In this document: in pieces, positions 1 through 44,252 of the stretch | Layout of the letters: each line of letters begins with the position of its first letter | How positions within the stretch are numbered: position 1 is the stretch's first letter | DNA from: Microcaldota archaeon | GTDB taxonomy: Archaea; Micrarchaeota; Micrarchaeia; Norongarragalinales; JACRGE01 | Length of the DNA: 44,252 nt | Assembly: GCA_016212465.1 (NCBI GenBank) | Contig: JACRGE010000020.1 | Span: forward strand, 1 to 44,252 | Direction: 5' to 3' | Notes under the pieces: generated by a model | Seen by the model: only the letters and a program-made list of their open reading frames with translations | Database searches by the model: none | What the model was told of the DNA's origin: nothing | Program-made: the position numbers and the translations under genes

Positions 1-740
1 TCACCCAATTCCTCGAATTCAATTATTCCTGCCTGTAGTTTGTCTTTCTTGAAGAGATAAACATAGAGAATGCCCACGAATGCACCGAAGACGTGTACGA
101 TGAAGCTGGTTGGAGTTGAAGATTCCCTTTGCTTGCCTTCAACAGAAATCGCTGCCTTCTTTTCAATTACTTGAAGCGTTTGATTCACTTGACTCGCTTC
201 AATGGTTTTGTTTTCCTTTATGAGGTTGGTAATGTTTTGCTTCAATTCCTGGGTCTGGTGAACGAGTTGCTTGGTGTGGGCCTCAGAGAGATAAGAGAAT
301 AAGGGAAAAAACAGAAAGACTAGCAATAACGTGGAAGCTACTAGAAGCAAAAGAGATTTCTTCGGCTTTAAGGCGGTTGCTGCACTCATCAACCCAGAAA
401 TCGCTGCACTAGCGCCAACCAAGTAAGTGTTTGTGTTCAACAAAGAAAACAGAAGGCTTGCGACAACGCCTGAGGAAAAGAATATAAGCAAAACGTCAAA
501 GGATGAAAGCACGGATTCCAGAAGTACAGCGAACAGTATCAGCGGCAAGAGATTGCCTATTAGGTGGAGGATTCCCACGTGAATAAACGTGTGGGAAAAA
601 AAGCCAGCTGGTTTGTTATAAAGCTGAAACCCAAGCTGTTGCACCTCCGCGTTTGATATGTAAAACGTTCCATTCGAGAGAACGTAGTAGGTTCCCACTA
701 CAAGCAAAGACAAAAAAATGGTTGCAAATGGAAGCCGCAT
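1..740 (-). CDS. Rhomboid-like membrane serine protease, 3' end cut by window edge
   Basis: Minus-strand translation from ATG at 740 (MRLPFATIFLSLLVV...HVGILHLIGNLLPL...YLVGASAAISGLMSA...FIVHVFGAFVGILYVYLF...) stays open to base 1. GASx serine motif, later HxxGA helix. Absent from the ORF track because it has no stop in the window. Confidence 0.7.
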   Translation of the reverse strand, partial: MRLPFATIFLSLLVVGTYYVLSNGTFYISNAEVQQLGFQLYNKPAGFFSHTFIHVGILHLIGNLLPLILFAVLLESVLSSFDVLLIFFSSGVVASLLFSLLNTNTYLVGASAAISGLMSAATALKPKKSLLLLVASTLLLVFLFFPLFSYLSEAHTKQLVHQTQELKQNITNLIKENKTIEASQVNQTLQVIEKKAAISVEGKQRESSTPTSFIVHVFGAFVGILYVYLFKKDKLQAGIIEFEELG

Positions 741-982
741 AAATGAGTAAAGAAAAATCAGTTTATATGAATTTTCCAAATGAAAAAAACCAATATTACT
801 AAGCAATAGAAAAAACCCGGGCAGATAAGTGAGGGTGGTAGAGTGAAGTTTTAAAGAATTAGGCCAGCTCTATGACAGAGCTGGCAGGGCGACCAGTTCA
901 ACCCACCTTCATAGAATCCGCAAAAAGCCTAGGAAAAGCAAGAATAAATACCTTGCTTTTTACTACTCTGGACCAATTAATG

Positions 983-1196
983 CGGGCTCGGCGCGAGTGG
1001 CGGACACTTTTCAAAAATGACTGGAGAAAGCGTCTTTCGAATTCGCGATCCAGACGAACCTACGGTTCTTTCTATTCTCCCTTTCGAGCAAGAGTTCTTT
1101 TCTCTCCCTAGGGTCTCTTTTCTTACAAGAAAAGAGAGGCTACGCGCGACCGTCCGGTTAAGAGCCGGATGCTCTGCCAAGCTGAGCTACGAGCCC
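983..1196 (-). tRNA. tRNA-Lys (anticodon CTT) interrupted in the T-loop by about 140 nt (noncanonical intron(s) or disruption)
   Basis: Minus strand GGGCTCG-TA-GCTC..GAGC-A-TCCGG-CTCTTAA-CCGGA-CGGTC-GCGCG, then 147 nt, then CGCGC-CGAGCCC-G. Acceptor (7 bp) and T stem (5 bp) both complete. Confidence 0.7.
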
Positions 1197-1578
1197 AAGC
1201 AACATAATGATTGAAAGAAACAGGTATAAAATATTTACCGCGGGGAAGGAATAGTAATAAAAAAGCGTTTTTGAAAATAGGCGCTAAAACGGCCTTTGTT
1301 GAGAAGCTCAGATTTTTTCTGGAGTTTGACTACGCGGCTTCAAAAAACGCACCTGACGCAGGACTCTGCTTTCGCAAAAACTATAAAGCTGTGGGGTTTT
1401 GTTGAAACTCTTAGTTTTTCTTGGAGGGGAAAATGCAGAAAGTTCAATTTTGGTACAACTAGCCAAAATTTGCGTCCAACGCAGAAATCAACGGTTACAA
1501 AAACTATAAAACCAGGAGGAAAACTTTTTCAACAGAACTCGCGAAAACTATAAATAAGTTCGTAATGTTATTAAGAGT

Positions 1579-2097
1579 ATGACCCGGAAACGAGCGCCCC
1601 CCTTGATTTTTTTAGAATCATATATTGATGAAATAGCGGGCAAGCGCGGGGTAAAAATCGTTGAATGTATTGGTGATGGTGCAACAGACGAACGAATTGA
1701 ACAAAAAACCAGCATAAAGATTGCTGAAATCCGGTCAATCCTCAACCACCTGCACAGTTATGGAATTGTTGATTATGTAAGGGAAAAAAACCTTTCTAGT
1801 GGATGGTTTACGTATACTTGGCGCCTTTGCCTTGATCGGGCTTTGCAAAACCTATTGCTTGTGAAAAAAAGGGAATACGAGCGATTAAAAAATAAATTGG
1901 ATTTTGGGGTGGGTTACAATATATACTGCTGCAAAAAAGGCTGTATGGAAATTGAATTTGATGCGGCAATGGAGAATAGATTCCGTTGCATGAAGTGTGG
2001 CGGGGTTTTGACACAAATAGATCGACAAGTGGAAATGAAGGAGTTGGAAGAAAAGATAAACATCATCGAAAAGATAATTAACAACAAAACATACTAG
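1579..2097 (+). CDS. tfe: Transcription initiation factor E subunit alpha (TFE)
   Basis: N-terminal winged helix, C-terminal zinc ribbon (CCKKGC...CMKCGG) and terminal helix; TFE architecture. Confidence 0.8.
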   Translation: MTRKRAPPLIFLESYIDEIAGKRGVKIVECIGDGATDERIEQKTSIKIAEIRSILNHLHSYGIVDYVREKNLSSGWFTYTWRLCLDRALQNLLLVKKREYERLKNKLDFGVGYNIYCCKKGCMEIEFDAAMENRFRCMKCGGVLTQIDRQVEMKELEEKINIIEKIINNKTY

Positions 2098-2106
2098 TTA
2101 TTGTTT

Positions 2107-2213
2107 AGCGGGGTAGGGTAGCTAGGAGTGCCCGCTGGGCTCATAACCCGGAGACCGGTGGTTCAAAGATTCGGCTTTTAATAAGCTCATTGTTGAGAGT
2201 CCACCCCCCGCTA
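2107..2213 (+). tRNA. Initiator tRNA-Met (CAT) with a 32-nt intron in the T-loop (position 59/60)
   Basis: AGCGGGG/CCCCGCT acceptor with A1:U72, anticodon stem CTGGG-CTCATAA-CCCGG with three G:C pairs, T stem GGTGG/CCACC. T-loop TTCAAA[2168-2199]T gives TTCAAAT when spliced. Confidence 0.9.
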
Positions 2214-2284
2214 TCTGCTTATCATACAAGGTTTTTGGGTCTGCGGCCGGGTTTTATAAAAGGAGAGTGTAGAAGGAAAGCAAA

Positions 2285-2605
2285 TTATGTTGTGGGTTTT
2301 CTGTACCTATATGAATATGGTAGGGGCTTTTCTGGCTCAGCTTCCACTTCCTCCGTTGGTTGACTCTGTACTGAAGGAGAGATTATCACAATTTTTTCAA
2401 CTGCCTTTACACTTTTGTACATGATTGTTTTTTCCCTGAAAATCCTTTTCGCTTCATCCTTGCTTGCTACCTTGATTGGCTCTAGTGTAAGTCTAATGAT
2501 TTCTCCCTTCTGCAGGTCCAGTATGACATCATAGATTTTTCCTATATACTGTGCGTTATCAGTATAAACATCCATTCCAAGCAATTGTGAGATTCTTGTA
2601 GCCAT
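2285..2605 (-). CDS. PRC-barrel domain protein
   Basis: MATRISQLLGMDVYTDNAQYIGKIYDVILDLQKGEIIRLTLEP pattern. Confidence 0.7.
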   Translation of the reverse strand: MATRISQLLGMDVYTDNAQYIGKIYDVILDLQKGEIIRLTLEPIKVASKDEAKRIFREKTIMYKSVKAVEKIVIISPSVQSQPTEEVEAEPEKPLPYSYRYRKPTT

Positions 2606-2669
2606 TTAAACAACCTCCTTCCAAAATTGATTGAATTAATTAAAGGTAATGTTTTTTAATTCTTTTCTT

Positions 2670-3134
2670 TCAAACCGCCCTGAGCGCTGTGGTTTTACTG
2701 ACTTCATTCAATACATATCCATAGTCGCGGTAGTGGGATACTACTGAAATTCTTACTTTATAGGTTCCTGGTTCGGTTCTCTGCGTGCTGAAAACCGGGA
2801 TTTTGAGGGTTTTAGACTCGTTGGGCGGCAATTCCCCCAAGCGTATTTCCTTGTGACTGGTTAAAGCTGTTTGGTCAAAACCAAGGGATTTTGGCACCCT
2901 AACCAACACAGATGTAAGCAAACTCCTGTCAAAAACATTTTTGACAGTAATCACTAAATCAACGCTGTCGTTCTTGTGTGAAAGCAGGCGAAGGGGAAAT
3001 ATTTTACTGTCAAGAGCGTAGAACGCTTCTGGTGAATCCCTTCGTTTGCTAAATAAATCAAAAAAGCCCACATTATCCCCACAGCAAACGGTAAGAGCAC
3101 GCCTATGAAACCTAGTCCCTGAAACATATTCCAT
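2670..3134 (-). CDS. Hypothetical protein with CARDB/NEW3-like Ig-fold domain; GTG start at 3071 also possible
   Basis: VDLVITVKNVFDRSLLTSVLVRVPKSLGF...GELPPNESKTLKIPVFSTQRTEPGTYKVRISV resembles CARDB-type beta sandwich. Confidence 0.5.
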   Translation of the reverse strand: MEYVSGTRFHRRALTVCCGDNVGFFDLFSKRRDSPEAFYALDSKIFPLRLLSHKNDSVDLVITVKNVFDRSLLTSVLVRVPKSLGFDQTALTSHKEIRLGELPPNESKTLKIPVFSTQRTEPGTYKVRISVVSHYRDYGYVLNEVSKTTALRAV

Positions 3135-3153
3135 GCATTAAAAACTTAAATAA

Positions 3154-3534
3154 TTATGTTTTAAGCCAAGTTTCCCACCAAGACCCGTATTTATTCAGTG
3201 TTTCTGTAAAGGCGGCATCAAGTTTATACTTTTTTGTTTGTTCGTCCTTGAAAATCATTCCCGCCCGTTCCAGCGCTAAACACAACAAATAGAGGGTGCT
3301 CTTGCTCGTGTTCAAATTCGTTAGCAGTTCTCCAAAGGTCTGTGGTTGTTGCTTCAAATTCTCCAAGAGGGAGATGGTAAGTTGTTTTTTAGGGTGTGAG
3401 AAGGTAAAACTGTTATTTATGAAATCAAAGATAGTGAACTGCGCGCTGGTTATTTTTGTAGCGTCCAATAGATCTACCTGAAAGCGTACGCGCGTGTGTT
3501 TCTTTTGCTTCAAATAGTGTCCTTCCAACCCCAC
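3154..3534 (-). CDS. Winged-helix transcriptional regulator (ArsR-like)
   Basis: FSHPKKQLTISLLENLKQQPQTFGELLTNLNTSKSTLYLLCLALERAGMIFKDEQTKKYKL. Confidence 0.6.
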   Translation of the reverse strand: MGLEGHYLKQKKHTRVRFQVDLLDATKITSAQFTIFDFINNSFTFSHPKKQLTISLLENLKQQPQTFGELLTNLNTSKSTLYLLCLALERAGMIFKDEQTKKYKLDAAFTETLNKYGSWWETWLKT

Positions 3535-3699
3535 ACGCCCCCCACACTTCCACTATTATCCTTGTATTTTCTATTTCTTAAATTAAAGAGGATAAAATTA
3601 AATAAAAAGTAAACGGCTCACCCAAAAGACATAAATATAAAAATTAATCACTTTATTCTTACGAAATCTGGTTTTATTTAAACAAAAATTATTGGAAGT

Positions 3700-4989
3700 G
3701 TGGTGAGTATGGGCGTTATTTTGTCTATTAAAGCAAGGGAAGTCCTGGACTCGCGCGGGAACCCCACTATTGAGGCGGAAGTATGCACGAAGGAAGGACT
3801 TTTTCGTTCAATGGTGCCCTCGGGTGCAAGTACGGGAGAAAAGGAAGCACTTGAATTAAGGGACGGGGGTTCAAGATATGGCGGGAAGGGGGTTTTGAAG
3901 GCAGTTGAGAACGTTAACAAAACAATTGCTCCAAGACTAATTGGCTTAAACCCCGAAAACCAGGCCGATATAGACGCGTTCATGATTGAGTTGGATGGCA
4001 CAGCCACAAAATCTCGGCTGGGTGCGAACGCCATCCTTTCCGTGAGCATGGCGGTTGCACAAGCAGGCGCTTGCTCCAAGGGCGTTCCATTATATCAACA
4101 CCTAGCGGAATTGGCTGACAACAAAAACCGCATTCTACCAACACCCCAGCTAAATGTGATGAACGGGGGCAAACATGCAGGAAGAGAGGAAGACATTCAG
4201 GAACTAATGCTTGCACCACTTCATTTTACTTCCTATAAAGAGGCGCTGAGGGCCTCAGTTGAAGCGTATTATGTTTTGGGGGGTTTGCTTAAGAAAAAGT
4301 ATGGGGCACAAGGAACCCTTCTCGGAGACGAGGGGGGGTTTGTTCCTCCTGTGAATTCAGCACAGGAGCGAATGGACCTAATGCTCAAAGCAATAGAAGA
4401 AGCCGGTTATGGAGGAAAGATTGAACTCGCAGTTGACTCTGCTTCAAGCGAGTTTTATGAAAACGGCGTTTACAAGTTGTATGGAAAAGCGTATTCAAGC
4501 GCAGAGTTAGTGGACTACTACACGGAATTGGTTGAAGTGTATCCCATCTATTCCTGGGAGGACGGAATGGCGGAAAACGATTGGGTGGGTTGGAAGGGAC
4601 TGACTTCAAAACTGGGTTCCAAAATCCAAATCGTTGGAGACGACGTGTTAGTTACAAACACCCAATTCATCAAACAAGCCATTTCGGAAAAAGCGTGCAA
4701 CGCGTTGTTGCTTAAATTCAACCAAATTGGTTCTGTTTCAGAAGGGATTGGCGCAGCCAACTTGTCGTTCAAGGCGGGTTGGGGGGTTGTAGAATCCCAT
4801 CGCTCGGGCGAAACCGAGGACTCCTTCATCGCGGATGCAGTAGTCGGCCTTGGCGCAGGTCAGTCAAAGTTCGGTGGGCCCGCCAGAAGCTCTAGGAATG
4901 CAAAATACAATCAATTGCTTAGGATAGAAGAAGCTCTAGGAAGCAAGGCGAGGTATGCTGGAAAAAATTTTAGAAAAGGGGGGAACTGA
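3700..4989 (+). CDS. eno: Enolase
   Basis: AREVLDSRGNPTIEAEV, GASTGEKEALELRD, SHRSGETEDSFIAD motifs. Start may be 3709. Confidence 0.97.
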   Translation: MVSMGVILSIKAREVLDSRGNPTIEAEVCTKEGLFRSMVPSGASTGEKEALELRDGGSRYGGKGVLKAVENVNKTIAPRLIGLNPENQADIDAFMIELDGTATKSRLGANAILSVSMAVAQAGACSKGVPLYQHLAELADNKNRILPTPQLNVMNGGKHAGREEDIQELMLAPLHFTSYKEALRASVEAYYVLGGLLKKKYGAQGTLLGDEGGFVPPVNSAQERMDLMLKAIEEAGYGGKIELAVDSASSEFYENGVYKLYGKAYSSAELVDYYTELVEVYPIYSWEDGMAENDWVGWKGLTSKLGSKIQIVGDDVLVTNTQFIKQAISEKACNALLLKFNQIGSVSEGIGAANLSFKAGWGVVESHRSGETEDSFIADAVVGLGAGQSKFGGPARSSRNAKYNQLLRIEEALGSKARYAGKNFRKGGN

Positions 4990-6207
4990 GTGAAAACGCT
5001 TTTGATTATATTGGATGGGTTGGGGGACAGGCCAATAAAGGAACTGAACGGCAAAACCCCGTTGGAGGCAGCTGAGAAACCAAACCTGAATAAACTCGCT
5101 GAAAAAGGCATCTGTGGGATGATGAATTCAGTTGATTTCGGTGTGCGGCCAGGCAGCGATACCTCCCACCTCTCAATATTCGGCTACGACCCGGCCATTT
5201 ATTATACTGGTAGGGGACCAATTGAAGCAGCTGGGGCGGGTATTGAATTAAAACCAGGAGACGTGGCGTTAAGGGCAAACCTCGGAACCGTTGACGAAAA
5301 ACTCACCATACTTGACCGCAGAGCTGGAAGAATTGATTCAGTCAAACCATTTGAAGAGGACTTAAACAACATCAAACTAGCTGGAGTGCAAGTGATTTTT
5401 CGTGCAGGAGTAGAACACAGGGGGGCGGTAGTGCTTCGCGGAAGGAACCTAAGTTCAAGTGTCAGCGATCCCGACCCACACGAAGTCGGTTTGAAAGTAA
5501 AGAAAATTATTCCCTTGGAAAAAACCAAGGCAGCTGAGAACACAGCCAAACTCCTTGAAGAATACTGTTCAAAAGCACACCTCATGCTTAAAAACCACAC
5601 CGTCAACAAGGAGCGTCAAAACAAGGGGCTTCTACCAGCCAACTACCTGCTTGTCAGGGGAGCGGGCATAGTTCCAAACATTCCTTCCTTCAAAGAAAGA
5701 TATGGATTGAATGCCGCGTGCATCGCTGGCGGCGGGTTATATAAAGGAATTGGGAGACTACTCAGCATGAGCATCTTGACCGTTGAGGGAGCAACCGGGG
5801 GGGCGAACACCAACCTAACTGCAAAGTTTAACGCAGTAAAAAAAGCCCTTGAACAATGCGATTTTGTTTTCCTCCACATAAAAGGAACCGACTCCCTCTC
5901 TGAAGACGGTGACTTCATTGGAAAGAAGCATTTTATTGAGCGCGTTGATTCAGCAACCCCAATAATCTCTTCGCTCAATGATTTGCTTATCGTAGTCACC
6001 GGCGATCACTCTACTCCGAGTTATTTAAAACAACATTCTGCAGATCCCGTTCCAATACTATTCTGTGGAGGGGGCGTAAGAACAGACGACGTGCAGGAGT
6101 TTGGAGAACGGGCTTGTGCCAAAGGCGGACTAGGCAGAATCAAAGGCAGCCAACTCATGCCAGAGATAATAAACCTATTGGGCAAATCAAAGCTTTATGG
6201 GGCGTGA
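4990..6207 (+). CDS. apgM: Cofactor-independent phosphoglycerate mutase, archaeal type
   Basis: LLIILDGLGDRPIKELNGKTPLEAAEKPNLNKLAEKGICGMM; VVTGDHSTPSYLKQHSADPVPIL. GTG start. Confidence 0.95.
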   Translation: MKTLLIILDGLGDRPIKELNGKTPLEAAEKPNLNKLAEKGICGMMNSVDFGVRPGSDTSHLSIFGYDPAIYYTGRGPIEAAGAGIELKPGDVALRANLGTVDEKLTILDRRAGRIDSVKPFEEDLNNIKLAGVQVIFRAGVEHRGAVVLRGRNLSSSVSDPDPHEVGLKVKKIIPLEKTKAAENTAKLLEEYCSKAHLMLKNHTVNKERQNKGLLPANYLLVRGAGIVPNIPSFKERYGLNAACIAGGGLYKGIGRLLSMSILTVEGATGGANTNLTAKFNAVKKALEQCDFVFLHIKGTDSLSEDGDFIGKKHFIERVDSATPIISSLNDLLIVVTGDHSTPSYLKQHSADPVPILFCGGGVRTDDVQEFGERACAKGGLGRIKGSQLMPEIINLLGKSKLYGA

Positions 6208-6211
6208 TTTG

Positions 6212-6727
6212 ATGAAACCGTTTTTGTTTTTTATACCCTTAGAAAATTTCCGTGACGAGGAATTGTTTGAGCCAAAAAAAGTTCTTGAAGGAAAAGGAAC
6301 TGAAACAAAAACCGCTAGCACTCTGAAGAAAACCGCGAGTGGGAAACTGGGCGGAGCAGCTACTGTTGATTTTTCTCTCAACGAAATAAAAACCCAAGAC
6401 TTTTCAGGAATCGCTTTTGTGGGTGGGCCGGGAGTCATTCAGTTCAAGCTCTACGAAAACAAGGAATTGCTTTCCCTTGCAACCAGTTTTTATGCTGAAA
6501 ACAAGGTCGTAGCTGCCATCTGCGTTGCACCAAGGATACTAGCAGCGGCGGGTTTGTTGAAAGGAAGAAAAGCCACCGCTTTTCCAGACGATGAAACAAT
6601 TTCCATACTCAAAGAGTGCGGCGCTGTTTTTACGGACAAGGCAGTTGAAGTTGATGGAAGAATTATTACTGCAAATGGCCCAGGAGCAGCAAAAAAATTT
6701 GGCGAAGCAATACTTTCAACTCTCTAG
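6212..6727 (+). CDS. DJ-1/PfpI family protein
   Basis: IAFVGGPGVIQFKLYENKELLSLATSFYAENKVVAAICVAPRILAAAGLLKGRKATAFPD with the nucleophile-elbow Cys. Confidence 0.85.
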   Translation: MKPFLFFIPLENFRDEELFEPKKVLEGKGTETKTASTLKKTASGKLGGAATVDFSLNEIKTQDFSGIAFVGGPGVIQFKLYENKELLSLATSFYAENKVVAAICVAPRILAAAGLLKGRKATAFPDDETISILKECGAVFTDKAVEVDGRIITANGPGAAKKFGEAILSTL

Positions 6728-7366
6728 CCTTTTCATGCACTCTTTCTCCAAAGGACAGTTTATGCAAGCAGGTGCATTCTTCTTGCAATAGTTCTTACCC
6801 AATCCAACAAGCAACGCATGGAATTCGTTGTATATCTTTGTGTCTTTTGGCAGCCTTTCTTCAAACCATTCTTTAAGCGCATCATAGCCCCTTTTTTCTA
6901 TGCCGAAAAACCTGCTGCAGAACCTGCGGGTATATGCGTCGATCACGAAAACGCGTTTACCCCCCGCATAAAGCAGGATTGAATCGGCTGTTTCCCTTCC
7001 AATTCCGTTCAACCCCAACAACTCAGAACGGATTTCCCAACAATCTCTTTTGAAGAAATCATCCAACGAGCCACCATACTTCTCATATAAATACTTAGCA
7101 ACCCCCCTAATCCTTTTCGCCTTTTGCTTGTAATAACCAGCCGGTCGCACGCAACGCTCAACCTCTTCATATTTTGCTTCAGCCAAGCGTTTCATACTCA
7201 GCAAACCCCCTTCCTCCAAATTGCCGATTGCTTTCTCCACATTCCTCCAAGTGGTTTGTTGAGTCAAGATCGCCCCCACCACTACCTCGAATGGAGTCCG
7301 TGCCGGCCACCAATTTTGTCTGCCAGACTTTCTTAAAAGCGTTTCATAAACCCTAATTAATTCCAT
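6716..7366 (-). CDS. Endonuclease III-like DNA glycosylase (HhH-GPD, 4Fe-4S)
   Basis: FEVVVGAILTQQTTWRNVEKAI, LLGLNGIGRETADSILLYAGGKRVFVIDAYTRR, C-terminal CKKNAPACINCPLEKEC. Confidence 0.9.
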   Translation of the reverse strand: MELIRVYETLLRKSGRQNWWPARTPFEVVVGAILTQQTTWRNVEKAIGNLEEGGLLSMKRLAEAKYEEVERCVRPAGYYKQKAKRIRGVAKYLYEKYGGSLDDFFKRDCWEIRSELLGLNGIGRETADSILLYAGGKRVFVIDAYTRRFCSRFFGIEKRGYDALKEWFEERLPKDTKIYNEFHALLVGLGKNYCKKNAPACINCPLEKECMKRLES

Positions 7367-7452
7367 AAAACAATTCCAGCAAACAAAAATAAATTCCCTG
7401 CTGCTTAAACAAACCTTTATAATAAATTGTTTCCTCTTCTTGTCGTGGAACA

Positions 7453-7779
7453 ATGAGATTCATTTATTTATGCAACAACTGCCGCCACCAATTCGAAGCA
7501 GAAACAGAGGCAGCTATATGCCCAAGGTGCAGCAGCAAACGCACCTCAAGACACGCGGTGATTCGCAGAGAGGAGAGTCCCCAACAGGCTTCCAACGTAC
7601 GGGCACACACGCCCCTCATCTACCGCGAAGGAAAACCGGGCTGGAAGCAATTCCACTCCACTGAATTAAAAACCTGCTTGGAGTGTGGGGGCTCAGAGTT
7701 TGATTTCGACAGGAGAAAGAACGAGAAAACCTGCAGAAAGTGCGGAAACGTTGTGAGAGTTGCAAGACCTACGCAATAG
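7453..7779 (+). CDS. Small protein with two zinc ribbons
   Basis: CNNCRHQFEAETEAAICPRCSS and CLECGGSEFDFDRRKNEKTCRKCG. Confidence 0.7.
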   Translation: MRFIYLCNNCRHQFEAETEAAICPRCSSKRTSRHAVIRREESPQQASNVRAHTPLIYREGKPGWKQFHSTELKTCLECGGSEFDFDRRKNEKTCRKCGNVVRVARPTQ

Positions 7780-7826
7780 TCTGTTCCAGTCCACCACTAT
7801 TTATTTTTTAACCGTTTTATCTCTTC

Positions 7827-9308
7827 ATGCCCGCGCCACTCCCCAAGCTCAAAACAACGGTTAAACACCCCACGCCCGGCGTCAGTGCGTTCTATTTCTA
7901 TCCAGAAGTTTTTTCTGATTTTGTGGTGAGGCAGAGAAGCGAGTTGCACGTTCGCCTTCCCACGACCTTTCCCCTCTCTGGAAACATTCGCGTAAGGAGA
8001 TGGAATTTCAGAAATGGGGAATTAGAAAAGAAGTGGACGCGAGTAAGGCACTTGGACGAAGCAGTTAGGCAAGCGATCCACGTTCACGGCTCAATCATGG
8101 AAGAGGTTGCTGAAAACCGAGGCATTCTTTTAGCTCTCTCAAAAACCCCGAGTGAGGGTGAGGTATTGCAGCTCGCAAAAAAGCTCGGGAGAGTGAGGCA
8201 CCCGGACCGGATTTCAGCTAGAGACGCACTGCTAACAAAAGACTTTAATGGGGCAAGACAAGCCCTCAAAAAAAGAAACGAAGTCTTGTTGAAGATTGAG
8301 GCGCCTTTCTTTCTGGACAGGGAAAAGCTTTTGCGGGGCCTGTATTTCCGCGTACTGGAACAGAGAGAGAATAACCGAGCCATCCGCGAGATAAACACCA
8401 ACGAGGTTCTTGCAACGGGCCTTGCACCAAACGCTTCTTTCAGAGAACGACGCCAGGCAGCAAATTTTCTTACAGGCATGTACAACAGACTACGCGACAT
8501 TCCATTGACTTACATAGAAAGAGTCAAAACAGAGCTTGCTGCAGCGAAAGCCCGTGGCGAAGCCTATGTCCAAGGACGCGAAATTGACGAATCAACGCTG
8601 ATCAAGCCCGCCCCCCACTCAGTCGCCCAGGCAATTGCCTGCGTCAGAACAGCATCCAAAGAATTCTTGGTTCATCCAGAGGCAGCTCACGCTAGTCTGC
8701 TTCTTGCCAGAGACCTACTCTTGGAGAGAAACAAACAAATTCGGAGGATTCTCTGGAGGCGGCCCCTAAAGAGCCCTGCTCGAATAGCGGACGCGGAATC
8801 TAGGCTCGAACGGGTTGAGAATGAGGGCATTGCACGCACAATAGAACTGAAGATGCTTCCACTTGTTTACAGCTATATCTTCACTCCCCCCAAGTACTTG
8901 AAGGAAAAAACCCTTGCCGAGCTTATGCGGGCTTGCGAAGAACTTTCAAACAAAATCGGTGGTGCAAGACAAATAGCTGCTACCAAAAACAACTTAGCTA
9001 ACGCAAGGACCGCGCTTTCGCAGAATGACCGGGAAACCGCCGTCAGCTTCTTGATCGGCGCCTCAAACCAGTTGCAGCGGCACCTCGTCAATTACTGTGA
9101 TATGTTGTCCAGCAAGCTGAGTGATGCGCGGGTGCGAGAACGCGTGGCCGCCAAGGCGTTGTTGAATGAAGCCAGGTCTGCATTTTCACGCAGAGACCAA
9201 ATAACCGCGATTAACCGCTTGGATAAAGCAGTCCGGCTGCTCTCTGAACGAGCTTTGGATATAAGGCGCAGGCAAGCCTATCTAGCTGCTAAAAGAAGAA
9301 GCCCGTGA
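7827..9308 (+). CDS. Hypothetical alpha-helical repeat protein
   Basis: Single 493-aa ORF; C-terminal half has recurrent ARxALxxxDxxxAxxxLxxAxxxL helical units. Confidence 0.6.
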   Translation: MPAPLPKLKTTVKHPTPGVSAFYFYPEVFSDFVVRQRSELHVRLPTTFPLSGNIRVRRWNFRNGELEKKWTRVRHLDEAVRQAIHVHGSIMEEVAENRGILLALSKTPSEGEVLQLAKKLGRVRHPDRISARDALLTKDFNGARQALKKRNEVLLKIEAPFFLDREKLLRGLYFRVLEQRENNRAIREINTNEVLATGLAPNASFRERRQAANFLTGMYNRLRDIPLTYIERVKTELAAAKARGEAYVQGREIDESTLIKPAPHSVAQAIACVRTASKEFLVHPEAAHASLLLARDLLLERNKQIRRILWRRPLKSPARIADAESRLERVENEGIARTIELKMLPLVYSYIFTPPKYLKEKTLAELMRACEELSNKIGGARQIAATKNNLANARTALSQNDRETAVSFLIGASNQLQRHLVNYCDMLSSKLSDARVRERVAAKALLNEARSAFSRRDQITAINRLDKAVRLLSERALDIRRRQAYLAAKRRSP

Positions 9309-9311
9309 CCA

Positions 9312-9677
9312 TCACTTTCTTTTCTTGGGCATTGCTTTTCTGCTGCGGGTTGCTGGTTTGGTTTTTTTCGTTCCCTTTTGCTTCTTGCAAGGAAACTCAA
9401 CTTCTTCTTCAAGGGACTCCATTTCCCGCATCACCATACCACAGTGAACTGGCGGACCCAAGGCGTCCTTCATTTCGTCTTCCTTCACAATCTTTTTCTT
9501 CCCGCATTTGACGCAAGCATAAACCCTTTCAGTCAAACCCGGAGTTTCCCCGGTTGAGCCAACGTTCTCTCCTGCCCGGTCCTCGTATTCGTCCGCGTAC
9601 TTTTGCTCGTCCAAGTAATCCGCATCGTCTTTCTCGTATTCCTCCTCTTCCTTGATTTCTTCGTCCAGGTCTGGCAT
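9312..9677 (-). CDS. Hypothetical protein: acidic N-terminus, CxxC/HCG zinc knuckle, basic C-terminus
   Basis: MPDLDEEIKEEEEYEKDDADYLDEQKYADEYED...CVKCGKKKIVKEDEMKDALGPPVHCGMVM...KKQKGTKKTKPATRSRKAMPKKRK. Confidence 0.55.
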   Translation of the reverse strand: MPDLDEEIKEEEEYEKDDADYLDEQKYADEYEDRAGENVGSTGETPGLTERVYACVKCGKKKIVKEDEMKDALGPPVHCGMVMREMESLEEEVEFPCKKQKGTKKTKPATRSRKAMPKKRK

Positions 9678-9796
9678 GGTCTTCCCCTAGGTTTAAATTA
9701 TGCCCCTTGTTTTTTAAATCCTTTTCCCGCCCATCAAAGAACCGTCTTCACACTATAAAAACAAAAACTTTTTAATCCTTCCAAAGTAATGAACAT

Positions 9797-10831
9797 ATGG
9801 TCTTCAAACCAGTTTCCCGCGAAGAGTTGAGGAGCGAGCATGCCCAAGACATATTGGCGAACATGCACGCTCCGCACGAGCAACGGATTCCCTTGCTTGC
9901 GAGCGTCGTGCACCACTTGGAGGAAGAGCGGAGGCAGGAAGTAAGCAGGGACGCTCCCTATAGATTACGGGATTTGGGCGACGAAAGGCAGAAGACTTTT
10001 TTAAAGGCTCATTCCGCTTTAGAGGATTATATTCGAGACCCGCACAACGGGCAACCAAGCCACGACCCCCACGCGAGGGAAATGGCGTTCAACCACTTCG
10101 AGCAGTTGGGCTTGGCGCACTCCTTATGCAGTTTTACTTTCAGCCCACATCCGGAAATCCACGGCCGAGCTGAACAAAGCTTTATGAAGCTGGTGGAGAA
10201 AGCGTTTACTGCATCTGACTCGGAAATGCCTTACCGCCAAAAAGAGCAAGTGATAACCGCGACTGCAAACACAATCTCGCAACATGCCCGCCCCTCTACT
10301 GCAAGCTGGGTCAGGCACGATTTGAATTTCAGGGGACGGCTCTTGGACAAAATAATTGAATTCGCTTCAAGGCCCGCGCCGGCAACTTCAGAACATTCCA
10401 GGAACCTTGGAGATACTCTGAGGATAGTGGATGCCGTTCTCATGGACGGCGTTATTGGAGTAGGTGATCCCTATAAACGTGAAACCCAGGAATCCGTTGC
10501 CTATCGGCAAGCGTCCGAAGCACAGCTCAGGGAAAAATTGTTCAAGGGATTGGAGAACAGACCGTTTGCCGAGAGAGTGCTTGGGTTATGTGAGAAAAAC
10601 CCTACTTTCCACGCGGGGAGGGGCGCAGATTTCTACTACAGTGAGTTGTTGCCCGAGTTGCTCAGGAAACACCCCGAATTCTCCGAGAGAGCGCGCAAGA
10701 AATATGAAGACCACCTAAGATATATCGGCGCTCCAGCAATGAAGGCAGAGGGCTTTGGGCGCATGGATTGGGAAGAATACAAGAGAAAGCACAACATCAG
10801 TCAGCCCATCAAACGCGCCTTTGAGCTTTGA
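9797..10831 (+). CDS. Hypothetical protein
   Basis: 344-aa ORF, no family recognised. Confidence 0.6.
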   Translation: MVFKPVSREELRSEHAQDILANMHAPHEQRIPLLASVVHHLEEERRQEVSRDAPYRLRDLGDERQKTFLKAHSALEDYIRDPHNGQPSHDPHAREMAFNHFEQLGLAHSLCSFTFSPHPEIHGRAEQSFMKLVEKAFTASDSEMPYRQKEQVITATANTISQHARPSTASWVRHDLNFRGRLLDKIIEFASRPAPATSEHSRNLGDTLRIVDAVLMDGVIGVGDPYKRETQESVAYRQASEAQLREKLFKGLENRPFAERVLGLCEKNPTFHAGRGADFYYSELLPELLRKHPEFSERARKKYEDHLRYIGAPAMKAEGFGRMDWEEYKRKHNISQPIKRAFEL

Positions 10832-10915
10832 ATACTCCTTAACCTGCCTTCCTGCATTTAAATCAGCAAAACCATTAAATCCTTTTATTTCCCGCATTCA
10901 TTTGAAGGTGGTTGT

Positions 10916-11206
10916 ATGAGAATCGCTTTAGCACTGGGCGTGTTTTTGCTTGCAACGGGTTTGGTTCAAGCGGGTTACGTTTATTACTATCCTGCGTACT
11001 ATTATTCCTCCTATTACCCTCCTTCATACACTTACACGTGCACTTACTGCTATTCCTATAGCACGCAGTATTACTATCCGACCTATTATTACCCCCAATA
11101 CTATCCACCTACGTATTACTCTCGCTACTATGCTTACGACTATCCATATTATGCTCCGTACTACCACCGCTACTCCCCTTATTACACAACTTACCTAGAT
11201 CCTTGA
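10916..11206 (+). CDS. Secreted tyrosine-rich protein
   Basis: Signal-peptide-like MRIALALGVFLLATGLVQA followed by 77 residues with 36 Tyr; upstream GGTGG RBS-like sequence. Confidence 0.75.
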   Translation: MRIALALGVFLLATGLVQAGYVYYYPAYYYSSYYPPSYTYTCTYCYSYSTQYYYPTYYYPQYYPPTYYSRYYAYDYPYYAPYYHRYSPYYTTYLDP

Positions 11207-11472
11207 AGAAGAGCAGACTTACGCTTGAACGAAGTCTTTTTCATTTGCCTTGATAGCGGCAAAGGCGCCGATTGCCGTGAACGCGATTCCGATTATTTTT
11301 ATGGGATGCGTGAGAAAAGAACGCAGGTAATTAATAATCTTTGAGGCCTCAGATTACGAAAAATAAACCGAGAAACCTAGCAGTAATACTGGGCTGGCAG
11401 AACGTCAGAAAAAACGGAGCAGGAAAACATAAAATAAAAGAAGGAAAAGAAAAAACAAAAAACAGTGTCGCC

Positions 11473-11628
11473 TTATTTCCTTGCAAGACCCTTTCTTTTA
11501 ATGAACACCCACAGCTTCTTCGTCATTTCGCTCGGAGTCACTGCTCCTGTTCCAAACACTTCGCCCACAGTGGCGTCCTTGACGCTTGCGAAGCTTATGG
11601 TGTATCCACCAAATGCTTTCTTTGCCAT
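11473..11628 (-). CDS. Small protein (51 aa), function unknown
   Basis: MAKKAFGGYTISFASVKDATVGEVFGTGAVTPSEMTKKLWVFIKRKGLARK, preceded by GAGGTGA. C-terminal TPSEMTKKLWVFIKRKGL vaguely SWIB-like. Below the ORF-track length cut. Confidence 0.6.
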   Translation of the reverse strand: MAKKAFGGYTISFASVKDATVGEVFGTGAVTPSEMTKKLWVFIKRKGLARK

Positions 11629-11730
11629 AATTTTTCACCTCTAAAAACCGTCTAAAAACAGACGTTTTAATAAATGCACGAGCGTATTTAAACCTTCTCC
11701 ACGAGGGAAAGTTTAATATTCCCCTTTGTT

Positions 11731-12237
11731 TCACCGCCCCCTTCCCGTTATTGCACCCAAAAGTGCCGCGTAATGGGCCTTTCTTTTTTCTTCAAGGAAC
11801 TTGTTTATCTTTGCCTGCAAAACCGGAAGCGAGCCAGGCTTGTACTCGCGCGGAACAGAAACGCCCATTTCCTGCATATACACGAAAAGGGGTTCGCATT
11901 TTCTAATTATTTTTGGTTCAAGTCTATTCATTTCCGCTTGATTGTAGGCTATTGCTTCCCTGCCCCGCGGGGTGTCGGGGTTGGCGCCGTCCCTCAACTC
12001 CTTTCTTTGCCTGTAGTCTCTTTCATAAACTTCTACGTTAGAAAGTAATTCATTGAATCCTTTCTGGGTAGGTCCAACGAGCTTATCCACTGCGTCGTGA
12101 ATCAACCGGTTGTCAACTTTAATCTCCTGTGCAATAGTGGTGGGGCCGGGTTTTCTCAACTGCCTTTTTACAGCCCCCAATTGACTAAGAAGTTTTTTTC
12201 CCAAACGCAGTTCTGGTTTTCCAACAACTCTTCTCAT
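11731..12237 (-). CDS. Hypothetical protein
   Basis: MRRVVGKPELRLGKKLLSQLG...; part of a closely spaced minus-strand cluster. Confidence 0.55.
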   Translation of the reverse strand: MRRVVGKPELRLGKKLLSQLGAVKRQLRKPGPTTIAQEIKVDNRLIHDAVDKLVGPTQKGFNELLSNVEVYERDYRQRKELRDGANPDTPRGREAIAYNQAEMNRLEPKIIRKCEPLFVYMQEMGVSVPREYKPGSLPVLQAKINKFLEEKRKAHYAALLGAITGRGR

Positions 12238-12272
12238 ATTCCCCCCCCCATTTTTTACAGCGCACAAACCCC

Positions 12273-12779
12273 TTAGTCCTTAGCGCTTTTTCTCTTCACC
12301 CTCCAGGTTTCAACAATTGACGTCCATTCTTCTCCAATATGCTTTAATGCATCCCCGAATTTAGTGCTTAATTTCAATATCATGGGCCTCCTTTTATCTT
12401 TTTCAGTCAAACCCGTTGGCGCAACCCTTTCCCTTGCAAGGATTCCAACCCGAATCAGTTTTGGAATCACCAAATTCCTTAAGGTACTATTGGGTATTTG
12501 CTCTTCTTTAGCCCATTCCGCGATCACATTCCCATCCGCTTCTTCTCGCCTGCTAAGTAACAAAACCAGTTTCCCTGCAATCTCATACTGAGCTCTTTGT
12601 GCAACAGGCGGAAACACCAGCTTCAATATGTCTTGGTACTCCCAGCGTGCAGTAGTCGGCATTGGCAGCCTATCGTATTCAAACCAAATCGCCCGCTTGG
12701 CGGGAATGCCCTTCGCCTTCACCCTAGCTACCTTCTCTGCCTCAGCAGACGCCTCCTTTTCAACCACGTTTTCCTCCAT
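12273..12779 (-). CDS. Winged-helix-like hypothetical protein
   Basis: NVIAEWAKEEQIPNSTLRNLVIPKLIRVGILARERV helix-turn-helix pattern. Confidence 0.5.
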   Translation of the reverse strand: MEENVVEKEASAEAEKVARVKAKGIPAKRAIWFEYDRLPMPTTARWEYQDILKLVFPPVAQRAQYEIAGKLVLLLSRREEADGNVIAEWAKEEQIPNSTLRNLVIPKLIRVGILARERVAPTGLTEKDKRRPMILKLSTKFGDALKHIGEEWTSIVETWRVKRKSAKD

Positions 12780-12792
12780 TAAATCCCTTTGC

Positions 12793-13167
12793 TTATTTCT
12801 CCTGCGCCCTTCGTTTCTCTACTTCAGCAATGGCTTGATGGGCTGCAAGCAGCATTCGGTGGAGCCGGTCTCCTTCCTTTGGGCCAAGCAAGTCAGAAAG
12901 TCCTTCTCTCGTGGCTTCTGTATTGAGCTTTTTCACCTTGGTTAGAAAATCATTGACTCCCCGCCTTAGATCTGCGTCTTCAATGCCCATTGCGTCCAAA
13001 GCTCGTTGGCGCAGTTGAAATGCAATAACCTGGTTTCTTCTTGTGAGTATGTGGGGTTGAGCGCGCACGTCTTCAAGACGGCCTGCTTTTGCAACCGCTA
13101 TCTTATGCGCTTCATCCAGTATTTTTTCCGCCTCGCCTTCTTTTAAAATTTGTTTAATCTTCGGCAT
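12793..13167 (-). CDS. Hypothetical alpha-helical protein
   Basis: MPKIKQILKEGEAEKILDEAHKIAVAKAGRLEDVRAQPH..., RBS GAGGTGA upstream. Confidence 0.5.
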   Translation of the reverse strand: MPKIKQILKEGEAEKILDEAHKIAVAKAGRLEDVRAQPHILTRRNQVIAFQLRQRALDAMGIEDADLRRGVNDFLTKVKKLNTEATREGLSDLLGPKEGDRLHRMLLAAHQAIAEVEKRRAQEK

Positions 13168-13329
13168 TTTCTCACCTCTTCCTAATAGTTTCACCTATTT
13201 CATCAACGCAATCCTTCAATATTGGATGCAACTGCGCGTATGGAACCACGACGTGCTCGTACGGAACGCTTTTCCTGAACCATAATTGCGGTTTTGATTC
13301 GTTTCCACCTCTATTCAAAAAACCACCCA

Positions 13330-14187
13330 CTAATTCAACTTGATTTTTGCTTGTGCTAAATACTTTTCTTTTTCAAGTGCATATACTTTCTTAGTGAACA
13401 AGCGAATTCTGTTGATGGCTTCTCTAATTTCTGATTCTGTTGCATTCAAGTGCGATAGCTTGCGCATAATGGTTTTAACTGCCGTTTGCCGGCTCACGAC
13501 GCGTTCGTCGCGCTTTCTGGGTTGAAGCAATCCAATAACCTCTAAATCAATTTCCGCCTTCCTCCTCGCCTCGGGGTTCGTGTAAACGCTAAACACGATA
13601 TGCCGTATTTCGCCAACAACCCCGTCACGGTCGCTTGAACGAATTTTGGGGGTCTTTTTCTCAACCCCCACGTCGTAAACGGCCTTTACTGTATTTAATA
13701 ATCGCCTTAAGATTCTCCAGGGCTCTGGAAAAAAGTTTCTTCCACTAGGAGAATAAACAAGTTTCATTCCCTTGCTTTTTACCAACGCCCTCAGCATCGT
13801 TATCGGTAGCGCACGACCGGTTAATGGAACCGGTTCGAAGGAAACCACCCAGTCACATCGCTCCTCTGGCAGCCAAACTGCGTCTTTTGTCCTAACGCTT
13901 GCAACGCCTCCCTTCCGTTTTGAGCGTTTCATCCAGCCGACAACTTGCTTCAACACGTCTGTGTAGTGCACTTCTACTTTCTCATCCGCTATCGCCCGCG
14001 CCCAGTCTCCAAAGCCTCCTGCAAAAAACAAGACTTTTTCTCCAGATCTTATTCCAAGAACCGGACCAACTTTTTGGTGAGGAATCGTATCTTGGCGCTG
14101 AGAAGGATAACAAAAAGGACTCCGTCCAGAAAGTCCCTTTATGACTGAGTAGTTTGGTATCTTGATTATTCTAAATTTGTATGCCAT
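13330..14187 (-). CDS. Rossmann methyltransferase-like protein with helical C-terminal extension
   Basis: KVLFFAGGFGDWARAIADEKVEVHYTDVLKQVVGWM (motif I-like), CDWVVSFEPVPL (motif IV-like). Confidence 0.5.
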   Translation of the reverse strand: MAYKFRIIKIPNYSVIKGLSGRSPFCYPSQRQDTIPHQKVGPVLGIRSGEKVLFFAGGFGDWARAIADEKVEVHYTDVLKQVVGWMKRSKRKGGVASVRTKDAVWLPEERCDWVVSFEPVPLTGRALPITMLRALVKSKGMKLVYSPSGRNFFPEPWRILRRLLNTVKAVYDVGVEKKTPKIRSSDRDGVVGEIRHIVFSVYTNPEARRKAEIDLEVIGLLQPRKRDERVVSRQTAVKTIMRKLSHLNATESEIREAINRIRLFTKKVYALEKEKYLAQAKIKLN

Positions 14188-14508
14188 CCCTACAACCTTA
14201 AAACACCATTTCAATGTAATTGCGTTATGCGCTCTAGATATAAAAACATTATTGTGGTGTAACGCTGGCGCGAAAATCGGGGAATTTGGTTCTTTTGGGC
14301 TAAAAAGCTCGCCATCCCATTCCACCGTCACCAAAAAAGCCTCTGTAATAATGAAATAATGTAACGAAGGGCGCCAGGCGGGGTTGTAAGGTATGCTGAA
14401 TGTTTTATTGTTTTGGTGTATTTAGCTTTGTGTTCTCTTTTGTTATACTACAATGGTGTGTGGCGTTCTGATTATTTGGTGCCGGTTTTTTGTTCATAAC
14501 TGCCCGAA

Positions 14509-14973
14509 CTATTCGCTTTGGACCTTTATGCTCAATAGCCTTTTTTCAAGCGCCCGTAGAGTTTCTATTCTGTTTTCAAGGAAATTCAGGTGCCCTTTGA
14601 GCAGTCTTGTAGCAGCCGCCGCCTCTGCTTCGGAGAGAACGCGTCTCGTCCACTCGCCATGCTCGTCAGGCAACCTGGTCGCAATAGCATGTCCTTTCCG
14701 TTCAATAGCGCCGGTCAGCTTGAGCAAGTTGTCGTCCGCAGTCCTACGTCGGCTTTCCAAAAACTGGCGCAATTTCTTTGTCTCCAACATCCTGCGTTCT
14801 GTCAACTCCAATGCTGTTGCTTCAACAACATCCGTTTCTTCTCTTTCGAATTTTTTAACAATTAATGGCAAGCTGTTTGCTTCATGAAACAAGGCATCAT
14901 GATCTATTCTATATCCGCTTTTCTGAAGCCGCGTGATTAACTGGTTCATCCTCGACTCATACTCCCTCTCCAT
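14509..14973 (-). CDS. Coiled-coil hypothetical protein
   Basis: MEREYESRMNQLITRLQKSGYRIDHDALFHEANSLP...; heptad-rich. Confidence 0.5.
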   Translation of the reverse strand: MEREYESRMNQLITRLQKSGYRIDHDALFHEANSLPLIVKKFEREETDVVEATALELTERRMLETKKLRQFLESRRRTADDNLLKLTGAIERKGHAIATRLPDEHGEWTRRVLSEAEAAAATRLLKGHLNFLENRIETLRALEKRLLSIKVQSE

Positions 14974-15042
14974 CCGACTGAATCCCCTTTGCATGTGCTC
15001 ACTAGTTTTCTTTGAACGTTCATATCCGTATGAACTTATTTA

Positions 15043-15219
15043 TCAAATTTCTTTGCCTTTGGCTGCTTTAATGTTTTCCCAAGCCACTTTAAGAACCCCC
15101 GTTCCTTTCAACTGCTGGCCCAAAGATAATGCGCTTCCGACGCTTCCCGAAAGCCAGGATGCCTTTCTACCAACGCCCCTCGTCTGGCCTTCACTAAACG
15201 CCCTTAGTTTTTTCTGCAT
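15043..15219 (-). CDS. Small protein (58 aa)
   Basis: MQKKLRAFSEGQTRGVGRKASWLSGSVGSALSLGQQLKGTGVLKVAWENIKAAKGKEI, GGAGGG-like upstream sequence. Confidence 0.4.
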   Translation of the reverse strand: MQKKLRAFSEGQTRGVGRKASWLSGSVGSALSLGQQLKGTGVLKVAWENIKAAKGKEI

Positions 15220-15237
15220 AGCCGCCCTCCCTTTTTT

Positions 15238-15480
15238 CTAGAATATTTCCCTTCTGATATGGGGTTGTTTTTGGGCAGATTTTCCTGCTTCGGCAGGCAA
15301 TTCAGGCTGTTTTTGCTGGTTCATATGGGTACGAACTTTTTTAGTGTTTTTCAGCTGCTTGAACATCTCTGCTATCGCTTCGTTCAGGCTAATTGGCCTC
15401 TTTTCCCTCGCCTGCATCCTGCCTGCAAACGCGTGCAACTTTTCATATATTTTTTTTGTAACCCTTATCAATTTTGTCAT
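15238..15480 (-). CDS. Ribbon-helix-helix-like (VapB-type) DNA-binding protein
   Basis: MTKLIRVTKKIYEKLHAFAGRMQAREKRPISLNEAIAEMFKQL. Confidence 0.5.
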   Translation of the reverse strand: MTKLIRVTKKIYEKLHAFAGRMQAREKRPISLNEAIAEMFKQLKNTKKVRTHMNQQKQPELPAEAGKSAQKQPHIRREIF

Positions 15481-16390
15481 GGCATTACCTGTTTTTTCAG
15501 AGGTAAATTTCAAGAAAATTTACTTAGTATATTATATAAACAAAATAAACAACATATACAAGAAATGCACCCTAATTTATAAGGTTTTCGGTATTCGCCA
15601 ACAAAAAACGTTAGCCAACCAGTATTTTCTTCAGCTTTTTACTGGCCGTTCTATGAAACCTGCCTGTTCCTGTTCCGAACCGGTCTTCTTAGGCGCCTAC
15701 GCAAAATAATGCTCGCTTTGCAATCTGCCCCGGGTTTTCATGATTTTTTGCAAGATTCTCCCATTTTCCTTGAAATCAGCCCATTGCAGGCGTTTCCCGC
15801 GTTTTTCATGATTTTTTTGAAAAAAAGACCTTCTTTTTTCTTTCCGGCCCAAATGCCACAAACCCCAGTATTTTAGTGGTTTTTTTCTTTCTCTTCACAA
15901 GATCTGCCCATATTAACTAAAAAACACCCAATATTCGTTTAACCGCAGACCTGGAAATCGTACATGCGACTCGTTACGGGCGGGTCTAACTGGCCATTGG
16001 CTTCCTTCGCACCAAATTAATCTTGGGTATAAACGATTATCCCACACCATGTAGCGTGAAAATGAAAGAATTCCCTGATTTTTTGTATTGTTTTTTGAAA
16101 AAATCCCCACACCACCCCCTACGTTTCCTTAAATTCATTTAAACGGGAACTTGGACCCCACTTTTCTTCCTGTGGAGCGCAGTTTACTTTTCGTTTTCTC
16201 TACGCTTTTCGTTATTTTCGTTCCCCCCCTCTGAAAAAACGCTATCTTTTTGCCTCTAATTTCAAATACATGCCCATGCCTCCACCCAGTACCTCTTAAT
16301 CAGCGGTTTACCGAAAAACTCTGGAACCATTTTTAATCAACCCATCGTAATCATACTCGTGCCCCCTTCGATGTTATCCTAGTGATGTAA

Positions 16391-19174
16391 ATGCTTAGAC
16401 CAGAGGTTGTTAAGGCTGCGAAAATGAAGGGCTTCAAGGAATTTACTGAAATCCAACTCAAGGCGATTCCCGAGGTGTTGGCTGGGAAAAACACCTTGAT
16501 CATCGCTCCAGTCGGGTATGGAAAAACCGAGGCAGCTGTCTTGCCTGTTTTTTCAAAGATGCTGGATCTGCGAGAAAAGGGAGAAACGGCGGGTATTCAA
16601 GCCATTTATATTACTCCCCTGCGGGCGCTCAATAGGGACATGCTCTCGCGTTTAGACTTCTGGTGCAGCGAACTTGGTATCTCACTGTCCGTCAGGCACG
16701 GTGATACCCCGCAGAGCCAAAGGCGCAAGCAGAGGGACCAGCCCATGCAGTTCCTTATTACAACCCCCGAAACCCTTTGCAGCGTGTTAGTAGCTCCTGT
16801 ACTCAAAGACTCACTGAAAAACGTGAGGTTTGTCATGATCGATGAAGTGCACGAATTATTTGAGAGCAAGCGAGGAATCCAATTAAGCGTTGCACTCGAG
16901 CGTTTAAAAGAAAAAGCCATCCCCCAGATTCAAATAGTTGGTTTGAGCGCGACAGTCGGAAACGAGCGGGAAGTAGCTTCCTTTCTTTCGCGTGACGCCA
17001 ACGTCGTGAAAATAGGGTTTCGCAGAGAGCTTCAGATTTCTGTGGAGTCGCCCCCCCTGGGCAAGGAGAGCATGCCGTTCAGCATTCTCCATTTTTCTCA
17101 AGAAACCGTTGGAAAACTCCAGAGGATAACCTCTGCAGTATTGGAACACAAGAGAACACTGATTTTCGTGAACACTAGAGCAACAGCAGAGTCCCTTGCT
17201 TCCCGCTTGTTCCAGGTTCCAGAGCTGAAGGAAAAGATTGCAGTCCACCACTCCTCGCTCTCGAAGGAAGTCCGCATTGAAACCGAGGAGAGATTCAAGG
17301 CAGGGGAGTTGAAGGCAATCATCTGCACGTCTTCCCTCGAGCTCGGCATAGATATTGGGGATATTGACTTGGTTATTCAATACATGTCGCCGAGGCAGGT
17401 GACTCGTTTGATTCAACGCGTTGGACGCAGCGGCCACAGAACCCACCTCATTCCAAAAGGGATAGTGCTCTCCTCTAATCCGATGGACTGCGTTGAATCC
17501 GTTGTAATCGCTGAAAAGGCGAAGAAACACGAGTTAGAGCCCCTTGAGATCCAGAAGAACGCGCTTGATGTCTTGGCTCACCAGCTGGCAGGCATGGCGC
17601 TTGATTATGGGATAATTGAATTGGAGAAAGCGTTTCAGATGGTGAGGCGCGCTTATCCTTACGCGAATCTGCAATTCGAGGCGTTCAAGGAGGTGGCGGA
17701 ACAGCTTGCTGGCGAAGGCCTCGTCTTCGTGCGGGACAATCGGCTGACAAAAAACAGCCGCACCCTCCTCTATTATTACGAAAACATTTCCATGATTCCT
17801 GATGAAAAAAAGTTCTTCGTAAAGGATGCGGCAACAAGACGGAATGTTGGAATATTGCACGAAGGGTTTGTGAGCGAATACCTAGCTGAAGGCGTTTCAT
17901 TCATAACCCGCGGGAAACCCTGGAAGGTGTTGTCCATAGAGGAAGATCAGATTCATGTTGAGCGAACAGAAGACCTTGGGGCCGCGATTCCAGACTGGGA
18001 AGGTGAACAAATTCCAGTTACTCACGAAGTAGCTCAAGAAGTTGCCGAACTGTTTAAAGAGTCGCTTGAACTGTCAGAACCAGATTTAAAGGAAAAATAC
18101 AGTTGCAATTCCAGCGCAATAGAGCGAATCAAGGAATTTGCGCTGAAACAAACCGCTTTCTTTCTTCCTGCGCCTAAAAAAGTGTTTTTTGAGCGTCAAG
18201 GACGTTTCCTCCTCATTCACTCCTTTCTGGGAAGCAGAGAGAACGAGACGCTCTCCCGCATCCTCTCCCTCTTCCTCGCTTCAGAGCTTGGCTATCCGGT
18301 ACGCAGCCGTTCTTCGACTTACTCAATCTTGTTTGAGCTTGATAAACCATTTTCTCCAGAGCATTTCTGTAAGCTGCTAAAGGAAATGCCACCCAATAAA
18401 CTAAGGCAGATCTTAGAGCCAGTCCTTCATAACACCTCTTTGTTCAGGTATAAGTTCATAGCAGTAGGGCGGCGATTCGGTTTTCTTAGGCGAGACGTGG
18501 ATTACAAGGAAGTGAGTCTAAAGAGAATCATTGAATCCCAGAAGCACCTGCCAGTCTTCAACGAGGCATTAAACGAACTGTATCATGAGAAATTGCGTTT
18601 AAACGAGGTAAGCGATTTCCTGGAAAGGCTTGGAATGGGTGAAATCGTTTTTGAAGTAGTCGATTCCTTAAAGGGCCTTTCGCCAATCAGCAAGGATTTT
18701 CTTGAGTTCGAGGGATACTCGGAATTGTTTGCGCCTATAGAGCCCACTTCAGAGCTCATTGAAACCTTCAGAGCCAATCTCTTGGAGCGACGCGTTGAGT
18801 TGTTGTGCACCTACTGCAAGAAAACATTTACCCGCCGTATAAATGACTTTAGCCCAAAGATCTTTTGCCCATATTGCTCTTCCAATCAACTGACGTTAGC
18901 CAAGTTTAAGGAAGTATTTGAAAAGGAGGAGCGCAGGAAAGTTAGTGGATTGACTGCTGAGGAAAGAAGAAAGTACCGTGAACTGCTGCGCATCACAGCC
19001 CTCATCTCCTCTTATGGAAAACGGGCGCTCCTTGCCCTGGAAACCTATGGCGTTGGACCAGACGTAGGTGCAAGGATTCTTGCAAGAATGCACAGAACCG
19101 ACGAGGGGTTTTACAAGGATTTGCTGCAGGCGCAGAAGGATTTCATTCGTACGAGGAAATACTGGCGCGTTTAA
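16391..19174 (+). CDS. Lhr-like DEAD/DEAH helicase with C4 zinc module
   Basis: APVGYGKTEAAVLPVFS (Walker A), MIDEVHELF (DEVH box), QRVGRSGHRTHLIPKGIVLSS, CTYCKKTFTRRINDFSPKIFCPYC. Confidence 0.9.
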   Translation: MLRPEVVKAAKMKGFKEFTEIQLKAIPEVLAGKNTLIIAPVGYGKTEAAVLPVFSKMLDLREKGETAGIQAIYITPLRALNRDMLSRLDFWCSELGISLSVRHGDTPQSQRRKQRDQPMQFLITTPETLCSVLVAPVLKDSLKNVRFVMIDEVHELFESKRGIQLSVALERLKEKAIPQIQIVGLSATVGNEREVASFLSRDANVVKIGFRRELQISVESPPLGKESMPFSILHFSQETVGKLQRITSAVLEHKRTLIFVNTRATAESLASRLFQVPELKEKIAVHHSSLSKEVRIETEERFKAGELKAIICTSSLELGIDIGDIDLVIQYMSPRQVTRLIQRVGRSGHRTHLIPKGIVLSSNPMDCVESVVIAEKAKKHELEPLEIQKNALDVLAHQLAGMALDYGIIELEKAFQMVRRAYPYANLQFEAFKEVAEQLAGEGLVFVRDNRLTKNSRTLLYYYENISMIPDEKKFFVKDAATRRNVGILHEGFVSEYLAEGVSFITRGKPWKVLSIEEDQIHVERTEDLGAAIPDWEGEQIPVTHEVAQEVAELFKESLELSEPDLKEKYSCNSSAIERIKEFALKQTAFFLPAPKKVFFERQGRFLLIHSFLGSRENETLSRILSLFLASELGYPVRSRSSTYSILFELDKPFSPEHFCKLLKEMPPNKLRQILEPVLHNTSLFRYKFIAVGRRFGFLRRDVDYKEVSLKRIIESQKHLPVFNEALNELYHEKLRLNEVSDFLERLGMGEIVFEVVDSLKGLSPISKDFLEFEGYSELFAPIEPTSELIETFRANLLERRVELLCTYCKKTFTRRINDFSPKIFCPYCSSNQLTLAKFKEVFEKEERRKVSGLTAEERRKYRELLRITALISSYGKRALLALETYGVGPDVGARILARMHRTDEGFYKDLLQAQKDFIRTRKYWRV

Positions 19175-19344
19175 TCCGGTTCCTTCAACCCAAGGATTCT
19201 TTTAATTTTCTCCGTCAATCCTTTCTTTCTTTTTTTCTTTTCTGGCTCGAAGATTTCAATGAAATTGAATTCCGTTTCCGAAGGAGGCTTGCGCTCCTCG
19301 AACTGTTTCTCCTTCACTTCCAGCACGCGCGGTCTTTGATTCAT
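19171..19344 (-). CDS. Small protein in the Ubl operon: N-terminal PRVLEVKEK, C-terminal amphipathic basic helix
   Basis: MNQRPRVLEVKEKQFEERKPPSETEFNFIEIFEPEKKKRKKGLTEKIKRILGLKEPD; ATGA overlap with the preceding gene. Confidence 0.65.
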   Translation of the reverse strand: MNQRPRVLEVKEKQFEERKPPSETEFNFIEIFEPEKKKRKKGLTEKIKRILGLKEPD

Positions 19345-20009
19345 TTTTTCTCTTCTCTTTCGTCCATCCATATCGGAAGGATTTGTTGAACAATGCACTC
19401 TGCTAGTGTTTTGAGCATGAGTTCACCCATCAAACCCGCTTGTTTTGAAGCCTTTAAGTCTGCAGGGCGCAAACGACCAAGAAGCTTCTGAGCGCGTTCA
19501 TTCGAAATACCCCCAAAAGCTTCACGGATCTCTTGCTGTTTCCTTGCCAAAAGAGTCCCCCGCGAAGGGTCTTTGTAAATCACAGGTATTTCAATAGCAT
19601 ACTGGGGCCTGAAGGAAGGCGGGTATTTTATAGCATATGGGTCCGAAACGATATAATCATTGGGAAACTTAAGTTGATCGTGATCTTTTAGTGTAAAGGA
19701 AAATTTATTTGGTTTGCCCCCCTCTTTTGGTTTGAAACCGCAGTTGTGCAACGCAATAATTAACGCACCAGGATTTTCTTTGTGTAGCCTGCTAACCCAT
19801 CCCTTTTCTTCCTCTGACTGCCCTTCCATCCTCAAGAGTTTTTCAGGGGGGGCGTTCAAGAGGCGATAAAATAGTCCATATTCCCTCGGCAATTGCCTTA
19901 CTTGCACCTTATGGCCCCTTGACTGAAGTTCTCTGACCAAACGTCTGCCGAACAACGTTGCGCTCACTTCATTGGCGTGGGTTTTCGTAACCAAAATTAT
20001 TTTTGACAT
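19341..20009 (-). CDS. Putative zinc hydrolase resembling aspartoacylase/succinylglutamate desuccinylase (M14-like), copy 1
   Basis: KTHANEVSATLFGRRLVREL (HxxE), ALIIALHNCGF (third ligand His), YAIEIPVIY (Glu); starts 1 nt after the E2 stop. Confidence 0.55.
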   Translation of the reverse strand: MSKIILVTKTHANEVSATLFGRRLVRELQSRGHKVQVRQLPREYGLFYRLLNAPPEKLLRMEGQSEEEKGWVSRLHKENPGALIIALHNCGFKPKEGGKPNKFSFTLKDHDQLKFPNDYIVSDPYAIKYPPSFRPQYAIEIPVIYKDPSRGTLLARKQQEIREAFGGISNERAQKLLGRLRPADLKASKQAGLMGELMLKTLAECIVQQILPIWMDEREEKK

Positions 20010-20010
20010 T

Positions 20011-20472
20011 TCACACAATCCTAGGCTTTCTTTCAATTGATTTAGGCGTGCCTTTTTCCAGAGAAATGAAATATTCCGCCGCTTCCTTGTTTAAAGGATC
20101 CTTTGGGTTCGGGTTTTCGAGCAGCTGCTTCAAACCATCCGCAATGTTCTTGACGGAAACGGAAGGAGACCATAACTTAAGGAGTTGAATGCACACGAGC
20201 CCTTCCTTGGAAATGTTGGGATGAAAAATAGGGGTGGTCCAATAGACTTCAACGCCCCCAGCATAAGGAAATTCTCTCCTCAAGAGGATTCTTACCTCAT
20301 GCGTAAATCTTTTTTTTATTTCGTTGCCAGAGTTTTCAACCCCTTCTCCAACAAACCTTAGCCTATAATCCGTTTTTTCCTCGTTTACATTAAATGCTAC
20401 GCCGGATTTTTTCATTTCATCAAATTCGCTTTCCAATCTTCTCTTCCAAATCACCTCTGGGAGTTGGGGCAT
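20011..20472 (-). CDS. E2 ubiquitin-conjugating-like enzyme
   Basis: TTPIFHPNISKEGLVCIQLLKLWSPSVSVKNIADGLKQLLENPNPKDPLNKEAAEYF: HPN tripeptide, catalytic Cys 8 residues later, UBC fold pattern. Confidence 0.92.
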   Translation of the reverse strand: MPQLPEVIWKRRLESEFDEMKKSGVAFNVNEEKTDYRLRFVGEGVENSGNEIKKRFTHEVRILLRREFPYAGGVEVYWTTPIFHPNISKEGLVCIQLLKLWSPSVSVKNIADGLKQLLENPNPKDPLNKEAAEYFISLEKGTPKSIERKPRIV

Positions 20473-20473
20473 T

Positions 20474-20761
20474 TCATTCCCTCGCAATATTGGAAAAATT
20501 ACCCCCCGTTGGGTCGGGCATAAGCAAAAGAGTGTCGCCTTCCTTTAGCCCCGCGTCGCCGACTGTGAGTTCCGGGTTTAGAATCTTCTTATCCTGGGTT
20601 GCAAGCACGTGGCGGTCTTTTAGTTGCAGGCTTTCAGCCACGACTTCCAAAACAGCGCTTATCGTAAACGCGTTTTCTACTGCCACCACGATTTCCTTTC
20701 CTGAAGTAGCGTGGGAAACTATGACCGTGAACTCTCCTTCCTCCATCGCATCACCCCACAT
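20474..20761 (-). CDS. Ubiquitin-like modifier precursor (beta-grasp, internal Gly-Gly)
   Basis: FTVIVSHATSGKEIVVAVENAFTISAVLEVVAESLQLKDRHVLATQDKKILNPELTVGDAGLKEGDTLLLMPDPTGGNFSNIARE. Met at 20746 may be the true start. Confidence 0.88.
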   Translation of the reverse strand: MWGDAMEEGEFTVIVSHATSGKEIVVAVENAFTISAVLEVVAESLQLKDRHVLATQDKKILNPELTVGDAGLKEGDTLLLMPDPTGGNFSNIARE

Positions 20762-20824
20762 AATACTCCTAAAAAATTATTATAACTGCTGTTGAGTATA
20801 TCTATTGGCTGCAGTGGTGGTTCA

Positions 20825-21235
20825 GTGGGAGACAAGCCGAGGGTCGTAGAGTTGCGTGAAAAGAAGAAGGAAGAACCGCAGGAATCCCCTAGTGCACCAG
20901 TTGAAGAAAAACTAGAGGAAACACAAGCTCCAGAAGTCCCACCTCCGCCTCAAGAAAAACAAGAGCCACCCAAAAAACCAAAGGTACTCGAGGAACGGGA
21001 AGTTGTAGACTACTCTCTCTTGTTGCCAAAGGGGATTCATGAAGAGCCAGATATAGTTAGGAAGAAGAGGGAACAGGCATCGAAAGACGTTCTCCCCCTT
21101 CAAAGGAAGGAGTGGACTCCCAAAGAAATCGAGGATGCAAAAGAACTTGCTAAAAAGATTCATGCTGAAAAAGAAGAGAAAATGAATCCGCTGGAAAAAA
21201 TTGGAAGAAGAATAAAAGCATTTTTCAAAAGTTGA
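20825..21235 (+). CDS. Small charged protein in the Ubl locus sharing motifs with the 19171-19344 product
   Basis: GTG start candidate: VGDKPRVVELREKKKEEPQ...EEKMNPLEKIGRRIKAFFKS. Confidence 0.6.
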   Translation: MGDKPRVVELREKKKEEPQESPSAPVEEKLEETQAPEVPPPPQEKQEPPKKPKVLEEREVVDYSLLLPKGIHEEPDIVRKKREQASKDVLPLQRKEWTPKEIEDAKELAKKIHAEKEEKMNPLEKIGRRIKAFFKS

Positions 21236-21256
21236 TTTTGTTTCTTGGGCGACTGC

Positions 21257-21721
21257 ATGTACGACGTTTATTTGGCCAAGGCGGCTATTGAAAAAGCTGA
21301 CGCGCATAGTTTGAGGATGGCGGAAAAAAATTTGGAGGCCCTGGGTTTGTTGGTTGGTGATGCATTCCACTTTGAGGACCGGCAATGGGTCTTGGTAGAG
21401 GATTACCTGACTGCCCCAAACATCTCTTCTCCCGTTTCAGTCAGGTTCACTGAAGAGGCGCTTGCCGAGATAGCTGCCGATATAAGCAATAGGAAAGCAG
21501 GTAAGTTGATTGTGGGATGGTGCCATTCTCATCCAGGATATGGTTGTTTTCTCTCGTTACAGGACCTAGAAACCCAGCAAAAGTATTTTCCAGAGGAATT
21601 CCACATTGCAATGGTCATTGATCCAACCGGATGCGCAGGCAATAAATCACTTAAAAGAATATTCCGTTTAAAGAACGGTGGTTGTCACGAGGTTTCGTTT
21701 GCTGTATTTACAGAGAAGTGA
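21257..21721 (+). CDS. JAMM/MPN metalloprotease, Rpn11-like
   Basis: GWCHSHPGYGCFLSLQDLETQQKYF matches HxHx7Sx2D and the Rpn11 context. Confidence 0.92.
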   Translation: MYDVYLAKAAIEKADAHSLRMAEKNLEALGLLVGDAFHFEDRQWVLVEDYLTAPNISSPVSVRFTEEALAEIAADISNRKAGKLIVGWCHSHPGYGCFLSLQDLETQQKYFPEEFHIAMVIDPTGCAGNKSLKRIFRLKNGGCHEVSFAVFTEK

Positions 21722-22605
21722 TGGAAATGGAAGCTCCACAGCACAACGAGGTTAAACCCATTGGCGAAGCCATTTCAAAAAGTGAAGAAACAAGGTCGGA
21801 AAAAAAGAAGAAAACCAGAGTAGTTGCTCGGGCCAGGAAAAAAGGCGCGAGGATGCGCTTGGACCGCTTCGACAAAGACCTTCTTCACGCACTCTACACT
21901 GGAGAAAAGAATGCTCTGAAGATAGCTGAATGGATGAACGTTGATTTGGCGGAATTCAAGGAGAGGGTTAAAAAACTCATAAACAGAAAGCTCCTTGTTG
22001 AGGACGCCTCAGACTCAACTGTAATCCGGCTTGGGGTCAAGGGATACGATTTTTGTGTGTTAACGTTCAAGAAAAGAGATGAAAAAGCAGGTGCGAGGAC
22101 AGAAGAGGGACGCCAGAAAACACTTGATGTAGTGGCGGAACTCAAAGAAGGAAAGCTAGTTGAAAAAGAACCGGGTCCTGCAGAAACAGGGGTTCAGGAG
22201 GCAGCAAAAGAAACTCGTGAGGTGGCACAGTCTCAAGAGACGAAGGACAGAATAGACGTATTTGAGGCGTTTGAGAAATACGGCCCAAAAGAAACGAAGG
22301 AAACGCCTAAGAAGCAAGAACAAAAACAACCAGAACCGCCCCCGAGTGTTGAGCTCATGAAACCGCTTGTGGTGGATGGAAAGGAAAAATGCGAGTTATG
22401 CAAGACGGAATTCAAGACAACAGTTGGACGGGCCAGTAACCCTAAATACGGCCATTGCTTTTGTGGAGCGGCTTATCACCGGGACTGCTATGAGGCATCG
22501 CTTGATAGTGGAGGTTATTGCGTGCGCTGCGGGAAGAAACTAAAACTGCTTTTAAACAAACAAAGCGAGGAAGCGGTGAAAGACATAAAGCCTCTCTTCG
22601 ATTAA
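21721..22605 (+). CDS. Winged-helix plus RING-like zinc domain protein (putative E3)
   Basis: wHTH-like RFDKDLLHALYTGEKNALKIAEWMNVDLAEFKERVKKLINRKLLVE; C-terminal C-x2-C-x18-C-x-C-x4-H-x2-C-x10-C-x2-C; start overlaps the JAMM stop. Confidence 0.75.
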   Translation: MEMEAPQHNEVKPIGEAISKSEETRSEKKKKTRVVARARKKGARMRLDRFDKDLLHALYTGEKNALKIAEWMNVDLAEFKERVKKLINRKLLVEDASDSTVIRLGVKGYDFCVLTFKKRDEKAGARTEEGRQKTLDVVAELKEGKLVEKEPGPAETGVQEAAKETREVAQSQETKDRIDVFEAFEKYGPKETKETPKKQEQKQPEPPPSVELMKPLVVDGKEKCELCKTEFKTTVGRASNPKYGHCFCGAAYHRDCYEASLDSGGYCVRCGKKLKLLLNKQSEEAVKDIKPLFD

Positions 22606-22624
22606 AGCCAGTACTGAATGAGAA

Positions 22625-23236
22625 TTATGCGGGGCAGATTTCAGCAATCTTTTCAGCAAACGCCTTCAATTCGTTGTAAGATATTCGTTTGCTGTCTATC
22701 TCTGTTATGAGGAAGATCATTGCGCTGTCGCAAGGCACGTTCAGTTTCGTGGATTCTGCCGGCGTATCTTCCTCTTCTTTGGAGTAGAATGCTTGCCTTC
22801 CATCAATCTCCAACACGTAACTGCTTGGGAAAATGGCGCCCAAGGACTGTCCCTCGTCTTCTGTAGCTTTTCTTAACGTGAACTTGTAGCTTACGTGCGT
22901 AAGGTTTTCTACCGTGCTAGTCTCCCCCTCATAATACGTTACATATGACGGACTTGTGAATGAAACCTTTTGAAAGACTACTCTATTTTTAAAAACATTT
23001 GCAAAATATTCGTTTACTGTGCGTTCAAACCGTTCCTTGATACCCCCCAAGCCTGCTTCTGTAGTAGTGCTCGTAACAACTTCGGTGGTGGTCGTAGTCT
23101 GTTGGATTGTTGTTGTAGTCAGAATTTCAGTTGTAGTTGTAAATACGGTCGTGGACGTCTGCATCCTCTCGGGTTGTTTCAAGCAACCAAACAGCAACAA
23201 ACTCAAAACCAGGATTCCAAGGAATACTCTCTTCAT
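22625..23236 (-). CDS. Lipoprotein with Thr-rich linker
   Basis: MKRVFLGILVLSLLLFGC lipobox followed by TSTTVFTTTTEILTTTTIQQTTTTTEVVTSTTTE. Confidence 0.75.
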   Translation of the reverse strand: MKRVFLGILVLSLLLFGCLKQPERMQTSTTVFTTTTEILTTTTIQQTTTTTEVVTSTTTEAGLGGIKERFERTVNEYFANVFKNRVVFQKVSFTSPSYVTYYEGETSTVENLTHVSYKFTLRKATEDEGQSLGAIFPSSYVLEIDGRQAFYSKEEEDTPAESTKLNVPCDSAMIFLITEIDSKRISYNELKAFAEKIAEICPA

Positions 23237-23440
23237 TTTCCCGCCCCATTCATCTTTACTTCTATCTTCTTAATAAATATTTTCTACTGGGCTAGGGCGT
23301 CTAATAATTCATCAGATCCCATACTGTTGATTTACGCGCACGTTGGAGATTTTTTGTTTAACTCGTAGGCTTACAACCTCAAACTAAAACAACAAAGCCA
23401 AAGGTGCAAGAAAAACCCATTTACTATACAACCCCCCAGG

Positions 23441-24205
23441 CTATAAATGGACTGGGCAGCCCCTTCTCTTGATCACCTCATAGACTCTAAACTCTTCAGT
23501 CGAGCCGTTGTAGAATAAGTATCGTCCTACCAGCGTGTTTTTTTCAGGCATTCCCAAAGCAAGCTTTACAAACTCGTTTGCTTGGACCCCTGCGATTACG
23601 TTGTTCGTGGTTGAAAGAGCGGGCGTCTTTGGGTCTAGGAAATCAAGGGGTTCACCTTTGCAGGAGTATTTCTTCCACATTCCCTTGTAGTCTTCTTCGC
23701 TTACAGAACATTCAATGCAAGAAGAAGGCGCTTTCGTCACCTGAACTTTTCCCATCAAGCCATTTATGCCTGCGTCGATGAGGGCGGCTTTGGCGTAGCA
23801 GTGTGCGTTCAAGTGAAGCCTAGCACCCAAGCTGTCAAGGCAACTGAATGCAAAGCCGAATCCTTCATAAAATTCTTCAGGTAGTTCCTCAATTTTTTTC
23901 AAGATTGGTGCAATTGTTGCTCGAGGGTTTATCAAGACTGCCTTTTCAGCGATCACTTCCGCCTTCGTTTTTCCTACGTCACTCGCCTCGAAGAAAATGC
24001 ACCTGTTCAGGTTCGCCGCCTCAACTGAATCGAAGTCCACTAACGTGATGTTGTTGACGCCCGCCTGCAGCAACAGTTTTACTACTTCGTTCCCTAAGGC
24101 GCCTGCTCCGACTACTAGAACCCGTTGCTCACTGATTCTTTCTTGGTTCCAACCAGTAATTCTCTTCTGCCTATCGTAAACCTCTTCGTTCAACCTTGAA
24201 ATCAT
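23441..24205 (-). CDS. E1-like ubiquitin-activating enzyme (ThiF/MoeB/UBA family)
   Basis: VLVVGAGALGNEVVKLLLQAGVNNITLVDFDSVEAANLNRCIFFEASDVGKTKAEV; SCLDSLGARLHLN. Confidence 0.92.
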   Translation of the reverse strand: MISRLNEEVYDRQKRITGWNQERISEQRVLVVGAGALGNEVVKLLLQAGVNNITLVDFDSVEAANLNRCIFFEASDVGKTKAEVIAEKAVLINPRATIAPILKKIEELPEEFYEGFGFAFSCLDSLGARLHLNAHCYAKAALIDAGINGLMGKVQVTKAPSSCIECSVSEEDYKGMWKKYSCKGEPLDFLDPKTPALSTTNNVIAGVQANEFVKLALGMPEKNTLVGRYLFYNGSTEEFRVYEVIKRRGCPVHL

Positions 24206-24861
24206 TTTCTCCTCCCTTTCAAAAACTTTGGCAAAATATCTTCGTGAATGCCTTCTACAATCGCTTCCTCCATCTTCTCACCCATCAAACCTGCCTCCCG
24301 ACTAGCTTTTATGTCAACCGTTTTCAAATATTCATCAAGTAACGCTTCGGTCTCAATTCTTTCAAAGGAACGAAACCTTGATTTCAATGCCTCAAACAAT
24401 GTCCTTCTTTTCTCTTCAAGTCGTGTAGGAATCCTGTATACTGCAGGAATTTCTATATTTGCATGCACTTCGCCGCGTATTTCTGGTACTCCAAGAAGCC
24501 ACGCGGGGTTTTTTCCAGCTATTGCAGCTATTGTATCGCCTTTCTGTAGTTTTATTTTTCCACCCAGTTTTTCACTTGGTTCAGGAACATAAACAAAATT
24601 GTGGATGCCAATAACAATTGCATCAGGATTATCTTTTTTGATTTTTTCAAACCAATTTCTTTCTCTTTGTGATATATACTTAACATAAGGCCGCCTTGGA
24701 GTTGCAGAAAGCAATCTCTTTAAAACGCTGTGTCTGTAAGGAAATGTTTTAAGTTCAACCTCGTGCCCCCGCTTCTCAAGTCCAGCCACAATCCCCTTGG
24801 AGGATATTGTTGCGCTGGCTTCATTCGGGTGGTTTTTTCGAACGAGGATTATCTTCGCCAT
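24202..24861 (-). CDS. Putative zinc hydrolase resembling aspartoacylase/succinylglutamate desuccinylase, copy 2
   Basis: MAKIILVRKNHPNEASATISS..., AIVIGIHNFVYVP, ANIEIPAVY, DIKASREAGLMGEKM; paralog of 19341-20009; overlaps the E1 start. Confidence 0.55.
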   Translation of the reverse strand: MAKIILVRKNHPNEASATISSKGIVAGLEKRGHEVELKTFPYRHSVLKRLLSATPRRPYVKYISQRERNWFEKIKKDNPDAIVIGIHNFVYVPEPSEKLGGKIKLQKGDTIAAIAGKNPAWLLGVPEIRGEVHANIEIPAVYRIPTRLEEKRRTLFEALKSRFRSFERIETEALLDEYLKTVDIKASREAGLMGEKMEEAIVEGIHEDILPKFLKGRRK

Positions 24862-24876
24862 TTCAGGAGCCCCCTT

Positions 24877-25583
24877 TCACGACTCACCAAGTTTCACTTT
24901 CAGCCATTTCTCAAACCATTTTATGATGCGAGACTGTCTTTCCTTCTCATGCATTTCATCGGAGAAATTGTGGTCCGCTCCCTTGATTTCAACGAGTTCC
25001 TTGGGTTCGTTGGCTACTTCAAACAATTTTCTAGCATGCTCAATTGGAATGAGCTCGTCGTTGGTTCCGTGGATTATGAGTAGGGGGCAATTTATTTTTT
25101 GATTGCATCCACTGTGCTGGTGTGCTTCGCGTCCTTCACCAAATAATGGAGTGCTCTGTCGGGATCAAAATAGACCACAGGACATACTGCTGCAAGTGCT
25201 TTAATCCTTTTGTCCTTGCTTGCCCCTATTATACAGGTTGCGCCTCCAAGACTGTTTCCTGAAGCTCCGATCCTCTCTCCATCCACCAACGCATCCGCTT
25301 GAATGAAATCAATGGCGTGTTTCAAGTCATCTATTTGTCCTTCAAGCTTTTTTTCCTCAAACCTGCCCTCGCTTTCGCCGCTTCCAGTGAAATCAAACCG
25401 CAGCACGACGAATCCCCTTTCCGCCAGTTTTTCAGCAAGCTTGATTCTTTCAGGCGAGTCTTTGCTGCTGCCGAAGCCATGGCAGAGCACTACAGTCGGG
25501 AACGGACCATTCCTCCTAGGAATATGCAGCACTCCCGCCAGCGTGAGCCCACGGCTGTTTTTAAAAAATACTTTTTTTATCAT
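24877..25583 (-). pseudogene. Alpha/beta hydrolase interrupted by an apparent frameshift at the A6 run (plus-strand T run 25095-25100)
   Basis: Frame 1: MIKKVFFKNSRGLTLAGVL...GNSLGGATC...DAIKK*. Shifted frame continues KINCPLLIIHGTNDELIPIEHARKLFEVANEPKELVEIKGADHNFSDEMHEKERQSRIIKWFEKWLKVKLGES*. Confidence 0.8.
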
Positions 25584-25647
25584 TTTACCAAATGTTTTAC
25601 TTTGTGAAATTATTTTATTCCTTCGTTGCCTTTTATATTTGGTTCGC

Positions 25648-26445
25648 ATGCCCATCATATTCTATTCTACTCAGGACGCCGCAGGCTCCAATATAGCTAA
25701 AGCACTGGTGGAAAACCACGGGTTTGAAGAAAGGGAGCTGGAAATGGGTTTTTTTGTTTGGGACGCGAAAGGAATCAAGCTCGTGCAGGTTGAAGATAAA
25801 ACCGTTGATTCTGGAAACCTAAGCCATTTCTTTTCATCCGACTTGTTCGTGTTCGCCTCGAGGCACAGCTCGGAGAGCGGAAAACCGTGTCTTACAGTCC
25901 ACGCGCCAGGAAACTGGAATGCTAACGCGGAAGTGGGAGGAAACCCCAAGGAACTCGCGTTGACGAGCGCGAAGGCAATCAAATGCGCTTTTGTATTCTT
26001 GAGTGAAAACAGGCTTGAGGGATTCGATCCCTTTCTGGAGTGCTCTCACCACGGTCCGACCGCGCTGAAGCATCCATGCATCTTCATCGAAGTGGGCAGT
26101 ACTGAAAAGGAATGGAATAACGAGGCTGCAGTGGAATTGGTTTCGGAAGCAGTTCTTCACGTATGCAGGAATTACGAGCGGGAAGCAGGGAAAGTGTCCT
26201 TGGGATTTGGCGGGGGTCATTACTGTCCCTGCTTTGGAAAACTGGAGGGAGAGTACGCATTTTCGCACGTTGCGCCCAAATATGTTTTGGACGGAATTGA
26301 AAAGGAGCTGGTGGCTCAAGCAGTTGAAAAAACCGTTGAAGATGTGGAGTTGGCAGTGATAGATGGAAAAGGCACCACGAAGGAGCAGAGGAACAAGCTG
26401 GTGCAGGTGTTTGAAGAGCTTGGCTTAAAATGGGAAAAGAGGTGA
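25648..26445 (+). CDS. dtdA: Archaeal-type D-aminoacyl-tRNA deacylase
   Basis: MPIIFYSTQDAAGSNIAKALVEN...GNPKELALTSAKAIKCAF...ECSHHGPTALKHPCIFIEVGSTEKEW...GFGGGHYCPCF. Confidence 0.92.
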   Translation: MPIIFYSTQDAAGSNIAKALVENHGFEERELEMGFFVWDAKGIKLVQVEDKTVDSGNLSHFFSSDLFVFASRHSSESGKPCLTVHAPGNWNANAEVGGNPKELALTSAKAIKCAFVFLSENRLEGFDPFLECSHHGPTALKHPCIFIEVGSTEKEWNNEAAVELVSEAVLHVCRNYEREAGKVSLGFGGGHYCPCFGKLEGEYAFSHVAPKYVLDGIEKELVAQAVEKTVEDVELAVIDGKGTTKEQRNKLVQVFEELGLKWEKR

Positions 26446-26452
26446 GCTGCAA

Positions 26453-27037
26453 ATGGCCGTTTGGCTCGCGTTGCTGGTCTTGAACTTGATCGTATTCCTA
26501 TTGGAAATCATGTTCGGCGGTTCTTTTTTGGCGCTTTTCTCATTTACGCCTGCACACGCTCTTCTGATGCCCTGGACGTTCCTAACTTCGGCCTTCCTCC
26601 ACTATGATTTCACGCACATTTTTTTTAACATGTTTGCTTTGTTCATGTTCGGTCCATTGCTTGAACATAAGCTAGGAAGCAAGAGGTTTCTTCTCCTCTA
26701 TATTGCAGCAGGCATCGCTGGAAACCTCACGTTTTTTCTTACCGCCTACGATCCCTCTGTTGCAGGCTTAGGTGCAAGCGGTGCGATCTTCGGAATACTC
26801 GGTTGCCTTGCGGTTCTGGAGCCGAACCTCCTGGTGTTCTTCTTCGGTCTCATGCCGCTTCCATTGTGGACTGCCGCGTTATTTTGGATCTTCCTCGAGT
26901 ATTCAGCTTCCTTCAACCCCACTTCACCAATAGGGCACTGGGCGCACCTCGGCGGGATTTTCTTCGGGCTCGCCTACGGGTTTTACCTGAAGGGAAGGGT
27001 GAAGGGCCTCATTGAGCAGTATGAAATCAAATACTGA
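26453..27037 (+). CDS. Rhomboid family intramembrane serine protease
   Basis: HYDFTHIFFNMFALFMFGPLLE, GLGASGAIFGI, HWAHLGGIFFGLAYGF. Confidence 0.92.
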   Translation: MAVWLALLVLNLIVFLLEIMFGGSFLALFSFTPAHALLMPWTFLTSAFLHYDFTHIFFNMFALFMFGPLLEHKLGSKRFLLLYIAAGIAGNLTFFLTAYDPSVAGLGASGAIFGILGCLAVLEPNLLVFFFGLMPLPLWTAALFWIFLEYSASFNPTSPIGHWAHLGGIFFGLAYGFYLKGRVKGLIEQYEIKY

Positions 27038-27499
27038 CCCCGCACTAATCACGCGTTGAATACGATTACTTCTATGTTCTATGATTACCTGTGCGTCTGA
27101 AATTTGAATGCAGGATTATTTTCACTTGCATAATATTTCTTAGTGCGTCCGCATTATATTTTTTTAAATTCCGAGCTTGCCCACATCAAAAACCCTTGGA
27201 CCGTTTCGAATGCTCTTGAGAAGCCCTCAATTTCACCGCATAGCTTTTCCGCCCCAACATTCTTTCTGAACCTGCCCCCATCATTAATCACCGGCTGGTT
27301 TTGAGCTGTCCCTTCAAATGTTTGCGGTTTCCTTTCCTTCTTCAACATTTGAAAATCACCTGAAAACACCCCCTTTACATTGCTTTTACAATACTTTTAC
27401 CTGTAAAAGACATTCGGCTTTTTAGCCGTTTATGAATTTCTTACGGAATTTTACGCGTCTTTTATATTAGTGGAAGAAAGCCGAAATCTTTTTATATGG

Positions 27500-27640
27500 C
27501 TTTCATGTAATGAAAGAGGTTTGTGAAGGCGGATTGAAATCGCCTAACCCGTTTGCCTTCGGGCAAAAGCGTTCAGGCTTTTCTTGCGAGAAAACCTGGG
27601 AAAAGAAGCTGACGTCCATCAGCAGTGGGCAAAGCGTTAA
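27500..27640 (+). ncRNA. Candidate structured RNA or 5' leader upstream of the AAA ATPase gene (series of hairpins)
   Basis: TTTGCC-TTCG-GGCAAA (27552-27567), CAGG-c-TTTTCT-TGCG-AGAAAA-CCTG (27574-27598), GCTGA-CGTCCA-TCAGC (27608-27623), GGTT..GGCgGAT-TGAA-ATCGCC..AACC (about 27518-27549); TATA-like TTTTTATAT at about 27489. Confidence 0.4.
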
Positions 27641-28828
27641 ATGGAAAATGGTGGAAACATGCCTGAGGGAGCTGCGATCTTCGAAGCAAAGGAAAAGCTT
27701 CTCAGCCAACTGGGTTGGAGCGAAAACCCCTTTGTGAAGGACTTAAGGGTTTATGACAAAGAAAGCTTTATAAAGTACTACTGCCCATTCGAAGCAGCAA
27801 CCATCCTCCAACGACTTGCTTTCGATACGAAGGCGTGCATGTTGCTTGGTCCAAAGGGCGTCGGAAAAACTTCTGCACTCTATTACATCTTGTTTTCTCT
27901 GCCTCCCCAAGAATTTTCTGTTGTATTCTTTAAAGAGGCGCCTCGCAATTTGTACGAATTGGCGAAAGAGGCAGGAGCGGTTAAGGAAAAAAGCTTTTTT
28001 TCCAAGTTGTTTGCGTTTAGGAAAAAGGAAGCGGATATTTCAAGAAAGGAATTGGCTGAAAGGATCAAGGCTTCAGGCAAAAAAACTGTTTTTTTCCTTG
28101 ATGAAGCGCACTTAGCTGATTTGGATATGCACATGGAGTTCAAGTATTTGCTGGATGAGGTTCCCAACCTGCGGCTCGTAATATCTGCTCTAGGCAAGGA
28201 GAATTTCCCTGACTCTCTTCTACAGCTCGTAGGAGAGAACAACATCTTCCACAGAAGCAGTTTTTCAAAAGAAGAAATGACGCAAATCATCTCCCATAGG
28301 CTAAGTGCAGTTGGCGGAAGAGAGAGGCATCCATTTCCACCGGCTTTTCTTCAAAGCATCTACACCGAGCAAAACCTGCTGACTCCACGATATGTCTTCG
28401 ATGAATTGAATAACTATCTCGCAAGCCTGGCACTAGGAAAAGCGAAACCAACTCTCGTAGAAGAGGACCTGATTGTGAAGTCAGCAATTGAATATTCGCA
28501 GGGTGGGAAGGGGGAGGAACAGGAGATGCTTACGAAGCTTCACGCGGACTGGTGGGTCCTGCTTTCTCCCTCGCAGCAAAGAATTATGAGTATTCTACTT
28601 GCAGGCGAAGGGCTTTCCTTGAGCGAGATACTGGAAAAAACCAGCTTTAAGCAAGACACTGCATTCAATGCCTTAAGGCAATTGGAGGGACGGGACAAGG
28701 CAGAGCAGGAGAGAAAGCCAACTGTTCCCTTTCCCCTCATCTCTGTCGAACGGATTCAGGTTGGAAAACGGCCGAAGAACATCTATTACATTAATCAGAA
28801 GATAAAAAACCTTTTCACGCTGCATTAA
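27641..28828 (+). CDS. AAA/STAND-type ATPase with C-terminal winged helix (Orc/Cdc6-like organisation)
   Basis: LLGPKGVGKTSALYYIL, KTVFFLDEAHL, wHTH-like C-terminus. Confidence 0.75.
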   Translation: MENGGNMPEGAAIFEAKEKLLSQLGWSENPFVKDLRVYDKESFIKYYCPFEAATILQRLAFDTKACMLLGPKGVGKTSALYYILFSLPPQEFSVVFFKEAPRNLYELAKEAGAVKEKSFFSKLFAFRKKEADISRKELAERIKASGKKTVFFLDEAHLADLDMHMEFKYLLDEVPNLRLVISALGKENFPDSLLQLVGENNIFHRSSFSKEEMTQIISHRLSAVGGRERHPFPPAFLQSIYTEQNLLTPRYVFDELNNYLASLALGKAKPTLVEEDLIVKSAIEYSQGGKGEEQEMLTKLHADWWVLLSPSQQRIMSILLAGEGLSLSEILEKTSFKQDTAFNALRQLEGRDKAEQERKPTVPFPLISVERIQVGKRPKNIYYINQKIKNLFTLH

Positions 28829-28842
28829 AGGAGGTGTTTTTC

Positions 28843-28998
28843 ATGGAAGAAGCGGTTGACCGCGAATTTGCAAACAAGACGCTGTTGAAGGACTTGATTG
28901 AAGAATTGGGAAAAAGCACTTCAGCTTTCAAGATCTCTGTGTTGAACGACGAGGTTTTCATAAGCGTTGACAACTACATGTATTCCTTTATTAGGTAA
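28843..28998 (+). CDS. Small protein (51 aa)
   Basis: AAAGGAGGTG RBS 8 nt before ATG; MEEAVDREFANKTLLKDLIEELGKSTSAFKISVLNDEVFISVDNYMYSFIR. Confidence 0.65.
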   Translation: MEEAVDREFANKTLLKDLIEELGKSTSAFKISVLNDEVFISVDNYMYSFIR

Positions 28999-29031
28999 AA
29001 TATTCAGTAGGCGGCAAAAAAAGGTAATAAT

Positions 29032-29259
29032 ATGAAGGGCGTTTTTCCCTTGCTTGACATAGACAAAATCATCCGCGAGGCAGGGGCTGAGAGAGTGGAC
29101 GAGAGGGCTAGCATGAAGCTGAGTGAAATCCTTGAAGACAATGCTAAAGAACTCATCCAGAAAGCTCGGTTGTTCGCCAAGCACGCTGGAAGAAAAAGCA
29201 TCACAAAGAAAGACGTCCTACTTGCAGCCAGCCATATCCTGGAATCCAAATCTCCCTGA
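29032..29259 (+). CDS. Archaeal histone-fold protein
   Basis: FPLLDIDKIIREAGAERVDERASMKLSEILEDNAKELIQKARLFAKHAGRKSITKKDVLLA. Confidence 0.85.
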   Translation: MKGVFPLLDIDKIIREAGAERVDERASMKLSEILEDNAKELIQKARLFAKHAGRKSITKKDVLLAASHILESKSP

Positions 29260-29434
29260 GATCACAGGGGTAGTCCCGTTCTCAAAAGGTTGATTTCCTC
29301 TTCTCACTCTTTCTTTATAAAAATAAGTATTTTATCGCACAAAAATTGAATAGACGCGTTAAGAGATAGTTTTTTAAATCTCTTTTTAATACCTTCTTTA
29401 AGGAATATCATTATATGCTTTTCACGGAGGGATC

Positions 29435-30595
29435 TTGATGAAATTGTTTGAAAAAAGTGGTCTGCTCTTTTTGCCCTTTCTTTCCGTCGCCGTTGTTCTA
29501 TTAATCCTGAGCGGAAACGTATTTGGAGAAAACTATACAAACGCCACGACCACATCCACATGGAATTATACGCCGACTTCAACTTGGGTTCCCTCTCCCT
29601 CTCCGACTGCCTCTCCTTCCGTTTCGCCGACGCCCTCACCTATACCCTCAAACTGTTCTGATTCCGATGGAGGATACAATGTTTATACCAAAGGCACTTG
29701 CGCTCCTTGGGGCGGCACGGATTACTGCGCTTCCTCAACGGTTTTGCATGAATTTACTTGTGTTGCAGAACCCGGCTGTGTTTCTTATAACACGACCTGC
29801 CCCGTTGGATATAATTGTTTGAATGGCGCGTGCGTTCCTTCAACTAACGTGACGAACTGCACTGATTCAGATGGCGGATACAACATCTATACTCGAGGCT
29901 CCTGTTACTCTAGCGTTTACGGGTACTCTCTGTATGACTACTGCCTCAGCTCTTCTCAGCTCGTGGAGTTCTACTGCTCTGCTGGCGCGTGCAGGAATTC
30001 AACAGTCACTTGTCCATCTGGTTACACCTGCTCTGTCGGCGCGTGCGTCCGCTCTTCAGTTCAATGCAACAAAGCCCCCTCAGTTTCCATTACTCCTTCT
30101 CTTCAGTATGGTTTGCTTGGCCAGACCTTGAATTATACCGTGAATATCCAGAGCATGGACGACAAGGGGTGTAATGCAACGTATTTCAGTATCATGACCC
30201 AGAGCGTTCCCTTCGGTTGGAGGACGTGGCTTTCGACGTATTCAGTAAGGCTTTCTCCAGGCGAGTTGAAGAAGGTTATTGTTTATGTGACTTCGCCTGC
30301 CAACGTCAGGCCATGTGGCGACTACTATTTCGGGGTGAAGGCAACGGCTTCATACTCTGGTGCTTCAAGGAGCGCTTACGCGATGTATGGCTTGGCTGCA
30401 GGTGCAACCACGCCTACCGGGAGTGGTTCAGGCCAAGCAGGTCTTGCAGCCTCATCATCCTTGCCAGGGATGGACGTCATTACTATGCTATTGCAGCTGT
30501 TGATTCTGCTTGGTCTAGTGGTTTTCATATACGATCTCAGAACTAGGAAAGCTCCAGCTAAGGCAGAGTCAAAAGCCCCAGAAAAGAAGAAATAG
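29435..30595 (+). CDS. Cell-surface protein: signal peptide, Ser/Thr/Pro stalk, two Cys-rich repeats, NEW3-like domain, C-terminal TM
   Basis: NCSDSDGGYNVYTKGTC... and NCTDSDGGYNIYTRGSC... repeats, MLLQLLILLGLVVFIYDLRTRK. Confidence 0.8.
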   Translation: MMKLFEKSGLLFLPFLSVAVVLLILSGNVFGENYTNATTTSTWNYTPTSTWVPSPSPTASPSVSPTPSPIPSNCSDSDGGYNVYTKGTCAPWGGTDYCASSTVLHEFTCVAEPGCVSYNTTCPVGYNCLNGACVPSTNVTNCTDSDGGYNIYTRGSCYSSVYGYSLYDYCLSSSQLVEFYCSAGACRNSTVTCPSGYTCSVGACVRSSVQCNKAPSVSITPSLQYGLLGQTLNYTVNIQSMDDKGCNATYFSIMTQSVPFGWRTWLSTYSVRLSPGELKKVIVYVTSPANVRPCGDYYFGVKATASYSGASRSAYAMYGLAAGATTPTGSGSGQAGLAASSSLPGMDVITMLLQLLILLGLVVFIYDLRTRKAPAKAESKAPEKKK

Positions 30596-30780
30596 TTCCT
30601 TTTTCACTTTTCAATTTTTTTGGAGAGCATCCGTAATTCAGGTTTTTTGCGAGCTTCATGCACGCTTTGAAATCACAATGCTTCTGGAGACGCATTAAAA
30701 TTTTTCGTCGCAAGCAGAAAGCAATTTCATTAATCGCACTCTTTGAGGCAGTATCTCCCTTTTGAAAGATGCTCAGCCAA

Positions 30781-31509
30781 TTACTCGAATTCAAAGTAGT
30801 CTTCTCTGTTGAACTCATACAAGCTTTTCACGAACTTTCTTCCTTCGTACGTGAACGTCAACAGGATCTCTTCAAGAGGCCCCTGGAAAGTAAATGCAGA
30901 GCATTCCTGCGAGGGATCGAAGAGATACTGTTTTTCAGCAAAAAAGAAGATCAGAACAGGGTGTTTGAAGCCGCCTTCCATCTCCAGCACCCTTATCTTT
31001 GCATTCTTGCAGCCGCCTGCCAAGAGCAGGGAGCATAGAAAGAGTACTTTGTCGAACGAGTCAGCAGCTTTCAGCTCAGCAGTATCCCGGTAACTGAGCC
31101 AAAACGAAACCGAGATGTCCGAGTGAACTGGATGGAATGATTGGACGAGCGAATAGGTCCGTTCGGCGTATTTGAGAAAATCTCTTTCATATGAATAAGA
31201 TGCTTCTTGAACGCCTAGCTGGCCAAGTATCTCCTTCTTGAATTGCGCTATGGTTTCATCAGAGTCGCTTATCATCAGCTTGAGCTCGGGGATGGTTTTC
31301 TCTTCGCTTGAATTAATGAACTCCTCGTATTTTTCGATGATTTTTTTATAAAAAGCCAGTCTTGTCTTGCAAGTCTCCAATTCTCCCGTTTGTTCATTTT
31401 CCACTTCCCAAATCCCCCTTCCCCATTTTTTAGAATGCAGACGGCCCCCGGGTCTCAGAAAATTAGGGGAGGCAAGTAATAAAAGCGTTAAATTACGAGC
31501 TGAAATCAA
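30781..31509 (-). CDS. Transglutaminase-like / papain-fold protein (tentative)
   Basis: FLCSLLLAGGCKNAKIRVLEMEGGFKHPVLIFFFAEKQYLFDPS: C...H...D spacing like a transglutaminase core. Start uncertain. Confidence 0.5.
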   Translation of the reverse strand: MISARNLTLLLLASPNFLRPGGRLHSKKWGRGIWEVENEQTGELETCKTRLAFYKKIIEKYEEFINSSEEKTIPELKLMISDSDETIAQFKKEILGQLGVQEASYSYERDFLKYAERTYSLVQSFHPVHSDISVSFWLSYRDTAELKAADSFDKVLFLCSLLLAGGCKNAKIRVLEMEGGFKHPVLIFFFAEKQYLFDPSQECSAFTFQGPLEEILLTFTYEGRKFVKSLYEFNREDYFEFE

Positions 31510-31625
31510 TTTGAACTGAGAAACGTGCTTTTTTTGAAAAATATGCCGGAGGAACCTCTACTTCATGTTAATTAAATAGAAAACCGATATATTTTAGGAA
31601 ACGCCCTGTTTTTTTGAGTGGTGTA

Positions 31626-32933
31626 ATGTATCTACATTTTCTAGGAGGAGCAAGAGAAGTCGGCAGGAGCGCGGTGCTTGTCGAGGGAAGCAAGAACCTC
31701 CTATTGGATTGCGGAGTCAAATTAGGCGAAAACGAGGAGTACCCTTTGCTGGACAGGAGCATTATCAAAAGAATTAACCGCGTAGTCGTCTCACACGCCC
31801 ACCTGGATCACTCCGGCTACCTGCCTGCCTTGTACGCCTTCGGATACAATGGTAAAATAACCACCACAAAGCCAACTAGGGACCTCATTCAACTGTTGCT
31901 TGCCGACTACCTCAGGCTGAAACAGGATTTCTCGCCTTATTCCCAAGAGGACGTGATAAAGTGCCTTAAACACACTGACATCCTAGAATATGACCGGGGT
32001 ACGGAAATTGTCTTGCGGGAAGCAGGCCACATATTAGGCAGTGCCCTTACCGAGGTAGAAATGGACGGAAAAAAAATTATTTACACCGGCGACATCAACA
32101 CGAGGCCATCAAGGCTCATTGAAGCCGCTCGAACTGACTTGAGTGGAGACGTTCTGATAATGGAAAGCACCTATGGCGGCAAGAGCGACAAACATATCCC
32201 CGCCAAGGAAGCTGGAAGAATGTTGATTGACTCCATCACCCAAACGTTTAATGAGGGCGGCAAGGTGTTGATTCCCACCTTTGCGATAGGCCGAGGACAA
32301 GAAATATTGTTTACCCTTGAAAGCTACCTGCGCTCTGGTGGGCTCGAGAAGACGCCCATTTTTTTGGATGGGATGATAAACAAAGCGCTTAGGATATACA
32401 GGCATAACGCAATCTATTTAAAGGATGAGATAAAGAGAAGGATTCTGACGAGCGAGGACGATCCATTCAAGAGCAAGTATTACCTGGTTCCAAGAACGAA
32501 GAACAAGGAAGAAGTGTTCGAGACCGAGCGAGCGATAATCCTCACGACTTCAGGAATGCTCAACGGAGGACCGGTCCTCGGATACTTGGAAAAGATGGCT
32601 GGTGACCGCAAGAACAAGATTGTACTCGTCGGTTATCAAGTGGAGGGAACGAGGGGCAGGAAACTTCTTGAAGGAGAAAAAAGCGTTCAAATCGACGATC
32701 ATGAAATTGAAGTGAAGATGAAAGTGGACCTAGCTCCTTTTACAGCTCACTCAGACCATTCGGAGCTGGTAAAGTTCGTGCGCTCGACCGATGGTTTGAA
32801 GAAAGTGATTCTCGTGCACGGCGAAGGAAGAAAGCCTTTTGAGTTGGCGGAAGAACTTGAGCTGGTTTCGGAAAAGAGGAGGCACCAGTTTGAGGTCATC
32901 GTGCCGGAGTTGGGTGAGGAAATACGCATATGA
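31626..32933 (+). CDS. Metallo-beta-lactamase/beta-CASP ribonuclease (archaeal CPSF-like)
   Basis: FLGGAREVGRSAVLVEG, VVVSHAHLDHSGYLPAL, LIMESTYGG, VEMDGKKIIYTGDIN, APFTAHSDHSEL. Confidence 0.93.
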   Translation: MYLHFLGGAREVGRSAVLVEGSKNLLLDCGVKLGENEEYPLLDRSIIKRINRVVVSHAHLDHSGYLPALYAFGYNGKITTTKPTRDLIQLLLADYLRLKQDFSPYSQEDVIKCLKHTDILEYDRGTEIVLREAGHILGSALTEVEMDGKKIIYTGDINTRPSRLIEAARTDLSGDVLIMESTYGGKSDKHIPAKEAGRMLIDSITQTFNEGGKVLIPTFAIGRGQEILFTLESYLRSGGLEKTPIFLDGMINKALRIYRHNAIYLKDEIKRRILTSEDDPFKSKYYLVPRTKNKEEVFETERAIILTTSGMLNGGPVLGYLEKMAGDRKNKIVLVGYQVEGTRGRKLLEGEKSVQIDDHEIEVKMKVDLAPFTAHSDHSELVKFVRSTDGLKKVILVHGEGRKPFELAEELELVSEKRRHQFEVIVPELGEEIRI

Positions 32934-33200
32934 TTAGGCTTCATCATATCTTGCCTTTATCTCTTTTCTTAGCTTCCATCGCATCCATTTCGTGTATGAG
33001 ACACCGGAATTGGATTTCTCAAGTCGTTCCACGTACTTCTTTGACTCAAGGAACTTCAGCACCCTTGCAATAAATTCATTGTCCCTTGCCAGCTCGTCAG
33101 CTATCTCAACGGTGCTCATTGAAAGCGGGAATTTATCGTACAACAAGCCGAGTACGCTTTCAGCTATCTTATTGAAGGTCTTCTCGGAGATTTTCGACAC
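32934..33200 (-). CDS. Small winged-helix protein
   Basis: LLYDKFPLSMSTVEIADELARDNEFIARVLKFLESKKYVERLEKSNSGVSYTKW. Confidence 0.65.
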   Translation of the reverse strand: MSKISEKTFNKIAESVLGLLYDKFPLSMSTVEIADELARDNEFIARVLKFLESKKYVERLEKSNSGVSYTKWMRWKLRKEIKARYDEA

Positions 33201-33283
33201 CTGATCACTGAAGTATTAAATCTTTGGAATCTAATAATGTTTTTCCTCAAATTTACTGAATTACTTCTAGTTCCCTGGCAAGC

Positions 33284-34723
33284 GTGTTTTTTATGGATAG
33301 GCAAAAAGATTTAAATGGATTTTTGAAGCATGCCAGCGAAGTTGGAAAAGCAGTCCTTGAATTCAGAAACCCCCTCCTCGTTGGAGACTATGATGCCGAC
33401 GGAATCTCCAGCACTTCAATAGGCGCACTTGCACTCAAAAGAAAGGGTATTCCCTTCGAGATCAATATCCTTAGAAAACGAGATGAGAAAACAATCAAGG
33501 AAATAGGAAAAAGCAACTGCGAGGAAATTGTTTTTTTTGACTTCGGTTCGGGTATGTTGAACATTATAGAGCAGGAGCTTGTGGGAAAAAAATTTGTAGT
33601 AATAGACCACCACCAGCCTGAAAAGGATTCCAAGAGTGAGTTCCACGCAAACCCCCATCAATTCGGATTCAGTGGTGTGAACGAAGCGTCCGCTTCCACT
33701 GTTTCCTATCTGTGCTTTCGCGAATGCGGTTTTGACCTGAGTGAATACGCAGTAGTTGGTGCAGTCGGTGATATGCAGGACAATTATGGCGGGGAACGCG
33801 GCTTTACGGGGCTGAACAAGTTTGTTTTAGACGAGGCACTTGAAAATGGGATTGTGTTTGTGACGAAAGACTTGAAGATCTTTGGCAGGGTTTCAAGGCC
33901 CCTCGTGTGGTTCCTCAACTACTCTGCTGAACCTTATCTACCTGGACTCACCAACGACGAGAAAGCTTGCGCGGCTTTCCTTGAGAAAAACGGCATTCCC
34001 TTGAGGGAAGAAACCGAAGTGAGTGGGAAAAAGGTTTTTCGTTGGCTGCACTACTATGATTTGAACGTATTCCAGAGAAGGAGGTTCGTAAGCGCGTTGG
34101 TTAACTACTGCTACGAGAAGGGGTTGAGTGAGGACGTGGTCAAGGAGCTCATTGGAAACGTTTATTGTTTTCTGAGGGAAAAGCAGAACACAGAACTCTA
34201 TGATGCATATGAGTTTTCAACTCTCTTGAACGCCTGCGGGAGGCATGGCCAGCCGGAGGTAGGTATTGGAGTCTGCCTTCATGAAAACGGTGCTTTCGAG
34301 GAGGCCAAGAAAATACTCAACACCCATAGAGCATTCATCAGGAACGGCATTTCGCTTGCGAAAAGAAAAACCTCGGATTATGGGGCGTTCTATTTCCTTG
34401 ACGGAAGAGGAAAAGTTCCGCCTACTGTGGTAGGAAGCATTGCAGGAACCTACTTCAACTCGGGGTTGGTGAAGCGCAACAAGCCAATCATCGCCTTCAG
34501 CTTAGACGAGGACAACAACATAAAGGTTTCTGCAAGAGGCAGTAGGGTGTTGGTGGAGCAAGGATTGGATCTGACCACTGCAATGAAGAAAGCAGCTTAT
34601 GGAATCGGTTTCGGTGGCGGTCACACGATAGCAGCAGGAGCATCCATAAAAAAGGGGTCTGAAAAGGAATTTCTCCTGAGATGCAAGAACATAATCTCAT
34701 CGCAGTTGCATCCAAAACAATAA
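33284..34723 (+). CDS. DHH-family phosphoesterase, RecJ-like nuclease
   Basis: LVGDYDADGISSTSIGALAL, VVIDHHQPE, C-terminal GGGHTIAAGASI. Confidence 0.92.
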   Translation: MFFMDRQKDLNGFLKHASEVGKAVLEFRNPLLVGDYDADGISSTSIGALALKRKGIPFEINILRKRDEKTIKEIGKSNCEEIVFFDFGSGMLNIIEQELVGKKFVVIDHHQPEKDSKSEFHANPHQFGFSGVNEASASTVSYLCFRECGFDLSEYAVVGAVGDMQDNYGGERGFTGLNKFVLDEALENGIVFVTKDLKIFGRVSRPLVWFLNYSAEPYLPGLTNDEKACAAFLEKNGIPLREETEVSGKKVFRWLHYYDLNVFQRRRFVSALVNYCYEKGLSEDVVKELIGNVYCFLREKQNTELYDAYEFSTLLNACGRHGQPEVGIGVCLHENGAFEEAKKILNTHRAFIRNGISLAKRKTSDYGAFYFLDGRGKVPPTVVGSIAGTYFNSGLVKRNKPIIAFSLDEDNNIKVSARGSRVLVEQGLDLTTAMKKAAYGIGFGGGHTIAAGASIKKGSEKEFLLRCKNIISSQLHPKQ

Positions 34724-34749
34724 CGCCGTAGGTGATCTACTCTCCAACT

Positions 34750-36000
34750 CTACCTTCTTTTCACTTGTTTTTGAGCCTGTTTTTTGCGTTGTTTTCTTTT
34801 CTGCAGGAAGTAATAGATTATGAAGCAGGCTATGAGGACGATAACCATCACTAGTGCTGTCGTGAATGCGTCCAACTCGGGAAAGTAGATTACAAGACTT
34901 GCTTTTCCTGCGGCATAACCTGACGGAGCCTGGACTGAAGCATTTACTCCGCCGATCTCGTATATCGCATAAGCAGTTTTTGAAGCCCCCATTGAATTAA
35001 CTGCAGTTGCCCCAAAATAGTAGCTGCCACAGGGTTTGATATTCGTTGGTGGGGTCATATACAAGAAAACCCTCCTGAGTTCCCCTGGTGCCATTTTTAG
35101 AGCATAAGCCGAGAGCACAGCTCGCCACCCATAAGGGATGCTTGCAGGCGTAAGGTTGAATACGCTAGGGCTACAGCTGCTGTTGTCCGTGCTTTGGACA
35201 TTCACAATGTACGCGAGACTTCGGCCGAGCGTTCCATACTGAGTTCCAGGATTTATAGAAATAGCTGGAGAGCTATTGCACTGCATCCCCTTTGATGGGG
35301 TTGGTTCGACTGGCGGGTTTATACTGGCGTTCCTTCCCTCGCTTATTATATAATACCCTCTTCCATAGCCCAAAAGGTTGTTTGCAGTTGCGTAGATAAT
35401 AAACAGATGATTCACGTGGGGGGTAGCGTTGGCTGAAGGTAGGACGCTGAAGTTGACTACAGTACTTTGATTCGGCGCGAGATAAACAGTCTTCTCCATT
35501 GAATAGTTTCCCGCATCACCCGCAAGGTGAAAGAGGTTTATCATGCTTGGTGTACAGTATTGCTTGTCATTGTTTTTTATTGCCACCGAATAACTGATGC
35601 CTTGGCGGAAATAACTGTATTGCCGGTAAGGGTATACTGCGACTGAGGGCGGCGCTCGCACGCAGCCCGTTGGATATGCACTCTTTGAGAGACTGCATGC
35701 TCCATTTAAACAGGCTTGCTCAGAAGGACAAGGCACCGTAAGGTAGCTGCAACCGCGCTCGGAGCAATATGCTTCGCGCACTGCACTGGAATTCACGCAG
35801 TAGTCTGTCAAGTAGGTTATAGCCGCGCCGTATGTCAAAGAGTCCGTGGACAAGCAGCTTCCGCGGATACTGGGGTTTTGCTCTCCATCGGAGTCAATGC
35901 AGTTGATTGCTCCGACAATTGCAGCAGTGAATAAAAACAGATAGATGGAAACGAGGACCAAGCGACGATGTAAACTCCTTGCAATCATCCCGGCACCCAT
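34750..36000 (-). CDS. Cell-surface protein paralogous to 29435-30595
   Basis: NCIDSDGEQNPSIRGSC...CPSEQACLNGAC; INPGTQYGTLGRSLAYIVNVQSTDNSSCSPSVFNLTPASIPYGWRAVLSAYALKMAPGELRRVFLYMTPP; C-terminal TM. Confidence 0.8.
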   Translation of the reverse strand: MGAGMIARSLHRRLVLVSIYLFLFTAAIVGAINCIDSDGEQNPSIRGSCLSTDSLTYGAAITYLTDYCVNSSAVREAYCSERGCSYLTVPCPSEQACLNGACSLSKSAYPTGCVRAPPSVAVYPYRQYSYFRQGISYSVAIKNNDKQYCTPSMINLFHLAGDAGNYSMEKTVYLAPNQSTVVNFSVLPSANATPHVNHLFIIYATANNLLGYGRGYYIISEGRNASINPPVEPTPSKGMQCNSSPAISINPGTQYGTLGRSLAYIVNVQSTDNSSCSPSVFNLTPASIPYGWRAVLSAYALKMAPGELRRVFLYMTPPTNIKPCGSYYFGATAVNSMGASKTAYAIYEIGGVNASVQAPSGYAAGKASLVIYFPELDAFTTALVMVIVLIACFIIYYFLQKRKQRKKQAQKQVKRR

Positions 36001-36222
36001 TCAACAAAATCCATTACGGTGTTGCAGTTATTAATTATTTATTTGTTAAAAATATTGAAGTAATCCTTCCTGTTTTGTCTCTGTAAAACTTATTGTACTT
36101 GCTTTAAATAAACCCCTAGTATCCCGCTGTTCTGGTCTAAGTCTGTTGCAAAGTTTTTAGTGCCATGTCATTTTAAATTTTCTTGCATTATCATATTGCT
36201 TCTTTTGCTTGACAGTGGTTAA

Positions 36223-36408
36223 ATGTCTGAGATTGAAAAGTTCAGGCTCGATGAGCGGAAGTGCATCTACTGCGGGGGCTGTGTTTCCGTTTGCCCAGTT
36301 TTGGCGATTACGCTGGAGGAAACCAGGATAATCTGCGACCAAAAGAAATGCACTCGTTGCAGAGCCTGCGAAAAGGTTTGTCCACTGAAGGCAATCACGA
36401 TAATCTGA
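36223..36408 (+). CDS. 2[4Fe-4S] ferredoxin
   Basis: CIYCGGCVSVCP and CTRCRACEKVCP. Confidence 0.93.
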   Translation: MSEIEKFRLDERKCIYCGGCVSVCPVLAITLEETRIICDQKKCTRCRACEKVCPLKAITII

Positions 36409-36419
36409 TTGGTGAGTGA

Positions 36420-37604
36420 ATGAGGCTGATGGAGAGATATGATGCAGTCGTGGTCGGTGCCGGGCCTGCTGGAAGTACCTTCGCCAAAATAGCTGCAGAG
36501 GGCGGCATGGAAGTGCTTCTTTTGGACAAGAAAAAAGAAATTGGCTCGCCGGTGCGCTGCGGCGAAGGCATTGGAGACGCATGGGTTTCAAGAGTCTGGC
36601 CTCAAGGAATTCCTTCAGCGTGCATTGGTGCAAGGATATCTGGAGCAATTGTATTCGCTCCAAATGGCAAGTCCCTCTGCATCCGGGCTTCCCATACAAC
36701 GGGCTTTGTTTTGGAAAGAAAGATTTTCGACAAATACCTTGCAGTTGAAGCAGCTAAGGCAGGTGCGCACGTGCTCGCGCGAACCATGGCAACCTCTCTC
36801 ATAAAGGAAGACGGCAGATTTACTGGAATGCGCTTGAAGCACATGGAAGAGGAATTTGAGGTGAAAACAGATTTGATTGTTTCAGCAGAGGGCATGGAAG
36901 CCAGGATAGCAAGGGAAGCTGGATTTCAGTCTCTTGCAACCCTCTATGATGTGGATACCTGCGTAGAATACGAGATGGCGGACTTGCCTTGTGAGGATTT
37001 GATTGAGCTTTACTTCGGTTCGATTGCACCGAGGGGGTATGCGTGGGTATTCCCTAAAGGAAACCAACTTGCAAACGTTGGAATCGGCGTCGGAGGTTTG
37101 ACTGGAGCAAACCCTAAAAAGTTGTTGGATTCGTTTATTGAGAAAAACGAGCGCTTCAGGAAAGCAGAGGTCATTGAGGTGAAAGGAGGAGTGATAAGCG
37201 TCGGAGAGCCCGTGAAGGAAAAAGTGAAAGACAACCTCATGGTGATTGGGACAGCAGCTCATTTGGTTGACCCAACCCACGGAGGAGGCATTGGTTTGGC
37301 CATGGAGTCTGGTATTATAGCAGGGAGGGTAGCTGTCAAGGCCTTCCAGAAAAAAGATTTTTCCAAGAAGCACCTAATGCATTACGAGATGGCGTGGGAT
37401 GCAAGGGAAGGAAACAAGCTTGAAAAACGCCTCCTGTTGCGAAAAGTGTTAGAGAAACTGAATGACGATGACTACAGCAACATCATTGGAGAAATCTCTG
37501 CAGACGATCTTCAAAAAGTTCTTGATGGAAACTACAAGTCCGTTGTAGCAAAGGTGTTGTTGAAGCACCCAAGCCTCCTTAAGGTACTGAGTGCCCTGTT
37601 GTGA
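36420..37604 (+). CDS. Geranylgeranyl reductase family flavoprotein (archaeal lipid saturation)
   Basis: YDAVVVGAGPAGSTFAKIAAEGGMEVLLLDKKKEIGSPVRCGEGI; YAWVFPKGNQLANVGIGV; GTAAHLVDPTHGGGIGLAMESG. Confidence 0.95.
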   Translation: MRLMERYDAVVVGAGPAGSTFAKIAAEGGMEVLLLDKKKEIGSPVRCGEGIGDAWVSRVWPQGIPSACIGARISGAIVFAPNGKSLCIRASHTTGFVLERKIFDKYLAVEAAKAGAHVLARTMATSLIKEDGRFTGMRLKHMEEEFEVKTDLIVSAEGMEARIAREAGFQSLATLYDVDTCVEYEMADLPCEDLIELYFGSIAPRGYAWVFPKGNQLANVGIGVGGLTGANPKKLLDSFIEKNERFRKAEVIEVKGGVISVGEPVKEKVKDNLMVIGTAAHLVDPTHGGGIGLAMESGIIAGRVAVKAFQKKDFSKKHLMHYEMAWDAREGNKLEKRLLLRKVLEKLNDDDYSNIIGEISADDLQKVLDGNYKSVVAKVLLKHPSLLKVLSALL

Positions 37605-37605
37605 G

Positions 37606-37830
37606 CCTGCTGGTGCCAGACGAGATTGCCCCAAAAAGTGCGGTTGACGACACACTCCCACACCAAAAAGGGAGGTGCAGGAAACTGTGAGAAGCCCCGT
37701 CAACGCTGTTTGGCTTCTCGCAGTTTGGAACCGCGAGGTTCTTCAGGGCGTGGAAGTGTGAAATTGCTTCAGAGGAAAGTTTTAGGGTGTTTTTTGGGGA
37801 AATGTTCTTCAATTTGAATCCCTGCCAGCA
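37606..37830 (+). ncRNA. Candidate structured ncRNA with 15-bp hairpin, upstream/loop pseudoknot and GNRA-capped stem
   Basis: AAACTGTGAGAAGCC (37682-37696)/GGCTTCTCGCAGTTT (37712-37726); loop CGTCAAC (37698-37704) pairs with GTTGACG (37643-37649); GAACC-GCGA-GGTTC (37728-37741); CAC-a-CTCCC/GGGAG-GTG (37651-37677); CAGGG/CCCTG and TGCTGG/CCAGCA long-range pairs. Confidence 0.5.
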
Positions 37831-37941
37831 CAAAAACCAGAATTATTGGACGCTCTCGATGCCAGATATATGCTTAAAAATCCCAACGACCATAGTATTG
37901 CTACGTTAAAACCCGCTGAATCCATTTGAGGATCTGATTCT

Positions 37942-38130
37942 ATGAGAGTTAAGTTTGGTGATCTAACCAAATATGAGAAAGCACGCTTGATTGGAGCAAG
38001 AGCACTACAACTTTCGATGGGGGCGCCTCCGTTGATAAAGGTTCCAAAAGGCACGATCGGAGCAGTCTCATTAGCGAAAGCAGAGTTTGATCGCAAGGTC
38101 ATCCCCCTACAGGTAATCCGGGCGTCTTGA
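37942..38130 (+). CDS. rpoK: RNA polymerase subunit K (Rpb6)
   Basis: LTKYEKARLIGARALQLSMGAPPLIKV...SLAKAEFDRKVIPLQVIR. Confidence 0.92.
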   Translation: MRVKFGDLTKYEKARLIGARALQLSMGAPPLIKVPKGTIGAVSLAKAEFDRKVIPLQVIRAS

Positions 38131-38231
38131 GTCCTTCTTTTTAAGGTTTACCTCAGGTATGTTATTCCCGCTTTCTTTATTCCTTTGAATAAATATTTAT
38201 TGCCTATCCATAATATGTTCCGGCGGTCAGC

Positions 38232-39356
38232 ATGCAGACGATGAGCAACCTCGACTATTATCTCCTGGTAAGCGAACTCCAGCACTTGGTTGGAGCCAGG
38301 TTGAACAAGGTTTATGAACTCTCTACAGGACGCTTCCGACTCAAATTCCATAAAACAATTGAATTCAATCTAATCGTGGATTTAGGAAAGAGAATGCACT
38401 TAACAAAATTCATTGAAGAATCCCCCAAGCAGCCTCCGTCATTCGTCATGCTGTTGAGGAAATACCTTGAGAATGCCATTCTGAAAAGAGTGGAGCAACT
38501 GAATTTCGACAGGGTGGTGGTATTTTCTTTTGAAAAAAACGGAAATTACTCTCTTGTTTTTGAGATGCTTGAGGAAGGGAATGTAATTCTATGTGACTGC
38601 AGTTATTCAATCATTCAGCCATATAAGAAAGAGGATTTTTCGGCAAGAAGAATTCGGCCCAGGGAAAAGTACTTGCCTCCCCCTGTTTCCAAAAAAAAAC
38701 CGTTCGAACTCCAAGAAAATGATTTGGTTGAATTGAAGGGAAAACTAGTTCCAGCGCTTTCAAAAACTGTTTCAATCTCCCCCTTTTATCTGGAAGAGGC
38801 TTGCGCCAGGGCCGGCCTGAAATTCGACGCGGATCCAACCAAGCTTGCTGAATCAGGCAAAGCAAACCTTGTTCAGCAAATAAGGGCACTCGTCAACCAA
38901 AAACCCGCCCCAACAGTTTATTACGAAGGCAGTATTCCAGTTGCATACTCCCCTTTCCCTCTCTCCAAACTCTCCCGGCTTTCTGCAAGAAAAGCTCTTT
39001 CTTTCTCTGAAGCATTAGATGAATATTATCGAGCAAAACCTTTGACTGCAGGGAAGCCGAAAGTGATGAATTACGAAGATAAGCTGAAAAAACTAGAATT
39101 TTCTTTGGCTGAGCAAAGCAATGCTCTCGCACTCTTTGAAAAACAAGCCATCGAATCCAGAAAGAAAGGCGATTTTATATATGGGCGTTACCAGTTAGTT
39201 GAAGAGCTTTTGGAGAAAGCAATGGATTTAAAGAAAAAGAAGGTATCTAAAGAAGTAATTGAACGGGAACTGAATGCAATTTCCTCAAGAGGAGGACTCA
39301 AGGTAGTAGTAAAAGAAAACGCATTTGTTCTAAAAACTCCTGAGAATAAAGAATGA
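38232..39356 (+). CDS. NFACT-family protein (RqcH/Tae2-like) lacking a recognisable C-terminal NFACT-R domain
   Basis: MSNLDYYLLVSELQHLVGARLNKVYELSTGRFRLKF...PPSFVMLLRKYLENAILKRVEQLNFDRVVVFSF; ORF ends just after the coiled coil. Confidence 0.85.
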   Translation: MQTMSNLDYYLLVSELQHLVGARLNKVYELSTGRFRLKFHKTIEFNLIVDLGKRMHLTKFIEESPKQPPSFVMLLRKYLENAILKRVEQLNFDRVVVFSFEKNGNYSLVFEMLEEGNVILCDCSYSIIQPYKKEDFSARRIRPREKYLPPPVSKKKPFELQENDLVELKGKLVPALSKTVSISPFYLEEACARAGLKFDADPTKLAESGKANLVQQIRALVNQKPAPTVYYEGSIPVAYSPFPLSKLSRLSARKALSFSEALDEYYRAKPLTAGKPKVMNYEDKLKKLEFSLAEQSNALALFEKQAIESRKKGDFIYGRYQLVEELLEKAMDLKKKKVSKEVIERELNAISSRGGLKVVVKENAFVLKTPENKE

Positions 39357-39399
39357 CTTGAGAATTGGAGCGCTGAAAAAACTAGAAGAATGTGTGAAT

Positions 39400-39660
39400 T
39401 TATTGTGCAAGGTTTCTCCTGTCTACGACCATCACGTCCTTGACGTTGAGCACCGCAGTGTAGGGAACTGTGATGAGGCCGCCGCCTTCTTTTTTAGCCA
39501 TTGCCGCAAGCGTGGAATCAGGATTAGGCTCAACCAATATGCCCTCTAGTTTTCCGGTTAACTCATTGAAGTATAGGTCAACTACTCTACCCAAGTCCTC
39601 CCCATCGGTCGTTATAATCCTTTTTCCAGACAATTGTTTAGCGATAACGTATTTTACCAT
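39400..39660 (-). CDS. PRC-barrel domain protein
   Basis: MVKYVIAKQLSGKRIITTDGEDLGRVVDLYFNELTGKLEGILVEP. Confidence 0.85.
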   Translation of the reverse strand: MVKYVIAKQLSGKRIITTDGEDLGRVVDLYFNELTGKLEGILVEPNPDSTLAAMAKKEGGGLITVPYTAVLNVKDVMVVDRRNLAQ

Positions 39661-39670
39661 GTTTTTCACC

Positions 39671-39754
39671 CGTATGAGGAACCAAGGTTCCTTCAATCCT
39701 CCTTTTTGCAAACGTGTGAGGAACCAAGGTTCCCTCAACCCTTCTTTTCGCAAG
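39671..39754. repeat. Two tandem 42-bp direct repeats, each containing the palindrome GGAACCAAGGTTCC
   Basis: CGTATGAGGAACCAAGGTTCCTTCAATCCTCCTTTTTGCAAA and CGTGTGAGGAACCAAGGTTCCCTCAACCCTTCTTTTCGCAAG; degenerate third copy to about 39785. Confidence 0.85.
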
Positions 39755-40034
39755 CGAGGCGCTTTTGATTCCTCTTTGTAAACGCGACTTACAATACGTT
39801 CACTTTATAAACGCTTAAATATCTTTTCATTGCATCGCTTTTTATACCTTTTCATTTTTTTTAATATCCTCTCCAGATGCTCGTGGCCGACTGCACTCTG
39901 ACAAAATGTAAGCAATAAAATCGGTCTAAATGTTCTGCGCGCAGCCCACGCACCACGCAATATTTAAATACCCCCAACTTATTGATTTATTGCTGTTTGA
40001 GCAGTTGATGCTTCAAGAGAGGGGGAGGATTCAA

Positions 40035-40304
40035 ATGAAGATAAAGGATGAAGTAATGAAGGTCATTGAAGGATTGAAGAAGCAGGGTTTCAACCCCGTT
40101 GATGCTGTTTTCGAAGGTGCATTAGGTGTAAAAGAGGATGCCACGCTGGCTTTCATGGACAAGCTCAACGACGCGCAGATGGTTTCTGGAGTCATAAGAA
40201 TCATCTACACAACTGAAGGCGACAACGTGCGCTTCGTGGAGATTCCGATCGGCCAGATGCCTGGCGGAGAAGAAATGCCCGAGGCACCCAAGAAAAGGCG
40301 TTAA
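40035..40304 (+). CDS. Hypothetical protein
   Basis: MKIKDEVMKVIEGLKKQGFNPVDAVFEGALGVKEDATLAFMDKLNDAQMVSGVIRIIYTTEGDNVRFVEIPIGQ; GGGGGAGG upstream. Confidence 0.65.
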   Translation: MKIKDEVMKVIEGLKKQGFNPVDAVFEGALGVKEDATLAFMDKLNDAQMVSGVIRIIYTTEGDNVRFVEIPIGQMPGGEEMPEAPKKRR

Positions 40305-40379
40305 CTTTTCTTATTTTTATTTTTTTTAAATTTTTTATAATTATATTCTTCTCCTTCTAAATTTTTTTAGCTGGTTTTC

Positions 40380-41342
40380 ATGCACGCCCTGATCTCCCCA
40401 GAGGATGCTGTCAGACTCAAGAGAGCGGGTTATGTCATAGTTGGCGGGCACTCTGCAGTGAAAGTCTGCCACTGGACAAAGTTGAGTATCACAGGCAAGG
40501 GCTTTTGCTACAAGCAAAAGTTTTATGGAATACCCTCCCACAGGTGCCTCCAGTTCACTCCCGCGCTCCCCTTCTGCAACCACCGTTGTTTGTTCTGCTG
40601 GAGAAACACCGACATCACGATTCCACGATGGTCTGGGAACGTCGATGAGCCAAACGACCTTCTTGAGAAAGCTGTGCAAGCTCAAAGGAAATTGCTTAAC
40701 GGCTTTCCAGGAAACCCCGAAACCGAGTTGAAGAAGTGGAGGGAAGCCCAAAACCCTTGCCAGGCTGCGGTTTCCCTTGCAGGCGAGCCAACCTTATATC
40801 CCCGTCTTCCTGACCTCCTGCGCGAACTGAACAAGAAGGGAATGACTTCTTTTTTAGTCTCTAATGGAATAAACCCCTCCATGCTGGAAAAGCTTGCGGA
40901 TGAAAAAGCTCTCCCCACCCAACTTTACGTCTCCCTATGCTCTTACAACAAACGAATTTATTCAAGGGTTCACAGACCCTTGGTGAAGGGAGGCTGGGAG
41001 CGGTTGAGCGAGTCTCTGGAACTCTTGGATTCAATCAAAACCAGGAGAACCCTGCGCGTGACTCTCGTAAAGGGATTGAACTTCGAGCATCCTGAGGAGT
41101 ATGCGGAGCTGATAGAAAGAAGTGGAGTGGATTACGTTGAGGTAAAAGCATACATGCACGTTGGCTCATCCATTCGCCGGCTTGCGGAAGAGGTCATGCC
41201 TTCGCACGAGGAAATAAATGCTTTTGCAACCGAGCTTGCAGGTGAATGCGGTTACTTGGTTTCCGACGACCATCCTGTTTCAAGGGTTGTTTTGCTGTCA
41301 AAGGATAAGCGTGCTGAAAAAAATAGGGGGATAAAAAGGTGA
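40380..41342 (+). CDS. taw1: tRNA 4-demethylwyosine synthase (Taw1/Tyw1), radical SAM
   Basis: CNHRCLFCWRN, AAVSLAGEPTLYPRLPDLL, VEVKAYMHVGSSIRRL. Confidence 0.93.
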   Translation: MHALISPEDAVRLKRAGYVIVGGHSAVKVCHWTKLSITGKGFCYKQKFYGIPSHRCLQFTPALPFCNHRCLFCWRNTDITIPRWSGNVDEPNDLLEKAVQAQRKLLNGFPGNPETELKKWREAQNPCQAAVSLAGEPTLYPRLPDLLRELNKKGMTSFLVSNGINPSMLEKLADEKALPTQLYVSLCSYNKRIYSRVHRPLVKGGWERLSESLELLDSIKTRRTLRVTLVKGLNFEHPEEYAELIERSGVDYVEVKAYMHVGSSIRRLAEEVMPSHEEINAFATELAGECGYLVSDDHPVSRVVLLSKDKRAEKNRGIKR

Positions 41343-41346
41343 GAAA

Positions 41347-41775
41347 ATGATTTCGAAAAGTGAGGGGCGGCGTATCATGATAAGGTTTGAGGACGGAGAT
41401 GAGTTCTTCCAAAAACTGGGTGAAGCAGTCGCAGAGCACGAAATTTCATCTGGAATCATTCTGTGCTCTATTGGGATGATGCGTCAGGTTACCCTCGAAT
41501 TCTATATGGGACGGGAAAAAGGCTATTTGAGGAATCAAATCGGCGGGCCTCTTGAAGTGGTTTCATTGCAAGGCAACATCGGACTAAAAGCTGGAAAGCC
41601 AATTTTTCACGTGCACGCCTGCTTAGCTGATTCTGCGGGAAAAGTAGTAGGAGGCCATTTGAAGCAAGCGACAGTTCACTTTACAAATGAAATGCTTGTT
41701 ATGAGATTTGACGAGATTAAACTCTTGAGAAAATTTGAGGAATCAAGTGGTTTGAACGGGCTTTTCTTCAGCTAG
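41347..41775 (+). CDS. PPC/DUF296 domain protein
   Basis: SSGIILCSIGMMRQVTLEFY...PLEVVSLQGNIGLKAGKPIFHVHACLADSAGKVVGGHL. Confidence 0.88.
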   Translation: MISKSEGRRIMIRFEDGDEFFQKLGEAVAEHEISSGIILCSIGMMRQVTLEFYMGREKGYLRNQIGGPLEVVSLQGNIGLKAGKPIFHVHACLADSAGKVVGGHLKQATVHFTNEMLVMRFDEIKLLRKFEESSGLNGLFFS

Positions 41776-42167
41776 TTCACTGAAACGAACTTCAACAGTA
41801 TCCTTCTCCTCCTTGGTCCGTCAAGTTCCATCAAAATTATTCGCTGCCACGTCCCAAGGATGAGCTTCCCTCCTTGCACGAAAACGAATTTTTGTTCTCC
41901 CATGACTGCATTTCCGATATGTGCAGCTGCGTTGTCGTCAATCTCGTTGTGCTTCCAATCCGTTTTTTCTAATTCAGTGAAATACTTCTCGTAATCTTCC
42001 TTTATGTTCGGCTCGAACTCGTTGATGAAGAGGGCAGCGGTGCAGTGAGGTAAATAAATGAACAGGATTCCTTCTCTCCACTTGTTTTTTTCAACCACTT
42101 TTTCAATTTCCTCCGTTATGTCCACCGCTTCTGCCTTCTTTTTTGAGGTAACTGCGATTTCTTCCAT
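41772..42167 (-). CDS. YjbQ/UPF0047 family protein
   Basis: EGILFIYLPHCTAALFINEFEPNIKEDYEKYF...NAAAHIGNAVMGEQKFVFVQGGKLILGTWQRIILMELDGPRRRRILLKFV. Confidence 0.93.
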   Translation of the reverse strand: MEEIAVTSKKKAEAVDITEEIEKVVEKNKWREGILFIYLPHCTAALFINEFEPNIKEDYEKYFTELEKTDWKHNEIDDNAAAHIGNAVMGEQKFVFVQGGKLILGTWQRIILMELDGPRRRRILLKFVSVN

Positions 42168-43010
42168 TTAAACCCCTAAAACTATCCTAAGGAAATCCCT
42201 GAGGCCCGGTGCAAGCCCAAAAACAGTTATAATCAAGAGGATGTATCCCCGGGTTTCCCTTTCTCTGCTTTCCTTCAGCTCCCTTCCAACTATTTCAACA
42301 AGCAATATTGCAAAAGCTACCTTGATCAAGAAGAAGAAAACAGGACCGATTGAGCCAAAAATGAAATTCTCAACAACGTGTTGCCCTGCGTAACCACCGA
42401 ACTGAACTCCAATAAAGCTGGCTGCTCCATCAAATCCTTGGGAAAGCACAGTCATTCTCTCCAGATTCCCGCTTGTTTTTTTCCTCACTCTGTTCAAGAG
42501 CTCAAGGGTCCCAACCCCAACAAGCGCCAGTGCAATAATCATGACACCATACCTAACGTTTGGTAAACTAAAGCCAGTCTTTATCAACAAGAAAAAAAGT
42601 GCAGTGAGCGCCAGCATCACTCCAATGGCCTTCACTGTTTTGGCCAAATGCACGCCCTTTTTTTTCTGGAGCGCCAGTGCAAACAGAATTGAGGAAATGG
42701 TTGCGATGAATACAGTAACATAAATCCCTGGCGTGATTAGATAAAGCTCGCGCGGAAGCACTTTCGCATCCACGCACACCCTGATCGTGCTGCCAAGAAA
42801 AACAAATGGGATTATGGAGTAGAAGAATTGTTCGTTTATTTCAATGCCCAGCTGCCTGATGAGCCTGTAGATAAGGTAGATCGCGGCGAGTGCGATCGCA
42901 GCATAAGCCAGGGTATTCACGGGGTTAAACGGCCCATACTTCTGAGGGTCCTCCAACGGATTGAGGAAGTAATTCCTGACGAACTCTGTGATTGCAGAAA
43001 ACAAATCCAC
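42168..43010 (-). CDS. DUF63 family multi-pass membrane protein
   Basis: FNPVNTLAYAAIALAAIYLIYRLIRQLGIEINEQFFYSIIPFVFLGSTIRVCVDA...DGAASFIGVQFGGYAGQHVVENF. Confidence 0.85.
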   Translation of the reverse strand: MDLFSAITEFVRNYFLNPLEDPQKYGPFNPVNTLAYAAIALAAIYLIYRLIRQLGIEINEQFFYSIIPFVFLGSTIRVCVDAKVLPRELYLITPGIYVTVFIATISSILFALALQKKKGVHLAKTVKAIGVMLALTALFFLLIKTGFSLPNVRYGVMIIALALVGVGTLELLNRVRKKTSGNLERMTVLSQGFDGAASFIGVQFGGYAGQHVVENFIFGSIGPVFFFLIKVAFAILLVEIVGRELKESRERETRGYILLIITVFGLAPGLRDFLRIVLGV

Positions 43011-43090
43011 TCGCTCACCAGCATTTGAATAAAATTAATCATGCTTAGTCATTACTGCTTTTCCACATAAATTGTTTTCCAATGCTCCAC

Positions 43091-44023
43091 TCAGTTGGAA
43101 ACAAAGTGTTCGTAACCCTTTGCCGCCAGTTTCCTTTGTTTGTTGCCTCTCTCCAGGAAAATACCTTCGCCTTCCTCTACCCTACCTGCCACGATGCCTT
43201 CAGTGGGCTGTGGTGTCGTAAAAATTATCTGATAGTCTTCCCCGTAATGGAGCGCCAGCTCTTCAGGATCAAAGCCGTTTGCTTCACAAAAATGCAGGAA
43301 CTCTTTGTCAATAGGGATTCTCTCCCACTCAATTGTTATCCTCTTTTTGCTCAACCGCGCGATTTCTCCAAGCTCGAATGCCAGCCCGTCCGAGACATCT
43401 ATGCCGGCATTCGCATGCGGCCAAATTCTTTTGCACAACTCGAAATCGATTTGAGGGTTTTGTTGCGCTTCGATGAATTTTTGAGGACCGCTTAGTTTGT
43501 TTTTCAGCATCAGATAGCCGGCTGCTGCATTCCCAATAGGGCCAGTCAAAACAATACAATCGCCTTCCTGCGCGCCGTTGCGCAGAATGGGTCTTCCCTC
43601 AATTTCGCCGAGGAAAGCGGTTGAATAAAAAAACTCGGGGCTCTTGTTCGTGTCGCCCCCAATCAGATGTGCGGAATATTTTTGCAGTTCATTACTCATC
43701 GCGCCATACATTTTTTCCAAAATATCCATTTCAAGCTCTGCAGGAGCGCCGATATTCAACAGCAGGTACTTTGGGAGAGCGCCTTTCGCGAGCAAATCCG
43801 TTACTGAGGAAGTGACTATCTTTCGCCCAATGCTTTCTGCATCCTCTACGAGCAAATGGGTTTTGAAAAAGCCCATGTCTGTCGTTATGGCCATCTTTTT
43901 TCCACCGAATTCGAAAATGGCTGCGTCTTCGTCGAAGTCCGAGATAAAATTGTCTTTTCTGGTTGCCATAAGGTTTTTAACCGCTTCAATAACTTTTCTC
44001 TCACCCAGCTCTCTAAGTTGCAT
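43091..44023 (-). CDS. thiL: Thiamine-monophosphate kinase
   Basis: MQLRELGERKVIEAVK...DEDAAIFEFGGKKMAITTDMGF...GGDTNKSPEFFYSTAFLG...AGIDVSDGLAFELGEIA. Confidence 0.93.
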   Translation of the reverse strand: MQLRELGERKVIEAVKNLMATRKDNFISDFDEDAAIFEFGGKKMAITTDMGFFKTHLLVEDAESIGRKIVTSSVTDLLAKGALPKYLLLNIGAPAELEMDILEKMYGAMSNELQKYSAHLIGGDTNKSPEFFYSTAFLGEIEGRPILRNGAQEGDCIVLTGPIGNAAAGYLMLKNKLSGPQKFIEAQQNPQIDFELCKRIWPHANAGIDVSDGLAFELGEIARLSKKRITIEWERIPIDKEFLHFCEANGFDPEELALHYGEDYQIIFTTPQPTEGIVAGRVEEGEGIFLERGNKQRKLAAKGYEHFVSN

Positions 44024-44078
44024 AAAGTAGTTTAAGAACCAAAACTAAATAATGATATTTGGTGGGGGGAGTGTTACG

Positions 44079-44252
44079 ATGGAAGAACTGAAGACGCTGC
44101 ACGTAATCACGGATTCATCGCGTGGTCATCGTGAAATGACCCGTGCTGCTTTGAGGGGAGGCGTGAAAGTAATTCAGTTCCGGGACAAGAATGCGAGCGA
44201 CGAGGAAATGATTTTAATCGGGAGGAGGCTGCGCGAGATAACGAAAGGAAAA
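44079..44252 (+). CDS. thiE: Thiamine-phosphate synthase, truncated by window edge
   Basis: MEELKTLHVITDSSRGHREMTRAALRGGVKVIQFRDKNASDEEMILIGRRLREIT. Confidence 0.85.
   Translation, partial: MEELKTLHVITDSSRGHREMTRAALRGGVKVIQFRDKNASDEEMILIGRRLREITKGK

Follow-up and report, generated by a model that had tools for sequence, protein, structure and literature searches.

A tRNA-Lys(CTT) gene of a Micrarchaeota archaeon with two probable T-arm introns, and a mirror-symmetric element in the first of them

Described introns and triplexes, and the locus compared with them

Archaeal tRNA genes can carry non-canonical introns, which have BHB motifs, depend on EndA and RtcB, and are known at tRNA positions 53/54, 56/57 and 59/60, as described by Yoshihisa (2014, PMC4090602). 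The gene considered here is a tRNA-Lys(CTT) of a Micrarchaeota archaeon (contig JACRGE010000020.1; the window is the whole stretch of 44,252 nucleotides that was analysed). It resembles the described cases in intron positions, in BHB layout, in the occurrence of several introns per tRNA and in the broad-specificity type of the endonuclease. The differences lie in the T arm, interrupted in 10 of the 12 best genes, in the 6-nt exon between two introns, and in an element found in most T-arm introns, which is built of a pyrimidine strand (Y), a purine strand (R1) and a mirror copy of the latter (R2) and is called Y-R-R below. A large-scale transposition of introns has been described in Thermoproteales (Fujishima 2010, as cited in PMC4090602 and PMC4033280). 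Near-identical intron cores are likewise seen here at differing positions of differing tRNAs. In contrast, the present case comes from another phylum, has a defined structural core, and extends to 16S rRNA, to the 23S rRNA of another genome (G133) and outside RNA genes.

The three-unit (epsilon2) splicing endonuclease of ARMAN-2 (4fz2; PMC6379350, PMC12397907) has the catalytic residues Y236, H251 and K282, and its type is described as cleaving relaxed BHB motifs (PMC6379350). A splicing endonuclease of 385 aa is encoded in the present genome. It matches ARMAN-2 EndA in full length (phmmer E 3.5e-128 to 4fz2, over residues 12-385) and keeps the catalytic triad, with Y234, H249 and K280 at the three ARMAN-2 places. 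Its nearest relatives are almost all labelled Micrarchaeota, the closest one (L061) being 80% identical, and RtcB is also encoded (E 3.4e-176). Cutting of relaxed BHB motifs by the three-unit type would suit the second Lys-CTT intron; compared with the ARMAN-2 enzyme, the activity of the present one on substrates of the Lys-CTT type is predicted from its sequence.

The Y-R-R element also resembles the class II triplex sequences BoxC/TMECO (Holder 2015, PMC4666352), in which Y, R and mirror R lie on one strand and the second purine strand is antiparallel to the first. It differs from them in being A/T-rich rather than G/C-rich, in having a covarying cap (XZ:z'x') and in lying, in this genome, mostly in RNA-gene introns. 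The strand order of this class is found in Lys-CTT intron 1, with a mirror of 11/11, and the 8-nt linker of the element is longer than the loop of 1-6 nt in the search definition of the ITxF database (PMC4666352). No prior report of T-arm introns in Micrarchaeota, or of tRNA introns that contain mirror or triplex elements, was found in titles and abstract openings, subscription papers and preprints aside. The Lys-CTT gene is a known intron kind in an extreme setting, and the Y-R-R element is one for which no earlier report was found.

The tRNA-Lys(CTT) gene and its splicing

The gene lies on the minus strand (1196..983) and can be read directly as GGGCTCG-TA-GCTC...GAGC-A-TCCGG-CTCTTAA-CCGGA-CGGTC-GCGCG, followed by 147 nt and then by CGCGC-CGAGCCC-G. 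The acceptor (GGGCTCG/CGAGCCC), D, anticodon and T (GCGCG/CGCGC) stems are all perfect, and the anticodon loop is CTCTTAA. The two T-stem strands stand 147 nt apart, where a 7-nt T loop is expected. This reading bears out an earlier note on the same DNA, which had described closed acceptor and T stems around a 147-nt loop; the TTCGAA-containing stretch that it had pointed out in the insert, GATCGCGAATTCGAAAGACGC, is indeed there. The Rfam tRNA model gives only a broken match (25.7 bits for a cut-off of 29), and ARAGORN calls no tRNA on the intact window. A half-tRNA covariance model reaches 51.7 bits (E 5.3e-10) on exon 1, this gene being among the 23 sequences from which the model was built.

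Table 1. Parts of the tRNA-Lys(CTT) gene, of its first intron and of the nearby tRNA-Met(CAT), in window positions
Feature	Position	Strand	Basis or details
Exon 1, tRNA positions 1-53 (acceptor 5' strand, D arm, CTT anticodon arm, variable loop, T-stem 5' strand GCGCG)	1143-1196	-	sequence; half-tRNA covariance model; ARAGORN on joined exons
Putative intron 1, 101 nt, at 53/54	1042-1142	-	BHB: central helix CGCG:CGCG, bulges CG|T and AA|T, inner helix AGCC:GGAT with 3/4 pairs
Putative exon 2 (mini-exon), positions 54-59, TTCGAA	1036-1041	-	exon joining, BHB phase ranking
Putative intron 2, 39 nt, at 59/60	997-1035	-	inner helix GACGC:GTGTC in register; bulges AA|A and AC|T; central TTCG/CGCC with 2/4 pairs (relaxed)
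Exon 3, positions 60-73, TCGCGCCGAGCCCG	983-996	-	exon joining
5' flank of element, XZ=TA then GCC; TA pairs with linker TA	1138-1142	-	mirror-hairpin scan
Pyrimidine strand Y, TCTCTTTTCTT	1127-1137	-	mirror-hairpin scan
Purine strand R1, AAGAAAAGAGA, pairs with Y via 2-nt loop GT	1114-1124	-	mirror-hairpin scan
8-nt linker, CCCTAGGG	1106-1113	-	mirror-hairpin scan; control register slides
Purine strand R2, AGAGAAAAGAA, exact mirror of R1, 11/11	1095-1105	-	mirror-hairpin scan
tRNA-Met(CAT)	2107-2213	+	exons 2107-2167 and 2200-2213; 32-nt intron 2168-2199 at 59/60, central helix TTCA:TGAG, 4/4

When the three exons are joined, a sequence of 74 nt is obtained, which ARAGORN calls tRNA-Lys (ctt), with the T loop TTCGAAT. 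A single T-loop intron was ruled out, since no single-junction candidate yields TTCRANY, as the earlier note had already claimed. A split or permuted tRNA was also rejected, the three exons lying in order within 214 nt. The TTCGAA piece on its own is no evidence, since 2858 of 3000 dinucleotide-shuffled inserts also allow a valid two-intron T loop. When BHB geometry is scored, with the best-scoring phase taken at each junction, 18 of the 3000 insert shuffles reach the observed 13/16 pairs. Intron 1 has both bulges and a complete 4-bp central helix. The register, bulges and inner helix of intron 2 fit a BHB, and its central helix, with 2/4 pairs, is the weakest of 22 junctions.

A variant keeps intron 1 and the mini-exon and places the second junction at 57/58 or 58/59, which leads to the acceptable loop TTCGACT. 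With the junction at 58/59 the intron is likewise 39 nt long and the loop conforms to TTCRANY; this phase was ranked second, and by reading the same product is obtained at 57/58. However, the in-register inner helix GACGC:GTGTC is longer at 59/60, and the resulting TTCGAAT is the loop of two intact Lys-CTT relatives; such a shifted junction appears unlikely. The Lys-CTT gene is probably a working tRNA gene with two archaeal BHB introns, at 53/54 and 59/60, around a 6-nt exon. This reading is retained because of the BHB geometry and of the sister genes described below (Arg-CCT in this genome and Glu in genome G039), and not because of TTCGAA alone. Of the three options that the earlier note had considered, the first, two introns flanking a TTCGA(A) mini-exon, is thus the one backed.

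The gene could also be a dead copy, broken by the insertion of a repeat element, with the AAG codons read by tRNA-Lys(TTT). A Lys-TTT gene with an intact T loop (L001) is present in the genome, and Lys-CTT may be dispensable because this other tRNA could read AAG codons; moreover, the element within intron 1 is a dispersed repeat and the central helix of intron 2 is poor. Against this stand the four perfect stems, the full tRNA formed by the joined exons, the complete central helix of intron 1, and the same kind of interruption in most other tRNAs of the genome, among them three Ala genes and, at a distance of 0.9 kb, tRNA-Met(CAT). Interruption cannot mean gene death here, because most tRNAs of the genome are interrupted alike, and a dead gene is considered quite improbable. 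An intact Lys-CTT copy elsewhere, which the earlier note had named, along with the lack of mature Lys-CTT, as the sign of a pseudogene, was not found in the 91%-complete assembly, where the D-arm/anticodon pattern retrieves only the present gene. A self-splicing, group I-like intron is more improbable by far. Archaeal group I introns are on record (PMC6125680), but the borders of the insert fit BHB motifs, no Rfam family passes its threshold in the window, and the only credible match at positions 900-2300, at E up to 10, is the tRNA itself. A group I intron, or another known RNA family, was ruled out by these Rfam covariance models, which gave no match.

The splicing of Lys-CTT, and the order of its two excisions, can be proposed as follows. 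In the precursor, the CGCG near the end of the T-stem 5' strand would pair with the CGCG closing intron 1, which would form the first BHB. On either side of this motif, the three-unit endonuclease would cut behind the second base of the bulge, and the ends would be joined by RtcB. Removal of intron 1 would free GCGCG to pair with CGCGC, which would create a second, relaxed BHB across the T stem, to be cut likewise. The T loop TTCGAAT would be the product of both excisions.

T-arm interruption in the genome and in the order

The second T-loop-interrupted tRNA that the earlier note had mentioned nearby is tRNA-Met(CAT) (Table 1), presumably the initiator (A1-U72). The tRNA neighbours in the window code for a TFIIE-alpha family protein (1579-2097, plus strand) and a PRC-barrel protein (2285-2605, minus strand). 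At E up to 0.012, the tRNA 5'-half model finds 12 clear tRNAs in the assembly, 4 of them among the 23 model-building sequences. By reading, the T arm of these 12 best-scoring 5' halves is interrupted in 10 and uninterrupted in Lys-TTT and Thr-GGT. T-arm introns break a sequence often targeted by integrating elements. Because the T arms are interrupted, a tRNA search sees almost no tRNA in this genome, the Rfam cut-off being passed at only 3 places. At E 0.01, 5 Rfam tRNA matches are obtained here, versus 13 to 38 in 19 genomes from the other families of the order.

In these other families, the D-arm/anticodon pattern retrieves 12 Lys-CTT genes, of which 8 have an intact T loop and the other 4 an intron within it. 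Of the 6 Arg-CCT genes retrieved, 4 are intact and 2 have an intron; the junction test on relatives covered 56/57 onward, and their lack of a 53/54 intron was read from the sequences. Since intact genes prevail in the other families, the heavy load of T-arm introns is a trait of the family of this genome and not of the order. The lineage-wide feature suggested by the earlier note thus holds for this genome, and only in part for the lineage.

Several sister genes share the junctions of Lys-CTT. In this genome, the 53/54 central helix is CGCG:CGCG in Lys, CGCG:TGCG in Arg-CCT, CCCG:CGGG in Glu and CCCG:TGGG in a tRNA on contig C45, while Thr-CGT has a 53/54 junction with CGGG:ACCG (3/4 pairs). 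The double arrangement, 53/54 plus 59/60, is also found in Arg-CCT of this genome. The Glu gene of G039, a genome of another family (f15), has the 53/54 helix CCCG:CGGG, a TTCAAA mini-exon and then a 59/60 intron. When 22 T-arm introns from 20 tRNAs of the genome are taken together, their central helices form 83/88 pairs (G-U counted) and 18/22 are complete, a score inflated by the choice of the best phase; the 20 tRNAs are those in which both T-stem strands could be placed, several having been found through the Y-R-R element itself. When intron ends are dealt out among the introns, the mean falls to 45.1 pairs and 0 of 20000 deals are as good, a control which keeps the chosen phases and is thus only a partial correction. 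These statistics used a single 59/60 junction for one Ala gene (L006) and one Asn gene (L008), though two-intron readings ranked first for them; for intron 2 of Arg-CCT, where 58/59 and 59/60 are tied, the latter was taken.

A further observation concerns the intact Lys-TTT gene. Right after it comes a copy of the Arg-GCG T-arm intron and 3' exon, near-identical over ~80 nt (L001:955-1050 versus L007:1555-1640). It may stem from duplication, from recombination or from a join made in assembly.

The Y-R-R mirror element and its possible fold

The hairpin seen in the insert by the earlier note is present, with 11 bp and a 2-nt loop instead of the 10 bp given there. The note had not recognised that this hairpin is part of the mirror-symmetric Y-R-R element. 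In intron 1 the order is TA-GCC-TCTCTTTTCTT-GT-AAGAAAAGAGA-CCCTAGGG-AGAGAAAAGAA. The constant core can be written XZ-GCC-Y-loop-R1-CCC-z'x'-GGG-R2, where Y and R1 form a stem, XZ and z'x' pair as the cap, and R2 is R1 in mirror order. Among 92 Y-R hairpins in the examined stretches of this genome (both strands counted), a perfect mirror copy of R1 lies downstream in 34 and a perfect direct copy in 3, with none of either kind upstream. A strand switch by direct repeat in place of mirror was rejected on these counts (3 versus 34); n-1 matches are 19 versus 39, direct ones being common at this level because the purine strands are A-rich. In another genome of the order's other families (G016), the T-loop intron of Lys-CTT also has a Y-R hairpin and a mirror purine strand, the latter dozens of bases off behind further hairpins.

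Elements were collected by a rule (Y preceded by NNGCC, at least 6 paired bases, CCC-YN-GGG flanked by purines) that requires neither mirror nor cap, and that was fixed before the output of the phylum-wide search was read. For the 29 elements of this genome, mirror identity is 0.958 with a linker of 8 and falls to 0.42-0.54 for linkers of 4-7 and 9-12, and the cap XZ:z'x' pairs in 29/29, with five different pairs (shuffle mean 9.1). In 38 later copies from other genomes, mirror identity is 0.900 at linker 8, the off-register values (linkers 4-7 and 9-12) being 0.41-0.55 over own and later copies. The cap pairs in 33 of these 38 (34 with G-U; shuffle mean 9.0, 0/20000), which leaves 5 without Watson-Crick pairing, or 4 if G-U is allowed. 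XZG has two mutually exclusive alternatives, pairing with the linker or, in some introns, the BHB inner helix.

The element pattern occurs in 41 of 301 Micrarchaeota genomes, this one included, with 27 copies here and 22 in G133; the reversed pattern gave 0 in both. Read by eye, the contexts of the 27 matches here place 23 of them within tRNA or 16S rRNA sequence, each in sense orientation; of the rest, 3 have no recognised RNA gene around them and 1 is in a stretch of contig C94. This last stretch (C94:7118) reads, with the element removed, like part of a structured RNA, perhaps RNase P RNA; Rfam gave no match there. A sense copy is present in 16 of the 20 T-arm inserts, the 4 without one including the tRNA-Met of the window, and the only antisense match among the 20 is weak and overlaps a sense copy. 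A 23S gene of G133 also carries the element. Of the 71 pattern matches in the foreign stretches examined, many without hairpin look like chance and several are in coding sequence. The element is not confined to introns: in other families, copies are also found immediately behind stop codons or tRNA ends, and G133 has some that apparently lie within protein genes. Six copies in other Micrarchaeota begin a few bases from an apparent stop codon or tRNA 3' end, on the same strand, where a role in 3'-end protection or termination would make sense; two copies of G133 (L234, L237) lie seemingly within protein-coding sequence. A virus-borne element was set aside after a scan of viral contigs with one exact element pattern, which gave no match.

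Different tRNAs can share nearly the same intron core: the 53/54 intron of Lys does so with a D-loop intron in L148, and the 59/60 intron of Arg-GCG with the 58/59 intron of Leu. Moving introns would be expected to leave such copies. Intron 1 is a member of a short repeat family spread through the tRNA and 16S rRNA introns of the genome, and we infer that intron copies have moved between genes. The rRNA introns share this element family, because the 16S inserts hold mirror elements of the same kinds. On contig C63 (~4.3-5.4 kb), a 16S rRNA gene has several inserts bearing mirror elements, with linkers CCCTNGGG and CCTNNACT. Nested insertion is also seen, with a mirror element inside the hairpin loop of another, in Arg-CCT intron 1 and at a second locus (L157).

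A three-stranded fold of the element, Y:R1*R2, is proposed because the mirror order is what a purine-motif helix of this kind needs. R2 would lie antiparallel to R1 in the major groove, with A*A-U and G*G-C triples, and the strands would enter through a junction made of GCC, CCC and GGG. However, RNA is reported not to form purine-motif triplexes (PMC4666352, which cites Semerad and Maher 1994), and for this reason the fold with three strands may exist at the DNA level, or its proposal may be wrong. Either the element acts as DNA, or an RNA triplex is possible with the cap, or the mirror serves a protein. As DNA, it would fold into an intrastrand triplex of class II (purine motif), like that of E. 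coli BoxC, which would aid the movement of a mobile element or pause replication, the location of the Y-R-R element in introns being that of a tolerated insertion. This would agree with the formation of such triplexes in DNA and reportedly not in RNA (PMC4666352), and with the copies of other Micrarchaeota beside stop codons or seemingly inside protein genes. The sense-strand bias described above, in tRNA and 16S genes and in T-arm inserts, argues against it, 4 of the 27 matches here being outside recognised RNA genes, although the need for splicing might alone account for this bias. A role in DNA is considered a serious contender, somewhat short of an even chance. An RNA purine-motif triple helix at the element is possible, with the balance tilted further against it.

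A tentative and rather doubtful proposal is that Micrarchaeota hold a mobile class of tRNA and rRNA introns defined by an RNA triplex (Y:R1*R2, about one turn) with a covarying strand-exchange cap, with which almost every tRNA of one family would be riddled in its T arm. With nearly all examined tRNAs needing T-arm splicing, this genome tests the spread of introns under a broad-specificity endonuclease. The mirror element would in turn provide a large natural set of sequences where a triplex predicts the base order, which would make the RNA purine triplex, long doubted, directly testable.

Follow-up and report, generated by a model that had tools for sequence, protein, structure and literature searches.

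The gene at positions 2107–2213 of the window (the whole 44,252-nt stretch of micrarchaeal DNA that was analysed) is very probably an initiator tRNA-Met gene whose T-loop is interrupted between positions 59 and 60 by a 32-nt intron, which would be removed by protein splicing of the EndA type. Read from the sequence, the tRNA-Met(CAU) gene lies on the forward strand and consists of two exons and one 32-nt insert (Table 1); CCA is not encoded. Its cloverleaf is composed of the acceptor stem AGCGGGG/CCCCGCT, the D stem GGGT/GCCC, the anticodon stem CTGGG/CCCGG with the loop CTCATAA, the T stem GGTGG/CCACC and the discriminator A. The initial annotation had recognized an archaeal initiator, and this identity was confirmed, as the CAU anticodon, the A1:U72 pair, the GGG/CCC pairs of the anticodon stem and the T stem are all present. 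Without the insert a tRNA of 75 nt remains, whose layout is identical to that of the intronless initiators found at the same locus in relatives. The insert is thus identified as an intron both by its absence from intronless orthologues and by the exact restoration of a 7-nt T-loop.

Table 1. Features of the initiator locus (window coordinates) and 59/60 motifs in other tRNA genes of the host
Feature	Position	Strand	Details
Transcription factor E (TFIIE alpha) gene	1579–2097	+	Pfam PF02002, 6.5e-14; conserved upstream neighbour of the initiator in relatives
Exon 1, initiator tRNA-Met(CAU)	2107–2167	+	61 nt, mature positions 1–59; anticodon CAT at 2142–2144
Central splice helix, exon side TTCA (positions 54–57)	2162–2165	+	pairs with TGAG 2194–2197, 4 bp
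5′ splice site region AA↓G	2166–2168	+	bulge/internal loop; no strong intron helix closing it
Intron, T-loop position 59/60	2168–2199	+	32 nt; missing from relatives' orthologues; six further genomes carry a different insert there
Central helix, intron side TGAG (2194–2197), followed by 3-nt bulge AG↓T	2194–2200	+	3′ splice site after 2199
Exon 2	2200–2213	+	14 nt, mature positions 60–73: T60, T-stem CCACC, acceptor CCCCGCT, discriminator A73
PRC-barrel protein gene	2285–2605	-	Pfam PF05239; conserved downstream neighbour in many relatives
Strict 59/60 motif	tRNA-Thr(UGU) on C97; tRNA-Ala(UGC) on C77; tRNA-Arg(GCG) on C19		
Strict 59/60 motif	one tRNA on C92, one tRNA on C75		
Possible 59/60 motif	C28, C69		register uncertain

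Initiator exons were found in 53 of 60 related genomes searched, with a single initiator match in most of them. Exon 1 of the window gene is 93–98% identical to the initiators of most relatives from the same order, and transcription factor E (TFE) was matched by tblastn at the majority of the initiator loci examined, with the PRC-barrel gene often adjoining as well. As the TFE gene stands beside the initiator in most relatives, the loci with and without an intron can be regarded as orthologous. Thirty initiator loci, including that of the window, were read individually. Eighteen are intronless and have the T-loop TTCAAAT, the initiators of relatives at the same locus reading GGTTCAAATCC without any insert. 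Four loci (the window gene, G007, G016 and G030) carry an insert at exactly 59/60, seven (L034, L037, L039, L040, L042, L043 and L045) have one near position 8/9, between the acceptor and the D stem, and a single one (G011) is interrupted in the variable region. In about eight further genomes, judged from match coordinates only, the initiator match is broken elsewhere, in several of them in the anticodon stem.

A survey of 303 class genomes, which detects introns only up to about 40 nt, added G117 and G144 as carriers of an initiator intron at 59/60. Both of these initiators (L211 and L216, respectively) apparently contain two introns each, an insert on the D-arm side or at 8/9 in addition to the one at 59/60. 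Outside the class, a 41-nt insert at 59/60 of the initiator was present in an Aenigmatarchaeote record (L159, JAPLVB010000041.1), which was recovered by a loose pattern scan of contigs where most of the matches listed were normal tRNAs followed by GCTA by chance. The introns at this site measure 17, 18, 30, 32, 32 and 41 nt in G007, G144, G016, G030, G117 and L159, and those of different genomes are unrelated in sequence. A pattern search of 81 genomes from the class of a Caldivirga sp. yielded no initiator intron of 11–41 nt at 59/60, the pattern requiring a GG/CC T-stem end, so that other variants would be missed. The 32-nt insert at 59/60, as originally proposed, is therefore well founded, being supported by the empty orthologous sites and by six other genomes with differing inserts there.

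ARAGORN found no tRNA in the window. The unspliced gene scored 13.7 bits with the Rfam tRNA model (cut-off 29) and was not called by ARAGORN, which identified the spliced 75-mer as tRNA-Met(CAT). The T arm and acceptor expressed as a pattern, GGTTCRAA-N(11-41)-TCCNNCNNCCGCTA, matched the window once and none of 100 shuffles. When the window was mononucleotide-shuffled, a strict motif (perfect T stem, 4-bp central helix, gap 28–36 nt) turned up about 0.1 times per 88.5 kb; in the window it sits exactly between both parts of an initiator tRNA that is otherwise perfect.

The initial annotation had described the splice motif as a bulge-helix-bulge (BHB), with bulges AAG and AGT on the two sides of a 4-bp helix. 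Folding upheld the helix TTCA/TGAG and the 3′ bulge AGT, while the 5′ bulge AAG was left without a good intron helix. In the folded models of the window gene the 3′ bulge is followed by a helix of 4–5 bp and by an internal loop at the 5′ site, and on the intron side only a weak helix adjoins the 5′ bulge. At 37 °C the BHB-type fold containing the TTCA:TGAG helix reaches -41.7 kcal/mol compared to -41.8 kcal/mol for the best fold; the central helix has a base-pair probability of 0.23–0.30 and a competing intron hairpin is equally stable. At 45–60 °C the BHB-type fold is the best fold. In a strict BHB, 4 bp would lie between two 3-nt bulges and a closing helix would flank each bulge; the window gene possesses the 4-bp helix and the 3′ bulge but fails in the intron-side helix by the 5′ bulge. 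Since the 5′ site is predicted to lie in an internal loop rather than in a well-closed 3-nt bulge, the motif is best called a relaxed bulge-helix-loop, a label that also fits a host with a broad-specificity EndA, by which cleavage is predicted. The G030 initiator, folded without constraints, adopts as its minimum-energy structure a BHB-type motif in which the AAG and AGT bulges recur. Four of six class members (the window, G016, G030 and G144) have TGAA or TGAG as the intron strand of the central helix, and only three of the four central pairs form in two of the five other class members and in the Aenigmatarchaeote.

The EndA of the host, encoded on contig C24, aligns over its full length to the epsilon2 EndA of ARMAN-2 (4FZ2; E 3.5e-128). 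It contains two stretches of PF01974 together with PF02778, and Y236, H251, K282 and the ASL lysine K161 of the ARMAN-2 enzyme, whose roles have been described (PMC6379350), all have conserved counterparts in it. With the three-unit architecture, the catalytic Tyr/His/Lys and the ASL lysine all present, the host splicing endonuclease is by homology of the ARMAN-2 type (epsilon2), with a predicted broad specificity. Enzymes of this type have been reported to cut relaxed motifs (PMC6379350; PMC12397907) and to do so at various tRNA positions (PMC4033280). Both splice sites would be displayed in the transcript by the T stem together with the 4-bp TTCA:TGAG helix; a 3-nt bulge (AG↓U) would hold the 3′ site and a less tightly closed loop (AA↓G) the 5′ site. 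The epsilon2-type endonuclease, being tolerant of relaxed motifs, would cut at both, and a tRNA ligase, presumably of the RtcB type, would then join A59 to U60 to give the T-loop UUCAAAU. The cutting, the joining and the timing of both with respect to end processing are points that we infer.

That the insert might instead be retained in the mature tRNA as an extension of the T arm appears highly improbable. Although the unspliced RNA can fold with the acceptor, D, anticodon and T stems intact and the intron as a hairpin, six other genomes have unrelated inserts of variable length at the same nucleotide and most relatives have none. Retention is further disfavoured by an EndA of a type known for relaxed motifs being encoded in the genome, and by the interaction of T-loop and D-loop, as this elbow is required for tRNA function.

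An intact second initiator gene, which would have contradicted the initial annotation, was looked for in the assembly and not found; as the assembly is about 91% complete, its absence from the genome is not fully certain. This leaves some room for the idea that the window gene is a decayed copy and the intact one lies in the missing part, yet no exon position is damaged, the splice helix has been preserved, the gene sits at the conserved TFE-initiator locus of the relatives and most relatives likewise exhibit a single initiator match, which makes decay extremely improbable. A split or permuted arrangement, for which the permuted initiator of Thermofilum pendens with its junction at 59/60 provides a precedent (PMC3218864), has a practically negligible probability and is refuted by the gene order, as both exons lie collinearly on one strand, follow the order of the tRNA and are separated by 32 nt. 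An initiator gene with a cis intron at 59/60 is accordingly the preferred reading.

The lineage is striking in that introns appear to interrupt most of its tRNA genes. Only four tRNAs exceed the Rfam cut-off in the 1.2-Mb host genome, compared to 10–46 matches in most of 59 other genomes searched, one other genome also having only four. Four members of the class (G028, G033, G021 and G040) have only 4–9 Rfam-detectable tRNAs and possibly possess the same kind of disrupted tRNA set. Among the host tRNA candidates that were read, sampled by pattern and family searches, most have one to three introns, situated in the anticodon, D or T arms. The strict 59/60 motif recurs in at least five other host tRNA genes with the same layout as in the initiator intron. 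Many of the host tRNA inserts have a palindromic core, TTTTCTTTTGTAAAAGAAAA, in common, which occurs at about 20 places in the genome and is absent from the 32-nt initiator intron. Because this core is shared by so many inserts and places, it suggests a spreading sequence family, or intron transposition.

Two further loci are of note here. The tRNA-Lys(CUU) gene at 984–1196 of the window (reverse strand) has a T arm into which about 150 nt are inserted, apparently as two introns, one of which carries a palindromic TTTTCTTGTAAGAAAAG core; it was missed by ARAGORN and, with 25.7 bits, remained under the Rfam cut-off. On contig C24, an intron plus 3′ exon copy of the tRNA-Arg(GCG) of C19 (L174) is located at about 960–1050 of locus L002; this stray 3′ half with its intron stands directly behind a tRNA-Lys(UUU) gene whose own T arm is intact.

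For the lineage as a whole we tentatively propose, at slightly less than even chances, that 59/60 is a preferred target of spreading palindrome-containing introns, which would have reached a large part of the tRNAs, the only initiator among them, that translation start would hence depend on relaxed-motif splicing by epsilon2 enzymes, and that introns of the initiator locus were gained independently at several sites (about 8/9, anticodon stem, variable loop and 59/60) across related species. As the initiator is essential and apparently single-copy, an intron in its T-loop would make every translation start dependent on splicing. Since the same locus is intronless or has introns at other sites in related species, it offers a natural series for studying the gain and loss of introns, and also their match to a broad-specificity endonuclease. 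Moreover, ARAGORN and Rfam miss the initiator gene and most of the host tRNAs, so that tRNA numbers given for archaea of this kind may be incorrect.

The initial annotation had referred to noncanonical introns mainly of Thermoproteales and had known of no case in this initiator position. The host is a micrarchaeon and not a member of the Thermoproteales, and the novelty of the position is weaker than had been stated, as 59/60 is a listed archaeal tRNA intron site (PMC4090602) and the permuted tRNA-iMet(CAU) gene of T. pendens has its junction there (PMC3218864). The literature text searched contained no description of an initiator gene that is collinear and interrupted by an intron at 59/60, which is weak evidence as key papers lie outside it. 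The initiator intron is thus a well-supported further case at a known site, in an unusually intron-rich lineage.

Compared to the noncanonical 59/60 introns already listed (PMC4090602), the site and the kind of splice motif are the same, the motif of the window gene being relaxed on its 5′ side. In T. pendens, too, the T arm contains a BHB motif through which the initiator halves are joined at position 59/60; that gene is, however, circularly permuted, contains an extra intron at 37/38 and encodes CCA, whereas the window gene is collinear, carries a single cis intron of 32 nt and lacks CCA (PMC3218864). ARMAN-1 and ARMAN-2, with their multi-intron tRNAs and epsilon2 EndA, represent the same kind of lineage with a close EndA homologue (PMC4033280; PMC6379350; PMC12397907), and for epsilon2 enzymes the cutting of BHL/hBH introns in several parts of the tRNA has been reported; the likeness is set at the level of lineage and enzyme. 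In the present genome only four tRNAs are Rfam-detectable. In the Asgard groups Atabeyarchaeia and Freyarchaeia, 92–95% of the tRNAs contain introns, so that there, as apparently here, nearly all tRNA genes are interrupted, often at noncanonical sites, albeit in an unrelated lineage (PMC11291895).

Follow-up and report, generated by a model that had tools for sequence, protein, structure and literature searches.

Tyrosine-rich segments are a feature of the coccidian oocyst-wall proteins GAM56 and GAM82, peptides of which are believed to be dityrosine cross-linked (PMC2726925). In proteome surveys, low-complexity sequences of the Y-G class are less represented in archaea and bacteria than in eukaryotes (PMC11132505), and at the scale of a short peptide, YYACAYY forms sheets via disulfide dimers and, with copper, catalyses oxidative polymerisation (PMC6382316). 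In the literature searched, no secreted tyrosine-based material of the kind considered here is described in archaea. The ORF reported below lies in a 44,252-nucleotide stretch of DNA, here called the window, from a micrarchaeal genome (G000; 1.2 Mb in 104 contigs, 91% complete) and, judged from its sequence, is very probably a real gene for an extreme secreted Tyr-Pro protein. That the host is a micrarchaeon (phylum Microcaldota in the NCBI taxonomy) follows from G162, a genome of the same class, which matches a contig of Candidatus Micrarchaeota archaeon FK3.bin165 at 100% identity over 2,496 bases.

The tyrosine-rich ORF and its surroundings

A recount reproduced exactly the ORF of the original prediction (10916-11206) and its tyrosine content, 36 of 77 mature residues (47%), for which the binomial chance is ~1e-29 at p = 0.04 (Table 1). 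The rest of the mature chain consists of 11 P, 8 T, 7 S, 3 A, two each of C, Q, R and D, and one each of G, V, H and L, and this chain has a mass of ~10 kDa and a calculated pI of 6.7 and is nearly uncharged. The Tyr-Pro pattern, the few charges and the CTYC pair that had been pointed out are all correct by composition count; cysteine is confined to CTYC and the C-terminal end reads YYTTYLDP. Taken over its full length the ORF is 37.5% tyrosine, the runner-up among the 183 window ORFs of at least 60 aa being 7.7% and the mean of the long window ORFs 3.6%. An anchor domain is absent from the ORF.

Table 1. Features of the tyrosine-rich ORF, in window positions
Feature	Position	Strand	Basis or remark
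TATA-like box TTTAAATC, ~52 nt upstream of ATG	10857..10864	+	read by eye; putative
Ribosome-binding site AGGTG, 5 nt upstream of ATG	10906..10910	+	match of at least 5 nt in 3.5% of shuffles
Tyr-rich secreted-type protein ORF, 96 aa	10916..11206	+	ATG to TGA
Signal peptide MRIALALGVFLLATGLVQA	10916..10972	+	VQA/G cleavage by (-3,-1) rule; AlphaFold2 helix residues 2-24
Mature chain GYVYYYPAYYYSSYYPPSYTYTCTYCYSYSTQYYYPTYYYPQYYPPTYYSRYYAYDYPYYAPYYHRYSPYYTTYLDP, 77 aa, 47% Tyr, 14% Pro	10973..11203	+	predicted to be without structure
First Tyr-Pro block YYYPAYYYSSYYPPS	10982..11028	+	internal repeat family D1
CTYC (CxxC), between both Tyr-Pro blocks	11039..11050	+	sequence
Second Tyr-Pro block YYYPTYYYPQYYPPT	11069..11115	+	repeat family D1; 70% DNA identity to first block

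The signal-peptide-like start was confirmed, with a cleavage site at VQA/G that conforms to the (-3,-1) rule, and this start, the AGGTG site, the TATA-like box and the mixture of TAC and TAT codons make the ORF resemble a real gene. Its 36 tyrosine codons are 18 TAC intermingled with 18 TAT, and all 36 of its TAN codons are TAY. Tandem Repeats Finder detected no DNA array in the ORF, and a nucleotide tandem repeat was therefore rejected as its origin. The periodicity attributed to the Tyr-Pro pattern stands in part: tyrosine spacing is significant at lag 4, one of 15 lags examined (z = 3.3, p = 0.0008), but as only this lag is clearly so, the periodicity is irregular, and the YYxxYY and YYxPx units are fairly described as periodic without any exact repeat. 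The codon mixture, the restriction of TAN to TAY, the lag-4 spacing and the missing array are internal signs of constraint at the protein level. The two Tyr-Pro blocks that flank CTYC form a weak internal duplication (70% identity), a hint of an old duplication. In single-sequence mode, AlphaFold2 placed a confident helix solely at residues 2-24 and gave the mature chain a pLDDT of ~40, consistent with a chain that is predicted to be disordered and likewise expected for any orphan low-complexity chain.

On one side the ORF is flanked by a 344-aa gene on the same strand and on the other by a small gene on the opposite strand; the 51-aa gene that faces it (11473-11628, -) appears to encode a truncated SWIB/MDM2-like protein (E 0.005, below the curated cut-off). 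Elsewhere in the window, 29435-30595 (+) and 34750-36000 (-) encode related-looking secreted proteins of 386 and 416 aa, respectively, that share segments with Cys, are anchored in the membrane at the C-terminus and match nothing in Pfam above cut-off.

Searches for homologues

No credible homologue of the window protein was found in G000, in 40 relatives, in 301 genomes of the phylum, in contigs of GTDB genomes or in IMG/VR viral contigs. Pfam, PHROGs and NCBIfam profiles gave no match above cut-off (best NCBIfam E 0.11), and the best match among solved structures had an E of ~7. Two loci, L002 (E 0.03) and L003 (E 0.006), were rejected as homologues and taken as noise because their frames contain stops and, in L002, the frame read is not tyrosine-rich. 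The original prediction had looked to conservation of the reading frame in relatives. None was found for the exact ORF, a result that is not decisive because G000 is the sole genome of its family, and likewise of its genus, in the comparison set.

As low-complexity sequence defeats homology searches, tyrosine patterns were used instead and the matches were then checked by reading the ORFs around each. Across the phylum, the pattern YYxxYYxxYY matched mostly AT-rich chance or ordinary frames, and this search gave no ORF outside G000 with more than 32% tyrosine. A viral origin was also rejected: what the viral contigs with a Tyr-Pro pattern contain is stray frames of short length, tails of the YYYPxYYYP type and proteins like those of Bacteroidota, all of which resemble the window protein in motif alone, and the window protein has no PHROGs match. 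Several viral contigs (L235, L241, L262) encode an 82-aa secreted-looking protein that carries QYVNVPVQ repeats and whose tail reads YYYPTYYYPIYYYP.

Tyrosine-rich secreted proteins in the same order

Apart from G000, the order is represented by 28 genomes (29 in all), and at least 7 of these encode short secreted-type tyrosine-rich proteins with 18-32% tyrosine in the mature chain, a lower bound given that only pattern-bearing ORFs were read and the assemblies are incomplete. The genomes are G003 and G026 (116/112 aa and 91/90 aa), G016 (127 aa), G021 (120+ aa) and G025 (116 aa) in the archaeal family f4, and G007 (about 154 aa) and G011 (138 and 291 aa) in the family f2; those proteins scanned have no Pfam match above cut-off. 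The G003, G016 and G021 proteins are mutually homologous within f4 (shuffle z 4.8 to 12.3). G003 and G026, which are two species of one genus, each have two tandem tyrosine-rich genes (L359 on G003:C18, L360 on G026:C79), and the orthologue pairs have Nei-Gojobori dN/dS values of 0.12/0.52 (0.23) and 0.21/0.96 (0.21). Ratios of ~0.2 show that these tandem genes are real and under purifying selection. In the longer pair, tyrosine is kept at 26 of 28 sites, five of them through synonymous change, although conservation at the tyrosine sites does not significantly exceed that at the remaining sites (p = 0.14). Several of the order's proteins end in a cysteine motif (CGWNC, CANGWC, CAGWRC or GYYVC), which makes tyrosine with cysteine a repeated design.

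As in the window protein, an N-terminal signal peptide precedes a short tyrosine-rich chain in the order set, including the f4 group (G003, G016, G021, G026), with YYxP or YSYSY segments, few charges and, in most, Cys pairs. In contrast, the window protein has neither the C-terminal Cys motif in which most of the order's proteins end nor the GFG-type start of the f4 set, and its 47% tyrosine compares with their 18-32%. Scored against the G003, G016 and G021 proteins, it does not rise above composition-preserving shuffles (z -0.1 to 1.3), nor does it do so against any same-order protein, and the f4 profile A2 gave zero matches in G000 at E<=1. Because there is no similarity above shuffles or to the f4 profile, the window ORF appears to share a design rather than demonstrable ancestry with the order set, as would fit either convergence or saturation. 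By these alignments, the conservation shown is that of the look-alikes and not of the window gene itself. A shared neighbourhood was considered and rejected, as no window gene matched the flanks of the relatives' tyrosine-rich genes. At L416:4696-7569 (G000:C94), G000 also encodes a 957-aa secreted protein that has a transmembrane segment at its C-terminus and contains the stretch GYGYDYGTLSYGYNEEGGYGYSYGYGY; in G002, a 662-aa protein (L419) has a tyrosine-rich stretch similar to this one.

A possible coat or adhesive and its alternatives

The explanation that we favour, with about even confidence, is that the window ORF encodes an exported, disordered and self-associating coat or adhesive peptide, secreted or at the surface of the micrarchaeon. 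We infer that the gene is expressed and its product exported. Removal of the signal peptide would leave a neutral, intrinsically disordered Tyr/Pro low-complexity chain to be placed, presumably, at the cell surface or outside as a coat or adhesive. The many tyrosine side chains could then provide pi-stacking and hydrogen-bonded cohesion, from chain to chain and to other surfaces, with proline holding the chain extended, the two cysteines of CTYC stapling chains through disulfides and oxidative Tyr-Tyr links possibly adding to the cohesion. In favour of this reading are the signal peptide and AGGTG site, the 36 tyrosines with mixed codons, the lack of a predicted fold in the mature chain, the look-alikes of the same order with their Cys motifs and, in one species pair, purifying selection, and the YYACAYY and oocyst-wall precedents; against it stand the missing homologue, a similarity to relatives no greater than that of shuffles, the lack of an anchor domain and the restriction to a single genome. 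We offer more tentatively the wider idea that a tyrosine-based material is built and secreted by the micrarchaea of this order, one that is cohesive, disulfide- and possibly Tyr-cross-linked and, in some species, accompanied by cupredoxins, and of which the window protein would be the extreme form.

It is doubtful that the secreted chain is instead hardened into an insoluble layer by oxidative cross-linking of its tyrosines, by analogy with what is proposed for coccidian oocyst walls. The very high tyrosine content and that precedent (PMC2726925) speak for such a coat, as does the presence in G000 of cupredoxins with export signals, one beside ETF- and ferredoxin-type genes and the other within a copper P-type ATPase cluster (identities read by eye), but no Cu-oxidase_3 (laccase-type) domain was found in G000 or in the relatives with short tyrosine-rich proteins. 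A laccase in G000 was rejected on this result, which covers the Cu-oxidase_3 domain of multicopper oxidases in a ~91% complete genome.

That the ORF is a drifting low-complexity orphan, its frame open by Tyr-Pro codon expansion and with no selected function, is rather unlikely. Low-complexity sequence arises readily, and the lack of a detectable homologue and the weak internal duplication are as such an origin would predict; it leaves unexplained, however, a signal peptide, a ribosome site and 36 of 36 TAN codons that specify tyrosine with mixed third bases, as well as the recurrence of the same design in relatives and the purifying selection in one species pair.

A role for the tyrosines as electron-hopping sites, or together with His/Cys as copper ligands, in which they would work with secreted cupredoxins to handle electrons or copper outside the cell, is unlikely. 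It draws on G007, in which the gene directly downstream of a tyrosine-rich gene (3223-3903, -, of L356; G007:C24:71000-77000), also on the minus strand, encodes a 307-aa tyrosine-rich protein with a C-terminal cupredoxin domain, a pair that looks like an operon. The best PDB matches of this domain are to copper nitrite reductase (E 7e-8) and the CuA domain of cytochrome oxidase (E 2e-4), with an E of only 0.058 to Pfam Cupredoxin_1. G000 itself has two cupredoxins. However, the adjacency occurs in one genome only, the window ORF has a single His and no metal-site pattern, and the cupredoxin clue is weak because cupredoxins are present in 26 of the 29 genomes of the order, whether or not tyrosine-rich proteins were found there. 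For the window protein, both dityrosine cross-linking and electron hopping are possible but unsupported. At L418 (G000:C4:4591-4866, -), a plastocyanin-like lipoprotein gene adjoins electron-transfer flavoprotein, ferredoxin-containing and oxidase-like genes (by reading), a neighbourhood that could be a possible extracytoplasmic electron route.

It is very unlikely that putative glycosylation or sulfation of the tyrosines, the hydroxyls of which are known modification sites in general, mediates attachment to a host cell, a reading that is encouraged by the membership of the phylum in DPANN; no modifying enzyme is seen beside the gene.

If the window protein is, as we favour, a coat or adhesive, tyrosine-rich structural material like that of parasite walls and animal adhesives would be made even by DPANN archaea, whose genomes are very small, and the protein would offer a testable handle on how DPANN cells attach to a host or a surface. 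With the order-level set and its purifying selection, what was one odd ORF becomes a recurrent class that can be tested, the Tyr-cupredoxin neighbour pair provides a specific chemical lead, and the peptides are small and easily synthesised.

Comparison with known systems

Outside the phylum, Methanothrix (Methanosaeta) sp. PtaB.Bin018 has an 83-aa ORF (L121) that shares with the window protein a signal-peptide-like start, YYYP motifs and a high tyrosine content (38% of the mature chain), but has no Cys and a Trp-rich end; the two score slightly above shuffles (z 2.3). A Bathyarchaeota genome encodes a 418-aa protein with tyrosine-rich segments. With these and the same-order relatives all encoding tyrosine-rich secreted proteins, the statement in the original prediction that there is no archaeal equivalent was wrong.

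Exported-looking proteins with YYGPxYY or YYYPxYY stretches are present in many Proteobacteria and Bacteroidota. The secreted proteins and lipoproteins of Pseudomonas, Bradyrhizobium and Bacteroidota that contain them resemble the window protein in their exported appearance and pentad-like Tyr-Pro pattern but are usually Gly-, His- or Arg-rich, often form part of larger proteins and have less tyrosine over the whole chain. Among the complete short secreted ORFs read, 47% tyrosine across the entire mature chain is the highest value. A comparison with the XYPPX repeats of rhodopsin and annexin tails, for which no literature source was found, was set aside.

By composition, the window ORF fits the class of Y-rich low-complexity domains, which is a survey class rather than a family, with Pro as its secondary residue in place of the Gly of the Y-G class. 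GAM56 and GAM82 are, like the window protein, secreted-type chains with tyrosine-rich segments, but they are eukaryotic and are made as larger precursors that are processed to peptides, and kinship with the window protein is not to be expected. In make-up, the YYACAYY peptide is similar to the window protein.

Follow-up and report, generated by a model that had tools for sequence, protein, structure and literature searches.

Does a Micrarchaeota genome encode a complete ubiquitin system of the eukaryotic kind, and which of the genes packed around its enzymes belong to it? The question is raised by a locus (Table 1) in the window, i.e. the whole stretch of 44,252 nucleotides that was analysed, from a member of the order Norongarragalinales, archaea with very small genomes, in the phylum Micrarchaeota. 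The preliminary description had proposed a complete cascade of the eukaryotic type, consisting of Ubl, E1, E2 and JAMM and a candidate E3 of RING type. Sequence, fold and a gene order that is conserved all speak for this. All the motifs it quoted (the Gly-Gly of the Ubl, the HPN of E2 with a Cys eight residues on, GAGALGNE and NLNR in E1, and the JAMM signature) are present in their places. The cascade is thus carried order-wide in a DPANN phylum for which no report of ubiquitin was found in the literature searched; most subscription journals were outside the scope of that search, and absence is not proof.

Table 1. Features of the ubiquitin locus and genes inserted in it.
Feature	Position	Strand	Description
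Ubiquitin locus	19171-24861	both	Encodes Ubl-GG, E1, E2, winged-helix/zinc-finger protein and Rpn11-like JAMM
s75 microprotein	19171..19344	-	57 aa; MNQRPRVLEVKEKQFEERKPP... followed by a basic C-terminal helix; start revised to 19344
s75 peptide stretch			RPRVLEVKEKQFEERKPP
hydA	19341..20006	-	Lineage-specific HxxE...H protein between E2 and s75; non-core
E2	20011..20472	-	153 aa; HPN84-86, predicted catalytic Cys94, C-terminal tail KPRIV
Ubl modifier	20474..20746	-	90 aa; ...PDPTGG (Gly81-Gly82), then 8-residue tail NFSNIARE
sp147	20825..21235	+	136 aa, disordered; two PRIV motifs (KPRVVELRE, KPKVLEERE), EQASKDVLP motif, amphipathic basic C-terminal helix; start probably GTG 20825
Rpn11-like JAMM isopeptidase	21257..21721	+	154 aa; Glu27, H90-x-H92, D103; H90SHPGYGCFLSLQD103
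Winged-helix/zinc protein (candidate E3)	21721..22605	+	294 aa; winged helix ~45-118, disordered linker, C-terminal zinc domain; start revised to ATG 21721, overlapping the JAMM stop
Mucin-like lipoprotein	22625..23236	-	Non-core
E1	23441..24205	-	254 aa, single ThiF domain; GAGALGNE, NLNR, predicted catalytic Cys182 (YSC), zinc ligands C163/C166/C250/H253
hydB	24202..24861	-	hydA paralogue upstream of E1; non-core

Each of the three enzymes is recognized by a Pfam family: E1 by ThiF (1.5e-49, spanning residues 16-251), E2 by UQ_con (2.6e-18) and the JAMM protein by JAB (3.2e-9). Profiles built from their respective relatives identify yeast Uba1 (6e-35) and human UBE2H (1e-18) in the PDB for E1 and E2, while the best PDB relatives of the JAMM protein are Rpn11 proteins (yeast Rpn11, 3.3e-22), with Caldiarchaeum subterraneum Rpn11 at 1.7e-19. 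The catalytic core residues are without variation across the 20-26 relatives aligned per enzyme. In E1 these are the GxGALGNE core, D57xD59, NLNR, K81, D124 and Cys182 (20 sequences), in E2 the HPN, the catalytic Cys and the loop-4 Pro-Tyr (26/26), and in the JAMM protein the ligands E, HxH and D (23/23). The Ubl homologues all have the Gly-Gly (24/24), and 18 of them end exactly at TGG. Structure models of relatives give the expected folds, a beta-grasp for the Ubl (Z 13.6, rmsd 2.3 over 76 residues, 28% identity to ubiquitin) and a UBC fold for E2 (Z 14.0-14.1 to UBE2H/UBE2S). No Caldiarchaeum-type C-terminal ubiquitin-like domain follows the adenylation/Cys domains of the E1, which therefore lies outside that E1 subtype.

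The E2 was found in 26 of the 29 Norongarragalinales genomes, versus none of the 272 remaining genomes of the phylum. A scan of genome contigs with the single window E2 as query gave no match, while an alignment query succeeded. The E1 was found in 25 genomes of the order at E < 1e-115, and 20S proteasome subunits in all 29. Gene order is conserved in more than 20 ubiquitin loci of the order, and in a tree of combined E1, E2 and JAMM sequences the Norongarragalinales form one clade (SH-aLRT 99). The locus is probably a ubiquitin-conjugation/deconjugation system that was present in the ancestor of the order and has been inherited since. The earlier statement that E1/E2/RING/Rpn11 sets are known in few archaea is too narrow, as E1-Ubl-E2-JAMM operons are common in Thermoplasmatota. 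The scan with the E2 alignment identified 255 encoded relatives, and among the best 80 there were 40 loci of the Thermoplasmatota group with E1, E2 and JAMM, nearly all of them also with a Ubl.

The protein first described as winged-helix/RING-like indeed has a winged helix (model pLDDT 96, Z 12.5 to MarR) and a C-terminal zinc domain (pLDDT about 70-80) with eight ligands, C-x2-C-x18-C-x-C-x4-H-x2-C-x10-C-x2-C, invariant in 20/20 sequences, but the RING assignment has no significant profile match. Matches to RING families are weak (2-3 of 20 members, E 0.002-0.05), as are the RING matches in a PDB search of the zinc domain, on which no conclusion is based, since its query had a short N-terminal lead that is absent from the window. 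In a structure search with the protein the matches were dominated by the winged helix, which would obscure any RING fold. The spacing between ligands 4 and 5 exceeds that of classical RINGs. The ligand pattern together with the weak matches to RING families makes a RING identity likely.

The two hydrolase-like genes and the lipoprotein gene at this locus are lineage-specific insertions. The preliminary description counted the hydrolases as extra partners and saw the locus as split around a lipoprotein gene, but the hydA/hydB family adjoins ubiquitin genes in only 3/26 loci, and the lipoprotein occurs in 1/26, that of the window. The hydA/hydB family is confined to this order (11/301 phylum genomes), is mostly distant from the locus and has four copies in this genome, and a role as ubiquitin partners was rejected on these grounds. 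Pfam and PDB profile searches with hydA/hydB gave no match; a metallohydrolase fold like that of M14 may be indicated by their HxxE...H motif and by an invariant Glu late in the sequence. Helicase, DTD2 and AAA genes are syntenic neighbours in about 15 loci, but are generic and are not counted as parts of the system.

The small flanking proteins, which had been mentioned in passing, belong to the core of the system. The s75 gene occurs in single copy in 26 of the 29 genomes of the order, among them one with a scattered locus (G273) and one that has s75 and E2 on different contigs (G292). Proteins of the s75 type have about 33-75 residues and share a module of 17 residues, P-[RK]-[IV]-[IV]-x8-E-x2-P-P (in general form P-x-[IVLM]2-x8-E-x2-PP). 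Relatives adjoin the E1/E2/JAMM loci of Asgard archaea and Thermoproteota, and in Thermoplasmatota the module forms the N-terminus of JAMM itself. In Asgard JAMM loci without E1 and E2 (L192, L193, L195) s75 was not found. Profile-profile scores between the module sets are 30-35, versus at most 13 for column shuffles, although this similarity is inflated, since the comparison sets beyond the order were chosen by profile or regular expression. A less biased test is the scan of all open reading frames with the strict pattern. Every match was an s75 protein in Norongarragalinales (20 matches) and in Asgard archaea (13), and every match in the Thermoplasmatota set (20) was the N-terminus of a JAMM, as against 0-2 matches per whole set after shuffling. 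We conclude that s75 is a core component of the ubiquitin system, previously unnamed and common to four archaeal groups. Its signature recurs across the archaea next to ubiquitin machines or fused with them, which suggests that one of the fundamental parts of the system has so far been missed. That the locus encodes a complete Ubl/E1/E2/JAMM cascade of which s75 is a genuine component is held with good confidence.

The second core protein, sp147, belongs to a positional family whose members immediately precede JAMM, on its upstream side, in practically every one of the 23 loci that have a JAMM. Searches of Pfam and the PDB gave no relatives of note for s75 or sp147, many of which have a C-terminal amphipathic helix. 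The first half of the s75 module, KPR[IV]V, recurs within sp147 and as the C-terminal tail of E2, where the PRIV motif stands at the extreme C-terminus in nearly all E2s. Motifs of the KPR[IV][IV] type are far in excess of shuffled sequences in E2 (27 vs 1.3), s75 (23 vs 0.6) and sp147 (38 vs 1.4), and none was found in the Ubl, JAMM, RING protein or helicase.

We propose that E1 would adenylate the Ubl at its Gly-Gly terminus and accept it on Cys182, and that E2 would then accept it on Cys94, as judged by homology. The winged-helix/zinc protein may act as an E3-like adaptor, the JAMM protein is predicted to remove the Ubl and to trim its short tail where present, and tagged proteins would probably be passed to the 20S proteasome. 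Both s75 and sp147, small and largely disordered, would belong to this machine. SUMO-interacting motifs and UBA5-type Ubl-interacting peptides of eukaryotes consist of a short aliphatic strand with charged flanks. By analogy, a matter of resemblance only, the aliphatic strand of the s75 module, which is also the E2 tail, might pair with the Ubl by strand addition at its beta-2/alpha-1 groove, in the manner of SUMO-interacting motifs, and the E..PP half may dock on JAMM. The conjugating and deconjugating enzymes would thus grip the Ubl by one common peptide device. This docking mechanism, with its putative partners, is put forward tentatively and as less likely than not. When the read-through fusion of Ubl and E2 in L041 was modelled, both folds were good, but the E2 tail stayed free (pLDDT 62-65) and formed no strand, which so far lends strand addition no structural support. 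Asgard E2 tails read DDIIIIDD, as opposed to KPRIV, and lack the P-R; the E2-tail link is therefore less general than the s75 module. Short motifs such as this module can arise by convergence.

Among other readings, a role of the modifier in sulfur transfer or in SAMP-like conjugation by E1 only, with E2 incidental, would fit an E1 of MoeB/ThiF size; it is very improbable, given that the catalytic Cys, HPN and loop-4 residues of E2 are invariant in 26 sequences and that the JAMM and E1 profiles have their nearest relatives in eukaryotic Rpn11 and Uba1, not in MoeB. An artefact of assembly or contamination, or a recent acquisition by a single genome, could be suspected because all Norongarragalinales genomes compared are metagenome-assembled. 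We give it practically no credence, as the same locus was found in 26 separately assembled genomes from six families of the one order, as its sequences form a single clade and as the base composition of the contig is even.

The function of the module is where the readings diverge. The s75/JAMM N-terminal module, or the C-terminal amphipathic helix, might be a proteasome or unfoldase adaptor that docks JAMM and conjugates on PAN/Cdc48 instead of binding the Ubl, comparable to the lid subunits for eukaryotic Rpn11. The Thermoplasmatota fusion ties the module to JAMM, every genome of the order has a 20S proteasome, and eukaryotic Rpn11 acts in the proteasome lid, archaeal Rpn11 being soluble (PMC6043591); still, pure proteasome docking leaves the PRIV half on the E2 tail unexplained, and we think this reading rather unlikely. 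Somewhat less likely again is that E1 has one site for the PRIV peptides of all three proteins, E2, s75 and sp147, where s75 and sp147 would act as competitors or scaffolds. The E1 consists entirely of ThiF and lacks a ubiquitin-fold domain that could hold E2, so that E2 recruitment needs another device; PRIV is at the very end of nearly all E2s, and in C. subterraneum E1 is stably complexed with E2 (PMC5654768). It is to JAMM, however, that the full module, E..PP included, is fused, and not to E1 or E2. The boldest reading is that the s75-type microprotein, separate in Norongarragalinales, Asgard archaea and Thermoproteota and part of JAMM in Thermoplasmatota, is an overlooked core component whose module, its PRIV half being shared with the E2 tail and sp147, serves for docking on the Ubl or on JAMM. 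Such an element would predate the split of these phyla, and eukaryotic ubiquitin-interaction motifs, or accessory subunits controlling Rpn11, might go back to it. As a whole we put this a little short of an even chance. The module is tiny and its positions in the loci are known, so that peptides, used with the Caldiarchaeum enzymes that have already been reconstituted, should reveal its partner. Knowledge of this partner would bear directly on the way in which conjugation, deconjugation and degradation were linked in the earliest ubiquitin systems.

To our knowledge, the SAMP/JAMM systems of Haloferax have no E2 and no RING protein. They share Ubl, E1 and JAMM with the Norongarragalinales (PMC4443979), which unlike Haloferax have an E2 (26 genomes of the order), and the Haloferax JAMM is of a more distant group. 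The ubiquitin operon of C. subterraneum comprises Ub, E1, E2, srfp and Rpn11, and its RING is reported to be irregular and to have one Cys more (PMC5654768, PMC6043591). Both systems have a Ubl, an E1, an E2, an Rpn11-like JAMM and a zinc protein, in the Norongarragalinales probably of RING type, as well as the E2 HPN-Cys and loop-4 Pro-Tyr. The Norongarragalinales system differs in its phylum, in an E1 that is a bare ThiF domain, in a zinc domain that terminates a winged-helix protein in place of a small RING finger protein, in Ubls that mostly need no trimming, in two additional conserved disordered proteins and in a divergent gene order. In the Lokiarchaeia-type JAMM-E1-E2-Ubl loci of Asgard archaea no sp147 or winged-helix/RING gene was found nearby, but these share JAMM, E1, E2 and Ubl as well as an s75-like protein of 41-57 aa, usually upstream of JAMM on the opposite strand. 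The E1-Ubl-E2-JAMM operons of Thermoplasmatota, mostly Methanomassiliicoccales, show no RING nearby, but have the same four components, an E2 tail that is often PKVVR, and the s75 module, carried by JAMM rather than by a separate protein.

The complete ubiquitin-type locus of the window (contig G000:C96) belongs to an archaeal genome of 1.2 Mb that is 91% complete. All motifs quoted from it in the preliminary description were found in the sequence.

Features of the ubiquitin-type locus in the window
Feature	Position	Strand	Remark
s75, 57-aa protein	19171-19344	minus	downstream of E2
hydA	19341-20006	minus	
E2	20011-20472	minus	
Ubl	20474-20746	minus	
sp147	20825-21235	plus	divergent from Ubl
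JAMM	21257-21721	plus	
winged-helix/zinc protein	21721-22605	plus	
lipoprotein	22625-23236	minus	
E1	23441-24205	minus	
hydB	24202-24861	minus	

Enzyme profiles built on 20–26 homologues were compared with the PDB. The JAMM profile matched yeast Rpn11 (3e-22), Caldiarchaeum subterraneum Rpn11 (1.7e-19) and also CSN5, the E2 profile matched UBE2H and UBE2A, and the Ubl profile matched ubiquitin; with the E1 profile, Uba1, UBA3 and SAE2 outscored MoeB and ThiF. The E2 HPN motif and Cys and the JAMM ligands (E/HxH/D) are invariant among the homologues aligned, as are the Ubl Gly-Gly and the E1 adenylation residues and Cys182. Ubl and E2 of Candidatus Norongarragalina meridionalis were modelled as one chain, with the intervening stop read through (mean pLDDT 89.5); the Ubl part has a ubiquitin fold (Z 13.6, 28% identity), and the E2 part has a UBC fold (Z 14 to UBE2S/UBE2H). 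The Ubl gene ends exactly at GG in 18 of 24 genomes and continues beyond it in six, including that of the window, and trimming such a tail therefore cannot be what JAMM chiefly does throughout the order.

The winged-helix/zinc protein (294 residues) consists of a winged helix (pLDDT about 96 and Z 12.5 to MarR proteins in the model), a disordered linker and a C-terminal zinc domain with eight ligands that are invariant in 20 sequences. Its pattern C-x2-C...C-x-C-x4-H-x2-C...C-x2-C resembles the irregular RING of C. subterraneum, but a single-sequence search gave few, weak matches to Pfam RING families. The zinc domain is likely a RING, and we infer that the protein acts as an E3.

The two putative hydrolases, hydA and hydB, proposed earlier as partners of the system, do not qualify as such: their family is restricted to the order (11 of 301 genomes), has four copies in the window's genome (others on contigs C68 and C69), and has a member at only three Ub loci. 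Its proteins carry HxxE...H and a late invariant Glu, and are possibly M14-like metallohydrolases. The lipoprotein gene was also rejected as a component, being present at the locus in one of 26 cases.

A search of 301 phylum genomes identified the E2 family in 26 of the 29 Norongarragalinales genomes, exclusively in this order, and in none of 14 control genomes. The E2-bearing genomes include N. meridionalis isolate LFW-144_1 (contig CABMDO010000009.1), the type of the order (PMC8561730). Two of the three members lacking E2 are only 61–62% complete, one of these retaining E1, which leaves a single clear absence (G300). In a quick, unrooted E1+E2+JAMM tree with SH-aLRT support only, all Norongarragalinales form one clade (99), separate from Asgard, Thermoproteota and Thermoplasmatota. 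The most economical interpretation is that the order's ancestor already had the system and passed it on vertically. Genes for 20S proteasome subunits are present in every one of the 29 genomes.

By profile search, exactly one s75 copy is present in 26 of the 29 genomes; it was still found in G273, where s75, E1 and E2 lie 20–70 kb from each other on one contig, and in G292, on a separate contig. The s75 proteins share the core [KRG]-P-[RKTA]-[IVL]-[VIL]-x8-E-x2-P-P, whose spacing is fixed. Using the order's profile, s75-like ORFs of 41–57 residues were found adjoining nearly all Asgard E1-E2-JAMM loci examined, and none adjoining Asgard JAMM loci without E1/E2; in Thermoproteota, ORFs of 51–57 residues adjoin or overlap JAMM at four loci, and at a fifth the candidate is longer and matches more weakly. 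A scan of all ORFs at all loci with a strict pattern for the 17-residue module (P-x-[IVLM]2-x8-E-x2-PP) gave 20 matches in Norongarragalinales and 13 in Asgard, every one s75, and 20 in the Thermoplasmatota set, each the N-terminus of JAMM; after shuffling, 0–2 remained over the whole set. The module is thus linked to the deconjugating enzyme, being fused to JAMM in one phylum and co-occurring with it in the other groups. Profiles of Norongarragalinales s75 also aligned in register with those of Asgard, Thermoproteota and Thermoplasmatota in turn (scores 30–35, versus at most 13 with shuffled columns), but the compared sets were picked by similarity, and the pattern scan is therefore the stronger argument.

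KPR[IV][IV], with which the module begins and which makes up half of it, recurs within the final 5–9 residues of 25 of 26 E2s and up to two times in sp147. The sp147 protein is disordered and evolves fast, and its gene directly precedes JAMM at essentially all loci. Enrichment over composition shuffles exceeds 20-fold (E2, 27 versus 1.3; s75, 23 versus 0.6; sp147, 38 versus 1.4), and the same count found no copies in Ubl, JAMM, the winged-helix/zinc protein, DTD2 or helicase. Most Thermoproteota E2s end in RPRVIE or similar and many Thermoplasmatota E2s in PKVVR, whereas lokiarchaeal E2s end in DDIIIIDD. An extra gene adjoining the Thermoproteota loci L226 (6369-7073) and L227 (7697-8431) encodes a PRIV-like N-terminal motif plus Y-x-L-x-P-P (RPKVLEVSAYMLPPP, NPRVVSVAEYSLRPP). 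Neither s75 nor sp147 matched a family in Pfam or the PDB; many of both carry a basic amphipathic C-terminal helix (F-x2-K-[IL]-K-R-x-[FL]-G-L) that could bind the membrane or a common partner.

Conjugation would proceed by analogy with the Caldiarchaeum cascade, which was reconstituted (PMC5654768). We favour a mechanism in which the aliphatic residues of the E2 tail, s75 and sp147 would add as a strand to Ubl and the E..PP half of the module would dock on JAMM; one peptide device would then hold Ubl at conjugating and deconjugating enzymes alike. Against strand addition, the E2 tail stayed free in the fused Ubl-E2 model. Alternatively, the module may dock on the proteasome ATPase or on bare E1.

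Other loci show further arrangements. Thermoproteota have natural Ubl-E2 fusions (ubiquitin-like ...RPVGG, then E2 directly) at L226 7738-8559, L227 6232-7050, L228 6052-6873 and L229 6221-7051, presumably split by the adjacent JAMM. Unusually long Ubl (>350 residues) and JAMM (629–884 residues) frames, possibly polyubiquitin-like or multi-domain, occur in Thermoplasmatota (L080 6909-7979 and 8488-11142; L100 6702-7835 and 8380-10269). In lokiarchaeal Ub loci (L184 5142-7059, L079 5583-6518), s75 and JAMM are separated by genes whose products begin like longins and contain a P-loop (GEEGVGKST). An Anaerolineae bacterium has E2 followed by two JAMM-like genes (L122 7992-10462).

Ubiquitin in Micrarchaeota is mentioned in neither PMC8561730 nor PMC12892359, nor reported in titles or abstracts of papers containing both words, and no prior description of the s75 module was found in the literature searched; many journals lie beyond both searches. 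The complete E1/E2/JAMM system is of an already known archaeal kind; as far as the literature searched shows, its presence across a Micrarchaeota order and the s75 module are new.
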